This document shows, one piece after another, positions 1-64,000 of a stretch of DNA of 64,000 bases. Position 1 is the first letter of the stretch. Each line of letters begins with the position of its first letter. Below the pieces are notes generated by a model, which saw only the letters and a program-made list of their open reading frames with translations, searched no databases and was not told the origin of the DNA. This stretch comes from Arthrobacter beigongshangensis (lineage in GTDB: Bacteria > Bacillota > Bacilli > Bacillales_A > Planococcaceae): contig NZ_JADHDX010000010.1 in NCBI RefSeq assembly GCF_016820585.1, positions 1-64,000 of the forward strand, written 5' to 3'. A program made the position numbers and the translations under genes.

Positions 1-118
1 TACTTGTTTACAAGTGTACCACTCCGAAGGTGTTTTATATTGTCTCATTAATTTAGGTTAGTCCAGAGTGATTCCGCGGTTTTTTTGCGCAAAGAGTGTG
101 TTCCCGCGCGCACAGAAA

Positions 119-142
119 AGCCCCGCGACAAGTTGCGAGGCT
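119..142 (-). terminator. Intrinsic terminator after the YjiH-family gene
   Basis: An imperfect GC-rich hairpin (one mismatch, loop near 130) is followed on the minus strand by TTTT. It lies 14 nt past the stop codon of the minus-strand gene. The plus strand also ends in a T run, so it may work in both directions. Confidence 0.7.
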
Positions 143-155
143 TTTTCGTATTTCA

Positions 156-1508
156 TTAAAATAGTAAGTGAGCAACCCCTGCAACGATTGGCAATGCAAT
201 CAATGTGCGTAACAAGAAAATAATTAGCAGGTCAAGGAAGTTAATCGGAATTTTGGTACCGAGAATCAATCCACCAACTTCTGACATATAGATTAGTTGG
301 ACGACAGAAATCGTCGCAATAACGAATAGTGTCAATTCCGATGTAATGACGCCATCTGCCAAAATAACTGGCAAGAACATATCCGCAAACCCAACAACCA
401 TTGTTTGTGCAGCTTCTTGTGCTTCTGGAATGCCGAGAACGGACAGAATCGGTTCGAACGGTTTCCCTAAAAATGTGAAGATGCTTGTGTATTCAGCAAG
501 AATAAGGGCAATTGTTCCGAACGCCATAACGACAGGCGCAACCCCAATCCACATATCGAATACATTTTTCATGCCGTCTTTGGCGACGTGGCCAAGGGAT
601 CGGTTTTTATCAGCCGTTTCAAGTGCTTTTTCAAGACCATGGCTAATGACATTGTATCCTTCAGGAAGCTTCTCCTCGTCGCCCGTAAATGGCCTTTCAT
701 CGATATACTCAACCTTCTTGCCAGCGAGTGGATAAATCCTTGGCATAATCACTGCAAGAACTAATCCTGTGAATACAACCGTTCCATAAAACGGCAGGAA
801 ATATTTAGACATGCCGACTGTATCAATAATAACGAGCGAAAACGTAATGGACACAACCGAGAAGGTCGTTCCAATAATCGCGGCTTCTTTTTTTGTATAG
901 AAACCATCTTCGTATTGTTTACTTGTCAATAAAACCCCGATTGTTCCATCCCCAATCCACGATGTTAGAGCATCAATGGAAGAACGACCTGGTAATTTGA
1001 ATACAGGACGCATAACTTTTACCATCATTGTTCCGAAAAACTCTAGTAGTCCGAAATTCAATAGTAGAGGTAATAATAATCCTGCAAATAAGAAAATAGT
1101 AAATAAGAATGAAACCAGCCCATCTGGTGCAAGAAGTAATCCGCCAGTGTTTTCATTCCAAACAGCTTCTGGTCCTACTTGGAATGTCACCATGATGGCG
1201 AATACTGCTCCCACAACACGAGTGATTGTCCAGAATGGTGATACTTTAAATAAATTCATAGTAAATGATGGCTTGGCGTGATCCGCTCTTACAAATAAGA
1301 ATAATAGCGATCCCAGTGCAGCGATGATAATAATAATCATAGCGGTCATTGGCATTGCAGGTTCAAGTGCGACTGACAAAATGTCTGCGAATTTGGCAAT
1401 CGGTACTTTCCAATCTTCTCCGAACTTTAACGGAATCATGAACAGAACGACCCCAAGAATTGATGGTATTAAAAAATAAAGCCATGTAGATAAAGAAAAC
1501 TTTTTCAT
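156..1508 (-). CDS. YjiH-family membrane protein with nucleoside-recognition (Gate) domains
   Basis: This is a polytopic inner-membrane protein of about 450 residues with roughly ten hydrophobic segments. The segment WIGDGTIGVLL and the C-terminal stretch around SEVGGLILGTKIPI are typical of YjiH/nucleoside-recognition (Gate) proteins. The family is thought to transport small metabolites, but the substrate is not known. I chose the ATG at 1508 because GGGGG at 1515-1519 then has normal spacing; the in-frame ATG at 1514 would touch it. A sigma-A-type promoter and an ARG-box-like operator lie directly upstream, so control by arginine through ArgR/AhrC is possible (inference). It is transcribed alone and ends at its own terminator. 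Confidence 0.75.
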   Translation of the reverse strand: MKKFSLSTWLYFLIPSILGVVLFMIPLKFGEDWKVPIAKFADILSVALEPAMPMTAMIIIIIAALGSLLFLFVRADHAKPSFTMNLFKVSPFWTITRVVGAVFAIMVTFQVGPEAVWNENTGGLLLAPDGLVSFLFTIFLFAGLLLPLLLNFGLLEFFGTMMVKVMRPVFKLPGRSSIDALTSWIGDGTIGVLLTSKQYEDGFYTKKEAAIIGTTFSVVSITFSLVIIDTVGMSKYFLPFYGTVVFTGLVLAVIMPRIYPLAGKKVEYIDERPFTGDEEKLPEGYNVISHGLEKALETADKNRSLGHVAKDGMKNVFDMWIGVAPVVMAFGTIALILAEYTSIFTFLGKPFEPILSVLGIPEAQEAAQTMVVGFADMFLPVILADGVITSELTLFVIATISVVQLIYMSEVGGLILGTKIPINFLDLLIIFLLRTLIALPIVAGVAHLLF

Positions 1509-1536
1509 ATGCATCCCCCAATGTATAACAAATCAA

Positions 1537-1589
1537 TATGTATAAAATGAATATTTATACATATTAACCTGTTTATTTTCCTTTGTAAA
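1537..1589 (-). promoter_or_regulatory. Sigma-A promoter with overlapping ARG-box-like inverted repeat
   Basis: On the minus strand TTTACA (1584-1589) is followed after 17 nt by TAATAT (1561-1566). A perfect 10-bp inverted repeat with a 7-nt spacer (1537-1546 and 1554-1563) overlaps the -10 box and the start site. Within it TGAATATTTATACA (1548-1561, plus strand) matches the ArgR consensus TGAATWWWWATTCA at all but one position. Such a site would repress. No second box with the usual 3-bp spacing is evident. Confidence 0.5.
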
Positions 1590-2011
1590 TAGAGTATATC
1601 TTATTTCTATTTTTCGGTCTATTCTTTATTATAAAAAAACCGTGGAAATGGGGATTTTAATTTTAAGTATCTAAATAAATCCACTAAGAATCGACTTTTT
1701 CAGAAGTCCTTTTTTTTAAAAAAGAGACTTAAAATGATTGAGGGACTATCAAAATGCTGATGCTATCATTGCAGTTTGATAGTCAGAGTAGTAATGTAAA
1801 CGCTTTAAAACAGTTGGTTTTCATTAGTTATTGGACACGACTAGCTTTTAAAAAATAGAATGTGGGGATGTGGAGATATTATAGACTGTATATATACAGA
1901 AGAAATTTTACAATGGATGAATATGTATGCGATAAATGTACTATTAATTCATAAAATATGCAATTTTGTTATGAAAAAGTAATATGAAGATTCCTATTTA
2001 TTGATAAATAA
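1590..2011. other. Non-coding stretch between YjiH-family gene and bshB2
   Basis: This AT-rich stretch lies upstream of the YjiH-family gene and downstream of bshB2. It holds a perfect 10-bp inverted repeat (1744-1753 and 1775-1784) with no T run. A cre-like site with one mismatch lies at 1794-1809, and a 14-bp perfect palindrome CTGTATATATACAG at 1886-1899. A 40-codon ORF at 1860-1982 has no clear ribosome binding site and I do not call it. Confidence 0.5.
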
Positions 2012-2047
2012 AAGAAGTTCAGAAGGCTATCTCCCTCTGAACTTCTT
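2012..2047 (-). terminator. Terminator of the yojF-bshB2 operon
   Basis: An 11-bp perfect stem (2012-2022 with 2037-2047) with a 14-nt loop lies 45 nt after the bshB2 stop codon. On the minus strand it is followed by TTTATTTATC. Confidence 0.7.
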
Positions 2048-2091
2048 CATTAATAAGGTATAGATGTCTTTTGTAATTGAGTGACTTGTTG

Positions 2092-2775
2092 TTACTCGAA
2101 ATCCTTTTGCCAATTGTACGTATAGAAACGTTCATTATTGAGCCATTTTAACGCGTCAGGATCTTGTGCAGCCAATTTCTCTTCCATTTCTTTCATCATC
2201 CAAACTGTTTGCGATGCATGAGCGTTCAGCGTAGCAATTTTTTTGTCACTGACAGCTGATACGTCGTGAATCACATCTGGTTCGCCAAGCACTTCAACTG
2301 TATTATTTGAAAAAGCGATTGTATAGACGATAGGGCGCTCGGTTTCAGCAATGCGTCTCACAGCACGAATGACTGCGCGTGCAGATGCATCATGGTCAGG
2401 ATGAACGGACAAACCGGGATAGAACGAAATAATGAGCGAAGGATTCGTTTCTTCGATTAAATCGGTCATCAGTTGAATCATTTTTTCATCATCTTCAAAT
2501 TCAATTGTCTTGTCGCGCAATCCCATCATACGTAAGTCGTCGAGTCCCATCGCTTCACAAGCTTTTTGGAGTTCACCTTTACGAATTTGTGGCAACGTTT
2601 CACGGTTGGCGAATGGTGGGTTACCGAAGTTCCGTCCCATCTCACCAAGTGTTAGACATGCATAGGTGACGGGAACGCCCATCTCTCGGTACGATGCAAT
2701 TGTGCCGGACACACCGAAAGCTTCATCATCCGGATGAGGGAATACAACGAGTACGTGACGTTCTTTTTTTATCAT
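2092..2775 (-). CDS. bshB2: Bacillithiol biosynthesis N-acetyl-D-glucosaminyl-malate deacetylase BshB2
   Basis: This is a zinc-dependent deacetylase of the PIG-L/LmbE family. It removes the acetyl group from GlcNAc-malate in the second step of bacillithiol synthesis, in the cytoplasm. The N-terminal motif HPDDE and the later HPDHD supply the zinc-binding and catalytic residues. The length of 227 residues is normal. The ATG at 2775 is preceded by AAGGAGG at good spacing; a TTG codon just before it is not used. yojF lies immediately upstream with its stop 11 nt away, the same pair as B. subtilis yojF-yojG (bshB2). A second deacetylase gene, bshB1, would be expected elsewhere in the genome. Confidence 0.92.
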   Translation of the reverse strand: MIKKERHVLVVFPHPDDEAFGVSGTIASYREMGVPVTYACLTLGEMGRNFGNPPFANRETLPQIRKGELQKACEAMGLDDLRMMGLRDKTIEFEDDEKMIQLMTDLIEETNPSLIISFYPGLSVHPDHDASARAVIRAVRRIAETERPIVYTIAFSNNTVEVLGEPDVIHDVSAVSDKKIATLNAHASQTVWMMKEMEEKLAAQDPDALKWLNNERFYTYNWQKDFE

Positions 2776-2788
2776 CAAAAAGGCCTCC

Positions 2789-3139
2789 TTAATATGTGAA
2801 CGGTGTCTCGCTTATTTCAAGCGCGACCGCAAGCTTTCCTTCTGGATCAAGCCCAGCCATTAGTAGTCTACCGTGTTCGTCGAGCTTATAATGCGTAATA
2901 CCTTGTGCGTAAATCCAACCAGATGGTAGTTTTAAACCGATTCGATGTGGCGATTCACCGGTGACTTTCCCCAATTCGAATTTAACAACGACATTACGAA
3001 TAAATGCACCCACATTAAAAAAACCTTCATTGAAATGAGAGGCATATGAGCCATTTGTTGTTTCAAGATGAATGTAGACATCTTTATTGGCGAAGGAAGT
3101 GATAAGTTCCTGTAAATGAATTTGTTTTACTATTTCCAT
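2789..3139 (-). CDS. yojF: YojF family protein (DUF1806)
   Basis: This small cytoplasmic protein of 116 residues belongs to the DUF1806/YojF family. It has no assigned biochemical role but is almost always found beside bshB2, which suggests a part in bacillithiol metabolism (inference from neighbourhood). The ATG at 3139 follows GAGGAGGA at the right distance. The 13 codons upstream in frame are therefore not part of the protein. It is the first gene of the yojF-bshB2 operon. Array A of 21-nt repeats begins 126 bp upstream of it. Confidence 0.88.
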   Translation of the reverse strand: MEIVKQIHLQELITSFANKDVYIHLETTNGSYASHFNEGFFNVGAFIRNVVVKFELGKVTGESPHRIGLKLPSGWIYAQGITHYKLDEHGRLLMAGLDPEGKLAVALEISETPFTY

Positions 3140-3264
3140 AAATAATCCTCCTCGTACACTGTAACTGTGCTTCTTCACTAGTATATAGAAAAGAAGTATT
3201 GAATGCGATTGACGCGGCTTGGCGAGAGGGAGGAGAGTTCAACTGATTATCTGGTTATGCGGAA

Positions 3265-3656
3265 GTGTCCAAGGAAAAGTAACAAGTGTGCAACTAAATC
3301 TTAGGAGTGTCCAACCAAAGTGGGAAAGAGTGCAACCAAGCTGAGAGTGTGCAACCAAATCTGAGAAGTGTCCAACGAAAATAGGAAAGTGTGCAACCAA
3401 GCTGAAAGTGTCCAACGAAAAGTGGAAAGTCTCCAACGAAACCAGTGAAGTGTGCAACGAAATCGGAAAAGTGTCCAACGAAGCAGAAAGTGTCCAACAA
3501 AAAAGTGGAAAGTTTCCAACGAAACCAGTGAAGTGTGCAACGAAATCGGGAAAGTGTCCAACGAAGCAGAAAGTGTCCAACCAAAAGTGAAAAGTCTCCA
3601 ACGAAATCGGGCAAGTGTCCAACGAAAAGTGAAATGACTCCAACGAAAAAACGCCA
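3265..3656 (-). repeat. Array A: 19 tandem units of 19-22 nt, core GTTGGACACTT
   Basis: Nineteen units run end to end between pdxK and yojF. On the plus strand each begins GTGTCCAAC or GTGTGCAAC followed by GAAA or CAAA. Unit lengths are 21 nt (14 units), 19 nt (4) and 22 nt (1). The last 8-13 nt of each unit vary. Read in the direction of pdxK and yojF transcription the core is GTTGGACACTT. The last unit overlaps the pdxK terminator. Several apparent ORFs here arise only because 21 nt equals seven codons. Confidence 0.95.
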
Positions 3657-3681
3657 AGAGGATATTGCAAAATCCCCTGGC
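3648..3681 (-). terminator. Probable terminator of pdxK
   Basis: An imperfect hairpin pairs 3653-3663 with 3672-3681 and includes one bulge and one mismatch. On the minus strand it is followed by GTTTTTTCG. It lies just after the pdxK stop codon. Confidence 0.55.
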
Positions 3682-3695
3682 ATTTCTCTATTGTA

Positions 3696-4529
3696 TTACA
3701 CTTCAGTTGTCGTAATTGCTGGTGCGTCAAAACGGTTTTTTGCGCCGTGCATGACAGGTCCGACATATTCGTTTAGCTTCCAGCCGTTGGCAATTGCGGC
3801 GGAGACGAATTTTTTCGCTTCCAATACAGCTTCTTTCACTGCTAAACCATTTGCGAGATTCGCTGTGATGGCTGCTGCAAACGTACAGCCTGCACCGTGA
3901 TTATAATGTGTTGTAGTCTTTTCTGCTTCGAGCAGTGTGAACGTTGTACCATCGTAAAATAGGTCTACCGCTTTAGCATGCTCAAGCTGCTTGCCGCCTT
4001 TGATGACAACGTTACGAGCGCCTAGTGAATGGATTTTCGCCGCGACTGTTTTCATATCCTCAATCGTTTTAGGTGTTTTTGTTCCTGCAAGCTGTCCTGC
4101 TTCGAACAAGTTTGGTGTGACGATTTCTGCTTTTGGTAGAAGGAACTCCACCATTGCGCCAACTGTACCAGGGTTCAGTACTTCATCTTCGCCTTTGCAA
4201 ACCATAACTGGGTCGATGACAACATGGTCAAGACCGGACTCTGCAATCGCGCTACCCGCAATTTCAATGATTTCCTCCGTGCTAAGCATACCTGTTTTAA
4301 TAGCATCGATGCCTGTCGAAAGAGCTGTTTTAATTTGCGCCTTCAAGACATCAACAGGTAATGAATACACGCCGTGAGACCAGCTATTGTCTGGGTCCAT
4401 CGTGACGACGACAGTAACAGCCGTCATGCCATATGTTCCATGCTCCTGGAATGTTTTTAAATCGGCCTGAATTCCAGCACCGCCTGATGTATCGGAACCT
4501 GCGATTGTTAAAGTTTTTTTCAACGTCAT
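3696..4529 (-). CDS. pdxK: Pyridoxine kinase PdxK (ThiD-like ribokinase family)
   Basis: The product is a 277-residue ATP-dependent kinase of the ThiD/PdxK branch of the ribokinase fold. It would phosphorylate pyridoxine, pyridoxal or hydroxymethylpyrimidine. The N-terminal TIAGSDTSGGAGIQADLKT is the family signature. Near the C-terminus NHGAGCTFAAA supplies the anion hole and catalytic region, with a cysteine next to the expected site as in B. subtilis PdxK (YwdB). The neighbourhood of ung and ywd genes supports PdxK over ThiD. I start at the ATG at 4529, preceded by AAGGAGA; the 20 in-frame codons before it lie in the untranslated region. ThiD activity on HMP-phosphate cannot be excluded. 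Confidence 0.85.
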   Translation of the reverse strand: MTLKKTLTIAGSDTSGGAGIQADLKTFQEHGTYGMTAVTVVVTMDPDNSWSHGVYSLPVDVLKAQIKTALSTGIDAIKTGMLSTEEIIEIAGSAIAESGLDHVVIDPVMVCKGEDEVLNPGTVGAMVEFLLPKAEIVTPNLFEAGQLAGTKTPKTIEDMKTVAAKIHSLGARNVVIKGGKQLEHAKAVDLFYDGTTFTLLEAEKTTTHYNHGAGCTFAAAITANLANGLAVKEAVLEAKKFVSAAIANGWKLNEYVGPVMHGAKNRFDAPAITTTEV

Positions 4530-4591
4530 AATTGAAGTCTCCTTTTGTTTGGAATGAATTATGAATGTAATCTTATCAAATAACTCCAAAA

Positions 4592-4858
4592 TTACAAAGG
4601 TGGAATGTCTTCAGCAGTCATCATTTTAATAATGGAATACGTGAGAAGCATTGCAATCAGGAATACCACGACAGCACTTATGAAATGGGTGTTTATCATC
4701 AGCCCGACAGCAAGTGCGACAAGCACGAGGATTCCACTACCAAACAGAATAAGGAAAATAACGAGCCCGATATTTTTAGAGCGTTCAGGTATGTTTTCGC
4801 TTTGCTTTGCAGCAGCTGCTATTTTTTTGATTTTTTCTCGTAATTGTATATCTGCCAT
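4592..4858 (-). CDS. Small two-helix membrane protein, function unknown
   Basis: This 88-residue protein has a charged N-terminal section of about 35 residues and then two hydrophobic segments near residues 32-53 and 57-76. The C-terminus is short and acidic. I do not recognise a family. GGGAGAG lies 5-10 nt before the ATG at 4858, which is a better fit than the ATG six bases upstream. It is followed 62 nt later by pdxK on the same strand, so the two may form an operon. It is divergent from the DUF4230 gene. Confidence 0.65.
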   Translation of the reverse strand: MADIQLREKIKKIAAAAKQSENIPERSKNIGLVIFLILFGSGILVLVALAVGLMINTHFISAVVVFLIAMLLTYSIIKMMTAEDIPPL

Positions 4859-4919
4859 ATGCATCTCTCCCTCAGACAATCGTACCATGTCTTTCTAGTT
4901 GTTTGCACCGCAACTTTCC

Positions 4920-4925
4920 TATAAT
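4920..4925 (+). promoter_or_regulatory. Probable -10 box for the DUF4230-ung operon
   Basis: A perfect TATAAT lies 47 bp upstream of the chosen start of the DUF4230 gene. The region 18 nt before it (TAGTTG) is a weak -35 box. Confidence 0.45.
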
Positions 4926-4971
4926 GTAAACGTATAAGATAGTGTCGAAAGAAGTGGAAAAGAGGGATGAT

Positions 4972-5739
4972 ATGAAAAAAGGAAAGAAAACGGATGATAG
5001 AGAGCAGTTGTTAAAAGAATTACAAGCTGCTCAAAAGGAATCAGCGGTGACGGTGGATGAAGTCAGTGACCGACCATTTGGCTTTTGGCGGGCTGGGAAA
5101 CTATTCTTTTCAGTATGGAAAAAATCATTTATAGTCATCGCGTTGCTGATTATATTACTCATTGTCAGTTTACCGTTTATCACATTTTTTATACTTAAAC
5201 AAGGTAGCACATATACGGAACAGAAGGGTGCGTTTTTAGAGCAAATCCAAGAATTGAACGAGCTTGCCACAGCGGAGGCTTATACGAAAGTCATTCTTGA
5301 GCGCGAAGATAATAAGTTGTTTGGACAAAGCATCGGACTTAATTTGCCAGGCACGAAACGCCAGCTGCTAGTTGTCATTCCGGGATCCGTAAAGGCGGGC
5401 GTCAACATGTCTGGTTTGACAGAAAAAGATGTTGTGATTGATGAAGAGAATAAAACGGCCAAGCTGACATTACCGCCTGCAACTTTTTTAGGTGGGGCAG
5501 AAATTTATTTTGATAAAGTAGAAGTATACTCCTATGAAGGGCTTTTCCGTGAAAAAGCGGATATCAAAGAGGGCTATGAGATTGCTGAGGAAGCGAAAGA
5601 GCTGATATTGGAAGAAACGGTGGGACAAGGCGTGCTAACGATGGCGCAACAGAATGCCGAAAAGACGCTGCGGGAAATGTTTTCATTCGCAGGGTATGAT
5701 GTGACAATTGAGTTTAAGGACAAGATGAATGATGAATAA
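4972..5739 (+). CDS. DUF4230 domain membrane-anchored protein
   Basis: The protein has 255 residues. A lysine-rich cytoplasmic N-terminus of about 50 residues is followed by one membrane helix near residues 53-76, and then an extracytoplasmic DUF4230 domain. The phrase [13 protein letters not shown] and the following charged strand pattern are typical of DUF4230. No enzymatic role is known. The ATG at 4972 has GAGGG five bases before it; a GTG at 4942 is in frame but lacks a ribosome site. The stop codon overlaps the start of ung, so the two are probably translationally coupled. Confidence 0.75.
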
Positions 5740-6418
5740 AAAGATTTTCGGTAATGACTGGGATACAGTGTTGCAGGAAGAATTTACGAAACCGTATTAT
5801 GTGAAGTTGCAACAATTTCTTGAAAAAGAATATGAAAAGCAAACGATTTATCCACAAATGGATGATGTTTGGACGGCTTTTCAATACACACTGTTCAATG
5901 AGGTGAAGGTTGTCATTTTAGGACAAGATCCGTATCACGGACCTGGACAAGCGCATGGGTTGAGCTTTTCTGTGCAGCCAGGCGTGAAAATTCCGCCAAG
6001 TTTGCGCAATATGTTTAAGGAGCTGTCGGCAGATATTGGTTGTGCGATTCCCGAAAGTGGAACGTTGACTGGCTGGGCGCAGCAAGGTGTACTCATGCTG
6101 AATACGGTGTTGACCGTGCAGCAAGGACAAGCTCATTCACATCGTAAGCAGGGGTGGGAAACATTTACGGATGGGGTCATTCGGAAGTTGTCAGAACGAG
6201 AAAAGCCGATTGTGTTCGTTTTATGGGGGCGCCCTGCACAGGAGAAGAAAAAGCTGATTGATTTATCACGACATGCGGTAATCGAATCGGTTCATCCCAG
6301 CCCACTTAGCGCAAGTCGTGGATTTCTTGGCAGTCGTCCGTATTCGGCGACTAATGAGATTTTAAAGTCGTGGGATGAAGGGATGATTGATTGGAGTAGA
6401 ACGGGTGGAGTGCTTTAA
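5729..6418 (+). CDS. ung: Uracil-DNA glycosylase, family 1
   Basis: Ung removes uracil from DNA and starts base-excision repair. The catalytic water-activating loop [13 protein letters not shown] (Asp67) and the minor-groove loop [11 protein letters not shown] are both present. LMLNTVLTV and FVLWG are further family landmarks. The length of 229 residues is usual. Translation begins at the ATG at 5729, eight bases after AAGGA; this overlaps the last codons of the DUF4230 gene. B. subtilis ung (ywdG) sits in the same neighbourhood. Confidence 0.97.
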
Positions 6419-6465
6419 TTTACACGTCTACCGTGATAAAGTGGAAATGAATAGAGGTGACCGAA

Positions 6466-6642
6466 ATGGCTGTCAATTGTTTTCAATGCCAGCATTTCTT
6501 TGTAACTTGGGACCGGCGAAATCCGCGTGGATGTAAGGCGTACGAGTTCAAAACACGGGAATTGCCGTCGGTCGTCGTGAAGCGATCATCTGGCATGGAT
6601 TGTTTGAAATTTTTACAAAAGAAGGGGGATGTGAAACGGTGA
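6466..6642 (+). CDS. Small four-cysteine protein, possible zinc-binding
   Basis: This 58-residue protein has a CxxC pair at its N-terminus (NCFQCQHFF) and two more cysteines (GCKAYEF, MDCLKF), an arrangement suited to one zinc ion. I do not recognise a function. GAGGTG seven bases upstream supports the ATG at 6466. It lies between ung and ywdI, and its stop codon overlaps the GTG start of ywdI by four bases, so the small genes form one operon with ung. Confidence 0.75.
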   Translation: MAVNCFQCQHFFVTWDRRNPRGCKAYEFKTRELPSVVVKRSSGMDCLKFLQKKGDVKR

Positions 6643-6902
6643 TTTCATATGACCGCATCATCTCAGAAATGGAACGCCAATTGGGCGTGGCGAAGCGTGC
6701 AATTGATGAGCGCACCATGCGTGAGGCTTTGTCGGCAATTAGGTCACTCTGTGAAGTTGCGATTGGCGAAAATAGTGCTAGGCAAGAAGAGAAGATTGTC
6801 CCGAAAACGATTATAGCACCCGATGTACAGTCCATATCTTCATTAGAAGGAAAGCCGCTTGTGGAAGATGATGCAAACGGTGGCTCGTTATTTGATTTTT
6901 GA
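6639..6902 (+). CDS. ywdI: YwdI family protein
   Basis: This short cytoplasmic protein of 87 residues resembles B. subtilis YwdI, which lies next to ung in that genome too. The first 50 residues look helical and the C-terminus is acidic and probably disordered, ending in SLFDF. The function is unknown. The GTG at 6639 follows GAAGGGGGA and overlaps the preceding stop codon in the form GTGA. The longer in-frame reading from 6600 lies inside the previous gene and is not supported. Confidence 0.75.
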   Translation: MISYDRIISEMERQLGVAKRAIDERTMREALSAIRSLCEVAIGENSARQEEKIVPKTIIAPDVQSISSLEGKPLVEDDANGGSLFDF

Positions 6903-6933
6903 TTGATTCATAACAAGAAAGTAGGAAAAAACA

Positions 6934-7314
6934 ATGCCATTTTTCATTATCGCAGGTGCTGTCAACGCAGCAATTGCTGTCGCGCTCGGTGCGTTTGGTG
7001 CACACGCACTAAAGGAAAAGCTCTCTGAACATTATTTAGCTATTTGGGAAACGGCTGTCCAGTATCAAATGTTTCATGCAATTGGACTGCTTGCTGTCGG
7101 AATCCTCATGAGCTCATCGCTGCTCGGCGCATCGACACAGTTAACATGGGCGGGTTATTTACTGCTTGCAGGCATCATCATATTCTCAGGTAGCTTATAT
7201 GTATTGAGTCTATCAGGAATCGGTATACTCGGCGCTATCACGCCAATTGGCGGCGTTGCATTCATCGCAGGTTGGATTATGTTGATAATCGCAGCGGTTA
7301 AATATACAAACTAA
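6934..7314 (+). CDS. ywdK: DUF423 family membrane protein (YwdK-like)
   Basis: The protein of 126 residues has four predicted membrane helices. The N-terminal sequence ALGAFGAHALK, followed by WETAVQYQMFHA, is the hallmark of DUF423/YwdK proteins. Their role is unknown. The ATG at 6934 follows GTAGGA. It is the last gene of the ung group and is followed by a strong terminator. Confidence 0.88.
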   Translation: MPFFIIAGAVNAAIAVALGAFGAHALKEKLSEHYLAIWETAVQYQMFHAIGLLAVGILMSSSLLGASTQLTWAGYLLLAGIIIFSGSLYVLSLSGIGILGAITPIGGVAFIAGWIMLIIAAVKYTN

Positions 7315-7331
7315 TATTGAACAATGAACAC

Positions 7332-7373
7332 AAAAATCTTCCGTGAGCCCTACTAGGCAGACGGAAGATTTTT
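7332..7373 (+). terminator. Terminator after ywdK
   Basis: A 13-bp perfect stem (7332-7344 with 7361-7373) is flanked by A and T runs and so may work in both directions. Confidence 0.85.
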
Positions 7374-7377
7374 TATC

Positions 7378-7492
7378 TTCATTCGGCAGAAGACCCCAAC
7401 CTCTATAGGGGAGATGAATGCGGTTTTGTATCCCTATTCAGCAGGTGTCATAACACCTACCGGATCAAGATAAAGCCTCCGGCGTAATTGAT
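7378..7492. repeat. Structured intergenic element carrying GGCGTAATTGAT
   Basis: This stretch contains a hairpin near 7394-7411 (CCCC/GGGG), a second hairpin GGTGT-CATA-ACACC (7444-7457), and then AAGCCTCCGG followed by GGCGTAATTGAT (7481-7492). A degenerate copy of its right half is found at 39664-39727, before rpoE. It ends exactly at the gerQ stop codon. Confidence 0.6.
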
Positions 7493-7870
7493 TCAAGCTT
7501 GAGGGAAATAGTTTATTTTACCCGTAAACTCTGCGTAATCAAAATAAATCATAGGGAATAGGAATTCATGGCCGGTTGCTGTTTCGTTTAGGATGACGTG
7601 GTCGCGACCGGCAGCTACGACAGTTCCAACAATGCGTTTTGTATTCACGCCAGACTCTAGTGCATGTTCAAAGGAGAAATTAAAGATACCGGGTTGACCA
7701 ATGTTCAGCCGTAAAATGTTTTCGATGTATGACTGCTCGCGTGCGGGTGGCCCTGGGAGTGGCCCGACAGACATGCCAGGACTAGGAGGTCTTCCGCCGT
7801 TTGGAATTGTGACTGGTGGCGGTGTGATATGTTGATTTTGATAGGTAGGGTTCCAATAATATTGGACCAT
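7493..7870 (-). CDS. gerQ: Spore coat protein GerQ
   Basis: GerQ is a spore coat protein that is cross-linked by transglutaminase and is needed for CwlJ to localise to the coat. The 125-residue product has a proline/tyrosine-rich N-terminal half (YYWNPTYQNQ, then PPPVTIPNGGRPPSPG) and a conserved C-terminal domain with ESYIENILRLN-like and FDYAEFTGKI-like segments. The ATG at 7870 has AGGATGAAG upstream. It lies 34 nt downstream of cwlJ, the same operon as in B. subtilis, and should be made in the mother cell. Confidence 0.93.
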   Translation of the reverse strand: MVQYYWNPTYQNQHITPPPVTIPNGGRPPSPGMSVGPLPGPPAREQSYIENILRLNIGQPGIFNFSFEHALESGVNTKRIVGTVVAAGRDHVILNETATGHEFLFPMIYFDYAEFTGKINYFPQA

Positions 7871-7904
7871 TTCTTCATCCTTTCAGATTGTGATTTAGAT
7901 AGTT

Positions 7905-8324
7905 TTAAACGGTAGGGCAGTCTGCTACTGTCGGTGAAAAGAAACAGTGTGACTTAAATCTGCCAGTATTCCATTGGCCATACCATTGTGCGGGACATTC
8001 GCCGGCTGGCATGAAAAACCATAAGGACCGCTCGCCAGGGGTGAAGCGTTCCCCGTTAATCACTCGTCTTGCAAGATTTCTATCCATTTCGCGTGCTCGC
8101 TGATAAAAATAACTTTTTGTCGTCGCTTCAAAGCCGCCGGGACGCTGGAATACCATCTCTTCCAAATTACGAATGTCTCTGAAATCTAGACAATCTGCAA
8201 GTACACGGTTTACGCCAACATTACCGACCAAGAGCATTCCTAATTGACCATCGCCCTCTGCTTCCGCCCGCATGAGCCGTGCCAGCATATCCAATTGAGC
8301 CTCGTTATATTTTACCACCGCCAC
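7905..8324 (-). CDS. cwlJ: Cell wall hydrolase CwlJ (spore cortex lytic)
   Basis: CwlJ breaks down cortex peptidoglycan during germination, activated by Ca-dipicolinate. The 139-residue product has the hydrolase_2 (SleB/CwlJ) pattern: RLMRAEAEGDGQLGML with the catalytic glutamate, GNVGVNRV, and a late FF..GECP..WYGQ segment. I start at GTG 8324, which gives MAVVKY as in B. subtilis CwlJ and has AAGGGGG upstream. The 14 in-frame codons before it lack support. A CATACACT box on the minus strand (8353-8360) matches the sigma-E -10 consensus and fits mother-cell expression (inference). Confidence 0.93.
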   Translation of the reverse strand: MAVVKYNEAQLDMLARLMRAEAEGDGQLGMLLVGNVGVNRVLADCLDFRDIRNLEEMVFQRPGGFEATTKSYFYQRAREMDRNLARRVINGERFTPGERSLWFFMPAGECPAQWYGQWNTGRFKSHCFFSPTVADCPTV

Positions 8325-8386
8325 GAAATAACCCCCTTGGGGAATCATATGCAGTGTATGCCTCATAAATGCCTACTGACAGAAAA

Positions 8387-8420
8387 AACCGTTCAACTGA
8401 ACGCGGTCAGTTGAACGGTT
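8387..8420 (-). terminator. Terminator of hemQ
   Basis: A 14-bp perfect stem (8387-8400 with 8407-8420) and a 6-nt loop are followed on the minus strand by TTTT. It lies 15 nt past the hemQ stop codon. Confidence 0.88.
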
Positions 8421-8434
8421 GGATGTGGAATTAC

Positions 8435-9184
8435 TTACAAATTGAAAAACTCCGCTTTTTTATCGCCCTCTAAAATCGTACCGACAAAGAATGAGCCGAA
8501 CTCCGCATAGCGAGCACTTACTTCATCAAAACGCATTTCATAGATCAATTTTTTGAACTGTAGAACATCATCTGAGAACAATGTGACAGCCCATTCGTAG
8601 TCGTCAAAACCGACAGAACCAGAAATGATTTGCTTCACTTTCCCTGCATAACTACGGCCTATTAAACCGTGATCGCGCATTAATGCTTTACGTTTGTCCA
8701 TATCAAGTGTGTACCAGTTCACGTCACCATCACGCTTTTTATCCATTGGATAGAAGCAGATATATTGGCTGCGTTGTAGCTCAGGATACAAACGTCCACG
8801 AACGTATGGGTTTTGGTAAGGGTCTTCAGTAGACTCGCCTGCCAGATAGTTCGACAATTCAACAACGGACACATAAGAGTATGCTGGAATTGTAAAATCA
8901 GCGATTGCGAGTTTATTAAATTCTGTTTCAAGTGCTTGGATTTCGTCCATTGTTGGACGTAATGTCATCAGCATGAAATCTGCCTTTTGACCAACTACTG
9001 TATAAAAAGCATGTGCGCCTGTTTTTTCATCATCTGCTTGTTGGAGTTTTTCGAGATAGACAAGAAATTCCTCCACTGCTGCTTGGCGTTGCTCTGGTGA
9101 AATCCGTTTCCATGATGCCCAGTCCATTGTGCGTAAATCGTGTAGTACGTACCAGCCATCCAGTGTTTGTGCTGCTTCAATCAT
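8435..9184 (-). CDS. hemQ: Coproheme decarboxylase HemQ (chlorite dismutase family)
   Basis: HemQ oxidatively decarboxylates two propionates of coproheme III, the last step of the coproporphyrin-dependent haem pathway of Gram-positive bacteria. The 249-residue product carries the reactive tyrosine in ICFYPMDK (Tyr145) and the proximal haem ligand in MRDHGLIG (His172), at the positions seen in Staphylococcus HemQ. It lacks the distal arginine context of true chlorite dismutases. AAGGAG precedes the ATG at 9184. It is monocistronic and divergent from pta, as in B. subtilis (ywfI). Confidence 0.95.
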
Positions 9185-9306
9185 ATGAAATCAAACTCCT
9201 TCATCATGAATTTACTTCTCAATCGAGTGTAGCATAGTTGGATGAGAAAACGCTGTTGAAATGTGTCGTTGTCACGAATTTGACATGAAGTGTCCTACTG
9301 TTATCG

Positions 9307-9320
9307 ACGACTTAAGTCGT
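9307..9320. promoter_or_regulatory. 14-bp palindrome upstream of pta
   Basis: ACGACTTAAGTCGT is a perfect palindrome 41 bp before the pta start codon and just ahead of a possible -10 box TATGCT (9322-9327). It could be an operator in the pta promoter. No regulator can be named. Confidence 0.35.
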
Positions 9321-9360
9321 GTATGCTAAGTGTATAAGATAGCGAAGAAAGGTGATAGAG

Positions 9361-10332
9361 ATGACAAATCTTTTTACGAACATTCAAGATAGCTTACGTG
9401 ACCATGAAAAAACGATTATTTTACCTGAAGGAACAGATGCACGCGTACTAGAAGCGGCGTCGCGACTTCAGACTGAAGGACTTGTGAAACCTATATTGCT
9501 TGGCAATGAAGTAGAAGTGATACAAGCGGCAAGTGTAGCAGCAATAGATATTTCAGCAATAACAATTATTGATCCGGTGAAGGCACCTTATTTCGAAGAG
9601 CTTGCTGAAAAGTTCGTTGAACGCCGCAATGGAAAAGCTACTTTGGAGCAAGCGCGCGAGCAATTGAAGGATGTCAATTACTTTGGCACGATGCTGATTT
9701 TCACAGGGCGTGCAGATGGACTCGTCAGCGGTGCTGTCCATTCGACAGCAGACACAGTGCGTCCAGCACTTCAAATTATTAAAACGAAGCCGGGCATTTC
9801 AAGGACAAGCGGAGCGTTTATTATGATGAAGGGCGAGGAGCGCCTAGTCTTTGCAGATTGTGCGATTACAGTTGCACCGACAGCGCAAGAGCTAGCGGAA
9901 ATTGCAGTGGCTAGTGCGAAAACGGCACAATCCTTCGGCATTGACCCACGCGTCGCGATGTTGAGTTTTTCGACGAAGGGTTCAGCTGTCACACCAGAAA
10001 CGGAGAAGGTAGCAGAGGCAGTGGCAATCGCCAAAGAAATTGCACCCGATTTACCACTGGATGGTGAATTTCAATTTGATGCGGCCTATGTACCAGAAAT
10101 TGCTGCCAAAAAAGCCCCAGGTTCAATTATTCAAGGGGATGCCAATGTCTTCGTCTTCCCATCACTTGAAGCAGGGAATATCGGCTATAAATTAACAGAG
10201 CGCCTCGGTGGCTACGAGGCGATTGGACCGATTTTGCAAGGATTGAATGCACCAGTCAACGACCTATCCCGCGGTTGTTCGGCAGACGATGTTTACAAGC
10301 TAGCCCTTATCACTGCGGCACAAAGTCTATAA
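9361..10332 (+). CDS. pta: Phosphate acetyltransferase
   Basis: Pta interconverts acetyl-CoA and acetyl phosphate and, with acetate kinase, drives overflow acetate production. The 323-residue product is a short class I enzyme with only the catalytic PTA_PTB domain. Landmarks are [14 protein letters not shown]-like N-terminus, [40 protein letters not shown] and [17 protein letters not shown] precedes the ATG at 9361. lipL follows after 15 nt, the same pair as in B. subtilis (pta-ywfL). Confidence 0.96.
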
Positions 10333-10347
10333 GTAGGAGAATTTCAA

Positions 10348-11190
10348 ATGGCACACTATGAATCATTGTTACAAATTCCACAATGGCGCCTCATAGATGA
10401 ATCTATGACAGCGCGCACTCGTTCTGCGTTAGAGTCTTTCGCTGCGGACGATACGCTTTGTCAGCTCGTCGGACAACAAATGAGTAGTCCAACTGTGCGC
10501 ACATGGGTGCATGACAAAACTGTCGTTCTCGGCATTCAAGATCATCGTCTTCCGCATATCGCAGAAGCCATTCCGATGCTTGAGAATGCAGGGTACAACG
10601 TCATTGTGCGTAACTCGGGTGGTCTCGCAGTCGTACTTGATAATGGAGTATTGAATATATCCCTTGTGTTATCGGAACGCGACGGTGCTATCGACATTCC
10701 GGCAGGCTACGAAGCGATGCTGGCATTCGTTCGTAAACTCTTTCCGGAGGCAGGTGACCGTATCGAGGCTTATGAAATTGTTGGCTCATACTGTCCTGGC
10801 TCATACGATCTTAGCATTGGCGGGCGTAAATTCGCCGGTATTTCACAGCGGAGATTGCGCCAAGGTATCGCTGTGCAAGTCTATTTATGCATCGAAGGCA
10901 GCGGGGCTGAACGGGCTGAATTGATTCGAGACTTGTATGAGATTGGTTTGCAGGGGGCAGAGACAAAGTTCAGTTACCCGGTTATCAAGCCTGAAGTGAT
11001 GGCCTCTCTCGCACAATTACTAGAGCTGCCGCTTACCGTCAATGATGTCGTCATTCGTCTGCAGCTGTTGCTGCGCGAGCTCGCCGAAGAAGTAGAAATG
11101 GGCGGCTTCAAACCGGAGGAAATGGAACTCTACACATTTTATTTAAATCGTGTAGTTGAACGTAATCAAAAAATGTTGGTGCATGAGTGA
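10348..11190 (+). CDS. lipL: Octanoyl-[GcvH]:protein N-octanoyltransferase LipL
   Basis: LipL moves octanoyl groups from GcvH to the E2 subunits of 2-oxo acid dehydrogenases, a step of the Bacillales lipoate route. The 280-residue protein belongs to the lipoate-protein ligase fold. The nucleophilic cysteine lies in GSYCPGSYDL (Cys149), matching the B. subtilis enzyme. RNSGGLAVV and GISQRR are substrate-binding landmarks. TAGGAGA precedes the ATG. The gene ends just before array D, which lies within its 3' untranslated region ahead of the shared terminator. Confidence 0.92.
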   Translation: MAHYESLLQIPQWRLIDESMTARTRSALESFAADDTLCQLVGQQMSSPTVRTWVHDKTVVLGIQDHRLPHIAEAIPMLENAGYNVIVRNSGGLAVVLDNGVLNISLVLSERDGAIDIPAGYEAMLAFVRKLFPEAGDRIEAYEIVGSYCPGSYDLSIGGRKFAGISQRRLRQGIAVQVYLCIEGSGAERAELIRDLYEIGLQGAETKFSYPVIKPEVMASLAQLLELPLTVNDVVIRLQLLLRELAEEVEMGGFKPEEMELYTFYLNRVVERNQKMLVHE

Positions 11191-11210
11191 CAAAAGTGTC
11201 GTTATGATTG

Positions 11211-11315
11211 AACTAAACAACGTTTTTGCCGAAGTATTTAACGTTATCGCAAAACTAAACAACGTTTTTGCTGAAGTATTCAACGTTATCGTAAAACTAA
11301 ACAACGTTCTCCCTA
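11211..11315 (+). repeat. Array D: five 21-nt units with core AACGTT
   Basis: Five head-to-tail units of exactly 21 nt alternate between two types, one beginning AACTAAACAACGTT and the other AAGTATTYAACGTT, giving a 42-nt higher-order repeat. A degenerate 19-nt unit may precede them at 11192-11210. The array lies between the lipL stop codon and the terminator. Confidence 0.9.
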
Positions 11316-11331
11316 ATCAGCCGCAAGAAAA

Positions 11332-11360
11332 AACCGCCAATCAGTGATTGATTGGCGGTT
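11332..11360. terminator. Bidirectional terminator between lipL and rsfA
   Basis: A 12-bp perfect stem (11332-11343 with 11349-11360) and a 5-nt loop are followed on the minus strand by a run of T. The stem includes the stop codon of rsfA at 11341. Confidence 0.85.
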
Positions 11361-11976
11361 CTTTGCTGACCAGGTTACCGTTTTGCTCCATCGTAAAGAC
11401 AGGAGCAGTGCGATCTGTTTCGTCTTCGAGTGTTACGAGACGGCGGGCACGATTCATAATTTGAACGAATTGCTCATAATCAGAGCGTAGTGTTTTGTTT
11501 TCCTGTTGAAGCTTTTCGATTTCTTTTTCAAGCCTATCCGACTTATCGGTGGCGATTTTGGCGGTTTGTCTCCAACGCAATGACTCGCTATCGCCAACGC
11601 CTGTGTGATGCATTCGGACGAGGTAGGCAATAACTGTATCGAGCGATAATGCCGATAAAGGAACGGCTGTCATTTGGTCTTCTTGATTCCCCTGAGAAGG
11701 GCTATACAATTGCTGTCCACGTCGTTTGAAATCCTTGCCAAGGACACGAATGGCTTGCTTACGCTCTTTTTTTGCATCAACTAGCTCTTTTTCATAGTCC
11801 TGTCTGACGACGGCATTCCACCTGAATCCACAAGCAGCAGCAGTTCGGTTGAGCGCATCGCCGACTTCCTCAAAGGCGCTTAGCTGTGTGCTCCCCTCAC
11901 GAACATGTCGCAACACCGTCTCTGCCAATAAAATATCGTTCTCTTCAATCCAAGCATCCTGTCTAACTTTCACCAT
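11341..11976 (-). CDS. rsfA: RsfA-family prespore transcription regulator (YwfN)
   Basis: RsfA proteins carry a Myb/SANT-like DNA-binding N-terminus ([20 protein letters not shown], then [14 protein letters not shown]) and tune sigma-F-dependent expression in the forespore. This copy has 211 residues. The middle is basic, and a coiled coil rich in Lys, Glu and Leu lies near residues 145-175. AGGAGG precedes the ATG at 11976; the six-codon longer reading is not supported. The gene ends inside the terminator it shares with lipL. Confidence 0.88.
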
Positions 11977-12163
11977 TTCCGTGCCTCCTACCATATGTTC
12001 ATAGTTTCTTTCTACGATCAGTGTGGACAGGGTTGCTCTATTTTATTCATAAGGAAAAAAGCATTCTATCTTTTATTTCATTCAAATGATTCTTTTTCCA
12101 TCTTCCAACCAGGAGCAGGATTGACTATACTAAGAATATTGAGTTGATTTGAAACTACGCAGT

Positions 12164-12175
12164 GGCGTAATTGAT
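12164..12175 (+). repeat. Copy of the dispersed GGCGTAATTGAT motif
   Basis: This 12-mer is identical to the ones at 7481-7492 and 39716-39727. Here it directly precedes the ribosome binding site of ywfO. Confidence 0.45.
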
Positions 12176-12187
12176 TGGAGGTGCATG

Positions 12188-13486
12188 ATGGATTACAAAG
12201 ATGAAAAACTAATCGAAGAAAAAGTTTTCAAAGACCCGGTGCACCGCTATATCCATGTGCGCGACAAAGTCATTTGGGACGTAATTGGTACAAGCGAATT
12301 CCAACGTCTTCGCCGGATTCGGCAGCTTGGGACGACTTATCTTGTGTTTCACGGTGCAGAACATAGTCGGTTCCATCATTCACTAGGTGTCTATGAAATC
12401 GTTCGACGCATCATTGATGATGGTTTTAGTCATAGACCCGAATGGAACAATGAGGAACGACTTGTCACATTATGCGCAGCGCTGTTACATGATCTTGGAC
12501 ATGGTCCGTTTTCGCATGCATTTGAAAAGGTATTCAATCTCGATCACGAACAATTTACACAAGCCATTTTGCTAGGCGATACGGAAGTGAATGGTGTACT
12601 CCGATGTGTGGCACCTGATTTCCCGCAAAAAGTAGCGGATGTTATCGGAAAAACGTATCCAGATAAGCTTGTGATCAGCCTTATATCCAGCCAAATTGAC
12701 GCGGACCGAATGGATTATTTACAGCGGGATGCTTATTTTACCGGTGTATCATACGGGCATTTTGATATGGAGCGTATTTTGCGTGTCATGCGACCAGCAG
12801 AAGAACAAGCAGTCATTAAATATAGCGGGATGCACGCCGTGGAAGATTACATCATGAGCCGTTACCAAATGTATTGGCAAGTTTATTTTCATCCTGTATC
12901 ACGCAGCGCAGAAGTCATTTTGACGAAAATTTTACATCGCGCAAAGCATTTACACGATGAGGGTTATATTTTCAAACAAGAACCGACCCATTTTCGTTCG
13001 TTTTTTGATCGGACATTCGAACTGGAGGATTATATAGCACTCGATGAAAGTATTTTATTGACCTATTTTCAGATTTGGATGAAGGAAGAGGACGCGATTC
13101 TCTCAGATCTTTGCTATCGGTTTATTAACAGAAGGCTCTTCCAATATGCAGAATTCGACCCAGCGACGGAATACCGGAAAATTGGTGAGCTGGAACAATT
13201 GTTTAAACAGGCAGGCATTGATCCAACTTATTATCTTGTCGCAGATTCATCGTCAGATTTACCGTATGATTTCTATCGCCCAGGTGAAGAAAATGAGCGT
13301 CTACCGATCTACCTGCAAATGCCAAACGGCGACTTGAGCGAGTTATCACGGTCATCGGATATCGTAGATGCGATTTCGGGTAAAAAACGAACAGATCATA
13401 AAATCTATTTCCCGGAAGACTTGTTGAATGAAGGGAAAGACCAAAATCCGTTATACAGAAAAATTTTACATATATTAGAAGGGTAG
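12188..13486 (+). CDS. ywfO: HD-domain phosphohydrolase YwfO
   Basis: This 432-residue protein belongs to the HD/PDEase superfamily, in the group related to dNTP triphosphohydrolases. Metal-binding residues are visible in EHSRFHHSLGVYE, in LLHDLGHGPFSHAFE and in QIDADRMDYLQRD. The family can hydrolyse nucleotides; the substrate in Bacillales is not firmly known. Two ATG codons lie side by side; 12188 has the better spacing from GGAGG. ywgA follows 15 nt after the stop codon, as in B. subtilis. Confidence 0.9.
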   Translation: MDYKDEKLIEEKVFKDPVHRYIHVRDKVIWDVIGTSEFQRLRRIRQLGTTYLVFHGAEHSRFHHSLGVYEIVRRIIDDGFSHRPEWNNEERLVTLCAALLHDLGHGPFSHAFEKVFNLDHEQFTQAILLGDTEVNGVLRCVAPDFPQKVADVIGKTYPDKLVISLISSQIDADRMDYLQRDAYFTGVSYGHFDMERILRVMRPAEEQAVIKYSGMHAVEDYIMSRYQMYWQVYFHPVSRSAEVILTKILHRAKHLHDEGYIFKQEPTHFRSFFDRTFELEDYIALDESILLTYFQIWMKEEDAILSDLCYRFINRRLFQYAEFDPATEYRKIGELEQLFKQAGIDPTYYLVADSSSDLPYDFYRPGEENERLPIYLQMPNGDLSELSRSSDIVDAISGKKRTDHKIYFPEDLLNEGKDQNPLYRKILHILEG

Positions 13487-13501
13487 AAGGGAGTGGTTCT
13501 C

Positions 13502-14008
13502 TTGTTGCAGGAGCATGCCAAGATTGTGCAATTCATTTCAATTGCGAATGAAGTGAAGGGTAGAAAAAAGATACAAAAAATGATTTATATCGCAAAAAAG
13601 ATGAATTTCCCGTTTGCAGAAAAATATGAACTGCATATGTATGGTCCTTATTCAGAGGAATTGACGCTACGTATAGAGGAACTATGCGCGATGGGTTTTC
13701 TGGCGGAACAATGTGTGGACAAGGGCTCGTATGTTCAATATAGCTATACAACGACGGAGGAAGGGACAAGTTTTCTTGAAACAGCCAAAACTCCGCATGA
13801 AACACTAGCAGTTTGTGTAGATATGATGAATGGTAAAAGCTCGAGGTTCCTTGAACTAGTATCGACATTGCTCTATTTCGATCACCTCGATAAGAATGAG
13901 CAGATAGCAAAAGTGCACATTGTAAAAAGTAAGTTGAACTTCTCTGAGCAGGAGATGTCGGATGCATTCGACTTCATCGCTGAACTGCAACGCTGTTCTG
14001 TGCAATGA
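13502..14008 (+). CDS. ywgA: YwgA family protein
   Basis: This cytoplasmic protein of 168 residues matches the YwgA family, which has no known role. The N-terminal third resembles winged-helix DNA-binding proteins (GRKKIQKMIYIAKK, then YGPYSEEL), also seen in some antitoxin-like proteins, so nucleic-acid binding is possible (inference). I start at TTG 13502, which gives MLQEHAK and lies eight bases after GGGAG. A GTG at 13493 overlaps the ribosome site. It is the second gene of the ywfO operon and ends at a strong terminator. Confidence 0.82.
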   Translation: MLQEHAKIVQFISIANEVKGRKKIQKMIYIAKKMNFPFAEKYELHMYGPYSEELTLRIEELCAMGFLAEQCVDKGSYVQYSYTTTEEGTSFLETAKTPHETLAVCVDMMNGKSSRFLELVSTLLYFDHLDKNEQIAKVHIVKSKLNFSEQEMSDAFDFIAELQRCSVQ

Positions 14009-14012
14009 AATA

Positions 14013-14048
14013 AGGCTGTCCCATTTGAACTCGAAAATGGGACAGCCT
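14013..14048. terminator. Terminator between ywgA and the tautomerase gene
   Basis: A 14-bp stem (14013-14026 with 14035-14048) and an 8-nt loop are followed by ATTTTTA on the plus strand. It serves the convergent genes on both sides. Confidence 0.85.
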
Positions 14049-14063
14049 ATTTTTAATGAAGAA

Positions 14064-14249
14064 TTATTGATCACTAAAACGTTTTCCAGCGACAGCATAA
14101 TGATTTGTTGGCATTTCTTCGATAAAGACGACAACGTTTTCGACAGGCGCGCCAGTTGTTTCAGCAACAGCCTCCGTTACTTTTTCGCAAAGTGCGCGTT
14201 TTTGCTCCTCTGTACGACCTTCCAACATCTTTACAGTTACATAAGGCAT
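14064..14249 (-). CDS. ywhB: 4-oxalocrotonate tautomerase family protein (YwhB)
   Basis: This is a 61-residue member of the tautomerase family. After removal of the initiator methionine, Pro1 of PYVTVKMLEGR acts as the catalytic base; Arg11 of that motif is also conserved. The natural substrate in Bacillus is unknown, although the homologue acts on 2-hydroxymuconate in vitro. The ATG at 14249 follows GAGGGGG and is required to expose the proline. The gene diverges from ywhD as in B. subtilis. Confidence 0.93.
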   Translation of the reverse strand: MPYVTVKMLEGRTEEQKRALCEKVTEAVAETTGAPVENVVVFIEEMPTNHYAVAGKRFSDQ

Positions 14250-14315
14250 TCCAGTTCCCCCTCTCCGCATATATTCGGTATAGTGTATATACTACCAGAG
14301 TTGGAGGGGTAACGA

Positions 14316-14846
14316 ATGACGAATGAGCAAAAACCGAAACAAAAAATGGGTTTCACTATAATAAAAGATGATCCGACCGATGGACATAAAGGATTCGGAA
14401 TTGGATCATTGTCGTTAGAAAACGTGTCGCCTGTCATTATTGACGTTGATGAAGGGCTTGCCAAGATTGAAATTGGGGCCATGCACGCAAGAAGTGATAC
14501 GGAGCGCGGCATTAAATTCACACTGAACCGTGAGGACTCGGCTGGCGGTAAACCGTACTGGCTCGTCTGGGTGACGATTGATTTTAAAGAAGATGGTCCT
14601 TATTACGCAGGTGTCACAGCTTGTGAAATGGTCGTGAATCGTGAAAAACGTCGCGGCTATAAAGTGCTAGCGGATCACGTCAACCGAATGGATAAGTCGA
14701 TGAAGCGCCATATTATGGTTGATAATATGGATGATAAATCTAAAAAAATTCTTGCAGATTTTCTTTCAGGCCATAATAAAGAGATGTGGGAGCGCAGTGA
14801 AGCGAAGTTACATGCTGATCTCGGTGTAGAATCGCCAGAATTATGA
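14316..14846 (+). CDS. ywhD: YwhD family protein
   Basis: This 176-residue cytoplasmic protein of unknown function matches YwhD in length and in the segments MGFTIIKDDPTDGHKGFG, YWLVWVTIDF and HIMVDNMDDKSK. It lies between ywhB and the class A penicillin-binding protein gene, the B. subtilis order. GGAGGGG precedes the ATG at 14316. Confidence 0.88.
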   Translation: MTNEQKPKQKMGFTIIKDDPTDGHKGFGIGSLSLENVSPVIIDVDEGLAKIEIGAMHARSDTERGIKFTLNREDSAGGKPYWLVWVTIDFKEDGPYYAGVTACEMVVNREKRRGYKVLADHVNRMDKSMKRHIMVDNMDDKSKKILADFLSGHNKEMWERSEAKLHADLGVESPEL

Positions 14847-15029
14847 ACAATCTGTGACAGTTTTCGCATAGTTCCCTTTCGGAGGTTGAATGTCCGACTG
14901 AAAGGAAGTACACTAAAAATATAGCTTGTACTTGTAAGCTAGGACAACCGGAATGGTGCATTTTCTAACAAGTATCGTATCAAACAAACCCAAGCGCGAT
15001 ATAGTATTTGGCAGGATGGCCTGGACGGT
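14847..15029. other. Non-coding stretch after ywhD
   Basis: No gene is visible. A hairpin-like segment with CCTTTC and GAAAGG arms lies near 14874-14904 and may end the ywhD transcript. A short repeat of TAGCTT and AAGCTA occurs near 14923-14942. Confidence 0.4.
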
Positions 15030-15077
15030 AAAAAAGCTTTCTTCCCTTGAATGATTTCAAGAGAAGAAAGCTTTTTT
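15030..15077. terminator. Bidirectional terminator between ywhD and pbpG
   Basis: A 15-bp perfect stem (15030-15044 with 15063-15077) is flanked by A and T runs. For pbpG it lies beyond array B, so that array would be part of the pbpG mRNA. Confidence 0.85.
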
Positions 15078-15093
15078 GATTGTCAGTCGAACA

Positions 15094-15379
15094 GTGTCCA
15101 ACGAAATCGTCCAAGTGTGCAACCATTTCGCGCGAGTGTGCAACAAACGTTGTGGTTTCCAACGAAATCAGTAAAGTGTGCAACGAAATCGTCCAAGTGT
15201 GCAACCATTTCGCGCAAGTGTGCAACAAACGTCGCGGTTTCCAACAAAATCAGTAAAGTGTCCAACGAAATCGCCAAAGTGTGCAACAAACGTTGTGGTT
15301 TCCAACGAAATCAGCAAAGTGTGCAACCATTTCGCGCAAGTGTGCAACAAACGTCGTGGTTTCCAACAAAATCATCAAA
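15094..15379 (-). repeat. Array B: 14 tandem units of 21 or 19 nt, core GTTGCACACTT
   Basis: Ten 21-nt and four 19-nt units follow each other without gaps. On the plus strand they begin GTGTGCAAC, GTGTCCAAC or GTTTCCAAC. A 19-nt unit of the type GTGTGCAACAAACGT is always followed by GTTTCCAAC, so a higher-order repeat of three or four units is visible. The array begins 12 nt after the pbpG stop codon, and in pbpG sense its core is GTTGCACACTT. Confidence 0.95.
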
Positions 15380-15390
15380 GTTTCACTGAC

Positions 15391-17448
15391 TCACTCAAAA
15401 AACGAAAACGGAAATAGTTCGAGCTTATCGCTGTCACCTTCGCCAGATGATCGCTGCTCTCTCAACGTTTTGTCTGTGCACAATCTTTGAGGCATATCCT
15501 TCTCCTTGACGTAAACGAGCCGCTGTTTTTCGCACTCATTTACCGCGATGCCGCCTGTTTCCACATCGACGATGACTCCATTAACTCCTTCTGGGGGGAT
15601 GAATGGCTCGGCCGGCTTACCGCTATGCACTGTTTCCATGAAATCAATCCATATTTTTTTGGAAGCAGCTTTATCCTGCGCATCGGCTAACTGTTTACCA
15701 ACGTCAAAGCCTGTCCAAATTCCCGCTGTTAGCGAAGGTGTGAAGCCGATTAAGTATTGATCAGAAATCGTTGATCCGGATTTCGCCGCATAGGGCCGTG
15801 TCTGTTTTTGACGCATGGAAAGTCCCGTGGAGGAAGAATAATCATTGAATACAGGGTCGAACATGCCTGTCATTAAATGGGTAAGAACAGATGCATCCTG
15901 TTCAGAAATTACATGCTTCTTGCTTTGTTTTGGATGCTCGTACACCGTTTTGCCCTCGGAATCTGCAATGGATAGAATCGTCATCGGTTTAATTTCGGTG
16001 CCACCTGATGCAATTCGATTATAAGCGCTTGTCATATCGGACAGTGTGACGTCTGATGTGCCGAGCGCAACAGCAGGTGATTCAGGGAATGTGGCGTCAA
16101 CGCCCAACCTTTCTGCCATTTTACTAAACTTTTTATAGCCAATTTCTTCGAGCGTTTTGACTGCAAAAATATTATCAGAAATGGCGAGTGCCTGTGCAAG
16201 TGAAATAGGATGCCCAGCAAACTTACCGTTAACATTGCTCGGTTCATATGTTGAGCGTCCTTCATCATAAGTGAAGATAGTCTTTTCAGTCGATAAAAAT
16301 GTGAGTGGATTGAATCCCTCTTCAAGTGCCGCGGCATACAACACAGGTTTCATGGCAGAACCAGGCTGACGCTTTGCTTGTGTTGCTCGGTTAAATGGGC
16401 TTTCCGTGTAATCAACCCCACCAACAAGTGACGTGATATAGCCAGTTTCCGGTTCAATAGACATAAAGCCAACTTGTAAATCATTGTCTGGCATCCACTT
16501 AGCGATTACTTCCTCCGCACTTTGCTGGTGATGTGGGTCCAATGTTGTGCGGATAGTCCAGCCACCTTCAGCAGGGGAGCGTCCCTTGGCAGTGAGTACT
16601 TTTTCTGCTTCTCGCCATACTTCATCCAAAAAGTAGGGTGCAACGCGCTTCGAATCTGCCCATTCACGTGTCTTCAATGTAATTTGTTCAAGATTTGCCC
16701 GCTCTTCTTGCCGTGCAGTAATGTATCCCTGTGCTTCCATAAGAGAAAGGACAAGCGTTTTCCGCTCCTCCGATCTTTCCGGATTTTCGATAGGTGAATA
16801 AATCGAAGGTCCCTTGGCAATCGCTACGATGACGGCAGATTCTTCTAGCGTCAAATCTTTCGCAGGCTTTCCAAAATAAAATTTGCTAGCTGCCTCGACA
16901 CCATACATACCATGGCCAAAATAAACGGTATTCATATAGCCTTCTAAAATAACATCTTTGTCATAAAATATTTCCATTCGGTACGCGTAGAGTGCCTCGT
17001 CAAATTTCCGTTTCCATGTCTTTTCAAACGTTAAATATAAATTTTTAGCGTATTGCTGGGTAATTGTGCTAGCTCCCTCGACTTTGCGTCCAGCCTTGGC
17101 ATCCTTCAGCAAAGCTCCTGCAATCCGTCGGTAATCAAAGCCATTATGGCTGTAAAAATTTTTATCTTCCGTCGCAATGACCGCATCAATTAGAAAGGGA
17201 GACATATCGTCAAGATCAACCCAATAACGCCGCTCAGCTGTGAAGCGATCGCCAATTTGTTTGCCATTCTTATCGAGAAAGACGGAAGCTTTTGGCACGC
17301 TTAAAGAAGGCGCTCCCGTTACCTGCGCATATAAGCGAAGCAATAAGAAAACGGTTAGCACCGCCGTTAGCATCGTAACGGAGAGCAGTAGTAGCCGCTT
17401 GATAGCTTTGCGTCTCTTTACCTTTTTTAAATACACTACCCGTTGCAT
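15391..17448 (-). CDS. pbpG: Class A penicillin-binding protein (PbpG/YwhE-like)
   Basis: This bifunctional peptidoglycan synthase of 685 residues has a basic cytoplasmic tail, one membrane helix near residues 18-38, a glycosyltransferase domain (ATEDKNFYSHNGFD with the catalytic Glu near residue 94; GASTITQQYAKNL) and a transpeptidase domain. The transpeptidase motifs are PGSAMKP, SDN and KSGS. B. subtilis pbpG (ywhE) lies at the same place and is expressed in the forespore. I start at the ATG at 17448 by family length, although its ribosome site is weak; the ATG at 17493 has none. Confidence 0.9.
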   Translation of the reverse strand: MQRVVYLKKVKRRKAIKRLLLLSVTMLTAVLTVFLLLRLYAQVTGAPSLSVPKASVFLDKNGKQIGDRFTAERRYWVDLDDMSPFLIDAVIATEDKNFYSHNGFDYRRIAGALLKDAKAGRKVEGASTITQQYAKNLYLTFEKTWKRKFDEALYAYRMEIFYDKDVILEGYMNTVYFGHGMYGVEAASKFYFGKPAKDLTLEESAVIVAIAKGPSIYSPIENPERSEERKTLVLSLMEAQGYITARQEERANLEQITLKTREWADSKRVAPYFLDEVWREAEKVLTAKGRSPAEGGWTIRTTLDPHHQQSAEEVIAKWMPDNDLQVGFMSIEPETGYITSLVGGVDYTESPFNRATQAKRQPGSAMKPVLYAAALEEGFNPLTFLSTEKTIFTYDEGRSTYEPSNVNGKFAGHPISLAQALAISDNIFAVKTLEEIGYKKFSKMAERLGVDATFPESPAVALGTSDVTLSDMTSAYNRIASGGTEIKPMTILSIADSEGKTVYEHPKQSKKHVISEQDASVLTHLMTGMFDPVFNDYSSSTGLSMRQKQTRPYAAKSGSTISDQYLIGFTPSLTAGIWTGFDVGKQLADAQDKAASKKIWIDFMETVHSGKPAEPFIPPEGVNGVIVDVETGGIAVNECEKQRLVYVKEKDMPQRLCTDKTLREQRSSGEGDSDKLELFPFSFFE

Positions 17449-17544
17449 ACAATCCCGTCCCGTCGATGTTGTTAAGTGTAGTATGTGACGCATGGAAAGA
17501 GATTAAACGGGGTGAACATAAAAACATCGATCGCTATAGATAGA

Positions 17545-17574
17545 TTGAAATCTAGCAAGGAAACAGGATATAAT
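17545..17574 (+). promoter_or_regulatory. Sigma-A promoter of ywiB-argS
   Basis: TTGAAA (17545-17550) and TATAAT (17569-17574) are separated by 18 nt. The start site would be near 17581, giving a leader of about 150 nt that contains the hairpin element at 17591-17712. Confidence 0.65.
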
Positions 17575-17590
17575 AAAAAGATGTACTTAA

Positions 17591-17712
17591 GAAAAGCGCA
17601 GGGCGCCTGCTAGACGCGACAAGCGCTGGAAGACTTGCTGATAAAGGTGCTTTTTGCCTTTATCAGCAAGTCTGAAGCGACTCGAGCGACTGGCGCCTGG
17701 AGTCTAGACAAA
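17591..17712. repeat. GC-rich hairpin element in the ywiB-argS leader
   Basis: A 17-bp perfect hairpin (17631-17647 with 17657-17673, loop of nine) is flanked on both sides by GGCGCCTG/GGCGCCTGG and by TAGAC boxes. The arrangement looks like a dispersed repeat inserted between promoter and gene. The T-box signature of tRNA-sensing leaders is absent. Confidence 0.65.
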
Positions 17713-17732
17713 AGGAAAAGGACGGTGAGCGT

Positions 17733-18164
17733 ATGGAAACGCAGGATAGAGTACGCAAGGTGGATATCCAGCTCCATTCGTCAATCCGACATCCCGGACA
17801 GGATCAGGAGAGCTATGAGATGAACCTAGCTGGTCAGCTCATTGAGAAAAAAGGGATCCATTACTTGAAATATGAAGAGGAACAAAATGGTCAACTTGTT
17901 TTGACAACGGTCAAAATGGGTGCGAAGGACGCACTGATCTTCCGTAGTGGCGCAGTCAAGATGCGGTTGCCTTTCATTTCAAAAGGTGAACGGCCAGGAA
18001 ATTATGGCAATGGTCCTGCGTCATTTAATTTACTCGTCAAAACGACTCACCTTGATTTTAATGAACAGCTAGGGCGATTCCATGTCGCATACGAGCTACA
18101 TGCAGAAGGATCTTTACTCGGGACATACGAATTGACCATTACATATACGGAGGGAATATTATGA
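17733..18164 (+). CDS. ywiB: YwiB family protein (DUF1934)
   Basis: This is a 143-residue DUF1934 protein with a predicted lipocalin-like beta barrel. The segments [12 protein letters not shown] and [19 protein letters not shown] fit the family. No function is known. It is the first gene of the ywiB-argS operon and its stop codon overlaps the argS start in the form ATGA, as in many Bacillales. AAGGAC lies a little far upstream of the ATG at 17733. Confidence 0.88.
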
Positions 18165-19828
18165 ACGCAGTAGAACAAATTGAGCAGGAAGTGAAATCGG
18201 CATTGCGCGCAGCGGTTATTGCGGCAGAGCTTGTAGAAGAGGCAGCAATACCAGACATTATGCTGGAAACACCGAAAAGTAAAGACAACGGAGATTACGC
18301 AACGAATATTGCGATGCAGTTGACAAAATTGGCGAAAAAACCACCACGTGCCATTGCAGAAGCGATTTTGGAACACTTAGACACGTCAGCAACATCCATT
18401 GAATCGGTTGACATTGCGGGTCCTGGCTTCATGAACATCAAATTAGCAACAGATTACCTAGGCGACATCGTCAAAACGGTTCTTGAGCAAGGTGAAAATT
18501 ATGGTCGCTCAACCTCTGGTGCCAATGAAAAAATTCAAATCGAATTTGTTTCAGCTAACCCAACTGGCGACTTGCATCTAGGTCATGCAAGAGGTGCGTC
18601 ACTCGGCGATTCCTTGAGTAATGTCCTTGATTTTGCTGGCTACGATGTCGCGCGCGAATATTATATTAACGACGCTGGTAATCAAATCAATAACCTTGCC
18701 TACTCCATTGAAGCGCGTTATTTCCAAGCACTCGGTTTAGACAAAGACATGCCGGAAGATGGCTACCATGGGAAAGACGTTGTAGGCATCGGGGAAGAAC
18801 TAGCAGCACAATTTGGCGATAAATACGTCAACGTTTCTGAACAAGAGCGCTATGACTATTTCCGTAAGTACGGACTTGATTTTGAATTGGCGAAATTGAA
18901 GAAGGACCTCGCAGATTTCCGCGTATCATTTGATGTATGGTTCTCGGAAACCTCATTATATGAAGACGGTAAAATCGATGTCGCACTCGATAAATTGCGT
19001 GCAAACGGGCATATTTTTGAAGAAGATGGCGCAACATGGTTCCGTTCAACAACATTTGGAGATGACAAAGACCGTGTGCTCATTAAAAACGACGGCACGT
19101 ACACGTATTTATTGCCTGACATTGCTTATCATGAAGATAAATTATTCCGTGGCTTTGACAAGCTTATTAACATTTGGGGCGCCGATCACCACGGCTATAT
19201 TCCGCGGATGAAAGCAGCGATTGAAGCACTTGGCTATGACCGCGATACATTGGAAGTAAGTGTGGCACAAATGGTTCAGCTGTATAAAGACGGCGAGAAA
19301 TTCAAAATGAGTAAACGGACAGGGAAAGCAGTTACCTTACGTGAGCTCGTAGAAGACGTCGGTTTGGATGCAGTCCGTTACTTCTTCGCTATGCGTTCAG
19401 GTGATTCACAAATGGACTTTGACCTTGACTTGGCCATTTCTCAATCCAATGAAAATCCGGTATATTACGCGCAATATGCACACGCACGGATTTCTTCGAT
19501 TTTGCGACAAGCCGAAGAAACAGGCCTAGCTACATCAGTGGCTAACGTTTCTTTATTGCAAGCTGAAAAAGAATTGGAATTGTTGAAGAAAATTGGAGAC
19601 TTCCCGAAAGTGGTCAGTGATGCTGCAAGATTGCGCATACCGCATCGTGTCGCGACGTATATTCAAGAACTAGCGGCAGCATTCCATAGCTTCTACAACG
19701 CCGAAAAAGTGTTGGACCCTGCAAATCAAGACTTGTCAGAAGCAAGGCTTGCACTCATTACAGCAGCACGCACAACAATTGCCAACGCATTAAAACTAAT
19801 TGGTGTTTCAGCACCGGAAAAAATGTAA
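18161..19828 (+). CDS. argS: Arginyl-tRNA synthetase
   Basis: ArgS charges tRNA-Arg. The 555-residue class I enzyme has the N-terminal Add-1 domain, the HIGH equivalent [14 protein letters not shown], the KMSKR motif ([10 protein letters not shown]) and the C-terminal DALR anticodon-binding domain. The [15 protein letters not shown] segment belongs to the catalytic core. It is translationally coupled to ywiB and followed by a terminator. Confidence 0.98.
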
Positions 19829-19838
19829 CTGGATTGGC

Positions 19839-19872
19839 CGCTACACTGAGGATATATTTCCTTGGTGTGGCG
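19839..19872 (+). terminator. Terminator of argS
   Basis: Fourteen-nt arms (19839-19852 and 19859-19872) pair with a few G-T wobbles and are followed by seven T. Confidence 0.8.
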
Positions 19873-19930
19873 TTTTTTTGGGGGGGAAAGTAATAATTCG
19901 CCTTCGAGCACCAATAACTTTTGTCTCCTC

Positions 19931-19958
19931 TCGACACCTTCAAAACTTGTAGTATACT
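19931..19958 (+). promoter_or_regulatory. Promoter of the cobalamin operon
   Basis: TCGACA (19931-19936) and TATACT (19953-19958) are 16 nt apart. A start near 19965 would put the riboswitch at the 5' end of the transcript. Confidence 0.55.
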
Positions 19959-19987
19959 AAAAGATATAGAAATTACATAGCCAAACA

Positions 19988-20120
19988 TAAAGGTGCCTCG
20001 CCATTAAGAACGAGGTTAAAAGGGAAGTCGGTTGAAGTCCGACACGGTCCCGCCACTGTAAGTGCCAGCTTGTCGTCAAACGATATGCACACAAGTCAGG
20101 AGACCTGCCTTTATGAAAAA
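19988..20120 (+). ncRNA. Cobalamin (B12) riboswitch
   Basis: The sequence shows the conserved parts of the adenosylcobalamin aptamer in order: AGGTGCC, TTAAAAGGGAA, the CACGGTCCCGCCACTGTAA core containing the B12 box, and GTCAGGAGACCTGCCT. A hairpin terminator follows at 20190-20211, so B12 binding most likely stops transcription of the salvage operon. Confidence 0.95.
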
Positions 20121-20189
20121 ACCGGTTGCTTACGAGGATAGGCTTGGTGGAAATCGGTGCATTAATGCGTCCGCATTTTTACTAAACAT

Positions 20190-20217
20190 TCCTCCGTACT
20201 CATACGGAGGATTTTTA
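20190..20217 (+). terminator. Riboswitch-controlled terminator
   Basis: A 9-bp perfect stem (20190-20198 with 20203-20211), a 4-nt loop and TTTTTATTT form an intrinsic terminator between the aptamer and cbiZ. It is the likely expression platform. Confidence 0.85.
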
Positions 20218-20341
20218 TTTGGAACAAAAAAAGGATAGATGAATGCTTTAATTTTTGCGGGAAACGTAGAAATTGAACCTTTTCTGTTCGATACGCCATT
20301 CAAAATCTAGACGCAATAACGAAGAAAAGGGGCAATGTGAC

Positions 20342-21112
20342 ATGCTACAAGGGGATAATTTAATAGGTGGCAACGGCAAGAAGTCTGAAGTAAAGTCTGT
20401 CACATTTGCTGATATGAAAGAAAAAACGACTCCATTTACGGTGACCGTCGATGATTTTACAGTGTCATCGGACTACGTCTCTTTACGGACGGCTGGTCCA
20501 TTGAAAACAATGTCCTCTGCAGTGCATAATGCGGGAACTGGCTGGTATCGTGCATTTGTCAATCGTCATGTCGACGCCAATTACGCTTACGATGATGCTA
20601 AAGCCGAAATGGCTAGTTATTTAGAGCGGCAGGGTTTTCATGGCATGGAGACGGTTGGCATGATGACAGCGGTGATGACAGAACATGTGGAAGTGGAATC
20701 GTACCAAGGTGATTTTGGTACGGTTTTAATCGCGGTGACGGCTGGAATTGGCAATGCGGTTGACGTGTCGAAAGCACTTACCCGCGACCGGGAGCAACGC
20801 ATCGGCACGATTAATACATGGATTATCATCAATGGCACATTATCCGACGAGGCATTTATTCAAGCAATGATTACTGCGACAGAAGCTAAAGCTAAGGCGA
20901 TGCAAACGGAAGCCATTCAAGACCCACTGACAGGTACTATTGCGACGGGCACGTCAACGGACAGCTTGCTTGTAGCGGCAACGCAGCAAGGCGAATATTT
21001 ATCCTATGCAGGGCCCATTACGCCACTAGGCAAATTGATTGGTCATGGGGTCTATGATTGTACTGCTCGAGCAATTCGTGCCTATAAACAAGCAAAGGGG
21101 TGGACAACGTGA
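20342..21112 (+). CDS. cbiZ: Adenosylcobinamide amidohydrolase CbiZ
   Basis: CbiZ cleaves the aminopropanol side chain from adenosylcobinamide to give adenosylcobyric acid, which CbiB can rebuild into a usable intermediate. The 256-residue product shows the family segments MSSAVHNAGTGWYRAFVNRH, GMMTAVM and TAGIGNAVDVSK, and a GTINTWIIING strand. The ATG at 20342 has AAAGGGG upstream at good spacing. It is the first gene behind the B12 riboswitch and overlaps cbiB by GTGA. Its presence marks cobinamide salvage rather than full synthesis. Confidence 0.93.
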   Translation: MLQGDNLIGGNGKKSEVKSVTFADMKEKTTPFTVTVDDFTVSSDYVSLRTAGPLKTMSSAVHNAGTGWYRAFVNRHVDANYAYDDAKAEMASYLERQGFHGMETVGMMTAVMTEHVEVESYQGDFGTVLIAVTAGIGNAVDVSKALTRDREQRIGTINTWIIINGTLSDEAFIQAMITATEAKAKAMQTEAIQDPLTGTIATGTSTDSLLVAATQQGEYLSYAGPITPLGKLIGHGVYDCTARAIRAYKQAKGWTT

Positions 21113-22068
21113 TACCTGCACATTTTATTGCGATTGCGATTGGTTTTTTACTGGACCGAATAATCGGTGATCCACAGACCTGGCCACATCCTGTTCGCTG
21201 GATAGGAGCGTTTATTTCTAAGCTGACATCCCTTTTGAATAAAGGACGTTTTCGCACTGGGAAAGGGGCACTAACGCTCTTTAGTATAGTCGGAATCGTT
21301 TTTATAATGGTCTTCATCATTGTCGCATTCGCTTATCAAATCAATTTATTTGTCGGTATTATTGTGGAAGCCATTCTGATTGCAATTGGACTGGCACAAA
21401 AAAGTTTACGTGATGCAGGATTAAGCGTTTACGAGCCGCTTGTTGCGAATGATTTACCGGAAGCGCGTAAAAAATTAGCGTGGATTGTCGGACGTGATAC
21501 TGACAAGCTACAGGAAAATGACATTGCGCGTGGGGTTATTGAAACAGTATCCGAAAATACGGCAGATGGCATTACGTCACCGTTATTTTGGGCGTTTTTA
21601 CTCGGTGCCCCAGGCTTATGGTTGTATAAAACGGTCAATACACTTGATTCGATGATTGGTTATAAGGATGAGCGCTATGAAAAGTTCGGCAAATTTTCTG
21701 CACGCGCAGATGATGTCTTGAATTTCATTCCGGCGCGGATTACGGGCTTTCTCATTATTTTTTATTCTCCAAATGAAGGCAAGCTAGGCTTGATGAAGCG
21801 CTTTGCAGGTTGGAACCGGGATGCTAGGCAACATCCAAGCCCGAACAGTGGTTTTTTAGAAGCGGCGACGGCTTGGCAATTAGGCGTGACGCTAGGTGGA
21901 AAAAGTACATATCGTGGCAAGGTATCTGAGCGGCCGGAAATTGGACCAGGCACAGTCCCACTTGCAGCAGCACATATTAAATTGACGATTAGGCAAATGC
22001 ATATTGTTGCCTTTACTTTTTGGCTAGTCCTCACTGTGATTGGAGTGTTTTTCTATGCAATTGCCTGA
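21109..22068 (+). CDS. cbiB: Adenosylcobinamide-phosphate synthase CbiB
   Basis: CbiB is an integral membrane enzyme that joins adenosylcobyric acid to aminopropanol phosphate. The 319-residue protein has several membrane helices. The family motifs are LLDRIIGDPQTWPHPVRWIG, ETVSENTADGITSPLFWA, KTVNTLDSMIGYKDERY and ARQHPSPNSGFLEAA. Translation starts at GTG 21109 after AAAGGGG, overlapping the cbiZ stop codon. The 3' end overlaps cobD by 14 nt. Confidence 0.96.
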   Translation: MIPAHFIAIAIGFLLDRIIGDPQTWPHPVRWIGAFISKLTSLLNKGRFRTGKGALTLFSIVGIVFIMVFIIVAFAYQINLFVGIIVEAILIAIGLAQKSLRDAGLSVYEPLVANDLPEARKKLAWIVGRDTDKLQENDIARGVIETVSENTADGITSPLFWAFLLGAPGLWLYKTVNTLDSMIGYKDERYEKFGKFSARADDVLNFIPARITGFLIIFYSPNEGKLGLMKRFAGWNRDARQHPSPNSGFLEAATAWQLGVTLGGKSTYRGKVSERPEIGPGTVPLAAAHIKLTIRQMHIVAFTFWLVLTVIGVFFYAIA

Positions 22069-23134
22069 ACACGGTGCTAACCCACATCATGTCTATGAGC
22101 GACTAGGCATTGACTTGCCAGCGCGTGTATTGGATTTTAGTGAGAATGTGAATCCGGCGGGTCCACCGCAAGCAGTTCGTGTGATGTGGCCGAATTTATT
22201 GGCAGAGATCGGGGCGTACCCTGATCCAGCCGGAGAGCCATTTATATCGGCAGTCGCTGATTTTCACAACGTTTCCAAGTCGCAGCTATTTGTCGGCAAC
22301 GGGGCGGCGGAGCTGCTGGCGCTTATCGCAGAACGTTATCGAGGCAAACGGGCGATTGTTGTCCATCCGACATTTTCGGAATATGAAGCGACATTGCATG
22401 CGAAAAATGTTGATGTCATCCGCGTCGTAGCCTCAGAAACAGACGGATTCAAGCTGCCTTTGAATGAGATCAAACAAGCGATGGTATCGGCTGCAGTTCT
22501 TTATGTATGTACACCAAACAATCCGACGGGCATGATGCCTGAACGCCGGGAGTTAACAGACTTAATTCGTTATGGTGCCGATGTGGGTTGTGACATTGTG
22601 TTGGATGAAGCCTTCATTGATTTTGTCGATGAAAAGCTGTCATTGATCTCGGCAATTAAAGAAAATCCACATGTCATCATTGTCCGTTCCATGACAAAAA
22701 TGTACGCCATTCCCGGCATCCGGCTTGGCTATGTTGTTGCGAATGAAACCGTGATTGAGGGCATAAAAGAACTGGCACCGCATTGGAATGTCAATGGCAT
22801 GGCGGCTCGGATTGGAGCGGTTTGTTTACCGGAAGAATCATTTAGGCAACAAGCGATTCAGCATAGCAATCGGCAACGTGAACAGCTTACCTCATTTCTC
22901 AAGTCGCATAACTGTACGGTGACGGATTCTGTGACGAATTTTCTAACGTTTAAGGTAGGACAAGGTCGAGATGCCAACAAGCTCTATTTGGATTTAGTAG
23001 AACGAGGGATTGTGCTCCGGCACTCCGAGAATTTCCGTGGTATGGACGGTCGCTGGTTCAGAATTGGCATGAAAAATGAAGCGGATATGGCTGTATTGAC
23101 AGAGGAGCTGGAGCGATGGTTCGCGGAAAACTGA
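22055..23134 (+). CDS. cobD: L-threonine-O-3-phosphate decarboxylase CobD
   Basis: CobD is a PLP enzyme of the class I/II aminotransferase fold that makes aminopropanol phosphate for CbiB. The 359-residue product shows LDFSENVNPAGPP at the N-terminus, CTPNNPTGMM, DEAFIDF, the PLP lysine in RSMTKMYAIPGIRLGY, and the carboxylate-binding arginine in WFRIGMKN. HisC is a relative, but the operon and the SENVNPAGPP start favour CobD. Start at ATG 22055, inside the end of cbiB. Confidence 0.93.
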   Translation: MQLPEHGANPHHVYERLGIDLPARVLDFSENVNPAGPPQAVRVMWPNLLAEIGAYPDPAGEPFISAVADFHNVSKSQLFVGNGAAELLALIAERYRGKRAIVVHPTFSEYEATLHAKNVDVIRVVASETDGFKLPLNEIKQAMVSAAVLYVCTPNNPTGMMPERRELTDLIRYGADVGCDIVLDEAFIDFVDEKLSLISAIKENPHVIIVRSMTKMYAIPGIRLGYVVANETVIEGIKELAPHWNVNGMAARIGAVCLPEESFRQQAIQHSNRQREQLTSFLKSHNCTVTDSVTNFLTFKVGQGRDANKLYLDLVERGIVLRHSENFRGMDGRWFRIGMKNEADMAVLTEELERWFAEN

Positions 23135-23691
23135 CGTTCATAAGTGGTGGTGTTCGTAGTGGGAAAAGTGGCTATGCGGAACGATTACTCGTTAATGAAG
23201 TGCAGCAAAATGGTGGCCGTTTGGTCTATATTGCTTCCGGTTTAGCAACGGATCGAGAAATGCAGGAGCGCATTGAGTGGCATCGGCAGGACCGTGCCTC
23301 TCAAAACTGGCTGACGCTCGAGAAGCCGACGAAGCTAAAGGAAGTATTGTCCGTTATTCAACAAGGTGATACTGTCTTATGGGATTGCTTAACAACCTGG
23401 CTAGCTAATGAATTATATGAAGGCTGGGAAACAGGAACACCATGCATCCAGCAAAACGGTTGCATGGAACAAAAAGCACAGCAACTATATGAAACGATTG
23501 ATGCGCTACTCTCTCAAGTTGCACATCTCGTGATTGTCTCCAATGAAGTGCTGGACGAGCTACCGTCAAAGGATGAAGAAACGAATCAGTATAGGCAATG
23601 GATTGGACAGATTCATCAACAACTCGTAGCAACAGCAGGTACAGCTATCGAGATGGATTATGGCGTAGCGACTTATTGGAAAGGGGAGTGA
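23116..23691 (+). CDS. cobU: CobU-type adenosylcobinamide kinase/guanylyltransferase with diverged C-terminus
   Basis: CobU phosphorylates adenosylcobinamide and transfers GMP to it. This 191-residue copy keeps the P-loop GGVRSGKS, the guanylylated-histidine region IEWHRQDRASQNWLTLE, WDCLTTWLANEL and the start of SNEV. After SNEV it departs from the family: the usual G.GIVP...R.FRD..G..NQ block is missing and is replaced by LDELPSKDEETNQYRQW. A second, shorter CobU-like protein lies downstream (25801-26205) and has that block. The two could be complementary (inference). It overlaps cobD by 19 nt. Confidence 0.85.
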   Translation: MVRGKLTFISGGVRSGKSGYAERLLVNEVQQNGGRLVYIASGLATDREMQERIEWHRQDRASQNWLTLEKPTKLKEVLSVIQQGDTVLWDCLTTWLANELYEGWETGTPCIQQNGCMEQKAQQLYETIDALLSQVAHLVIVSNEVLDELPSKDEETNQYRQWIGQIHQQLVATAGTAIEMDYGVATYWKGE

Positions 23692-23695
23692 ATTT

Positions 23696-24526
23696 ATGAA
23701 TGGACTTATGGTCTTAGGCACGGCATCAGATTCCGGAAAAACGATGATTTGTACAGCCTTATGCCGTATGTTATCCGACGAAGGTGTGCGTGTAACGCCC
23801 TTTAAATCGCAAAATATGTCTAGATTTTCCGCGACAACAGATAATGGCGAGGAAATGAGCCGTGCGCAATTTATTCAAGCGCTTGCAGCTAGAACGGTAC
23901 CAGCGATTGAGATGAATCCGATATTGTTGAAACCGGTGGCAGGCATGAAATCTGAGGTGTTTTTTTTCGGAGAGAAATTCGGCCCAGTGGCAGGAATGGC
24001 GTACCGGGAACAGTTTTTTAATCGGGCGATCGCAGCCATACAGACCTCACTTAACAAACTGGCGGAAAGCTATGACACAGTCATTATTGAAGGTGCAGGA
24101 AGCCCTGCTGAGGTAAATCTCAATGACCGTGAGATCGTCAATATGCGTGTGGCAGAAATTGCGGATGTGCCTGCTGTATTAGTGGCGGATATTGACCGCG
24201 GGGGCGCCATTGCATCGATTGTTGGCACACTTCAATTGCTCCCTCCCGCACACCGTGCGCGCGTGAAAGCGATTATCATTAATAAATTTCATGGGGACGT
24301 TTCCTTATTCCAAGAGGGCATTGAATTTATTGAAACGTATACAGGAATTCCCGTTGCAGGAGTGATTCCTTACAAAGTCGATCACGGCATTGAAGAGGAA
24401 GATGCAGATCGTCCGGTCATGTCTGCACCGCGTGGCGTCGATATCTATGACGAGTGGGCGGCCCATGTGAAGGCAAACCTCAATTGGCCGCTATTGACAG
24501 ACATTCTGTCGGAACCGAGGGAATAA
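23696..24526 (+). CDS. Cobyric acid synthase-like protein lacking the glutamine amidotransferase domain
   Basis: The 276 residues align by eye with the ATP-binding half of CobQ/CbiP: GTASDSGKTMICTALCR P-loop, PFKSQNM, NPILLKP, EGAGSPAEVNLNDREIVNMR, ADIDRGG, IINKFHGD. Full-length enzymes have about 500 residues with a class I GATase domain carrying Cys and His. Here that domain is absent. The sequence passes from GIEEEDAD straight to a tail (DIYDEWAAHVKANLNW) like the extreme C-terminus of normal CobQ, so an in-frame internal loss is likely. The frame is open and the gene is tightly packed in the operon, so it is probably expressed. It could use free ammonia, or may have taken another salvage role. 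Confidence 0.85.
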   Translation: MNGLMVLGTASDSGKTMICTALCRMLSDEGVRVTPFKSQNMSRFSATTDNGEEMSRAQFIQALAARTVPAIEMNPILLKPVAGMKSEVFFFGEKFGPVAGMAYREQFFNRAIAAIQTSLNKLAESYDTVIIEGAGSPAEVNLNDREIVNMRVAEIADVPAVLVADIDRGGAIASIVGTLQLLPPAHRARVKAIIINKFHGDVSLFQEGIEFIETYTGIPVAGVIPYKVDHGIEEEDADRPVMSAPRGVDIYDEWAAHVKANLNWPLLTDILSEPRE

Positions 24527-24527
24527 G

Positions 24528-25292
24528 ATGAATGGTATTTTGTTGGCACTGCAATTTTTTACAGCGATCCCGGTGAAGAAAGAGCTGCCGCTTGGTCGCA
24601 AGGAAGTGACGGCGATGTATGTGGCGCTACCATTTGTCGGAGCAGCAATCGGACTCGTGATGTATGCAGTATCGACCCTCATGTTAGACGTCGTACATGT
24701 TGGCCCACTTCTTGCCGCAGTATTCGTGCTGTTAGCGGGCATTGTATTGACCGGCGGCTTGCATTTGGATGGCTGGGCGGATACAGGCGATGCATTCTAT
24801 TCCTATCGGGACCGTGCCAAGCGCTTGGAGATATTGGATGATCCGCGTCTTGGCGCGTTCGGGACGATGGCACTTGTGCTGCTCATCGTTGTCAAAATCG
24901 CCTTGTTCCATGAAATTCTAATGCGCGGGACAGCAAATATCGCGTTGTTTATCGTTATTCCTTTTTTAGCTCGAGCTGCCTTGAATGTTTATTTCACAAC
25001 GGTTGGTCTTGCGAAAGATAAAGGAATTGCTCATTTTTTTAAGGAGAAGATGGCTGGCAATGTGGTCATTGGCTGCTCGGTGGCCGCTAGTGTGGTGTTG
25101 TTGGTAGCTGTTGGCTTATTGATAAATAGCTTGCTTCTACCAATTGGTTTGTTTGCTGTGCTGGCAGTTGCCCTTGTCGTGTTTCGTAGCTGGTCACGCA
25201 AGCATTTCGGCGGTGTCAGCGGTGACTTATGTGGGGCTTTCATCGAAGGAACGGAGGCTTTGTTATGGATGACCGTTTTGTGCTTCATGTAA
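24528..25292 (+). CDS. cobS: Cobalamin synthase CobS (adenosylcobinamide-GDP ribazoletransferase)
   Basis: CobS is a membrane enzyme that joins adenosylcobinamide-GDP to alpha-ribazole (phosphate) in the final assembly of cobalamin. The 254-residue product has six or seven hydrophobic segments. Family motifs are LQFFTAIPV, GGLHLDGWADTGDAF, DDPRLGAFGTMALV and the late GGVSGDLCGAFIEGTEA. The start codon lies 2 nt after the preceding stop codon, with GAGGGAA upstream. The 3' end overlaps cobC by 28 nt. Confidence 0.95.
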   Translation: MNGILLALQFFTAIPVKKELPLGRKEVTAMYVALPFVGAAIGLVMYAVSTLMLDVVHVGPLLAAVFVLLAGIVLTGGLHLDGWADTGDAFYSYRDRAKRLEILDDPRLGAFGTMALVLLIVVKIALFHEILMRGTANIALFIVIPFLARAALNVYFTTVGLAKDKGIAHFFKEKMAGNVVIGCSVAASVVLLVAVGLLINSLLLPIGLFAVLAVALVVFRSWSRKHFGGVSGDLCGAFIEGTEALLWMTVLCFM

Positions 25293-25849
25293 TCCGCCAT
25301 CTGCCGACCGCTGGCAATGAATTGCGCAAGTACATTGGCTGGACAGATGAACCGATTATAGCGACAGAGGCTAAGTGTCTGTTACCCGCATCATTCGTTG
25401 TAGGTAGCGATTTGTTACGTGCTAGGCAGACAGCCGCTCTTTATTTCCCAGAGGCGGCATATGAAGCAAATTCGAATTGGCGTGAATGTCATTTTGGCGA
25501 TTTTGAAGGAAAAACGTATGACGACCTTGAAAAGGATATGGACTATCGTCGGTGGATTGACGATCCTTATCAAAATGCACCGCGCGGCGGTGAAAGTTTG
25601 ATGGCGCTAGAACAGCGAGTACTATCCGCCTTGAAACAGGTTTCAAATGGGGCGGTGATTGTGACGCATGGTGGACCGATTCGGCTCCTGTTGACGAGGT
25701 TTTCACCAATAGACAAAGAGTTTTGGTCGTGGCCGATTCCGCATGGAACAGGTTATCGACTGGAGTGGGCCAGTGAACAAGCATTTGAGGAGGGACAGCC
25801 ATGCACGTCATTATCGGCGGTGCTCATAACGGCAAACGAGACTACGTGA
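25265..25849 (+). CDS. cobC: Alpha-ribazole phosphatase CobC-like (histidine phosphatase)
   Basis: This 194-residue protein of the histidine phosphatase (phosphoglycerate mutase) superfamily would remove phosphate from alpha-ribazole phosphate or cobalamin phosphate. The active-site motif is RHLPTAGN, with leucine where RHG is usual. ECHFGDFEGKTYDDLE, APRGGES and VTHGGPIRLL supply the other catalytic residues. GGAGG lies seven bases before the ATG at 25265. It overlaps cobS upstream and the short CobU-like gene downstream. Activity is inferred from the operon. Confidence 0.85.
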   Translation: MDDRFVLHVIRHLPTAGNELRKYIGWTDEPIIATEAKCLLPASFVVGSDLLRARQTAALYFPEAAYEANSNWRECHFGDFEGKTYDDLEKDMDYRRWIDDPYQNAPRGGESLMALEQRVLSALKQVSNGAVIVTHGGPIRLLLTRFSPIDKEFWSWPIPHGTGYRLEWASEQAFEEGQPCTSLSAVLITANETT

Positions 25850-26205
25850 ATGCGATGTTGGCGAGTCGAAAAATCGAGTGGCTCGAAGGTTCTATACTGA
25901 GTGACCGGCAGCAATTGGACACGAATCAGGTAATCGTTGTTGCCGGCATTGAGAAGTGGCTTGCAGAGACAAAGCTGTCAGAAGCAGATGCGATTGACTA
26001 TGTGTTGGCAATCGTAGCGGGTCGAGAGGCGATTGTAATTTTAACCGACATCGGCCGAGGAATTGTACCGATAGATGCACAGCACAGAAAGTTGCGGGAT
26101 GCTTGCGGCCGACTCTATCAGCGGTTGATGGCGGAGGCAGATGAAGTGACACGGATTTGGTATGGCCTTGCACAAACTTTAAAGAAAAGGGGAGAAGGAT
26201 TATGA
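25801..26205 (+). CDS. Short CobU-like protein with altered P-loop
   Basis: This 134-residue protein begins MHVIIGGAHNGKRDYV, a CobU-like P-loop in which the Ser/Thr after the lysine is replaced by Arg. Its second half matches the CobU C-terminus that the first copy lacks: ILTDIGRGIVPIDAQHRKLRD, then GRLYQRLMAEADEVTRIWYGL. The histidine region and the DCLT segment are missing. The protein may be a catalytically weak relic, or may pair with the CobU encoded at 23116-23691. It overlaps cobC by 49 nt and pduO by 4 nt, so it is kept within the coupled operon. Confidence 0.75.
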   Translation: MHVIIGGAHNGKRDYVNAMLASRKIEWLEGSILSDRQQLDTNQVIVVAGIEKWLAETKLSEADAIDYVLAIVAGREAIVILTDIGRGIVPIDAQHRKLRDACGRLYQRLMAEADEVTRIWYGLAQTLKKRGEGL

Positions 26206-26783
26206 AAATTTATACACGTACAGGGGATAAAGGGCAAACGAGTTTAATAGGTGGACGTGTTGACAAGGATAGTTTGCGAGTAGAAGCGTATGGCACGATG
26301 GACGAATTGAATTCATTCGTCGGAAAGGCAATGACAGAGCTGGATACGACTATTTTTGCAGATATGCTGGAAGATTTAGAAGCTATTCAAAATGAATTAT
26401 TTGACGGCGGCGGTGACCTCGCAAACGTTATGAAAGAGCGCCACTATAAATTAGCAGATGAGCCGATTGAAGTATTGGAACAGCGCATCGACAAGCTGAT
26501 GGAGGAAGCACCGGAGCTTGAGCGTTTCATATTACCGGGTGGAACACCGGCCGCGGCAACGCTCCATATTGCACGAACAATCGCGAGACGCGCGGAACGT
26601 CAAACCGTAACACTGATGAAGGCAGAAGAGGATGTTTCACCAGTTGTGCAACGTTATTTGAATAGACTCTCCGATTATTTTTTTGTCGCAGCACGCATTG
26701 CCAATGCACGGGTGAATGTACCCGATAATGAATATGTCCGCAGCGCAAAAGTATTCAGGACGGATAAGAAAAAGGAGAACTGA
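26202..26783 (+). CDS. pduO: PduO-type ATP:cob(I)alamin adenosyltransferase
   Basis: This enzyme adds the 5'-deoxyadenosyl group to cob(I)alamin or cobinamide and makes the coenzyme form used by mutases such as IcmF. The 193-residue product starts MKIYTRTGDKGQTSL, the PduO/MMAB ATP-binding signature. It continues with VEAYGTMDELNSFVG and RTIARRAERQTV, where the conserved arginines lie. GGGGAGAAGG precedes the ATG at 26202. The 45-nt longer reading is not supported. Confidence 0.96.
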   Translation: MKIYTRTGDKGQTSLIGGRVDKDSLRVEAYGTMDELNSFVGKAMTELDTTIFADMLEDLEAIQNELFDGGGDLANVMKERHYKLADEPIEVLEQRIDKLMEEAPELERFILPGGTPAAATLHIARTIARRAERQTVTLMKAEEDVSPVVQRYLNRLSDYFFVAARIANARVNVPDNEYVRSAKVFRTDKKKEN

Positions 26784-26787
26784 AAAA

Positions 26788-27273
26788 ATGCGATTGAGAA
26801 GAATGACATTAACGGCATTATTCGTGGCATTATGTGCTGTTGGCGGTTTAATTAAAATCCCATCGGCTGTTGGCTCATTAGCGCTCGACACAGTACCAGC
26901 TCTTGTATCGGCGGCGTTTTTGCCACCTGTTTTTTCGGGGATTGCATCGATGTTAGGACATACGGCCTCTGCGATGTATGCGGGATTTCCATTAGGACCA
27001 TTCCATGTGATTATCGCACTTGAAATGTTTGTGATCATACTGATTTTTGCACGCATGCATCAAGCGGGCTTCGCCATTATGAAATGGGTGTTTTTCGTCA
27101 TCGCCAATGGCTTGCTCGCACCATTACCATTTTATTTCTTAGTTTCACCGGCATTTTTCATCGGGATATTACCGTCGATAGTTGTTGCAACTGTGCTGAA
27201 TGCAGTCGTTGCGGCAGTCGTTTTACCTGCTCTTAAGCATGTTGCGGTAAATCGCATAGGAGCATTGCGTTGA
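26788..27273 (+). CDS. cblT: ECF transporter S component, probable CblT (alpha-ribazole/DMB uptake)
   Basis: This 161-residue, five- or six-helix protein has the form of an energy-coupling factor substrate-binding subunit: a short basic start (MRLRRMTLTALFVALCAVGG), TVPALVSAAFLPP, GMLGHTASAMYAG-like glycine segments. In B12-regulated loci of Listeria and Geobacillus an S component named CblT is paired with the alpha-ribazole kinase CblS. The next gene is CblS-like, so alpha-ribazole or dimethylbenzimidazole is the likely cargo (inference). A cobalamin/cobinamide S component is the alternative. The EcfAAT module would be elsewhere. AAGGAG precedes the ATG at 26788. Confidence 0.72.
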   Translation: MRLRRMTLTALFVALCAVGGLIKIPSAVGSLALDTVPALVSAAFLPPVFSGIASMLGHTASAMYAGFPLGPFHVIIALEMFVIILIFARMHQAGFAIMKWVFFVIANGLLAPLPFYFLVSPAFFIGILPSIVVATVLNAVVAAVVLPALKHVAVNRIGALR

Positions 27274-27965
27274 GAAATGCAATCGAAATTGGCAATGGTT
27301 TTATTGTCACAACGGATAATTCGGGCGGCATTGGGGAGAAACCAGGCGATGTTGTTGCTGCCCCAGACCATGTCACGGCTTATTTCGCCGCGCGTGTCGC
27401 CCTGCTTGAACAATGGGCGAGTCATGCAGAACCTGTTACTGTGATGATCCATAACTTTAGCGGTAGCGCGAGTTGGGACAAATATGTGGCAGGTGTGACG
27501 AATTTATTTGAAGAGGCGGGGCTTGCGGTTCCGACAATTAGCGGTAGCACGGAAACGAATATGGAGCTTGTGCAATCAGCGATGGCGGTGACCATGATTG
27601 GTGAGCGAAAAAAGTTAGCACTTGTGGATGAGGTGGTTTGGTGTACATACGGTATCCCACTTGTTGGCCATGAAGTGCTAGAGCGTAAGGAAGAAGTTGC
27701 GTCACTTCGGTTACTTCGAAAGGCGTTAGTAGATAGTATTGTCCAACAAATTTGGCCGGTCGGTTCAGGCGGGATTTTGCAAGAGGCTCGTCACATGACA
27801 GGCGATGAAACGGCGCAGGTCGAAACCGTACTAGACCCAACGAAGTCCGCGGGTCCGGCAACAGTCGTCTTTCTGGCGATTCCCGCTGAGCGAATAACCG
27901 AAGCGGAAGTGCTATTTGGCAAATTGCTGAATGAAATACAAATCACTAGCAAAAAACCTGCGTGA
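27270..27965 (+). CDS. cblS: Probable alpha-ribazole kinase CblS (AIR synthase-related)
   Basis: The 231-residue product resembles the N-terminal half of PurM-type proteins, with VTTDNSGGIGEKPGDVV supplying the acidic ATP-binding segment and HNFSGSASWDKYVAGV and SGSTETNMELVQSAMAVTMIGE further along. CblS of Listeria and Geobacillus is an AIR-synthase-related kinase that makes alpha-ribazole phosphate and replaces CobT. No cobT is present here, which supports the call. It starts at TTG 27270 after AGGAG, overlapping the cblT stop codon as TTGA. It is the last gene of the operon. Confidence 0.75.
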   Translation: MRNAIEIGNGFIVTTDNSGGIGEKPGDVVAAPDHVTAYFAARVALLEQWASHAEPVTVMIHNFSGSASWDKYVAGVTNLFEEAGLAVPTISGSTETNMELVQSAMAVTMIGERKKLALVDEVVWCTYGIPLVGHEVLERKEEVASLRLLRKALVDSIVQQIWPVGSGGILQEARHMTGDETAQVETVLDPTKSAGPATVVFLAIPAERITEAEVLFGKLLNEIQITSKKPA

Positions 27966-27985
27966 GCATTGCAGGTTTTTTTTGC
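27955..27985 (+). terminator. Terminator of the cobalamin operon
   Basis: A 7-bp stem (27955-27961 with 27971-27977) is followed by a long T run. The stem includes the cblS stop codon region. Confidence 0.85.
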
Positions 27986-28001
27986 TTTTATCGGTGGAGG
28001 A

Positions 28002-28176
28002 GTAGTCGAGGTATCCGAGTTTGCCAAAAAGGTATCTGAGTTCCACGAATACGTAGTCGAGTTAGCAGAATCGGTAGTCCAGTTCTCCTGAGGTATCCGA
28101 GTTTACCAAAAAGGTATTTGAGTTCCACAAATACGTAGTCCGGTTCACGAAAAAGGTAGCCCAGTTCTCTAAATTA
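28002..28176 (+). repeat. Array E: eight tandem 21/19-nt units, core GTATCCGAGTT
   Basis: Seven units of 21 nt and one of 19 nt begin at 28011, after a partial unit at 28002-28010. Each begins GTATCCGAGTT, GTATYTGAGTT or GTAGTCCAGTT. Two neighbouring pairs are nearly the same in the two halves of the array, which suggests duplication of blocks of several units. It lies just past the terminator of the cobalamin operon. A two-unit relative (array G) lies at 63505-63546. Confidence 0.93.
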
Positions 28177-28258
28177 ATAACCAACGAGAATCTGATTCAA
28201 CACTCCTCGTCGTCTCTCTATAATTCACCCGTTTTCCCCGAATCATTAAAACTTTTGG

Positions 28259-28288
28259 TTGACTGAATGCTCATTCATATTTTAAACT
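28259..28288 (+). promoter_or_regulatory. fadF promoter with FadR-like operator
   Basis: TTGACT (28259-28264) and TAAACT (28283-28288) are 18 nt apart. Between them lies TGAATGCTCATTCA (28264-28277), an inverted repeat with TGAATG and CATTCA arms. The 17-mer GACTGAATGCTCATTCA recurs with 13 of 17 identical positions, in the other orientation, before the thiolase gene. Repression by the TetR-family regulator encoded at 35267-35887 is likely (inference). Confidence 0.6.
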
Positions 28289-28371
28289 AGTAAATAGAGT
28301 ATCGACAGAAAAGTTATTTTCCACTACACTATCATTAATTATTGAAACGCAAACGAAAGGGGAGAGGACAA

Positions 28372-30522
28372 ATGAGCCCATTACTGATTGCCAACTGGAT
28401 TTTGTTTCTTGCGGTGACGGCATACGCTTTAGCTCTGTTCACATACTTAATCAAAACACGGATTCAGTTCATCAAGCTTGGTAGAAAAGAAGAGTTTGAT
28501 AACAATATTAAAGAACGTCTCCAGAAAATATGGGTCTACGTCTTCGGACAGAAAAAGCTATTGAAGGATAAGAAAAGTGGAGCTATCCACGTCATGTTCT
28601 TCTACGGATTTTTACTTGTTCAATTTGGAGCGATCGATCTAATTTGGAAAGGTTTAAAACCGGGATCACATTTACCATTCGGTCCTATCTATCCAGCCTT
28701 TACATTTTTCCAGGAAATCGTTGCACTTACGATTTTAGTAGCAGTTGTTTGGGCATTCCATCGTCGTTATATTGAAAAACTCGTCCGCTTGAAGCGTGGC
28801 TGGAAATCAGGACTTGTTCTTATTTTCATCGGTGGTTTGATGCTGTCAACACTACTCGCAAATGGTATGGGTATGATTTGGCATGGTCACGAAGCAACAT
28901 GGTCAGAGCCAGTCGCATCGACAATTGCCACGATTTTTAGTTTCATGCCAACAGCAGCGGCAGCAGCTATTTTTTACTTCGGCTGGTGGATTCATCTGTT
29001 AATCTTACTAACATTCCTTGTTTACGTGCCACAATCGAAGCACGCGCACTTAATTGCGGGTCCTGCAAACGTTTACTTTCATCGTTTAGATAATGCAGGT
29101 AAGCTGAAAGCCATTGATTTCGAAGCATTAGAAGACGAGGAAAATGAAGATGACATGCCGGCTCTCGGTGTAGGTAAAATCACTGACTTTACGCAATTAC
29201 AAATGATTGACCTATATGCCTGTGTGGAATGTGGTCGCTGTACAAATATGTGTCCCGCATCTGGAACAGGAAAAATGCTGTCTCCGATGGATTTGATTAC
29301 AAAATTAAGAGATAACTTAACGAGCCATGGTGCACTTGTGACGAAACAAAAGCCATGGGTACCGACTTTCGCATTTAACAATACGAAGGCTAATCAAATT
29401 GCATTTGCGGCTGGTCTTGAAGGCGCTTCAATGGATGATATTTACAGCCCATCTCTAATCGGTGATGTCATTACGGAAGAAGAAATTTGGGCTTGTACAA
29501 CATGCCGTAACTGTGAAGACCAATGTCCAGTTATGAATGAGCACGTAGATAAAATCATCGACCTTCGCCGTTATCTTGTTATGACGGAAGGGAAAATGGA
29601 CCCGGATGCACAGCGTGCGATGACAAACATCGAACGTCAAGGAAATCCATGGGGCCTTAACCGTAAAGAAAAAGAAAAATGGCGTGAAGCACGTCCGGAT
29701 CTTCATATTCCAACGGTGAAAGAATTGAAAAAAGCGGATGAGGAATTTGAGTACCTATTCTGGGTTGGCTCGATGGGTGCATTCGATAACCGTTCACAAA
29801 AAATTGCGTTGGCATTTGTCCATCTCATGAATGAAGCAGGCGTCAAATTCGCTATTTTGGGCAATAAAGAGAAAAACTCTGGCGACACACCACGTCGTTT
29901 AGGAAATGAGTTTTTATTCCAAGAACTCGCAACTGCCAATATTGAGGAATTTGAAAAAGCCGGTGTGAAGAAGCTCGTCACGATTGACCCACATGCTTAT
30001 AATATCTTTAAAAATGAATACCCTGATTTTGGCTTCAAAGCAGAAGTTATTCACCATACGGAATTACTTTATGAGCTCGTTGTACAAGGGAAATTGAAGC
30101 CGCAGCATGCAATCAATGAAACAATTACGTTCCATGATTCATGTTATCTAGGCCGTTACAACGATGTTTACGATCCGCCACGTGAAATTTTGAAGGCCAT
30201 TCCTGGTGTTACGCTCGTTGAAATGAAACGTAACCGCGAAGATGGAATGTGCTGTGGTGCAGGTGGAGGCCTCATGTGGATGGAGGAAGATACAGGTCAC
30301 CGCATTAACGTAGCGCGGACGGAGCAGGCGCTCGAAGTGAGCCCAGGCATTATCTCATCTGGTTGCCCATATTGCTTGACGATGCTATCCGACGGGACAA
30401 AAGCCGTTGAAGTGGAAGACAAAGTGGGCACATACGACATTGCGGAGCTTCTTGAACGCTCTATTTTCGGCGAAGACGCACAAGCAATCGAAGAGACAGA
30501 AGAAGAACCTGTTTTACAATAA
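28372..30522 (+). CDS. fadF: FadF-like iron-sulfur oxidoreductase (heterodisulfide reductase-type)
   Basis: The 716-residue membrane protein has five or six N-terminal helices related to the haem-binding NarI/HdrE type (histidines in WWIHLLI and in GMIWHGHEATW). Two 4Fe-4S motifs follow (CVECGRCTNMCPASGTGK and CTTCRNCEDQCPV), and then two CCG cysteine domains (CYLGRYNDVYDPP, MCCGAGGG, GCPYC). B. subtilis FadF (YwjF) has the same layout and probably carries electrons from acyl-CoA dehydrogenases to the quinone pool. It precedes the beta-oxidation genes here. The ATG at 28372 follows GGGGAGAGG. Confidence 0.9.
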   Translation: MSPLLIANWILFLAVTAYALALFTYLIKTRIQFIKLGRKEEFDNNIKERLQKIWVYVFGQKKLLKDKKSGAIHVMFFYGFLLVQFGAIDLIWKGLKPGSHLPFGPIYPAFTFFQEIVALTILVAVVWAFHRRYIEKLVRLKRGWKSGLVLIFIGGLMLSTLLANGMGMIWHGHEATWSEPVASTIATIFSFMPTAAAAAIFYFGWWIHLLILLTFLVYVPQSKHAHLIAGPANVYFHRLDNAGKLKAIDFEALEDEENEDDMPALGVGKITDFTQLQMIDLYACVECGRCTNMCPASGTGKMLSPMDLITKLRDNLTSHGALVTKQKPWVPTFAFNNTKANQIAFAAGLEGASMDDIYSPSLIGDVITEEEIWACTTCRNCEDQCPVMNEHVDKIIDLRRYLVMTEGKMDPDAQRAMTNIERQGNPWGLNRKEKEKWREARPDLHIPTVKELKKADEEFEYLFWVGSMGAFDNRSQKIALAFVHLMNEAGVKFAILGNKEKNSGDTPRRLGNEFLFQELATANIEEFEKAGVKKLVTIDPHAYNIFKNEYPDFGFKAEVIHHTELLYELVVQGKLKPQHAINETITFHDSCYLGRYNDVYDPPREILKAIPGVTLVEMKRNREDGMCCGAGGGLMWMEEDTGHRINVARTEQALEVSPGIISSGCPYCLTMLSDGTKAVEVEDKVGTYDIAELLERSIFGEDAQAIEETEEEPVLQ

Positions 30523-30564
30523 AAGATTGCAGAATGATTAGTAATATCGTAGAATTGAGGAAAT

Positions 30565-30590
30565 GGGAGTGTACGCACTCCCTCTTTTCT
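30565..30590 (+). terminator. Terminator after fadF
   Basis: A 7-bp stem (30565-30571 with 30576-30582) with a TACG tetraloop is followed by TCTTTTCTT. It separates fadF from the thiolase operon. Confidence 0.7.
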
Positions 30591-30601
30591 TGAAATCTTA
30601 T

Positions 30602-30618
30602 CGAGCGAGCGTTCAGTC
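30602..30618 (-). promoter_or_regulatory. Second FadR-like operator, upstream of the thiolase gene
   Basis: On the minus strand GACTGAACGCTCGCTCG matches the operator in front of fadF at 13 of 17 positions. It lies 55 bp before the thiolase start codon, where a repressor could block the promoter. Confidence 0.5.
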
Positions 30619-30672
30619 GTTTATATCCATTCGAAATGAAAGCGTTAACAAATCAATCCTGGAGGCGATACA

Positions 30673-31857
30673 ATGGCAAGGACAGTTATTCTAGACGGAG
30701 CAAGAACTCCTTTTGCGAAATTAGGGGGAGCATTACAATCTTTAACGGCAAGTGATCTTGGTGGGATGGCGATTAAAGAAGCATTGAAGCGTGCAGACGT
30801 CAAGGAAGCTCATGTTGATGAAGTCATTATCGGTACGGTATTGCAGGCAGCTCAGGGACAAATTCCGTCCAGACAAGCGGCAACGAAAGCAGGACTTCCA
30901 TGGTCTGTGAAAACAGAGACTATCAACAAAGTATGTGCATCCGGTATGCGCAGTGTCACGTTAGGGGATCAGCTCATTCGTCTAGGCGACGAAGAAGTCA
31001 TTGTGGCAGGTGGTATGGAATCGATGTCCAATGCACCGTACTATTTACCAAAAGGACGTTTCGGCTTGAAAATGGGTGATACACAACTCGTTGACGGCAT
31101 GATCTATGACGGACTTTCTTGTTCATTTTCTCCAGACCGCGTCCATATGGGCACATACGGTAACTCGACAGCGGAGGAATTGTCATTGACACGTGAAGCG
31201 CAGGACGAATGGTCGCTACGTAGTCATGAACGCGCAATCAGCGCCATCGATAACGGTTTGTTCGCGGAAGAAATCATAGCGGTTAACATTCCGCAGCGCA
31301 AAGGTGATCCCGTGATATTCGATACAGACGAAGCGCCGCGACGTGATACATCACTTGAATCACTGGCGAAGTTACGTCCTGCATTCGGCAAAGACGGCAC
31401 AATTACAGCTGGCAACGCGCCAGGCGTCAATGATGGAGCATGTGCACTTGTGCTGATGAATGAAGAGCGTGCGCAAAAAGAAGGAAAAACACCACTAGCA
31501 ACTATCATTGGTCATGCGGAAGTAGCAATCGAACCACAAAACTTCCCGCAAACACCAGGACTCGTTATTAACGAACTGCTGAAAAAGACAGGAAAGAAAC
31601 TAGAAGACATCGATCTTTTTGAAATAAACGAAGCATTTGCAGCCGTTGCACTCGCAAGCGCACAAATTGCAGATCTTGATCCAGAAAAAGTGAATGTGAA
31701 CGGCGGGGCAGTGGCACTTGGCCACCCAATCGGGGCAAGCGGGGCACGCATCATACTAACATTGGCGTATGAACTGAAACGACGGGGAGGCGGCATTGGT
31801 ATCGCGGCCATTTGTTCAGGCGGAGGTCAAGGCGACGCCATTATGATTGAAGTTTAA
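30673..31857 (+). CDS. Acetyl-CoA C-acetyltransferase (thiolase)
   Basis: This 394-residue thiolase would either condense two acetyl-CoA molecules or cleave 3-oxoacyl-CoA. The active-site cysteine is in NKVCASGMRSV (Cys88). The other catalytic residues lie in NVNGGAVALGHPIGASGAR and CSGGGQGDA. Together with hbd and two acyl-CoA dehydrogenases it can complete beta-oxidation of short or branched acyl-CoAs. It resembles B. subtilis MmgA. GGAGG precedes the ATG at 30673, and a FadR-like operator lies upstream. Confidence 0.95.
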   Translation: MARTVILDGARTPFAKLGGALQSLTASDLGGMAIKEALKRADVKEAHVDEVIIGTVLQAAQGQIPSRQAATKAGLPWSVKTETINKVCASGMRSVTLGDQLIRLGDEEVIVAGGMESMSNAPYYLPKGRFGLKMGDTQLVDGMIYDGLSCSFSPDRVHMGTYGNSTAEELSLTREAQDEWSLRSHERAISAIDNGLFAEEIIAVNIPQRKGDPVIFDTDEAPRRDTSLESLAKLRPAFGKDGTITAGNAPGVNDGACALVLMNEERAQKEGKTPLATIIGHAEVAIEPQNFPQTPGLVINELLKKTGKKLEDIDLFEINEAFAAVALASAQIADLDPEKVNVNGGAVALGHPIGASGARIILTLAYELKRRGGGIGIAAICSGGGQGDAIMIEV

Positions 31858-31896
31858 ATTTATTGAGCAGGGATCAAACACCTGCTCAATAAATTT
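31856..31896. other. Intra-operon hairpin between thiolase and hbd genes
   Basis: A 16-bp perfect inverted repeat (31856-31871 with 31881-31896) with a 9-nt loop overlaps the thiolase stop codon. No T run follows, so it is more likely to affect mRNA processing or stability than to terminate. Confidence 0.8.
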
Positions 31897-31929
31897 AAAA
31901 TCGAAATAGAGTTGGAGGGAATCGACAGG

Positions 31930-32781
31930 ATGGATATCAAAAAAGTAATGGTCATTGGAGCCGGACAAATGGGCGGAGGCATCGCCCAAGTATGTGCACA
32001 AGCGGGCTTCGAGGTAAAACTAAACGATATTAAGGAAGAATCCTTTGTCAAAGGACTCGCAGTCATCGCAAAAAACTTATCCCGTAATGTCGAAAAGGGT
32101 CGCATGACGGAAGAGGAAAAAACAGCAGTTCTTAGCCGCATCACAAAATCACTTGACCTGCAAGACGCTTCAGACGTTGATATCGTAATTGAAGCAGCTG
32201 TTGAAAATATGGACATCAAGCGATCGATTTTCGCCAAACTCGACGGCATTGCACCCGCACATGCTATTTTGGCATCGAATACATCTTCTCTCCCGATTAC
32301 GGAAATCGCAGCAGCAACAAGCCGACCTGAAAAAGTTATCGGTATGCATTTTATGAATCCGGTACCCGTCATGAAGCTTGTTGAAATTATCCGTGGTCTT
32401 GCTACAGCTGATGAAGTCTACAAAGCAGTCGAGGAGATGACTGTCAAGTTGTCAAAAACGCCGGTCGAAGTCAATGACTTCCCAGGGTTCGTCGCCAACC
32501 GGGTATTAATGCCGATGATCAACGAAGCCATCTACACATTGTACGAAGGCGTGGCATCTATTGAAGCGATTGACGATGTCATGAAACTCGGTATGAATCA
32601 TCCAATGGGACCTTTGCAACTGGCAGATTTTATTGGGCTCGACACATGCTTATACATTATGGAAACGTTACATGAAGGATTTGGGGATTCTAAATATAGA
32701 CCGTGTCCATTGCTTAGAAAATATGTCAAAGCAGGCTGGTTAGGGAAGAAATCAGGTCGAGGTTTTTACGTCTACAATTAA
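31930..32781 (+). CDS. hbd: 3-hydroxybutyryl-CoA dehydrogenase
   Basis: The enzyme of 283 residues oxidises 3-hydroxyacyl-CoA with NAD(P). The N-terminal Rossmann motif is [45 protein letters not shown] and the catalytic histidine in [17 protein letters not shown] follow. [20 protein letters not shown] begins the C-terminal domain. It resembles B. subtilis MmgB. GGAGGG lies upstream of the ATG at 31930; the six in-frame codons before it overlap the ribosome site. Confidence 0.95.
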
Positions 32782-32794
32782 AGGGGAAACGATT

Positions 32795-33931
32795 ATGAAT
32801 TTAACATTCACCGAAGAACAGCAGATGATGCGCGACATGGTCCGCGGCTTTGCGAAGACAGAAATTGAGCCGTTCATTCCGCAAATGGAGACGGGCGAAT
32901 TTCCGCGAGAAATTTTAAAGAAGATGGGTCAACTTGGTTTGATGGGCATTACGGTTCCAGAAAAATATGGTGGTTCAGGCATGGATTTTGTGTCGTATAT
33001 TAGCGCAATCCATGAGCTATCAAAGGTGAGTGCAGTCGTCGGCGTTATTTTGTCTGTTCATACGTCAGTTGGAACGAATCCGATTATGTATTTCGGCAAC
33101 GATGAACAAAAAGAGCGCTATTTGCCAAAATTGGCAAGCGGGGAATATCTCGGCGCATTCTGTTTAACAGAAACATCCTCCGGTTCCGATGCCGGTTCAC
33201 TGAAAACGCGTGCTGTGAAAAAAGACGATCATTACGTGTTAAACGGCTCGAAAATGTTCATTACCAATGGTGGAGAAGCAGATGTTTATATCGTGTTCGC
33301 ATCAACTGATCCAGCGCAAGGGACATATGGAATTTCTGCATTTATTGTCGATAAAGATACGCCGGGCTTAATCATCGGCAAAGATGAACAGAAAATGGGG
33401 CTTCATGGCTCTCGTACAGTTGAGCTATCTTTTGATAATATGACAGTACCTGCTCGCAATCGTCTTGGAGAAGAAGGCGAAGGATTTAAAATTGCGATGG
33501 CGAACCTGGATGTTGGCCGGATTGGTATCGCGGCACAGGCACTTGGTATCGCAGAAGCTGCATCTGAGGCGGCAACGGGCTATGCGAAAGAACGGGTGCA
33601 GTTTGGCAAGCCGATTGCTGCGCAACAAGGCGTAGGCTTCAAATTAGCGGATATGGCAACAGCGGTCGAAGCAGCCAAATTACTTGTCTACCGTGCAGCA
33701 CAACTTCGCGCAGAAGGATTGCCTTGCGGGAAAGAAGCATCCATGGCCAAACTATTTGCATCGAAAGCGGCAGTCGAAGGCTCCATTGAAGCAGTCCAAG
33801 TATTCGGCGGCTACGGCTACACCGAAGATTACCCAGTCGAGCGCTACTTCCGCGACGCCAAAGTAACCGAAATTTACGAAGGCACAAGCGAAATCCAACG
33901 CATCGTCATCTCGAAGCATTTATTGAAGTGA
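32795..33931 (+). CDS. Acyl-CoA dehydrogenase (short/branched chain), copy 1
   Basis: This FAD enzyme of 378 residues introduces a trans-2 double bond in acyl-CoA. The landmarks are GAFCLTETSSGSDAGSLKT and MFITNGGEADVYIV in the FAD/substrate region, [22 protein letters not shown], and the catalytic glutamate in IYEGTSEIQRIVISK. The sequence type is that of butyryl- or 2-methyl-branched-chain-specific enzymes, such as B. subtilis AcdA/MmgC. The gene follows hbd by 13 nt. It is about 55-60 percent similar by eye to copy 2, so the two may divide substrates. Confidence 0.93.
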   Translation: MNLTFTEEQQMMRDMVRGFAKTEIEPFIPQMETGEFPREILKKMGQLGLMGITVPEKYGGSGMDFVSYISAIHELSKVSAVVGVILSVHTSVGTNPIMYFGNDEQKERYLPKLASGEYLGAFCLTETSSGSDAGSLKTRAVKKDDHYVLNGSKMFITNGGEADVYIVFASTDPAQGTYGISAFIVDKDTPGLIIGKDEQKMGLHGSRTVELSFDNMTVPARNRLGEEGEGFKIAMANLDVGRIGIAAQALGIAEAASEAATGYAKERVQFGKPIAAQQGVGFKLADMATAVEAAKLLVYRAAQLRAEGLPCGKEASMAKLFASKAAVEGSIEAVQVFGGYGYTEDYPVERYFRDAKVTEIYEGTSEIQRIVISKHLLK

Positions 33932-33948
33932 GTCTTTAGTTATAATTT

Positions 33949-34046
33949 GCAAGCAAACTCATAGCGAATGCAAGCAAATAGATGGTAAGTGCAAGCAAAC
34001 TCTTAACGTGTGCAAGCAAATCATTGAAAAGTGCAAGCAAAATTCC
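33949..34046 (+). repeat. Array F: tandem 21-nt units, core GCAAGCAAA
   Basis: Four complete units of exactly 21 nt and a partial fifth begin GCAAGCAAA. The remaining 12 nt of each unit are not conserved. The array lies 18 nt after the stop codon of acyl-CoA dehydrogenase 1, between the two dehydrogenase genes of one operon. Confidence 0.92.
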
Positions 34047-34111
34047 ATAAGCAATCCAGTGCCAGTTATTGCTTCAATTTGTGGCACCACTAGAATAGAG
34101 GGGGAACTAAC

Positions 34112-35251
34112 ATGAATTTCAAACTATCCGAAGAACATGAAATGATCCGCAAAATGGTCCGTGACTTTGCCGAAAATGAAGTAGCACCTACTGCGGCGGA
34201 GCGCGATGAAGAAGAACGTTTTGATATGGACATCTTCAAAAAGATGGCGGAGCTCGGCCTAACAGGTATTCCTTGGCCGGAAGAGTATGGCGGCATCGGC
34301 AGTGACTATCTTGCCTACGTCATCGCAGTCGAAGAACTATCACGCGTTTGCGCGTCAACAGGCGTCACACTTTCTGCACACACATCACTAGCAGGCTGGC
34401 CGGTATTCAAATACGGCACAGAAGAACAAAAACAGAAATACTTGCGTCCAATGGCGGAAGGTACGAAAATCGGTGCCTATGGCTTAACGGAGCCAAGCTC
34501 AGGATCGGATGCTGGCGGTATGCGTACATCGGCAAAACTCGATGGCGACGCTTACGTCTTGAATGGTTCAAAAATCTTTATTACAAATGGCGGCATTGCC
34601 GACACATACATCGTTTTTGCAGTCACTGATCCAGAATCCAAACATAAGGGCACAAGCGCATTCATCATTGAAAAAGATTTCCCAGGCTTCTCTGTCGGGA
34701 AAAAGGAAAAGAAATTAGGGATTCGTTCATCACCAACGACTGAAATCATGTTTGACAACTGCCGTGTACCAAAAGAGAACTTGCTTGGTGAAGAAGGAGA
34801 TGGCTTCATTATCGCGATGAAAACCCTCGACGGTGGACGTAATGGCATCGCTGCACAAGCAGTCGGTATCGCTCAAGGCGCACTTGACGCATCTGTTGAC
34901 TACGCGAAAGAACGCGTACAGTTCGGCAAACCAATCGCTGCAAACCAAGGCATTGGCTTCAAACTAGCAGATATGGCAACAGCAACAGAAGCATCTAGAT
35001 TATTGACATACCAAGCCGCGTGGTTGGAATCAAATAATTTACCGTATGGCAAAGAGTCCGCAATGGCCAAACTAATGGCTGGAGATACGGCGATGAAAGT
35101 GACAACGGATGCTGTTCAAGTATTCGGTGGCTACGGCTATACGAAAGACTATCCAGTTGAACGCTTCATGCGCGACGCGAAAATTACGCAAATTTACGAA
35201 GGAACGCAGGAAATTCAACGTCTCGTCATCTCCCGTATGCTAACAAAATGA
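34112..35251 (+). CDS. Acyl-CoA dehydrogenase (short/branched chain), copy 2
   Basis: This is the second acyl-CoA dehydrogenase, 379 residues. The landmarks match copy 1: [58 protein letters not shown] and the catalytic glutamate in [19 protein letters not shown] precedes the ATG at 34112. The position before tetR and icmF suggests a role with isobutyryl-CoA or butyryl-CoA (inference). The TetR gene follows 15 nt after its stop codon. Confidence 0.93.
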
Positions 35252-35266
35252 TCGGGGGTAACAGCT

Positions 35267-35887
35267 ATGGAAACGAAGCGTAAAGTAAAATCATCCGTCA
35301 AAGATGAAAGTCTCATCGAAAAACGGCGTGAACAGATGATTCAAGGTGCGGTGAAACTGTTCAAGGAAAAAGGATTCCATCGCGCGACGACCCGTGAAAT
35401 TGCGAAGGAAGCTGGCTTTAGCATTGGTACGCTCTATGAATACATTCGGACGAAGGAAGATGTGCTCTACCTCGTTTGCGATAGTATTTACAATGAAGTG
35501 CATAGCCGTCTGTCAACCTTGCCAACTCAAGAAGGGACGATTGACGGTCTGCGGCTAGCGATTAACCAATACTTTCATTTAATCGACGATATGTCCGATG
35601 AGTTTCTCGTCATGTATCAGGAATCGAAATCATTGCCAAAAGATGCTTTGACCTATGTGCTGAAAAAAGAAATGGAAATGGTTGCTCTGTTTGAAAAGTT
35701 GCTACAGGCATGTGCAAAATCAGGAAATCTCCGCATAGCGCAAGCAGACATTGACATTGCGGCACACCATATTGTTGTCCAAGGACAGATGTGGGCATTC
35801 CGCAGATGGGCATTGAGTAAAAACTATACAATCGAAGACTATATTCGTATCCAGACAGATCAGCTTTTCAAAGGGCTTGTGGATTAA
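35267..35887 (+). CDS. TetR-family transcriptional regulator (FadR-like)
   Basis: This 206-residue repressor has a TetR N-terminal helix-turn-helix (MIQGAVKLFKEKGFHRATTR, then EIAKEAGFSIGTLYEYI) and a C-terminal ligand-binding domain ending in an amphipathic helix. Its place inside the acyl-CoA operon and the matching operators before fadF and the thiolase gene suggest that it senses an acyl-CoA and represses both transcripts. That is inference by analogy with B. subtilis FadR. The ATG at 35267 follows GGGGG. Confidence 0.88.
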   Translation: METKRKVKSSVKDESLIEKRREQMIQGAVKLFKEKGFHRATTREIAKEAGFSIGTLYEYIRTKEDVLYLVCDSIYNEVHSRLSTLPTQEGTIDGLRLAINQYFHLIDDMSDEFLVMYQESKSLPKDALTYVLKKEMEMVALFEKLLQACAKSGNLRIAQADIDIAAHHIVVQGQMWAFRRWALSKNYTIEDYIRIQTDQLFKGLVD

Positions 35888-35891
35888 TAAG

Positions 35892-35944
35892 GTGTCAGTC
35901 ACGCACACAAATCGGGGTTCATGAATTGTGTGCGTAACTGACAC
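35892..35944. repeat. Long hairpin element between tetR and icmF
   Basis: Nineteen-nt arms (35892-35910 and 35926-35944) pair with a single mismatch around a 15-nt loop. The ends GTGTCAGT and ACTGACAC recall hairpin elements that are dispersed in Bacillales genomes. There is no T run. It directly precedes the icmF ribosome site. Confidence 0.8.
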
Positions 35945-35967
35945 TCCAGAAAAAGGGGTGTTCTAAT

Positions 35968-38900
35968 ATGGCTACAGTTGAAATTTATAAACCAAAACAT
36001 CATATTCGGTTCGTCACAGCATCGAGCCTTTTTGACGGCCACGACGCGTCCATCAATATTATGCGTCGTATCTTGCAATCTAGTGGCGCAGAAGTGATTC
36101 ATTTGGGGCATAATCGTTCTGTCGAGGAAGTGGTAAACGCCGCGATTCAAGAGGACGTGCAAGGAATTGCCATTTCATCTTACCAAGGCGGTCACGTCGA
36201 ATATTTTAAGTATATGTATGATCTGCTACAAGAAAAAGGTGCACCGCATATTCGTATTTATGGCGGAGGCGGCGGAGTCATTATCCCGAAGGAAATCAAA
36301 GACCTACATGACCATGGGGTTGCCTGGATTTTCTCGCCAGAAGACGGTCGTAAGATGGGACTACAAGGCATGATCAATCGTATGCTGGAGGAATGTGATT
36401 TTCTAACAGAAGTGGACGATGAACTAGGTCAACTCGAAACAGTAACGACGGAAACACCGGAAGTGCTTGCCAATCTCATTACGTATGCAGAAGAAATGTA
36501 TGATCAAAAAGATACCAAGGCGAATGCGTTTATCACAAAGGCGCGCACACTTTCCAAAAACACACCTGTCCTCGGAATTACAGGTACGGGTGGTGCAGGG
36601 AAAAGCTCGCTAACGGATGAGCTAATCAGACGTTTTTTACGAGAACTGCCTGATAAGAAAGTTGCCATCCTATCGATTGACCCAACAAAACAGAAAACGG
36701 GCGGTGCATTGCTTGGAGACCGTATTCGTATGAATGCGATTTTCAACAACCGTGTCTTCATGCGTAGCCTTGCAACACGTGGTTCCAGAACTGAACTTTC
36801 TGGTGCTATCAAAGATGTGCTCGATATTGTCAAAACAGTTGGTTTCGATTTGATTATTGTCGAAACAAGCGGAATCGGGCAAGGAGATGCGGAAATTACA
36901 GAAGTATCCGATGCTTCAATGTACGTCATGACGAGTGAATTCGGTGCGCCGACACAGCTTGAAAAAATCGATATGATTGACTTCGCAGACCTAATTGTTA
37001 TTAATAAATTCGAAAGAAAAGGCTCTGAAGACGCACTTCGTCAAGTGCAAAAACAGTATCAGCGCAGCCATTTATTATGGGACAAAGACGTAGCGGAAAT
37101 GCCTGTCTATGGCACAATCGCTAGCCAATTCAATGATAAAGGAACAAACGCCTTATTCGCTGCGCTCGTCAACGTGTTGAACGAGAAGTGTGGATTGGAT
37201 TGGGAAACGTCCTATGGTCAATTCATTAAAACACAAAAACAGAACGTCATTATTCCAAATGACCGCCACCATTATTTGCGCGAAATTGCCAGTACGGTAC
37301 GTGATTATCATAAGAAATCCGAACAACAAGTCGACCTTGCTCGTCGCCTTTTCCAGCTTGAAGGTGCCATTGAGGCTGTGAATGAAAAAGCGCCGAATGA
37401 TGTGCTCACAGCATCTCTTCAATCACTTGTAGACGGTGTACGTGAAGAAATGACAGCTGAATCGAAGCGGATTTTAGCGAATTGGGAGCAGTTGAAAGAA
37501 GCCTATGCTGGCGATGAATTCATCACAAAAATTCGTGATAAGGAACTGCGGACAGCGTTAACAACTACGAGTCTTTCTGGCTTGAAAATCCCGAAAGTAT
37601 CCTTACCGAAATTCAAGGATTACGGCGAGATTTTACGCTGGGTATACAAAGAAAATGTGCCTGGCTCTTATCCATATACGGCTGGTGTTTTCCCATTTAA
37701 ACGCGAGGGAGAAGATCCGAAACGTCAATTTGCAGGAGAGGGTACACCTGAACGGACGAATCGTCGCTTCCATTACTTGTCGAAAGATGACGATGCTAAG
37801 CGCTTATCGACAGCCTTTGACTCTGTAACGTTATATGGGGAAGATCCAGATGAGCGTCCAGATATTTATGGCAAAGTCGGAGAGTCAGGCGTTAGTATTT
37901 GTACACTTGAGGATATGAAAAAGCTCTATGACGGCTTTGATTTATGCGCACCATCAACGTCAGTATCGATGACGATTAATGGTCCAGCTCCGATTATATT
38001 GGCAATGTTCATGAACACGGCGATTGATCAGCAAGTACGTCTGAAAGAAGAAGCACTCGGGCGCACATTGACAATGGATGAATTTACAGAGCTTCGCAGT
38101 GCAACATTACAAGTTGTACGCGGAACGGTGCAAGCCGATATTTTGAAGGAAGACCAAGGTCAAAATACTTGTATCTTCTCAACAGAATTTGCGCTCCGCA
38201 TGATGGGTGATATTCAGCAGTACTTCATCGACCAACAAGTGCGTAATTACTACTCTGTGTCGATTTCGGGCTATCATATCGCCGAAGCAGGCGCGAACCC
38301 GATTTCACAGCTCGCTTTTACATTGGCGAACGGCTTTACGTATATTGAGTATTATTTAAGTCGAGGTATGGCGATTGACGATTTTGCGCCGAACCTATCG
38401 TTCTTCTTCTCGAACGGCCTCGATCCAGAATATACGGTAATCGGACGAGTCGCTCGCCGTATTTGGGCAGTGACCATGCGTGATAAATACGGTGCCAACG
38501 AACGTAGCCAGAAATTAAAATATCATGTACAAACATCAGGACGTAGCTTACACGCACAAGAAATCGATTTCAATGATATTCGCACAACGTTGCAGGCACT
38601 AATGGCATTGCAGGATAACTGTAACTCCTTGCATACGAATGCCTATGACGAAGCAATTACAACGCCGACAGAGGAATCTGTGCGTCGTGCAATGGCAATT
38701 CAGATGATCATTACAAAAGAGCTTGGCCTTGCAAAGAATGAAAACCCACTTCAAGGGACATTCATTATCGAAGAACTAACAGATCTTGTTGAAGAATCCG
38801 TGCTTCAGGAATTCGACCGCTTGAATGACCGTGGCGGCGTACTTGGATCAATGGAAACACAGTACCAACGCGGTAAAATTCAAGAAGAATCCATGCATTA

Positions 38901-39225
38901 CGAAATGCTGAAGCACACGGGGGAGCTACCGATTATCGGCGTCAACACCTATTTAAACCCGAACCCACCGTCCGCGGATGATATCGATAACATGGAATTG
39001 GCGCGCGCCACGCAACAAGAAAAAGAAACACAAATTACCAATCTGCGCGCTTTCCAAGCTACACACGCAAACCAAACGGCAGAAGCGTTAGACAAACTTA
39101 CGTCAGTAGCCGTCTCCGGCGGCAATATTTTCGCGGAACTGATGGAAACTGTAAAGGTAGCAAGCCTCGGCCAAATCACAAACGCCCTCTACGAAGTCGG
39201 CGGTCAGTATCGTAGAAATATGTAG
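35968..39225 (+). CDS. icmF: Fused isobutyryl-CoA mutase IcmF
   Basis: IcmF is an adenosylcobalamin-dependent mutase that interconverts isobutyryl-CoA and n-butyryl-CoA, with its G-protein chaperone built in. The 1085-residue protein has the B12-binding domain first ([14 protein letters not shown] with the cobalt-binding His25; SSYQGGH), then a MeaB-like GTPase domain from about residue 200 ([34 protein letters not shown]), and then the catalytic TIM barrel ([26 protein letters not shown]). The length is normal. The ATG at 35968 follows AAAAAGGGG. The B12 operon 8 kb upstream would supply its cofactor. Confidence 0.96.
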
Positions 39226-39260
39226 TAAAAAAAAGAGCGTGACGTCCGAAGCCTAGACAT

Positions 39261-39298
39261 AAAAACTCCACAGGGATTAAATGACCCGTGGAGTTTTT
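39261..39298 (+). terminator. Terminator of icmF
   Basis: An 11-bp stem (39261-39271 with 39288-39298) is flanked by A5 and T5, about 36 nt after the icmF stop codon. Confidence 0.85.
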
Positions 39299-39451
39299 GT
39301 GATTAAACAGGTACTTATTTGGTTACTCCTAACTATGGAACCCTCATTTGAATGCTAAAGCTAATGGTTTCATCGAAAATAAACCAAAAAAGGTGGCATA
39401 CTTTACCTTTATTTTCTATACTGTAAGATAATAGAGGAGGGGCTGTTTACC

Positions 39452-39616
39452 ATGAAAAGGATTATGCATATAGCCATTATCACAGTAATTATTATTCTCA
39501 TTTATTTTCTATATGATGACGGCTTAGGTGCTATCCCTTTCCTCTTGGCAGCTATTTATTTATGCTGGATTGTCATAAAAGAACTGAAAAGTTTGAGCGG
39601 AAGTAAAAGATTGTAG
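39452..39616 (+). CDS. Small membrane protein (54 residues), unknown function
   Basis: An ORF of 54 codons starts at an ATG with a strong site GAGGAGGGG 9-11 nt upstream. It begins MKRIMHIAIITVIIILIYFL and has a second hydrophobic segment (IPFLLAAIYLCWIVI), so two membrane helices with a short loop are predicted. The C-terminus is basic (KELKSLSGSKRL). I know of no family. It stands alone between the icmF terminator and rpoE. Confidence 0.7.
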   Translation: MKRIMHIAIITVIIILIYFLYDDGLGAIPFLLAAIYLCWIVIKELKSLSGSKRL

Positions 39617-39663
39617 CATATTCCTGTCTTCATTGTATATAATGGTAGATATGCTTATCCACG

Positions 39664-39727
39664 TTCAGCGGATGCCGCTGAATGAAGATAGAGCCTCCGG
39701 ACGCAATTACTCCGGGGCGTAATTGAT
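39664..39727 (+). repeat. Degenerate copy of the GGCGTAATTGAT element before rpoE
   Basis: TTCAGCGG-ATG-CCGCTGAA forms a hairpin (39664-39682). It is followed by AGCCTCCGG and by GGCGTAATTGAT (39716-39727), the same order of parts as at 7434-7492. It lies in the rpoE leader. Confidence 0.55.
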
Positions 39728-39751
39728 CTGCAGAGAAAGGACGTGCGTCTA

Positions 39752-40309
39752 TTGAATATCCGTGAAATGACAAAAGAACAACTGTTGGAAGAATCGATGA
39801 TTAATATCGCCTATGCGATTTTGACTGAAAAACATGAGGCGCTTACACTTCAACAGCTAATGGATGAAATCCGGAAGCTTACAGGTATTAGCGAAAGAAA
39901 AATGAAGGAAAAACTACAACAATTCTATACAGACATGAACATTGATGGAAGATTCCTTGCAATCAATGACAACCGTTGGGGCCTTCGTGAATGGTACCCT
40001 GTTGATCAAATTGAAGAAGAAACAGCTCCAGTCGTTAAAGTACGCAAAAAGAAGAAGAAAAAAGCAGTGCTGGACGAAGAAGATGAGGATTTGGAAGAAG
40101 AGGATGACGATGAGGACGAGCTATTCGACGAAGAATTCGATGAGCTTGTGGACGAAGATGAGGACGAAGACGACGAGGAAGAGGAAGAAGAAATCGTCGA
40201 AATCGAAGTGGACCTACTTGAAGCTGACGATGATCTTGAAATCATCCCGGACGATGAGGAGCTCGAACTCGATGATGAAGAAGAAGATGAGGACGAAATT
40301 GAAGAATAA
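39752..40309 (+). CDS. rpoE: RNA polymerase delta subunit RpoE
   Basis: Delta is a Gram-positive RNA polymerase accessory subunit that speeds recycling and promoter selectivity. The 185-residue product has the globular N-terminal HARE-HTH domain (LLEESMINIAYAIL, then DGRFLAINDNRWGLREWYPV), a basic patch of seven lysines and arginine near residue 100, and a long Asp/Glu tail to the end. I start at TTG 39752, ten bases after AAGGA; a GTG at 39743 is too close to that site. pyrG follows, as in B. subtilis. Confidence 0.95.
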   Translation: MNIREMTKEQLLEESMINIAYAILTEKHEALTLQQLMDEIRKLTGISERKMKEKLQQFYTDMNIDGRFLAINDNRWGLREWYPVDQIEEETAPVVKVRKKKKKKAVLDEEDEDLEEEDDDEDELFDEEFDELVDEDEDEDDEEEEEEIVEIEVDLLEADDDLEIIPDDEELELDDEEEDEDEIEE

Positions 40310-40313
40310 GTAC

Positions 40314-40349
40314 TTGACTTCATTCGCCTAACACTATAAGATTTTACTG
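40314..40349 (+). promoter_or_regulatory. pyrG promoter with GGGC initiation site
   Basis: TTGACT (40314-40319) and TAAGAT (40337-40342) are 17 nt apart, and transcription would start at G40349 in the sequence GGGCTCC. In B. subtilis pyrG the same GGGC start permits repeated G addition when CTP is low. Confidence 0.75.
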
Positions 40350-40359
40350 GGCTCCTTAA

Positions 40360-42066
<1,707 letters not shown>

Positions 42067-42113
42067 ATATAGAAGATAGTAAATACCCTCCTGAAACTAG
42101 TTTCAGTAGAATG

Positions 42114-42160
42114 AAAAAGCCGCACCCAAAACGGAAAAATTCGTTAGGGTACGGCTTTTT
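42114..42160. terminator. Bidirectional terminator between pyrG and ywjG
   Basis: Arms of 14 nt (42114-42127 and 42147-42160) pair with one mismatch and are flanked by A5 and T5. A 16-bp perfect palindrome CTGAAACTAGTTTCAG precedes it at 42091-42106. Confidence 0.85.
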
Positions 42161-42167
42161 TTATCCA

Positions 42168-42686
42168 TTAATCCTCATCTGAAATCATCTCATCATACGC
42201 AAGCTTGACACCTTCATAAACAAACAAAGCCGCAATTGCATGGGGCTGAACAATACGTTTTCCATCGTCACCTGGTAACAAACCGCGTGTCAAACCCGTC
42301 GATATATATGTGTAGGACAAATCATGGAGCACATTCCCTTCACCTGGCTTATCAGCACTAAGCACAGCGAACGGAATAAAGCGCTCTGCAAGCAGTTGCG
42401 CTAAAGCTAACGCACGCTCATCCTCTGCTGAACGACTCAATAACCAAACACGGTCTGCAGATTCGATGTCCATTCCTTCTACATAGCGGACGGCTCCTTT
42501 AAACGGCTCTACACTCGTTAATGCAGTTGCTGTTACTGCGCCCATTTCGCCAAACCCAGCAATAATTACACGGCCCTCGCCAATTGTTGCTTGTGCAAGA
42601 AGTCTTGCTGTCTCTTCAATGGATTCTTCGGCATTAGCAGCGATACGCTGAAGAAGTCCGCCGATTTGTGTCGTTAATATTTTCAT
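42168..42686 (-). CDS. ywjG: YwjG family protein (DUF2529)
   Basis: The 172-residue product belongs to the DUF2529/YwjG family. It looks like a SIS-type sugar-phosphate-binding fold, with GRVIIAGFGEMGAVTATAL and VWLLSRSAEDERALALAQLL. No function is known. It lies between pyrG and spo0F but on the opposite strand, as in B. subtilis. The ATG at 42686 follows AGAGGTGA; the three codons before it are not needed. Confidence 0.88.
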   Translation of the reverse strand: MKILTTQIGGLLQRIAANAEESIEETARLLAQATIGEGRVIIAGFGEMGAVTATALTSVEPFKGAVRYVEGMDIESADRVWLLSRSAEDERALALAQLLAERFIPFAVLSADKPGEGNVLHDLSYTYISTGLTRGLLPGDDGKRIVQPHAIAALFVYEGVKLAYDEMISDED

Positions 42687-42755
42687 TATGATCACCTCTA
42701 CTCCATTATAAGAAGGGAAGGTATAGAAAGCAAAAGAGCGGTGATTTGAAAAAAG

Positions 42756-42832
42756 TGTCGAAATTTGGACTCAAATCCGTAGAAATGCAATTAATTACAA
42801 TAAAAAGAAGGAATAAACTTTAATGTGTCAAA
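42756..42832 (+). promoter_or_regulatory. spo0F upstream region with two Spo0A-box-like sites
   Basis: TGTCGAA (42756-42762) and TGTCAAA (42826-42832) match the 0A box. Between them AAGGAATAA with CAAAT downstream is a possible sigma-H promoter. In B. subtilis spo0F is transcribed from sigma-A and sigma-H promoters under Spo0A control. Confidence 0.45.
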
Positions 42833-42876
42833 TAAGTACTATAAGTGAAACCGATTGCAGGAAGAAGGGGTAGAAG

Positions 42877-43236
42877 TTGAAAAACTTATTAATCGTTGAC
42901 GATCAAACAGGCATCCGTCTTCTACTAGACGAAGTATTTCGGCGAGAGGGTTTTGTCACGAGGCTCGCCGCAAATGGAATGGAAGCACTTCAAGCCATAG
43001 AGAATGAAGTGCCGGATTGTGTCCTCCTTGATATGAAAATGCCGGGAATTGACGGTGTAGAAGTATTGAAGAGAATCAAGAAGGGCTGGCCGGAAGTTCC
43101 AGTCATAATGATGACCGCCTATGGAGAACTTGAACTGACTGATGATGCACTGCAAATCGGTGCATTAAAATATTTCACAAAGCCTTTTGATATTTATGAG
43201 GTTCGTGATGCCGTCAATGCACTTTTTGAAAATTGA
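42877..43236 (+). CDS. spo0F: Sporulation phosphorelay response regulator Spo0F
   Basis: Spo0F passes phosphate from sensor kinases to Spo0B and so to Spo0A. It is a stand-alone receiver domain of 119 residues without an output domain. The acidic pocket is Asp8-Asp9 (LLIVDDQTGIRLLL), the phosphorylated aspartate is Asp52 (CVLLDMKMPGIDG), and Lys102 lies in YFTKPFD. Translation starts at TTG 42877 after GAAGGGG. The location next to fbaA is conserved in Bacillales. Confidence 0.95.
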   Translation: MKNLLIVDDQTGIRLLLDEVFRREGFVTRLAANGMEALQAIENEVPDCVLLDMKMPGIDGVEVLKRIKKGWPEVPVIMMTAYGELELTDDALQIGALKYFTKPFDIYEVRDAVNALFEN

Positions 43237-43242
43237 CAAATC

Positions 43243-43269
43243 GGACAGTGGTAAACACTGTCCTTTTTT
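43243..43269 (+). terminator. Terminator of spo0F
   Basis: An 8-bp perfect stem (43243-43250 with 43256-43263) and a GTAAA loop are followed by six T. Confidence 0.9.
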
Positions 43270-43336
43270 GTTATGATTAAAAAGGTATATACTTAATATG
43301 CAATATTCAGTTCAATTTTTCGGAGGAGGAATTTAC

Positions 43337-44194
43337 ATGGCGTTAGAGTCAATGAAAGATATGATGATCAAAGGGAAAAAAGAAGGATATGCAATTGGCC
43401 AGTTCAATTTGAATAACCTTGAATACACACAAGCAATTTTACAAGCTGCACAAGAGGAGCAATCACCTGTTATTTTAGGTGTTTCTGAAGGGGCGGCGCG
43501 TTATATGGGCGGCTTCACAACAGTTGTTAATATGACGAAGGGTCTTATGCATGACCTGAAAATTACAGTTCCTGTAGCCATTCACCTTGATCACGGTTCA
43601 AGCTTTGAGAAATGTAAAGAAGCAATTGATGCAGGCTTTACGTCTGTCATGATCGATGCATCGTCAAAATCACTTGCCGAAAATATTGAAATTACTAAAA
43701 GCGTCGTTGACTATGCACATGAACGCGGTGTTTCTGTGGAAGCAGAACTAGGTGTTGTAGGTGGACAAGAAGACGATATCATTGCAGAAGGCGTTATTTA
43801 TGCAGATCCAGCAGAATGTAAAGAGCTTGTTGAAAAAACTGGTATCGATTGCCTAGCACCTGCACTTGGATCTGTTCACGGACCTTACAAAGGTGAACCG
43901 AATCTTGGCTTTAAAGAGATGGAAGAAATCTCAGGTCAGTCGGATCTTCCACTTGTTCTACATGGTGGAACAGGAATCCCAACGAAAGATATCCAACGTT
44001 CAATTTCTTTAGGGACAGCAAAAATCAACGTTAATACAGAGAACCAAATCGAAGGTACAAAAGCTGTACGTGAAGCACTTGCGGCGGATACTGAAGTATA
44101 CGATCCACGTAAATACTTAACACCAATGCGTGACGCTATCAAGAAATCAGTTATCGGAAAAATGCGCGAATTTGGTAGCTCGCAAAAAGCATAA
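43337..44194 (+). CDS. fbaA: Class II fructose-bisphosphate aldolase
   Basis: FbaA cleaves fructose 1,6-bisphosphate in glycolysis and works in reverse in gluconeogenesis. The 285-residue zinc enzyme shows [16 protein letters not shown], the metal-binding [11 protein letters not shown] with the catalytic Asp, [22 protein letters not shown] and LHGGTGIP, followed by KINVNTE. GGAGGAGG precedes the ATG at 43337. glpX, for the opposing step, lies 2 kb downstream. Confidence 0.96.
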
Positions 44195-44207
44195 TACTAT
44201 AGTAAGA

Positions 44208-44252
44208 GGAAAGAGGAGAAGCATTCAGTAGGGTGCATTCTCCTCCTTTTCC
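44208..44252 (+). terminator. Hairpin between fbaA and the fsa/tal gene
   Basis: Long arms (44208-44220 and 44238-44252) pair over about 13 bp with one bulge. The T-rich 3' arm is not followed by a clear T run, so it is either a weak terminator or a stabilising 3' hairpin. Confidence 0.5.
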
Positions 44253-44296
44253 ATTAAAAAGTACTGGTTCACGATAATTTAAAGGGGGATTTACAG

Positions 44297-44944
44297 ATGA
44301 AATTTTTCATTGACACAGCAAACTTTGAAGAAATTAAAGAAGCACATAGTTGGGGGATTCTATCTGGCGTCACTACAAATCCTTCACTTGTCGCGAAAGA
44401 GGATGTTCCTTTCCATGACAGATTACGTGAAATCTCCACACTTGTCCCCGGCTCAGTTAGTGCTGAAGTAATTGCACTTGATGCGGAAGGTATGATCAAG
44501 GAAGGGCGTGAACTGGCGGCAATCTCACCAAATATTACAGTGAAATTACCGATGACGCCTGAAGGATTGAAAGCTTGTTCGGTGTTCTCGCAAGAAGGCA
44601 TTCAAACAAATGTCACACTGATTTTTAGTGCAAACCAAGCACTCCTTGCCGCACGTGCAGGTGCTACTTACGTATCCCCATTCCTCGGTAGACTAGATGA
44701 TATTGGACAGGATGGTATGTCTTTAGTTTCTACAATCGCGGATATCTTCACAATTCATGACATAAAAACAGAAATCATCGCCGCTTCAATTCGCGGTCCT
44801 CAACATATTACAGATGCAGCTCTTAGCGGTGCGCATATTGCAACAACGCCATTTAATGTTTTGAAACAATTATTTAGCCACCCACTGACTGACAAAGGAA
44901 TCGAAGCATTCCTAGCAGACTGGGAAGCTAGGAAGAACAAGTGA
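44297..44944 (+). CDS. Transaldolase-family fructose-6-phosphate aldolase (YwjH)
   Basis: This 215-residue protein is in the short FSA/TalC subfamily of transaldolases. [20 protein letters not shown] begins the barrel, and the Schiff-base lysine is in [23 protein letters not shown] and ASIRGPQHI are further landmarks. Members act either as transaldolase or as fructose-6-phosphate aldolase; the sequence alone does not settle which. B. subtilis ywjH lies at the same place between fbaA and murAB. AAAGGGGG precedes the ATG. Confidence 0.92.
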
Positions 44945-44963
44945 TGTACTGAAGGAGAATAAT

Positions 44964-46241
44964 ATGGACGTTTATAAAATTACAGGTGGCAAACCATTAA
45001 AAGGGACGATTAAAGTTAGCGGGGCAAAAAATAGTGCAGTTGCACTTATTCCAGCGTCCATTTTAGCGGACTCTCTCGTTACGATTGAAGGACTCCCTGA
45101 GATTTCCGATGTGTTGACACTTCAAGCGTTATTAGAAGATATCGGCGGAAAGGTCGATTTTACGGATGGAACAATGACGGTAGATCCAACAGAAATGATC
45201 TCTATGCCACTTCCGAATGGAAATGTGAAGAAGCTCCGTGCGTCCTACTATTTGATGGGAGCTATGCTTGGAAGATTTAAAAATGCAGTAATTGGTCTTC
45301 CAGGAGGCTGTCATTTAGGGCCAAGACCTATCGATCAACATATTAAAGGGTTCGAAGCACTTGGTGCCAAGGTAACGAACGAACACGGTGCGATCTACTT
45401 ACGTGCAGAAGAACTTCGTGGTGCGAAAATCTATTTGGATGTTGTCAGTGTTGGTGCAACGATTAATATTATGCTCGCAGCTGTCCTTGCTAAAGGACGT
45501 ACAACGATTGAAAATGCAGCAAAAGAGCCTGAAATTATCGACGTTGCAACATTACTTTCCAATATGGGCGCGAAAATTAAAGGTGCAGGAACAAATGTCA
45601 TTCGAATTGACGGCGTAGAAAAACTTCACGGCACAAAACATACAATTATTCCTGACCGTATCGAAGCAGGTACATTTATGATTATGGCAGCTGTTGCCGG
45701 AGACGGTGTGACAATCGACAACGTTATACCATTTCACGTAGAAGCTTTAACAGCCAAGCTCCGTGAAATGGGTGTCAACATCGTTGAAGGGGCAGAACAA
45801 ATTTTCATCCCGAAATCGAAAAACTTACATGCAGTCGATGTGAAAACACTTGTCTATCCAGGATTCCCTACAGATTTGCAACAGCCATTTTCCGTATTGC
45901 TGACACAGGCAGTTGGCTCGTCCGTCATTACGGATACCGTCTACTCTGCAAGGTTCAAGCATATCGACGAGTTGCGTAGGATGAATGCGGATGGGCGTGT
46001 TGAAGGGCGATCAGCCATTGTAGAAGGACCGACGCCACTACAGGCTGCAACAGTCCGTGCATCGGATTTACGTGCCGGTGCTGCACTCGTCCTCGCAGGG
46101 CTTATCGCAGACGGAGTAACGGAAGTACAAGAAATTCAACATATTGAACGCGGCTACAGCTCTCTAATTGACAAACTTCAAGGTCTCGGTGCGGACATCC
46201 GTAAAGTGACAATTCCAGAAGAAGTGATTGTTAACGAATGA
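44964..46241 (+). CDS. murAB: UDP-N-acetylglucosamine 1-carboxyvinyltransferase MurAB/MurZ
   Basis: This enzyme makes enolpyruvyl-UDP-GlcNAc, the first committed step of peptidoglycan precursor synthesis. The 425-residue product shows [18 protein letters not shown] and the reactive cysteine in [16 protein letters not shown] (Cys116), the target of fosfomycin. Bacillales have two MurA proteins. The neighbourhood fbaA-ywjH-glpX-rho identifies this as the MurAB/MurZ paralogue. AAGGAG precedes the ATG at 44964. Confidence 0.94.
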
Positions 46242-46265
46242 ACAGACAAGCAACTTAAATGTTTG

Positions 46266-46274
46266 TGTTATAAT
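46266..46274 (+). promoter_or_regulatory. Extended -10 promoter for glpX
   Basis: TGTTATAAT matches the extended -10 consensus 55 bp before the glpX start codon. The -35 region is weak. Confidence 0.45.
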
Positions 46275-46328
46275 TATTTCGAGTGGTAAAACCTACGGGA
46301 CAACCGTAAAACGGGAGGAACACAGCCA

Positions 46329-47294
46329 ATGGAACGCAGTCTATCGATGGAGTTAGTTCGAGTTACAGAAGCGGCGGCAGTTTCAGCATCACGCTGGATG
46401 GGACGCGGTTTAAAAAACGAGGCAGATGACGCTGCAACAACAGCGATGCGTAACGTATTTGATACGATTCCGATGCAAGGAATTGTTGTGATTGGTGAAG
46501 GCGAGATGGACGAAGCACCAATGCTTTATATTGGTGAAGAGCTAGGAACAGGCCAAGGTCCTGAAGTGGATGTTGCAGTGGATCCACTCGAAGGAACAAA
46601 TATCGTTGCAGCTGGTGGTTGGAACGCGCTTGCAGTTATTGCCATCGCGGATAAAGGAAATTTGCTTAACGCACCGGATATGTACATGGATAAAATTGCG
46701 GTCGGTCCAGAAGCTGTTGGTAAAGTTAGCCTAGATGCATCTGTTACAGAGAACCTGCATGCTGTTGCAAAGGCGAAAAACAAAGATATTGGGGATATTG
46801 TTGCCACTGTTCTGGCGAGGGATCGTCATGCTAAAATTATTGAAGAAATTCGTGCAGCAGGTGCCCGTATTAAGCTCATCACAGACGGCGACGTTGCAGC
46901 GGCTATTAACACGGCGTTCGATGAAACAGGTGTGGACATCATGTTCGGAATTGGCGGTGCACCGGAAGGCGTCATCGCAGCAGCTGGACTAAAATGTCTG
47001 GGCGGTGAACTACAAGGAAGACTTATTCCTATGAATGATGCAGAACGGGAACGTTGTGAAAAGATGGGCATTGATGTTGAAAAAATATTATACATGGATG
47101 ATCTCGTCAAAGGGGACGATGCCATCTTCGCCGCAACTGGCGTAACAGATGGAGAACTTCTCCGAGGCGTACAGTTTAAAGGTGGCTATAGTGAGACACA
47201 CTCACTTGTCATGCGTTCAAAATCGGGTACGATTCGATTTGTTGAAGGTCGACATAGCATGGAGAAAAAACCTCTGCTCGTTATGCAAGATTGA
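46329..47294 (+). CDS. glpX: Fructose-1,6-bisphosphatase class II GlpX
   Basis: GlpX removes the 1-phosphate from fructose 1,6-bisphosphate in gluconeogenesis. The 321-residue Li-sensitive phosphatase shows the metal-binding motifs [15 protein letters not shown] and [14 protein letters not shown], then [13 protein letters not shown], and [19 protein letters not shown] near residue 200. B. subtilis ywjI is the same gene in the same place between murAB and rho. Translation starts at the ATG at 46329, following GGGAGGA. Confidence 0.95.
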
Positions 47295-47412
47295 TTTGAA
47301 TTAGTAAAAGTATCTGCTAGTTCAAGCTTCCGATGTACTCGTACCGACATTGCTGCAGGTTGTGTTGCAATTAATTAGTCGGTCGACGGATGTGCAATTG
47401 ATTAGACCCCAT

Positions 47413-47443
47413 CGCCTGGCCGTGTGCCGGGCGTCTTCCCTTT
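47413..47443 (+). terminator. Probable terminator between glpX and rho
   Basis: An 8-bp GC-rich stem (47413-47420 with 47426-47433) with a CGTGT loop is followed by TCTTCCCTTT, a poor but usable T-rich tail. Confidence 0.55.
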
Positions 47444-47486
47444 GCCTCAAAAAAATACCCATTAACGTAAAGAGTGGTGCCAAAAG

Positions 47487-48770
47487 ATGACAATACTAAC
47501 AATCTCAACGCTGGAGAATATGACTTTAAAGGAGTTATATGCCCTCGCTAAACAATTCAAAATTGCCTACTATGCCAAACTAACAAAAAAAGAATTGATT
47601 TTTGCTATATTAAAATCAAGAGCTGAACAGGAAGGCTTTTTCTTCATGGAAGGTGTTCTTGAAATTATTCAATCGGAGGGCTACGGCTTCCTTCGTCCGA
47701 TTAACTACTCCCCGAGTTCGGAAGATATTTATATATCGGCTTCGCAAATCCGTCGATTCGATCTTCGGAATGGTGACAAAGTGTCAGGGAAAGTTCGACC
47801 TCCAAAAGAATCGGAGCGCTATTACGGTCTGTTACAAGTTGAGGCCGTTAACGGTGAGGACCCTGAAGTTGCCCGTGAGCGTGTGCATTTCCCAGCCCTT
47901 ACACCGCTTTATCCAGATCGGCACATAAAGTTGGAAGTAGACCCTATGAAGCTGTCAACGCGTATTATGGATCTCGTTTCACCGGTAGGTTTTGGTCAGC
48001 GTGGACTCATTGCTGCTCCACCAAAAGCCGGGAAAACATTGCTATTAAAAGAAATTGCCAATTCAATTACAACGAATCATCCCGAAACGGAGCTCATAGT
48101 CCTTCTAATTGATGAAAGACCGGAAGAGGTAACGGATATCGAACGGTCAGTGAATGCTGATGTCGTCAGTTCAACCTTCGACGAATTACCGGAAAACCAC
48201 GTCAAAGTAGCTGAGCTTGTACTCGAACGAGCGATGCGACTAGTAGAGCATAAACGAGATGTTGTGATTTTAATGGATTCAATCACTCGACTAGCACGTG
48301 CTTATAACCTCGTCATTCCGTCAAGTGGTCGGACATTATCTGGAGGAATTGACCCTGCAGCATTCCACCGTCCAAAACGATTTTTTGGAGCTGCGCGTAA
48401 TTTAGAAGAAGGCGGTAGCTTAACGATTTTAGCAACAGCTTTAATTGACACAGGCTCTCGCATGGACGAAGTGATTTACGAGGAATTCAAAGGAACGGGC
48501 AATATGGAGTTGCATTTGGACCGCCATCTTGCAGAACGACGTATTTTCCCGGCGCTCGATATTCGTCGCTCAGGCACGCGGAAAGAAGAATTACTCATTC
48601 CAGCCGATCAGCTTGAAAAGCTTTGGGCAATCCGCAAAACATTTTCCGACGCACCGGACTTTTCAGAACGCTTCTTAAAGAAACTGCGTTTAACAAAAAC
48701 GAACGAAGAATTTTTCGACAAGCTAAACGAAGAAATGAAAGCCCAGCGTAACGGTAAGGGATTGCTGTAA
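47487..48770 (+). CDS. rho: Transcription termination factor Rho
   Basis: Rho is a hexameric RNA helicase that ends unprotected transcripts. The 427-residue product has the N-terminal helix bundle ([15 protein letters not shown]), the cold-shock-like RNA-binding domain ([20 protein letters not shown]) and the RecA-type ATPase domain (P-loop [13 protein letters not shown], Walker [17 protein letters not shown]). The length equals that of B. subtilis Rho. The ribosome site before ATG 47487 is weak. Confidence 0.97.
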
Positions 48771-48783
48771 GGTAGATAATTTG

Positions 48784-48898
48784 AACGAATAGCGGAGGCG
48801 CCTTAACGGGGGAGCCGAAGCTATAAGACTGACGGCGAAGCTGTTTGGCTTGTGGCGGGAGACATCCCCCAGCGCAGCAACGAGTTCGACGCGATTTT
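48784..48898. repeat. GC-rich intergenic element between rho and rpmE
   Basis: This stretch is richer in GC than its surroundings. It contains GGAGGCGCC, GCCGAAGC, GCGAAGC and CAGCGCAGC boxes and several short complementary arms. The style recalls the element at 17591-17712. No ORF with a ribosome site is present. Confidence 0.45.
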
Positions 48899-48937
48899 TT
48901 ATGTCAACATATCTAGAAGTTAATTTCACAATAAAAG

Positions 48938-48966
48938 TTGCACATGAAAATAGAATTTGATATAAT
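48938..48966 (+). promoter_or_regulatory. rpmE promoter
   Basis: TTGCAC (48938-48943) and TATAAT (48961-48966) are 17 nt apart. The leader before rpmE would be about 110 nt, long enough for an autoregulatory L31 leader, but I cannot recognise a specific fold. Confidence 0.75.
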
Positions 48967-49085
48967 AACTCAGGTATGTTAGATACTATCTGTTGCATAT
49001 GCGGTTGACACATACGGACCGTGTAAGGCACCAGTCTTATATTATAACTCTGTACCAGATGGTCCAGGGCAAAGGAGAGAGCGTA

Positions 49086-49307
49086 ATGAAAACAGGAATT
49101 CACCCAGCTTATGAGGCAGCAACTGTTACTTGTTCATGTGGAAACACATTCACTACAGGTTCTGTAAAAGGAGACATCCGAGTGGAAGTTTGTTCCGAAT
49201 GCCACCCATTCTATACTGGACGCCAAAAATTTGCTGCAGCGGACGGCCGTGTCGATCGCTTCAACAAAAAATATGGTCTCAAAGAAGAAGGCCGCGACGA
49301 AGAGTAA
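49086..49307 (+). CDS. rpmE: Ribosomal protein L31, zinc-binding form
   Basis: L31 is a 50S protein bridging the two subunits. This 73-residue copy keeps the zinc-binding cysteines (CSCGNTF and [14 protein letters not shown]) of the C-plus form that is used when zinc is plentiful; a zinc-free YtiA-type paralogue is expected elsewhere. It is slightly longer than the B. subtilis protein because of an acidic tail. AAGGAGAG precedes the ATG at 49086. The order rho-rpmE-tdk-prfA is that of B. subtilis. Confidence 0.97.
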
Positions 49308-49316
49308 GGCTTTCAC

Positions 49317-49352
49317 AATACCCGTCAGGTGCATATGCGCCGGGCGGGTATT
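49317..49352 (+). terminator. Terminator of rpmE
   Basis: An 8-bp outer stem (49317-49324 with 49345-49352) encloses a shorter inner stem and is followed by TCTATGG. It lies 10 nt after the stop codon. Confidence 0.7.
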
Positions 49353-49495
49353 TCTATGGTCGAAAACGGTCTATATAACATAGTTGGCTTAGAAAAAACA
49401 GACGTTAAATTTAACATTTTTTCGGGTATGATAGACTTTCCAAGGAAGATTTAGAAACGACCCTATACAGAAGTACCGAAAGGAGCGGATCATCC

Positions 49496-50101
49496 ATGTA
49501 CGTAACCATGCAAGGTGGATGGATTGAAGTAATTTGTGGCAGCATGTTTTCAGGAAAATCGGAGGAATTGATTCGACGTGTGAGACGAGCTCAGTTCGCC
49601 AAACAAAAAATAGCTGTATTCAAACCGGAAATCGATGATCGTTATAGCGAAGAGGCTGTTGTGAGTCATAATGGGACAACCGTCATTGCGATACCAGTTG
49701 CAAACTCATCGCATATCGAAGAATTTATTACAGAAGACTATGATGTCATTGCGGTCGATGAAGCTCAATTTTTTGACGATCATATCGTAGATACCGTAAT
49801 GGAGCTAGCAGATCGAGGATTCCGAGTCATCATCGCCGGTCTCGACCAAGACTTTCGCGGCGAACCGTTCGGCCCGATGCCGCGTCTAATGGCGATTGCC
49901 GAACACGTCACAAAACTACAAGCCGTCTGCACAGTATGTGGATCACCCTCAAGCAGAACACAACGGCTCATTAACGGTATACCCGCTGGCTATGACGATC
50001 CCGTCATTCTTGTAGGTGCCGCAGAAGCATATGAACCAAGATGCCGGAAACACCACGAAGTACCCACAGGCGTTTCAATCATGGCTGAAGTAAAAGGATA
50101 A
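49496..50101 (+). CDS. tdk: Thymidine kinase
   Basis: Tdk phosphorylates thymidine in the salvage of deoxynucleosides. The 201-residue type II enzyme has the P-loop [15 protein letters not shown], the Walker B-like VDEAQFFDD, and a zinc site with [13 protein letters not shown] and a late RCRKHH. AAGGAG precedes the ATG at 49496; the ATG four codons later is also possible. A 12-bp palindrome GTTAAATTTAAC lies about 80 bp upstream (49404-49415). Confidence 0.96.
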
Positions 50102-50107
50102 CGCTAT

Positions 50108-50137
50108 AAACCCGTCCGTGGAAGAGGGCGGGTTTTA
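50108..50137 (+). terminator. Terminator of tdk
   Basis: A 10-bp stem (50108-50117 with 50126-50135, one wobble) ends in TTTTATAATG just after tdk and just before array C. Confidence 0.65.
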
Positions 50138-50152
50138 TAATGTTTGTCGAAT

Positions 50153-50600
50153 GTTGGTCGCTTTGCTAACAATGTTGGAAAGTCAGTCCGTTGTTGGACA
50201 CTTTGCTAATAATGTTGGAGAGTCAGTCCGATGTTGGACACTTCGCTAATAATGTTGGAGAGTCAGTCCGATGTTGGACACTTCGCTAATAATGTTGGAA
50301 AGTTCGTCCGTTGTAGGACACTTTGCTATTAATGTTGGAGAGTCCGCCGTCAATGTTGGACACTTCGCTAACAATGTTGGAGAGTCCGCTGTCAATGTTG
50401 GACACTTCGCTAACAATGTTGGAAAGTCAGTCCGTTGTAGGACACTTTGCTAATAATGTTGGAGAGTCCGCCGTCAATGTTGGACACTTCGCTAACTATG
50501 TTGGAAAGTCAGTCCGATGTTGGACACTTCACTAGCAATGTTGGAAAGTCAGTCCAATGTTGGAGAGTCCACCGGCAATGTTGGACACAACACCGCCAAC
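50153..50600 (+). repeat. Array C: about 22 tandem units of 21 or 19 nt, core GTTGGACACTT
   Basis: Units follow each other from 50153, starting GTTGGACACTT, GTTGGAGAGTC or GTTGGAAAGTC. The two types alternate strictly for most of the array. Seven of the units are 19 nt and the rest 21 nt. The core is the reverse complement of that in array A on the plus strand, so in both arrays it reads GTTGGACACTT in the direction of the upstream gene (tdk here). The last unit fades out near 50600, 32 bp before the prfA promoter. Confidence 0.95.
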
Positions 50601-50631
50601 CCCACTAATTTCGCAGTATACACATCAGTGG

Positions 50632-50661
50632 TTGTATTTACCCCGTCATTTCCCGTACAAT
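50632..50661 (+). promoter_or_regulatory. prfA operon promoter
   Basis: TTGTAT (50632-50637) and TACAAT (50656-50661) are 18 nt apart, 38 bp before the prfA start codon. Confidence 0.65.
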
Positions 50662-50698
50662 AAACGTACAAAACAGTCCTGAAAAAGAGGTGCACACA

Positions 50699-51775
50699 AT
50701 GTTTGAAAGGCTTCAAGCAGTAGAAGATCGTTACGAACAATTGAATGAATTGCTGAGCGATCCGGAAGTTGTAAGTGACATCGCGAAACTTCGTGATTAT
50801 TCGAAAGAACAGTCCGGCCTGCAAGAAACGGTTGAAATATACCGTGACTATAAAAATACAAAAGCAGAATATAAAAATGCCAAGGAAATGCTGAACGAAA
50901 CGCTCGAAGATGACATGAAAGAGCTTGTGAAAATGGAAGTGGCTGAACTAGAAGATAAAATTGAGTCACTTGAAGAAAAGTTGAAAATCCTGTTAATACC
51001 AAAGGATCCGAATGATAATAAGAACGTCATTATGGAAATCCGTGGGGCAGCCGGTGGCGACGAAGCCGCCTTATTTGCGGGGAATCTATTCCGTATGTAT
51101 AGCCGCTATGCGGAAATGAACCACTGGAAAACGGAAGTAATCGAATCATCCCCAACGGAACTCGGTGGTTTTAAAGAAATTATTTTCATGATAAACGGCA
51201 ACGGTGCATATTCAAAACTAAAATTTGAAAATGGCGCACACCGGGTTCAGCGAGTACCGGAAACTGAGTCTGGTGGAAGAACGCATACATCAACTGCGAC
51301 AGTCGCAGTCTTACCGGAAGCTGAAGATGTCGATATTGAAATTCACCGAGAAGATTTGAAAATCGATACGTACCGTTCAAGTGGTGCAGGTGGTCAACAC
51401 GTTAACACGACAGACTCTGCTGTTCGTATTACGCACCTACCGACGGGAATCACCGTATCCATGCAAGATGAAAAATCACAAATTAAAAACCGTGAAAAAG
51501 CGTTAAAAGTATTAAAAGCCCGTGTCTATGATGCGGCACAACAAGAAGCGCAAGCAGAATATGCAGCGAGTCGAAAATCAGCTGTCGGAACAGGCGACCG
51601 TTCCGAACGGATACGCACGTATAATTTCCCGCAAAACCGAGTAACGGATCACCGTATTGGCTTGACGATTCAAAAGCTAGATCAAATTATTGAAGGCAAG
51701 CTCGATGAAGTCTTCGATGCGTTGATTATGGAAGAACAGGCTTATCGCCTCGAAAGTTTGGATCGCCATGACTGA
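50699..51775 (+). CDS. prfA: Peptide chain release factor 1
   Basis: RF1 reads UAA and UAG stop codons and triggers peptide release. The 358-residue product has a coiled-coil first domain, the stop-recognition domain and the GGQ motif ([17 protein letters not shown]), methylated by PrmC. The segment [22 protein letters not shown] is a family landmark. I start at ATG 50699, eight bases after AAAGAGG. It overlaps prmC by 8 nt. Confidence 0.97.
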
Positions 51776-52622
51776 AAAAATTTATGAAGCTCTTCAACGG
51801 GCTTCTTCTTTATTAGAAGAAAAAGGATTGGAACCGCATACGGCGCAAATGCTCATGGAATTCGTCACAAAAAAATCCAGGGCAAGCTTATTTGCGGATG
51901 TACGCGAGCTACTAACTGAGGTACAGCACCAAGCCTTTTGGGATAAAACAACTGAACTACTTGCAGGAAAGCCAGTCCAATATGTTATCGGAGAAGAAAG
52001 CTTTTATGGCTATACATTCAAAGTGGATGATAATGTCCTCATTCCGCGTCCTGAAACAGAAGAGCTTGTTTACGGAGCGCTGGAACGCGGACGAAAACGA
52101 TTCCAAAACAAATCGATTACCGTTGCAGATATTGGCACCGGTAGTGGAGCAATCGCAGTGTCCTTCAAAAAAGAATGGCCGGAATCGATTGTCACTGCAA
52201 CAGATATTAGTGAAGGTGCATTGTCCATCGCTAAGCACAATGCTGTAACAAACGATGTCAGCATTGACTTCCGACAAGGTGATTTGCTCGAACCGATTGC
52301 AAGTGACAAATGGGATATTGTCCTATCGAATCCGCCCTATATTGCCTATGAGGAAGCAACGCAGATGTCCGATACTGTATTGAAGCATGAGCCACATAAT
52401 GCTTTATTCGCAGAGGAAGACGGGCTTTACTTCTATCGTAAACTGGCGGAGGGGCTACCAGCGCTTATGAACAAATCGTTTCTTATTGCTGTGGAAATCG
52501 GCTATTTGCAAGGTCCGGCTGTGCATAAGTTGTTCCAAGACGCATTTCCAAACGCGATTGTGGAAACTGTCCAGGATATTAACGGTAAAGACAGAATAAT
52601 ATTTTGTGAGACTTGTGAATAA
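51768..52622 (+). CDS. prmC: Protein-(glutamine-N5) methyltransferase PrmC
   Basis: PrmC methylates the GGQ glutamine of release factors using SAM. The 284-residue protein has an N-terminal helical domain that binds the release factor, [12 protein letters not shown], the SAM motif [15 protein letters not shown] and the catalytic NPPY in [15 protein letters not shown]. It overlaps prfA, its substrate gene, which fits coupled translation. Confidence 0.96.
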
Positions 52623-52666
52623 ACCTCCTGCTATCCGTCAATAATGCGGTGTAGGAGGGGATAGAC

Positions 52667-53224
52667 ATGTTACCAGACTACGAGATTATAAGAGAGACAA
52701 CTATATTCGAGAAGATGATACCTTTCATCGAATTTATCATCGTTCTCATTTTGATTCAGTCCGTATTGACATTATTCACAGCGGGGGCGGCAGAAGAGGA
52801 TACTATTCGCTTCCGAATGCTCGCTCATTCTAACGCACCTGTCGATCAGCAAATGAAAAAGGACATTCAACAGCAAATTGAACCGCTTATTAATAAGGCG
52901 GTTGCTTCGTCTTTATCAACAAAAGAACTTGTGGGTAACTTAGAACGGCTTGAGAGCACCATTATTGAAACGGCAAAATCATTGTCGAATGGTCAAGCCA
53001 TTTCATTGGAACGTAAAAAAGCGCTATTTCCCGCAAAGCGGTCGGGGCTAGTCATTCACCCACAAGCGACCTATGACGCTTATATATTAACAATTGGAAG
53101 CGGTCGTGGCGATAACTGGTGGTGTGCGCTATTCCCTAAAATTTGTTTTCCAGATAAACAGGAAAAGGATGAAGAACAAGTCACTTTCTTCATTTGGGAA
53201 TGGATAAAGGGACTATTTGATTGA
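52667..53224 (+). CDS. spoIIR: Stage II sporulation protein R
   Basis: SpoIIR is made in the forespore and secreted to the intermembrane space, where it triggers SpoIIGA to process pro-sigma-E. The 185-residue product has one N-terminal membrane or signal segment near residues 18-42, and then a domain with IRFRMLAHSNAPVDQQMKK and GRGDNWWCALFPKICF, both highly typical of the family. The gene follows prmC, the B. subtilis position. AGGAGGGG precedes the ATG at 52667. Confidence 0.94.
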   Translation: MLPDYEIIRETTIFEKMIPFIEFIIVLILIQSVLTLFTAGAAEEDTIRFRMLAHSNAPVDQQMKKDIQQQIEPLINKAVASSLSTKELVGNLERLESTIIETAKSLSNGQAISLERKKALFPAKRSGLVIHPQATYDAYILTIGSGRGDNWWCALFPKICFPDKQEKDEEQVTFFIWEWIKGLFD

Positions 53225-53239
53225 GTTACTAACAAAAGA

Positions 53240-53354
53240 TGTGGATAACTAACAAAAGCATGTGGATAAAGGGGGTTCAACCTGTGGAAACTATTCTAAT
53301 TTCAGTGGATAATCATCTGGATAACAACAAAAAATACCAACAAGCTGTGGATAT
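53240..53354 (+). promoter_or_regulatory. DnaA-box cluster at the 5' end of ywlC
   Basis: Two perfect DnaA boxes TGTGGATAA (53240-53248, 53261-53269) and three single-mismatch boxes (53304-53312, 53316-53324, 53346-53354) all lie in the same orientation within 115 bp. The first two are 21 bp apart. In B. subtilis the ywlC region is, as I recall, one of the few stable DnaA-binding clusters outside oriC. Confidence 0.75.
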
Positions 53355-54312
53355 TTTAACAAATGGTGGTGTAGTCGCTTTCCCAACAGAGACAGTTTAT
53401 GGACTTGGTGCACTTGCAACAGATGGGCAAGCGGTACAGAAGATTTTTGAAGCGAAGGGAAGACCGTCCGATAATCCGCTCATCGTTCATATTGGCCGGC
53501 AAGCTGAGGTTGCCAATTATGCAATGCATATTACAGAAGATGCGAAAAAACTGATGGACGCTTATTGGCCGGGGCCTCTTACACTTGTTTTCGATAAAAT
53601 GCCAGGTGTCATTGCGCCGAATGTTACACCGGGTGTTGAAACAGTTGGGATTCGAATGCCGGATCACCCAGTGGCATTAGAGTTACTGCAGGCATTAGGA
53701 GGACCACTTGCCGCACCGAGTGCTAATCGAAGCGGTAAACCGAGTCCAACTGAAGCCATACATGTTTTTGAAGATCTAGAAGGGCATATTCCACTCATTT
53801 TGGACGGAGGACAGACAGGGATTGGTGTTGAATCGACTGTCTTGGATATGACGACGAACCCGCCAACCATTTTACGACCGGGTGGTACGACGCAAGAAAT
53901 GATTGAGATGATAATTGGTCCAGTACGTGCAGATAGTAAAGATCCCGGCGAACAAGCACCGCGTTCACCAGGCATGAAATATATGCATTATGCACCAGAA
54001 GCGCCTCTTTTCGTCATTGCACCTGATGTGATTGCGATTCGTGAAGCGGTCGACGTTCTCCACGAAGAAGGTAAGCGAGTTGCGGTAATCGGGCCGGACG
54101 ATATCGATATTCCCGCCGCAGATTGGTATTTTGCGGTTGGCCCAAGAAATAATAATGAGGCGATGGCCTCTCACTTATACAGGGCGCTACGTCAATGTGA
54201 CTTAACGCAGGCGGATATTATCCTCGCAGTTGAAACAGATTTGTCCGGAGTAGGTGCTGCGGTCATGAACCGACTAACCAAGGCAGCTGACGGAAAACGT
54301 TACGAGGACTAA
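53284..54312 (+). CDS. ywlC: L-threonylcarbamoyladenylate synthase (Sua5/YwlC)
   Basis: YwlC makes threonylcarbamoyl-AMP for the t6A modification of tRNAs that read ANN codons. The 342-residue long form has the YrdC domain (VVAFPTETVYGLG, then KGRPSDNPLIVH, GPLAAPSANRSG) and a C-terminal Sua5 domain joined by the linker SPGMKYMHYAP. I start at GTG 53284, eight bases after AAAGGGGG. The 15-codon extension to 53239 consists mostly of two DnaA-box repeats and has no ribosome site. Confidence 0.94.
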   Translation: METILISVDNHLDNNKKYQQAVDILTNGGVVAFPTETVYGLGALATDGQAVQKIFEAKGRPSDNPLIVHIGRQAEVANYAMHITEDAKKLMDAYWPGPLTLVFDKMPGVIAPNVTPGVETVGIRMPDHPVALELLQALGGPLAAPSANRSGKPSPTEAIHVFEDLEGHIPLILDGGQTGIGVESTVLDMTTNPPTILRPGGTTQEMIEMIIGPVRADSKDPGEQAPRSPGMKYMHYAPEAPLFVIAPDVIAIREAVDVLHEEGKRVAVIGPDDIDIPAADWYFAVGPRNNNEAMASHLYRALRQCDLTQADIILAVETDLSGVGAAVMNRLTKAADGKRYED

Positions 54313-54332
54313 GTGACATCTGCCGGCGGCGT

Positions 54333-54375
54333 AACTTGAATCAGCTGAAGTCGGAGACGCCGGCTGATTCAAGTT
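54333..54375. repeat. Inverted-repeat element after ywlC
   Basis: A 13-bp perfect stem (54333-54345 with 54363-54375) lies 20 nt after the ywlC stop codon. No T run follows. The flanking words GCCGGCGGCGTAACTTGAATC resemble pieces of the GGCGTAATTGAT element. Confidence 0.6.
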
Positions 54376-54441
54376 GAACATGAATGACCTCCCGAGAAAG
54401 CGCATAAGATGGACAGATGCGGTATCTGGGGAGGTTTTATT

Positions 54442-54945
54442 GTGGTGGAATTAGTTGCGGCAGGCATTACAAGCGTTGACGTTGTAGTCGTCTTCGCTTT
54501 CTTGCAGGTGAAAGAAGGAAGATTTGGGTTGGCACTTTGGACGTCTTTTCTCAATATGTTCTTCCCTTTTCTTGGATTTGCGACGGGAGAGCTATCATCA
54601 CATCTATTTGCAGAATGGAGCAGTCTATTATCGGGCATATTGCTCGCTTTAATTGGCATACATATGTTGTTACAGGATGATGGGCCAGGATCTACGAGGA
54701 AACATCTCCCTCCCGCTTTAGTTGCGCTAGCAGTCAGTCTTGATACCTTCTCCGTCAGTGTTTCATTCGGTATGCTTCATTTTGATAAAACCCTCTTTAT
54801 CCTCGCATCAGGTCTATTCACATTTATCCTTTCTTATACAGCACTTATATTTAAAGAGCGAATGGGTTTAGGAGATGGAAAAAATATAAGGCGTTTTGCA
54901 GGCATTGCTTTATTGGTCATGGGTGTAATGTCATGTTTTCGTTGA
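54442..54945 (+). CDS. MntP/YwlD-like membrane protein (putative manganese efflux)
   Basis: This 167-residue protein has six hydrophobic segments arranged as two repeats of three. The pairs TSVDVVVVFAFLQV and LAVSLDTFSVSVSFGM carry the conserved aspartates of MntP-type manganese exporters. B. subtilis ywlD (mntP) has this place between ywlC and ywlE. The family identity is likely, but the sequence is quite diverged. Translation starts at GTG 54442, seven bases after GGGGAGG. Confidence 0.75.
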   Translation: MVELVAAGITSVDVVVVFAFLQVKEGRFGLALWTSFLNMFFPFLGFATGELSSHLFAEWSSLLSGILLALIGIHMLLQDDGPGSTRKHLPPALVALAVSLDTFSVSVSFGMLHFDKTLFILASGLFTFILSYTALIFKERMGLGDGKNIRRFAGIALLVMGVMSCFR

Positions 54946-55004
54946 AATTATCTATTCCTTTATTGGCAAAACTCGGTTATTCTATAGGAAGTAGGTGAGA
55001 GATA

Positions 55005-55451
55005 ATGAATATTTATTTGATTTGCACAGGCAATACGTGCAGAAGTCCGATGGCGGAAGCGGTTCTTCGCTCCAAGGAACTCGGCAATGTGACGGTTCGC
55101 TCGGCGGGTATACATGCCCAAAACGGGCAGCCCATTTCACGACATGCAAAAACGCTTATTGAAGAAGCGGACATGCCCTACACTCCGTGGTCAAGAGCCG
55201 TCACAGGCGAAGATTTGGAGTGGGCAGATGTAGTGCTGACGATGACGGAAGCGCATAGGGCTGAGCTCCTATATCGTTATCCGACAATGCAAAAGAAAAC
55301 GTTTACTTTAAAAGGGTTTGTGGAGTTTGAAACGGGTGGGGATGTACAAGATCCATACGGAGGTAATCTTGACATGTATCGCCAGACATTTAGTGAGTTG
55401 TCTACTGTGATGGACAGATTAGAACAGAAGTTAACGGAGGGACAAGCATGA
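55005..55451 (+). CDS. ywlE: Protein arginine phosphatase YwlE
   Basis: YwlE removes the arginine phosphate marks that McsB puts on proteins for ClpCP degradation. The 148-residue low-molecular-weight phosphatase has the P-loop [10 protein letters not shown] at residues 7-16. The threonine at position 11 selects phosphoarginine over phosphotyrosine. The acid is in [16 protein letters not shown] precedes the ATG at 55005, and the stop codon overlaps the MCP start as ATGA. Confidence 0.93.
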
Positions 55452-56743
55452 AAGAAACTGGCAGAAAGAAATTTGGATTACGTAAAAAAATCGTTCTTTT
55501 TGTAACAATCTTGGCAGTTGTCACCTATACGACGAGTGGTATTTTTATCAATATTATTCAACCCCAATTTTTCCCGAACTTTAATGCATTTTTGTTTGAG
55601 CTGTTAACGTATGCAGCAGGGGTATTTTGGTCGGGCGTATTGGCATTTGCCTTCAGTACAATATTGACAAAGCATTTACAAAAACTCGAAACAGCCGCAA
55701 TTAGAGTATCTAAAGGGGAAATTGGCACAGATATCGAACTGCCACGCTCATCCGATGAAATCCGTTCTGTAGCAGAAGCGTTTCAACAAATGGTTCTCAA
55801 TCTACGCACGATTGTGGGGCAAATTGAAACGAACTTTGAGCAAACGGCGAGCACAGTGGATAATCTATCCTCCGAAACAGGTGCAGCCGCAAAACAAGCA
55901 GATGCAGTAGCGTCAACCATTATTGAAATTTCTACGGGGGCAGAGGCGTCGGCTGTTGCAATCCAAGAAACGGCGGAAGCGATGGAAGACATTCGATTGC
56001 TAGCTGTTGAGGTAAGCAATCGAGCAGAAGATTCATCAGTCCGTTCACAAGAAATGTTGGAGGAGCTTAGACGGACGACGGAAGTGTTCCGTATACTCGT
56101 CGACGGAATCCGTGATATGTCGACGCAAAGTGAGCTATCACTAGGTACAATTAGGCAGCTCGATCAAAATGCGTTGAAAATCGGAGAAATTGTTCAGCTC
56201 GTAGGCAATATTGCAGCACAAACGAATTTATTAGCACTCAATGCCTCTATCGAAGCGGCGCGTGCAGGTGAGCATGGGAAAGGCTTCGCAGTCGTTGCAG
56301 AAGAAGTTCGTGTCTTGGCGGACGAAAGTGCAAGAGCTGTACAAGGTATCTCGGGCCTAGTCAGTACCATCCAAACAGATGTAACAAAAGTCGTTAAAGA
56401 CATGGAGCAACAGGTGAAAACAGCGGCGTTTGAAGCTGATCGTGCCAATGAGACGAGTGAAAATGTCGCAGAAATGGCAACCAAAATCAATGGAATGGCT
56501 GACTCTGTTGTCGACATCACGAAATTTGTGGAGCGGCAATTGTCGAACATTGAAGTGACTGCACGCCAATCTCAAGAAGTAGCGGCAATTGCAGAAGAAA
56601 CATCGGCAGGTGCACAAGAAGTAGGAGCAGCTACTGAGGAACAAGTACGCTCTATTGAACAGGCAGATGCAATGGCTGGTGAACTGAAAAAGCAATCAGA
56701 GAAACTTTATGAAGTCATCAATCAATTTGATTTAACAAAATGA
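55448..56743 (+). CDS. Methyl-accepting chemotaxis protein with a minimal ectodomain
   Basis: This 431-residue transducer has two membrane helices (about residues 14-35 and 46-70) separated by only about ten residues, then a HAMP-like segment, and a cytoplasmic signalling domain with the hairpin tip [20 protein letters not shown] and [20 protein letters not shown]. Without an outer sensor domain it probably senses a membrane or internal signal. The gene is coupled to ywlE (ATGA overlap) and is an insertion compared with B. subtilis, where rpiB follows ywlE directly. Its end is marked by a strong terminator. Confidence 0.93.
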
Positions 56744-56746
56744 ATG

Positions 56747-56800
56747 AAACACAGTCGAAGTAAAATATGCTGATGCATAATTAACTTCGACTGTGTTTTT
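56747..56800 (+). terminator. Terminator of the MCP gene
   Basis: A 15-bp perfect stem (56747-56761 with 56784-56798) is followed by further T. Confidence 0.88.
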
Positions 56801-56854
56801 TTGCGGGAAGATGGTAGAATTAGTTGTGAGTAAATTATGAAAAGAGGGACGCAA

Positions 56855-57292
56855 GTGAAAATCGCGATTTCTTCAGATCATGGCGGCAATAATCTTCGTC
56901 GTGAAATCATCAATCTGTTAGCAGAGCTTGGTGTAGAGTTTGTCGATTTTGGACCGGATTCAAATGAATCTGTCGATTACCCAGACTTTGCAGCACCTGT
57001 CGCAAATGGAGTAGCCTCGGGGAATTTCGACCGTGGCATTTTAATTTGTGGAACGGGAATTGGCATGTCCATCGCGGCGAACAAAGTAAAGGGCATCCGC
57101 TGTGCGCTTGTTCATGATGTTTTCAGCGCAAAAGCAACGAGAGAGCATAATGATACAAATATCCTAGCAATGGGTGAACGTGTCATCGGAGCAGGACATG
57201 CGAGAGAAATTGTTGCAACATGGCTAAACACATCGTTCGAAGGCGGACGCCACGAACGTCGTATTGAAAAAATAATGGAATTAGAAAACTGA
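56855..57292 (+). CDS. rpiB: Ribose-5-phosphate isomerase B
   Basis: RpiB interconverts ribose 5-phosphate and ribulose 5-phosphate. The 145-residue product begins MKIAISSDHGGNNLR with the substrate-binding Asp and His. It continues with SVDYPDFAAPVA and the active-site loop GILICGTGIGMSIAANK, with the catalytic cysteine. I start at GTG 56855 on the basis of family alignment and GAGGGA upstream; the ATG six codons earlier overlaps that site. Confidence 0.94.
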   Translation: MKIAISSDHGGNNLRREIINLLAELGVEFVDFGPDSNESVDYPDFAAPVANGVASGNFDRGILICGTGIGMSIAANKVKGIRCALVHDVFSAKATREHNDTNILAMGERVIGAGHAREIVATWLNTSFEGGRHERRIEKIMELEN

Positions 57293-57366
57293 TAAAACCA
57301 GATGGAAAAGCAAGTATCTAATCGTACTTGAGCACCTAAATACCACAAGAAGGCGGGTGGAGAATA

Positions 57367-57930
57367 GTGGATGCTTTACACTTATGGCAACTCCAACTGG
57401 AACAACTATTAACAGAAATGGCTGAACAGGCAAGCCCTGTTGCGGGTACGTTATTCGTTATCGGTTGTTCAACCTCGGAAATTGCAGGCAGTCGAATTGG
57501 TACGTCTGGTGCACTCGAGATTGGAGAGGCGCTGTATAAGCCCTTGAAAGATTTTGCGGAGAAATATAAGCTCTATTTAGCCTTCCAAGGATGCGAGCAT
57601 ATCAATCGAGCGTTGACAATCGAACGTCGAGCAGCAGAAAAATTCAATCTTGACGCAGTCTCCGTTATTCCAGCGCAACATGCAGGTGGCTCGATGTCTA
57701 CATATGCCTATCGTCAAATGGACGAGCCGGTCGTTGTAGAAGCCATTCGTGCAACCGCGGGAATTGACATTGGACAAACATTAATTGGAATGCATTTGAA
57801 GCCTGTCGCTGTTCCACTCCGAACATCAATTAGTAAAATTGGAGAGGCAGTCGTTACTGTAGCTACAACACGACCGAAGCTTATTGGTGGAGAGCGTGCA
57901 ATATATATAATAGATGGAGAAGGGGAATGA
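57367..57930 (+). CDS. ywlG: YwlG family protein (UPF0340/DUF436)
   Basis: This 187-residue protein of unknown function matches UPF0340: [34 protein letters not shown], and [22 protein letters not shown]-like C-terminal segments. The order rpiB-ywlG-glyA is that of B. subtilis. Translation starts at GTG 57367, after GGCGGGTGGAG. The glyA start codon lies 5 nt after the stop codon. Confidence 0.9.
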
Positions 57931-57934
57931 AAAA

Positions 57935-59188
57935 ATGGAATTGACAAATGTAAAACGTGAAGACGCAGCGGTATATGAAGCAATTATGGCGGAGAAAAAC
58001 CGTCAAAATGCGAATATCGAGCTAATTGCATCAGAAAACTTTGTAACAGAAGCAGTTATGGAAGCACAAGGATCTTATTTGACAAATAAATACGCAGAAG
58101 GCTATCCGGGCAAACGTTATTACGGTGGCTGTGAGCATGTCGATGTCGTCGAAAATATTGCACGCGATCGCCTGAAAGAAATTTTCGGTGCGGCCTATGC
58201 AAACGTTCAGCCACACTCTGGTGCACAAGCGAATATGGCAGTTTACTTCGCAGTTCTTAAACCAGGCGACACTGTTCTAGGCATGAATCTTTCCCATGGC
58301 GGTCACTTGACACACGGTAGCCCAGTCAACTTCTCTGGTGAATTGTATAACTTTGTTGACTATGGTGTTGGCAAAGAGGATGAGTTAATTGACTATGAAG
58401 ACGTTCGTCAAAAAGCACTTGAGCATAAACCGAAAATGATCGTAGCTGGTGCAAGTGCTTATCCACGCGAAATTGATTTTGCGAAATTCCGTGAAATCGC
58501 TGATGAAGTGGGAGCGTATCTATTTGTAGATATGGCGCATATCGCAGGACTCGTTGCAGTAGGCGAGCATCCAAATCCAGTACCACACGCACACTTTGTA
58601 ACATCTACAACACATAAAACATTACGTGGGCCACGTGGTGGACTGATTTTGGTCAACGAAGAATTTGCTGAAGAATTTGGTCGCAAGCTCGACAAATCCA
58701 TCTTCCCAGGCGTTCAAGGTGGACCATTGATGCACGTCATTGCGGCTAAAGCAGTTGCATTTGGTGAAGCCCTAAAACCGGAATTCAAAACATATATTCA
58801 GCAAGTTAAAAAGAATGCGAAAGCATTTGGTGAAGCACTAGTCGCTGAAGGTGTTGATATCGTTTCTGGTGGTACAGACAATCACCTTGTACTTTTGAAC
58901 CTACGTTCACTAGGCATCACAGGTAAAATTGCAGAGCACGTCCTAGACGAAGTTGGAATTACGGTCAATAAAAACACAATTCCATACGACACGGAAAGCC
59001 CATTTGTCACATCTGGTATCCGTATCGGTACACCAGCTGTAACAACAAGAGGTTTTAAGGAAGAAGAAATGAAAGAAATTGCGTCTATCATTGCAAAACT
59101 TCTTAAAAACCACGAAGATGAAGACGTGAAAAAAGAAGCACGTCAACGTGTAACAGCATTGACAGATAAGTTCCCGCTCTACGCATAA
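57935..59188 (+). CDS. glyA: Serine hydroxymethyltransferase
   Basis: GlyA converts serine and tetrahydrofolate to glycine and methylene-THF, the main source of one-carbon units. The 417-residue PLP enzyme shows [43 protein letters not shown] and the PLP lysine in [22 protein letters not shown] precedes the ATG at 57935. The seven in-frame codons before it overlap ywlG. Confidence 0.97.
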
Positions 59189-59200
59189 GTAATATAATAG

Positions 59201-59234
59201 AATAAGCCGCTATCCTGTGATGGCGGCTTATTTT
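59201..59234 (+). terminator. Terminator of glyA
   Basis: A 10-bp perfect stem (59201-59210 with 59223-59232) ends in TTTT, 12 nt after the glyA stop codon. Confidence 0.85.
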
Positions 59235-59298
59235 GTATAGGTATGTATTAAGCAATAGTGCCTATTTGAAAGACTTAGTCATATAGGGGGTAAAGGCG

Positions 59299-61434
59299 AT
59301 GGGCAATCTTCAGGCAACTCATAAAGAGAAAAGAATCTTATTGGATTGGCTTCAAAGGTTTGGCAATCGTTTTCGCACGGGCTTTGTCGTACTAGATCCG
59401 AATAGCGGTGATAACAAGGTGGTATTTGCCAATGCGTTTTATATTGAAATGACAGGTTATACTGCTTCGGAGATTATTGGTAGTAACATAGGGTTCTTGC
59501 ATGGCGAGGATACGGATATGGTTCAAATTGGTAAAGTTGCACAAGAAATAATGAGTGGACAATCGACCAAGGCAGAGGTGCTGAATTATAAAAAAGATGG
59601 TACACCTTTTTGGAATGAGCTAGTAATCCAACCGATTATCGACGAGCATGGCGATAATTTATACACAATAGCATTTTGCTCGGATACGACGGAGAGGAAG
59701 AAAGACGAAATTTTGCTCAAACTTCAGGAAGATATTTTTGCTGGCATTAATGAAAGTGAGCAACCGACAAGTCTTATCCAAAAAATTGCGAATGTCATCA
59801 AATCCTTCTTTTGGCAAGATGCGGCCTGTTCAATCTTGTTCAAGGAGAAAGAGGGAAATTGGTATACTGGTGCCGCAGACGACGTCTCACCTCATTTAAT
59901 AGATAAGCTTCTGGAAGATGTCTATGACAAAACGCCCTTACCGAGTGAGTTGATTGTGCGAGAGGGGCAAGAAACGAGTTCTCTCGGTGAATTTTACTCC
60001 GAATTGTCAATTCCGATAATAGACAGCGATGGCGATGTGAGTGGGCTTGTGACAATCTTTAATAAGAAATCGATGAAGCCGACTGAAACGCAAATTCGCT
60101 TTTTGGAAAAGGTTATCCCGATTATTCAAACGACAAGAATTCACTATAGTCAGCAGGCTGAGTATTATCGGCTTGCCTTTACGAATCCAGAAACAGGGCT
60201 TCCGAATCGTCATGCATTTTTGAAGAAATTTGAAAAAAACCTGCGGGATGGACGCAATCATTTTGCAGCGATTATTGAGCCAGGTGAATATGGTCAAATT
60301 GTGGACTTGTACGGCGGAGAAGCAGCCGATGAGCTCTTCATTCAACTTAGCCAGCGTATTGAGCGAGTAGGGATTGGGAGGCCTAACTTTGTAGGACGTT
60401 TTGCAAGTGCGACGCTTGTTTTCACCAATGAGCCTTTGCCTGAGGATAATGGATATAACATTATTGAGCTCAACCATCTCGTTGCAAAACCTTTTATGAT
60501 TGCGGGTCAGGAAATGTTTATCACCTTAAAAATCGGGGTTGCATTATTGGAAAATGACCTTAGTGGTGAGGATATACTCCGACGTGCTGATACGGCATTG
60601 ACAGATGCAAAGAAGAAATCCGGAAATGCCATTTCCTTTTATAAGGATTTACAGTACGAGGAAACGAGAAAAGAAATGAAAATCTTCAATGAGCTATCGA
60701 AGGCACTATTAACCGATCAAATCGAAGTCTATTTACAGCCGCAGGTAGATTTAAAGGATGGTAGCATTATTTCTTTTGAAGCGTTAGCCCGTTGGTTCTC
60801 GCCTACACTCGGACAAGTGCCACCTTCTTTATTCATTCCAGCTGCTGAAAATATCGGTAGAATTATTGACTTAGAAATTCATATTTTATCGAAAGTAATG
60901 GAATGGCAACGCCAGCGGAAACAGGCTGGTGAAAGAATGTATCAGGTGGCTGTCAATATTTCTGCCCAGCATTTCTTTGCACCGACATTTGTGGAGGATC
61001 TACAAAAGCAGATTGCGACATACGACCTTTTACCAACTCATATTAAGCTTGAATTGACCGAGAGTATCGGCTTAACAGATATACTCAAAGCGAAATTGAT
61101 ATTCCTAGACCTGCATGAAGCGGGCTTTGAATTATCCGTAGATGATTTTGGTGTTGGATTTTCATCGTTAAGCTATTTACCCCAACTCCCATTAAGCGAA
61201 TTAAAAATAGACCGTAGCTTTATCAATGCAATTGGTGAACCCGCTACGCTCGCAGTTGTTCGGACGATTATCCAACTGGCTAATAATTTGAACTTCTCAA
61301 CAGTTGCAGAAGGAATTGAAGAAGAATGGCAAGGTGAAAAATTGCGTGAGTTGGGCTGTAAAGTGGGGCAAGGCTTTTACTACTACAAGCCAGTGCCTTT
61401 ACTCGAAATAGACCGACTACTTGGTGAGAAATAA
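59299..61434 (+). CDS. LOV-like/PAS-GAF-degenerate GGDEF-EAL protein (probable c-di-GMP phosphodiesterase)
   Basis: The 711-residue cytoplasmic protein has four parts. A LOV-like PAS domain (about 22-135) ends in TTERK; its GSNIGFLHG motif has Ile64 where LOV photoreceptors have the flavin-binding Cys. A GAF domain spans about 145-290. The GGDEF domain (about 300-445) is inactive, with RFASATLVF near residue 367 in place of GGDEF. The EAL domain (about 455-705) looks intact: FEALARW (Glu494), LELTESIG, VDDFGVGFSSLSYL, LKIDRSF, GQGFYYYKP. It should therefore hydrolyse c-di-GMP under control of the sensor domains. It sits between glyA and upp, which are neighbours in B. subtilis. Confidence 0.9.
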   Translation: MGNLQATHKEKRILLDWLQRFGNRFRTGFVVLDPNSGDNKVVFANAFYIEMTGYTASEIIGSNIGFLHGEDTDMVQIGKVAQEIMSGQSTKAEVLNYKKDGTPFWNELVIQPIIDEHGDNLYTIAFCSDTTERKKDEILLKLQEDIFAGINESEQPTSLIQKIANVIKSFFWQDAACSILFKEKEGNWYTGAADDVSPHLIDKLLEDVYDKTPLPSELIVREGQETSSLGEFYSELSIPIIDSDGDVSGLVTIFNKKSMKPTETQIRFLEKVIPIIQTTRIHYSQQAEYYRLAFTNPETGLPNRHAFLKKFEKNLRDGRNHFAAIIEPGEYGQIVDLYGGEAADELFIQLSQRIERVGIGRPNFVGRFASATLVFTNEPLPEDNGYNIIELNHLVAKPFMIAGQEMFITLKIGVALLENDLSGEDILRRADTALTDAKKKSGNAISFYKDLQYEETRKEMKIFNELSKALLTDQIEVYLQPQVDLKDGSIISFEALARWFSPTLGQVPPSLFIPAAENIGRIIDLEIHILSKVMEWQRQRKQAGERMYQVAVNISAQHFFAPTFVEDLQKQIATYDLLPTHIKLELTESIGLTDILKAKLIFLDLHEAGFELSVDDFGVGFSSLSYLPQLPLSELKIDRSFINAIGEPATLAVVRTIIQLANNLNFSTVAEGIEEEWQGEKLRELGCKVGQGFYYYKPVPLLEIDRLLGEK

Positions 61435-61452
61435 GATAATCAATGAGGTCTT

Positions 61453-61540
61453 GGCGTAATTGCGTCCGAATTTTGAATTGTGCCCACAGGACGTGGGTAT
61501 GCAGTCGTTGCGACAGGACGTCGCGCCCTTAGACTGCCGG
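61453..61540 (+). ncRNA. Tandem AGGAC-loop hairpins upstream of upp (candidate CsrA-type element)
   Basis: After GGCGTAATTG (61453-61462) come two hairpins with the same loop: CCCAC-AGGAC-GTGGG (61483-61497) and GCGAC-AGGAC-GTCGC (61510-61524). The second is enclosed by GCAGTC (61501-61506) and GACTGC (61532-61537). GGA in a hairpin loop within ACAGGACGT resembles the CsrA consensus ACARGGAUGU. It lies upstream of the upp promoter, so it may belong to the 3' end of the EAL transcript. Confidence 0.5.
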
Positions 61541-61596
61541 AAATTGACTCCCTTCAAAACTTATGGGTGTTTGACGTGCCTGAAGCAGCATGCTTC

Positions 61597-61605
61597 TGTT
61601 ATAAT
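61597..61605 (+). promoter_or_regulatory. Extended -10 promoter of upp
   Basis: TGTTATAAT matches the extended -10 consensus, 33 bp before the upp start codon. The inverted repeat GAAGCA/TGCTTC (61582-61596) lies directly before it. Confidence 0.5.
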
Positions 61606-61637
61606 GAACAGGACATTTTGAAAAGGGGCGAATATAT

Positions 61638-62267
61638 ATGCCGAAAGTACATGTTTTTGATCATCCACTAATCCAACACAAACTTACGTACATACGTGAT
61701 ACCAACACAGGAACAAAAGAATTCCGAGAGCTGGTTGATGAAGTAGCAACACTCATGGCATATGAAATTACACGTGAACTACCGCTTCAAGAAGTAGAAA
61801 TCGAAACGCCTGTTTGTACGGCAAAATCGAAAGTACTTGCAGGAAAGAAACTGGGCATTGTGCCGATTCTGCGTGCAGGTATTGGGATGGTCGATGGAAT
61901 TCTTAACCTCATTCCAGCAGCAAAAGTCGGGCATATCGGCTTGTACCGCGATCCTGAAACATTGCAACCAGTCGAATATTACGTGAAACTTCCTTCCGAC
62001 GTATCGGTTCGCGATTTCATCCTTGTTGACCCGATGCTTGCAACGGGCGGATCTGCAATCGCAGCAGTCGATTCATTAAAAAGTCGTGGTGCAAAAAACA
62101 TCACCTTCATGTGCCTGATTGCGGCACCGGAAGGCGTAAAAGCAATGACGGAAGCACATCCAGACGTCGACGTTTACATTGCTGCGCTTGATGAAAGACT
62201 TGATGAAAAAGGCTACATCGTACCAGGACTAGGCGATGCTGGAGATCGACTATTCGGTACAAAATGA
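61638..62267 (+). CDS. upp: Uracil phosphoribosyltransferase
   Basis: Upp converts uracil and PRPP to UMP. The 209-residue product has [26 protein letters not shown], the PRPP-binding loop [11 protein letters not shown] and a C-terminal [13 protein letters not shown] that binds uracil. AAAGGGGCG precedes the ATG. mnaA follows, whereas in B. subtilis the atp operon is the next neighbour. Confidence 0.97.
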
Positions 62268-62286
62268 TAGGGAAGGCGTGAATGGT

Positions 62287-63411
62287 TTGAAGAAGAAATG
62301 GAAAGTGATGACGATTTTTGGTACGCGACCAGAAGCGATTAAGATGGCTCCGCTCGTGCTAGAACTACAAAAGCATTCGGATGATATTGAACCGATTGTA
62401 ACAGTTACAGCGCAGCATCGCGAAATGCTTGACCAAGTACTAGAAACATTCGGCATCACACCTGATTTTGATTTGAATATCATGAAAGATCGACAAACGC
62501 TTGTAGACGTCGCAACGCGCGGATTAGAAGGACTCGATCGAATTATGAAAGAAGCACAGCCGGATATCGTGCTCGTTCACGGCGATACATCGACGACTTT
62601 CATAGGAAGTCTAGCCGCTTTCTACAACCGCATTGCAGTCGGGCATGTTGAAGCAGGGCTTCGTACATGGGACAAATACTCTCCATATCCAGAGGAGATG
62701 AACCGACAGCTAACAGGTGTTATCGCAGATCTTCATTTTTCACCGACAGAAAAGTCAGCTCGCAATTTAGTGAATGAAGGAAAACCAGAAGATCGTATTT
62801 ATATAACGGGTAATACAGCAATTGATGCACTTCAGACAACTGTGCTCGAGGAATATTCGCACCCTGTTCTTGACAAAATTGGGACAGATAGGCTTATTCT
62901 ACTCACGGCGCACCGTCGGGAAAACCTCGGTGAACCAATGCGCAATATGTTCCGTGCTATTAATCGCCTACTTGCGAAATACGATGATATTCAGGTCATT
63001 TACCCAGTTCACATGAATCCGGCAGTTCGCGAAGTAGCAGATGAGCTTCTTGGCAACAATAACCGCGTTCATTTAATCGAGCCGCTTGAAGTGGTTGACT
63101 TCCATAACTTTGCTGCACGCTCACATATTATTTTGACTGATTCAGGCGGTATCCAAGAAGAAGCACCATCTCTCGGCAAACCGGTCATCGTCTTGCGCGA
63201 TACGACTGAACGTCCAGAAGGTATCGAAGCTGGAACACTGAAGCTGGCGGGTACTGATGAAGAAACAATCTTTACACTGACTGATACATTGCTTACCGAC
63301 GAAGCGGAATATTCAAGAATGGCCAAAGCGTCCAACCCTTACGGAGACGGACATGCCTCTGAACGAATCGTCGAAGCACTGAAAGAGTATTTAACATCTA
63401 TTGAAAAGTAA
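62287..63411 (+). CDS. mnaA: UDP-N-acetylglucosamine 2-epimerase MnaA
   Basis: MnaA interconverts UDP-GlcNAc and UDP-ManNAc for teichoic-acid linkage units. The 374-residue non-hydrolysing epimerase shows VMTIFGTRPEAIKMAPLV, VHGDTSTTFIG, GHVEAGLRTW, PEEMNRQL, TAHRRENLG and LTDSGGIQEEAPSLGKPV with the catalytic residues. I start at TTG 62287, ten bases after AGGGAAGG, which gives MKKKWKVM as in B. subtilis. In Bacillus the gene lies in the teichoic-acid region, but next to upp in many Planococcaceae (recollection). Confidence 0.95.
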   Translation: MKKKWKVMTIFGTRPEAIKMAPLVLELQKHSDDIEPIVTVTAQHREMLDQVLETFGITPDFDLNIMKDRQTLVDVATRGLEGLDRIMKEAQPDIVLVHGDTSTTFIGSLAAFYNRIAVGHVEAGLRTWDKYSPYPEEMNRQLTGVIADLHFSPTEKSARNLVNEGKPEDRIYITGNTAIDALQTTVLEEYSHPVLDKIGTDRLILLTAHRRENLGEPMRNMFRAINRLLAKYDDIQVIYPVHMNPAVREVADELLGNNNRVHLIEPLEVVDFHNFAARSHIILTDSGGIQEEAPSLGKPVIVLRDTTERPEGIEAGTLKLAGTDEETIFTLTDTLLTDEAEYSRMAKASNPYGDGHASERIVEALKEYLTSIEK

Positions 63412-63419
63412 ACGGATAA

Positions 63420-63448
63420 ACGGCCGAGGCAACTCGGTCGTTTTTTTT
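63420..63448 (+). terminator. Terminator of mnaA
   Basis: A 9-bp stem (63420-63428 with 63433-63441, one wobble) with a GCAA tetraloop is followed by a run of eight T. Confidence 0.9.
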
Positions 63449-63504
63449 CTACTGCTAGAAGTCTAGAACATCCGATTGTCTGACACTTGGATGTTCAGTT
63501 CGAG

Positions 63505-63546
63505 GTAGCTCAGTTCCACAAATAGGCGATCCAGTTCCCAAAACAC
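63505..63546 (+). repeat. Array G: two 21-nt units related to array E
   Basis: Two units of exactly 21 nt share GATCCAGTTCCCA- or GCTCAGTTCCACA-type cores with array E (28002-28176), 35 kb away. A degenerate 19-nt unit may precede them (63486-63504). The pair lies just past the mnaA terminator. Confidence 0.75.
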
Positions 63547-63681
63547 CGACAATAAAGTGATCTTAGGGAAACCCCCTATTTATCTTGAATTCGAAAATCG
63601 CTGGACATATTACAACTGCATTGCAAATTTGTCGAATGTTTGACAAAACGAACACTTTGTGAAGAATTTCACGGGAATCAA

Positions 63682-63710
63682 TTGACATCAATTTTCGCCT
63701 ATTGTATGCT
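63682..63710 (+). promoter_or_regulatory. Strong sigma-A promoter near the right edge
   Basis: TTGACA (63682-63687) and TATGCT (63705-63710) are exactly 17 nt apart. By gene order the target is probably the atp operon beyond the window (inference). Confidence 0.7.
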
Positions 63711-63716
63711 TACAAA

Positions 63717-64000
63717 GGGTAAGAATGATAGGGGTTTCTTATATATTTGTAGCAGCACAACATCTAGTGGTGCTAAGATACCGCTAGCATCCTATCTTAA
63801 TTACGTTGAAAATGTAGGGATGCTCCTAGTTGTCAATCATAGACACGCTAGGCTCATCGGAGCATTCACCAAATGACCTACCTTTCGACGCTACTCGCAC
63901 AACTTATTGGTTTTATCTTTTTTCAAAGTCTTTGCCCGTGTTTGGCTAAACTATGAGACAAGAGCCACCCCCGCTTTTCCGTGTGTTAGGCTTGTGACTA
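63717..64000 (+). other. Long untranslated leader at the right edge
   Basis: About 280 nt after the promoter contain no convincing gene. GATGCTCC (63819-63826) pairs with GGAGCATT (63859-63866), and CTAG words inside could extend the stem. AAGATA and TATCTT words occur near 63774-63798. A 78-codon ORF (63640-63876) starts upstream of the promoter and has no ribosome site, so I do not call it. Confidence 0.4.

Follow-up and report, generated by a model that had tools for sequence, protein, structure and literature searches.

A cobyric acid synthase homologue without a glutamine amidotransferase domain, retained in a Sporosarcina corrinoid salvage operon as a probable ammonia-fed amide synthetase

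The gene at positions 23696-24526 of the window (the whole 64,000-nucleotide stretch of DNA analysed here) encodes a CobQ-derived protein that has lost the glutamine amidotransferase (GATase) domain; its sequence and those of its relatives suggest that it is a corrinoid amide synthetase working without a GATase, probably on free ammonia, and still doing the job of a cobyric acid synthase. We give about even chances to the broader proposal that an ammonia-fed, glutaminase-free cobyric acid synthase originated five or more times within a single salvage operon and took over cobyric acid synthesis in the Sporosarcina genome G054 and in Bacillus wudalianchiensis. Because the short protein lacks the defining CobQ feature, the GATase, we place it in a CobQ-derived GATase-less subfamily, which may nevertheless work like CobQ. 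The parts of the gene are as follows.

23696-24526, plus strand: gene for the GATase-less CobQ-derived protein (276 aa), open, no internal stop
23696-24406, plus strand: CobQ ATPase domain, residues 1-237 (NF001989 match to protein residues 3-238; alignments)
23717-23743, plus strand: P-loop GTASDSGKT, residues 8-16 (G8, T9, S11, G14 and K15 at least 97% conserved in long and short forms)
23807-23914, plus strand: CobQ-specific insertion relative to CobB, about residues 38-73 (one CobB aligned)
23825-23827, plus strand: codon 44, Phe in the window protein, Asn in 63 of 63 distinct long CobQs
24446-24511, plus strand: retained CobQ C-terminal tail, residues 251-272, predicted helices (tail HMM, AlphaFold model)

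In the window protein the ATPase domain is joined directly to the CobQ tail, with GATase_3 absent in between; a Pfam scan returned matches to AAA_26/CbiA only, and no GATase_3 domain (PF07685) with its catalytic Cys and His. The score of 335 bits against the NF001989 model 'cobyric acid synthase' (cut-off 273, model positions 2-236 of 480), together with the conserved core residues, identifies the ATPase domain as CobQ-type, and the TIGR00313 (CobQ/CbiP) score of 297.9 bits lies under the cut-off of 309.9. An HMM of the long-form tail was matched by 53 of 55 distinct short proteins at E<=1e-3 (about 2e-8 for the window tail) and by none of 550 shuffled tails at E<=0.05; the two short tails without a match, L049 and L099, are frameshifted or have the tail in another frame. 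Constraint is weaker on the tail than on the ATPase (pN/pS 0.319 versus 0.174), with a value of 0.376 for the linker. Thus the preliminary description of this DNA, in which a conserved CobQ ATP-binding half was followed directly by a CobQ tail with the GATase gone, is borne out by the domain models, the core residues and the tail HMM. Identity as a CobB/CbiA a,c-diamide synthase was rejected (TIGR00379, 42.9 bits against a cut-off of 261.4, with MNPILLKP opposite the aligned CobB's GPDYIDP), as was identity as the dethiobiotin synthetase BioD (NCBIfam TIGR00347, 32.5 bits against a cut-off of 83.3), and a PHROGs search gave no match. As a separate observation, NF001989 passes a GATase-less protein though no more than half of the model is covered, which makes it an annotation trap.

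AlphaFold models the short protein with good confidence (pLDDT 89.3, pTM 0.90); within the tail, residues 251-270 form mainly helix at pLDDT 96-97. Among the VIA-align matches listed, the closest solved fold was BioD 1dae (Z 19.7, 210 aligned residues, rmsd 3.1, 19% identity, model residues 1-267); these best 50 matches comprised BioD entries, some of them fused, and CTP synthase entries. No CobQ-like chain came up when solved structures were searched by sequence. Judged from the alignment ranges only, the GATase would be an insertion ahead of the last helices of a BioD-like fold, so that its loss would restore a single-domain enzyme.

To compare residues, 55 distinct short proteins (41 from the genus and 14 from outside it) were set against 63 distinct long ones, leaving out L084 and L105 because of their odd lengths. 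The P-loop residues, K37, Q39, N40, N74, P75, E132-S136, E139, N141, N149, M150 and N196-F198 are at least 97% conserved in both forms. Asn44, invariant in the long forms, is changed in 54 of the 55 short ones (all 41 from the genus and 13 of the 14 from outside it), and E53, R56, E63 and Q7 are likewise relaxed. Most of the residues changed in short forms sit in the CobQ-specific insertion, of which residues 44-63 are absent from the one aligned CobB, and the window protein does not keep the set of insertion residues, Asn44 included, that is invariant in long forms. These changes either speak against unchanged catalysis or mark adaptation to another nitrogen donor. Loss of Asn44 accompanies loss of the GATase in 4.8 of 5 independent pairs, an agreement that is not significant (sign test, median p 0.0625). 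The idea that Asn44 is the equivalent of the catalytic Asp of CbiA was dropped because the one-CobB alignment sets GPDYID against MNPILLKP, making residues 38-73 a CobQ-specific insertion. One clade of the genus has EGAGST and DISKGG instead of EGAGSP and DIDRGG.

The short form is the rule in Sporosarcina. CobQ matches were found in 66 of the 68 genomes that make up our genus sample: 63 carry an open short form, one (G059) a frameshifted short form, and two (G002 and G015) only a full-length protein, while the search of all 68 gave no CobQ match in G039 or G045. A stop was reported inside the match in 8 of the 63, and in the four of these that were read (G062, G063, G032 and G030) it is the natural stop of a 272-aa protein. 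Such recurrence excludes the sequencing or joining error that the preliminary description had named as a way for its reading to fail. Over the 30 best genus loci, the median dN/dS is 0.083 for short CobQ (68 of 435 pairs used, dS<1.5), compared with 0.144 for cobU and 0.142 for cobS; a value below those of both neighbours points to constraint on the gene, and the core motifs are conserved as well.

Comparison with CobQ of related genera, also proposed at the outset, uncovered the same deletion, reached through separate losses and found beside full-length forms. Proteins of about 484-507 aa (446 in L070) occupy the same place between cobU and cobS in Planococcus, Planomicrobium, Neobacillus, Robertmurraya, Alkalihalobacterium and others. 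Short forms occur within the family beyond Sporosarcina (G338, G424, G210 and G167), in G079, and in Neobacillus soli, N. mesonae, N. kokaensis, Bacillus renqingensis, Oceanobacillus sp. Castelsardo, Compostibacillus humi, Bacillus wudalianchiensis, Lentibacillus jeotgali and Virgibacillus halodenitrificans, the last with its tail in another frame. A first tree of the ATPase domain (64 chosen rows: loci L031-L110 and the window, minus L049, L091, L097 and 14 genus rows) has five changes between long and short, at least four of them forced by well supported branches; a second (67 rows picked by hand, residues 42-57 masked) has six, of which at least five are so forced. These five to six changes at the same operon site indicate that the GATase was lost repeatedly and in place, with the tail kept.

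In two long salvage forms the GATase nucleophile elbow, GxCGG, is altered from Cys to Ser (GISSG in L070, which also has no tail, and GISGG in L074); PMC5871853 describes this elbow and the Cys/His pair. A general relaxation of selection on the GATase of salvage long forms was rejected as a candidate, since the GATase/ATPase distance ratio of 2.28 in salvage forms (842 pairs, including the four loci L100, L104, L108 and L109 outside the cbiZ operon) does not differ clearly from the 1.93 in other long forms (142 pairs) and the two sets look alike in three of the four distance bins. The GATase of nine Planococcus-type loci is still under constraint (dN/dS 0.111, 5 pairs), but less so than the ATPase (0.047, 6 pairs).

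The operon to which the gene belongs runs cbiZ-cbiB-cobD-cobU-[short cobQ]-cobS-cobC-cobU2-pduO.

19974-20126, plus strand: cobalamin riboswitch upstream of the operon (RF00174, 84.5 bits)
20273-21112, plus strand: cbiZ, adenosylcobinamide amidohydrolase, with a short btuD remnant, in frame from about 20342 (PF01955)
21100-22068, plus strand: cbiB (PF03186, TIGR00380)
22040-23134, plus strand: cobD-type threonine-phosphate decarboxylase (PF00155; TIGR01140 285.9 bits, just under the 290.6 cut-off)
23116-23691, plus strand: cobU, ending 4 bases before short cobQ (PF02283)
24528-25292, plus strand: cobS, starting 1 base after short cobQ (PF02654)
25229-25849, plus strand: cobC-like phosphatase (PF00300)
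25801-26205, plus strand: second, short CobU-like protein, 134 aa (PF02283, 36.8 bits)
26157-26783, plus strand: PduO-type cobalamin adenosyltransferase (PF01923)

The gaps on either side of the gene and the riboswitch match agree with the earlier account of an open frame packed between cobU and cobS under a B12 riboswitch. No GATase was found among the ten operon proteins scanned with Pfam and NCBIfam. The window's genome (3.65 Mb, 49 contigs, 99.9% complete) gave no GATase_3 match at E<=1e-3, and thus neither CobB nor a full CobQ was found in it.

Several further features of the locus were observed. The short CobU-like protein is kept beside a normal CobU in nearly all such salvage operons. 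Two proteins are encoded after pduO (26716-27965), one a membrane protein (ORF 26716-27273) and the other of 231 aa with no Pfam or NCBIfam match; they may be CblT and CblS (alpha-ribazole transport and kinase). Compared with L246 of the nearest relative, G053, the window operon, in the region 19974-21112, is without btuF, btuC and the BtuD ATPase part of a btuD-cbiZ fusion; about 25 btuD codons are left in frame ahead of cbiZ, and a second BtuC-like gene (56% identity) lies on contig C14. A Bacillaceae-1 sRNA match is located at 61483-61548 on the minus strand (RF01690, 60.8 bits).

Genomes that combine CobB with the short form bear most directly on function. Strong GATase_3 matches occur in 14 of the 68 genus genomes, with two ORFs in six of them (taken as CobB and full CobQ) and one in the other eight. 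This single ORF is CobB, as judged by GPDYID in five genomes and by similarity in the rest, and in all eight a short CobQ is present and a full CobQ absent. Seven of the eight, among them the window's nearest relatives G053 and G052, have a btuF-btuC-btuD-cobB-cobA operon, and no cbiC, cbiD, cbiG or cbiJ was found in the 19-kb stretches analysed. Neobacillus mesonae and N. kokaensis each combine btuFCD and CobB with a single strong GATase_3 and a short form, bringing to nine the genomes with a btuFCD-cobB operon and the short form as the sole CobQ found. In these nine operons (L248-L254 and L258-L259) cobA adjoins in eight, and no corrin-ring genes lie beside them. It is possible that the btuFCD-cobB operons serve the salvage of corrinoids without even the a,c-amides.

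The eighth genome, G054, is a single contig of 4.39 Mb with a de novo corrin cluster in which CbiJ, CbiC, CbiD, CbiG and CobB are open ORFs, and with a complete salvage operon that includes the short gene; its sole CobQ match is the short form and its sole GATase_3 match is CobB. The cluster is syntenic with that of G002 at 79-82% identity, cobQ excepted: relative to G002, about 30 bases of each end of cobQ are left as a scar, and the next gene follows at 86% identity. Between the two clusters dN/dS is 0.017-0.059 at dS 0.9-1.7 (nine genes with a value; none for cbiJ and cbiC), resembling pairs that kept cobQ, although the value spans time before as well as after the loss, and the loss of cobQ could be the start of decay. 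Bacillus wudalianchiensis (L065), which represents a separate GATase loss, likewise combines a de novo cluster with a short CobQ and a single strong GATase_3 (CobB); in this species and the two Neobacillus, at least two of the assemblies being drafts, full CobQ was excluded by GATase_3 search only. On the simplest reading of these gene complements, the step that follows CobB is carried out by the short protein. A counterpoint is the window's own genome, in which the GATase_3 search found no CobB.

A broader view came from 398 genomes of the class, of which 155 have a CbiZ match at E<=1e-12 and 63 at E<=3.4e-40; one locus was read for each of the 63, and CobQ was searched at E<=1e-30. A contiguous cbiZ-cbiB-cobU-cobS operon is present at 43 of the 63 loci (G231 without a cobD match), with a full CobQ in 14, a short CobQ in 14 and none in 15. 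Another 18 loci (CbiZ alone, CbiZ and PduO only, or a contig edge) stand outside this table, as do G403 (other order), G336 and G079, whose short-CobQ operon was read with its CbiZ elsewhere. Genomes of the 28 operons with CobQ have no other CobQ in 27 cases, the exception being G063, and of the 15 operons without it, 12 belong to genomes with CobQ elsewhere (place listed for seven) and three to genomes with none (G039, G381 and G389). This complementarity has a Fisher p of 3.5e-7 (43 operons in a hand-made table with relatedness ignored), the 12 fall in five families, and 40 of the 43 genomes have some CobQ, in the operon or elsewhere. No CobQ was found in the class-sample search of G336 (L189) either, where CbiZ, at E 7.5e-38 just past the cut, lies in a reordered cluster (cbiB, cbiZ, cobC, cobS, cobU, cobD); in G039, G381, G389 and G336 the function of CobQ is therefore dispensable. 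Within the genus, G002 (full CobQ in its de novo cluster) and G015 (full CobQ and CobB) have complete salvage operons without the short gene, but G027, G028, G031 and G063 keep both forms (p 0.02 for the genus comparison). Since four of the six genus genomes with a full CobQ retain it, the short form is not a mere substitute. The earlier suggestion that a cobinamide-salvaging operon would not need full amidation of the ring is too simple, given the 40 complete-operon genomes that keep CobQ and the several CobB genomes, two of them with a de novo cluster, that have the short form only. A link to urease was also considered and set aside: urease alpha is clear in 10 of 15 genomes with the short form, 3 of 14 with the long form and 1 of 3 lacking CobQ, and it lacks independent support because just one of five short-form genomes outside the genus has it.

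From these comparisons we infer the amidation reaction, the ammonia source and the choice of side chains as follows. Removal of the GATase would leave a single-domain, ATP-dependent enzyme of dethiobiotin-synthetase-like fold, in whose conserved site ATP and a corrinoid side-chain carboxylate would bind to form an acyl phosphate, as in the established chemistry of CobQ and BioD. Ammonia from solution would then attack the acyl phosphate to give the amide, free ammonia (or ammonia from an unrelated source) replacing glutamine. CobQ may accept ammonia in vitro, a property not used here as evidence. In the window operon the short protein would complete under-amidated corrinoids, after which CbiB, CobU and CobS would rebuild the cofactor; in related genomes it would replace full CobQ in the step that follows CobB, both in corrinoid salvage and, for two genomes, in the de novo pathway. 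Of the preliminary description, the anatomy and the proposed amidation with free ammonia stand up best, with amidation itself the inferred part.

Among the alternatives, the protein could have become a corrinoid-binding ATPase with some other salvage task, such as repair of one side chain or a role as chaperone or kinase. The gain of a new function had also been foreseen. It is conceivable because almost every short form has Asn44 and adjacent residues of the CobQ-specific insertion altered, and because the short form persists beside a full CobQ in four of six genus genomes; retention of the CobQ core and the genomes in which the short form is the sole CobQ found beside CobB render it unlikely. 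A connection with CbiB, an integral membrane enzyme acting after CobQ (PMC7242693, PMC10449867), is less probable again. Here the ATPase would turn the f-propionate of cobyric acid into an activated acyl phosphate, to which CbiB attaches aminopropanol phosphate, and the GATase would be superfluous because no ammonia is involved. That order of action, the near-universal presence of some CobQ in complete-operon genomes and the fall of the GATase losses in CbiB-containing operons are consistent with such activation, but three complete operons and the G336 cluster have no CobQ found with them, and the short-form-only genomes with CobB and a de novo cluster would be left unexplained unless the short form also amidates.

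That the gene is merely a remnant on its way out, CobQ being needless for cobinamide salvage, would account for the occurrence of every stage at one operon place, from full length through the Cys-to-Ser forms L070 and L074 and ATPase only to absence; it is nevertheless very improbable for a gene whose dN/dS is below that of cobU and cobS and which is open in 63 of 68 genus genomes. Stand-alone GATases that serve a separate synthetase are known, as in MurT-GatD (PMC5871853), and the ammonia might come from an unrelated glutaminase, or from a class I GATase subunit, whose gene lies elsewhere. The preliminary description had listed such a partner as a finding that would overturn it. GATase_3, the CobQ-type family and the one searched genome-wide, gave no match in the window's genome, and the scanned operon proteins include no GATase. 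These results speak against such a partner, which is a highly improbable source of the ammonia. Amidation with free ammonia is the preferred reading.

The short protein shares with CobQ/CbiP (NF001989, TIGR00313) the ATPase domain, the CobQ-specific insertion, the C-terminal tail and the operon context, and differs in having no GATase_3, a replaced Asn44 and a score under the TIGR00313 cut-off. BioD, which works without a GATase, is its closest solved fold (1dae), but identity is only 19%, the bioD model score is under its cut-off, and short CobQ lies in a B12 operon. NAD synthetase is of another protein family and acts on another substrate than CobQ. It provides the precedent for amide synthetases found both with a glutaminase domain and lacking one, having glutaminase-fused as well as single-domain, ammonia-using members (PMC3376133); the single-domain form is judged the likely ancestor there (PMC3376133), whereas short CobQ lost its GATase secondarily and repeatedly. 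MurT-GatD offers a synthetase separated from a CobQ-like GATase (PMC5871853), but the search of the window's genome revealed no CobQ-like GATase. Judged by titles and the starts of abstracts, none of the CC-licensed PMC papers listed in searches for a GATase-less CobQ/CbiP or its salvage context reports such a protein; subscription literature falls outside this scope.

With the NCBI model passing the short protein as 'cobyric acid synthase', a metabolic reconstruction may treat it as CobQ with the domain loss unseen. The GATase-free single-domain form might serve as a minimal enzyme for cell-free B12 synthesis, and the natural series of full CobQ, dead GATase, ATPase only and gene gone provides a way to study the change of nitrogen donor in amidotransferases. 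If our reading is correct, nature can dispense with the glutaminase half of a B12 enzyme that textbooks describe as glutamine-dependent, and that half would have been lost repeatedly at one operon site with the ATPase half still under selection.
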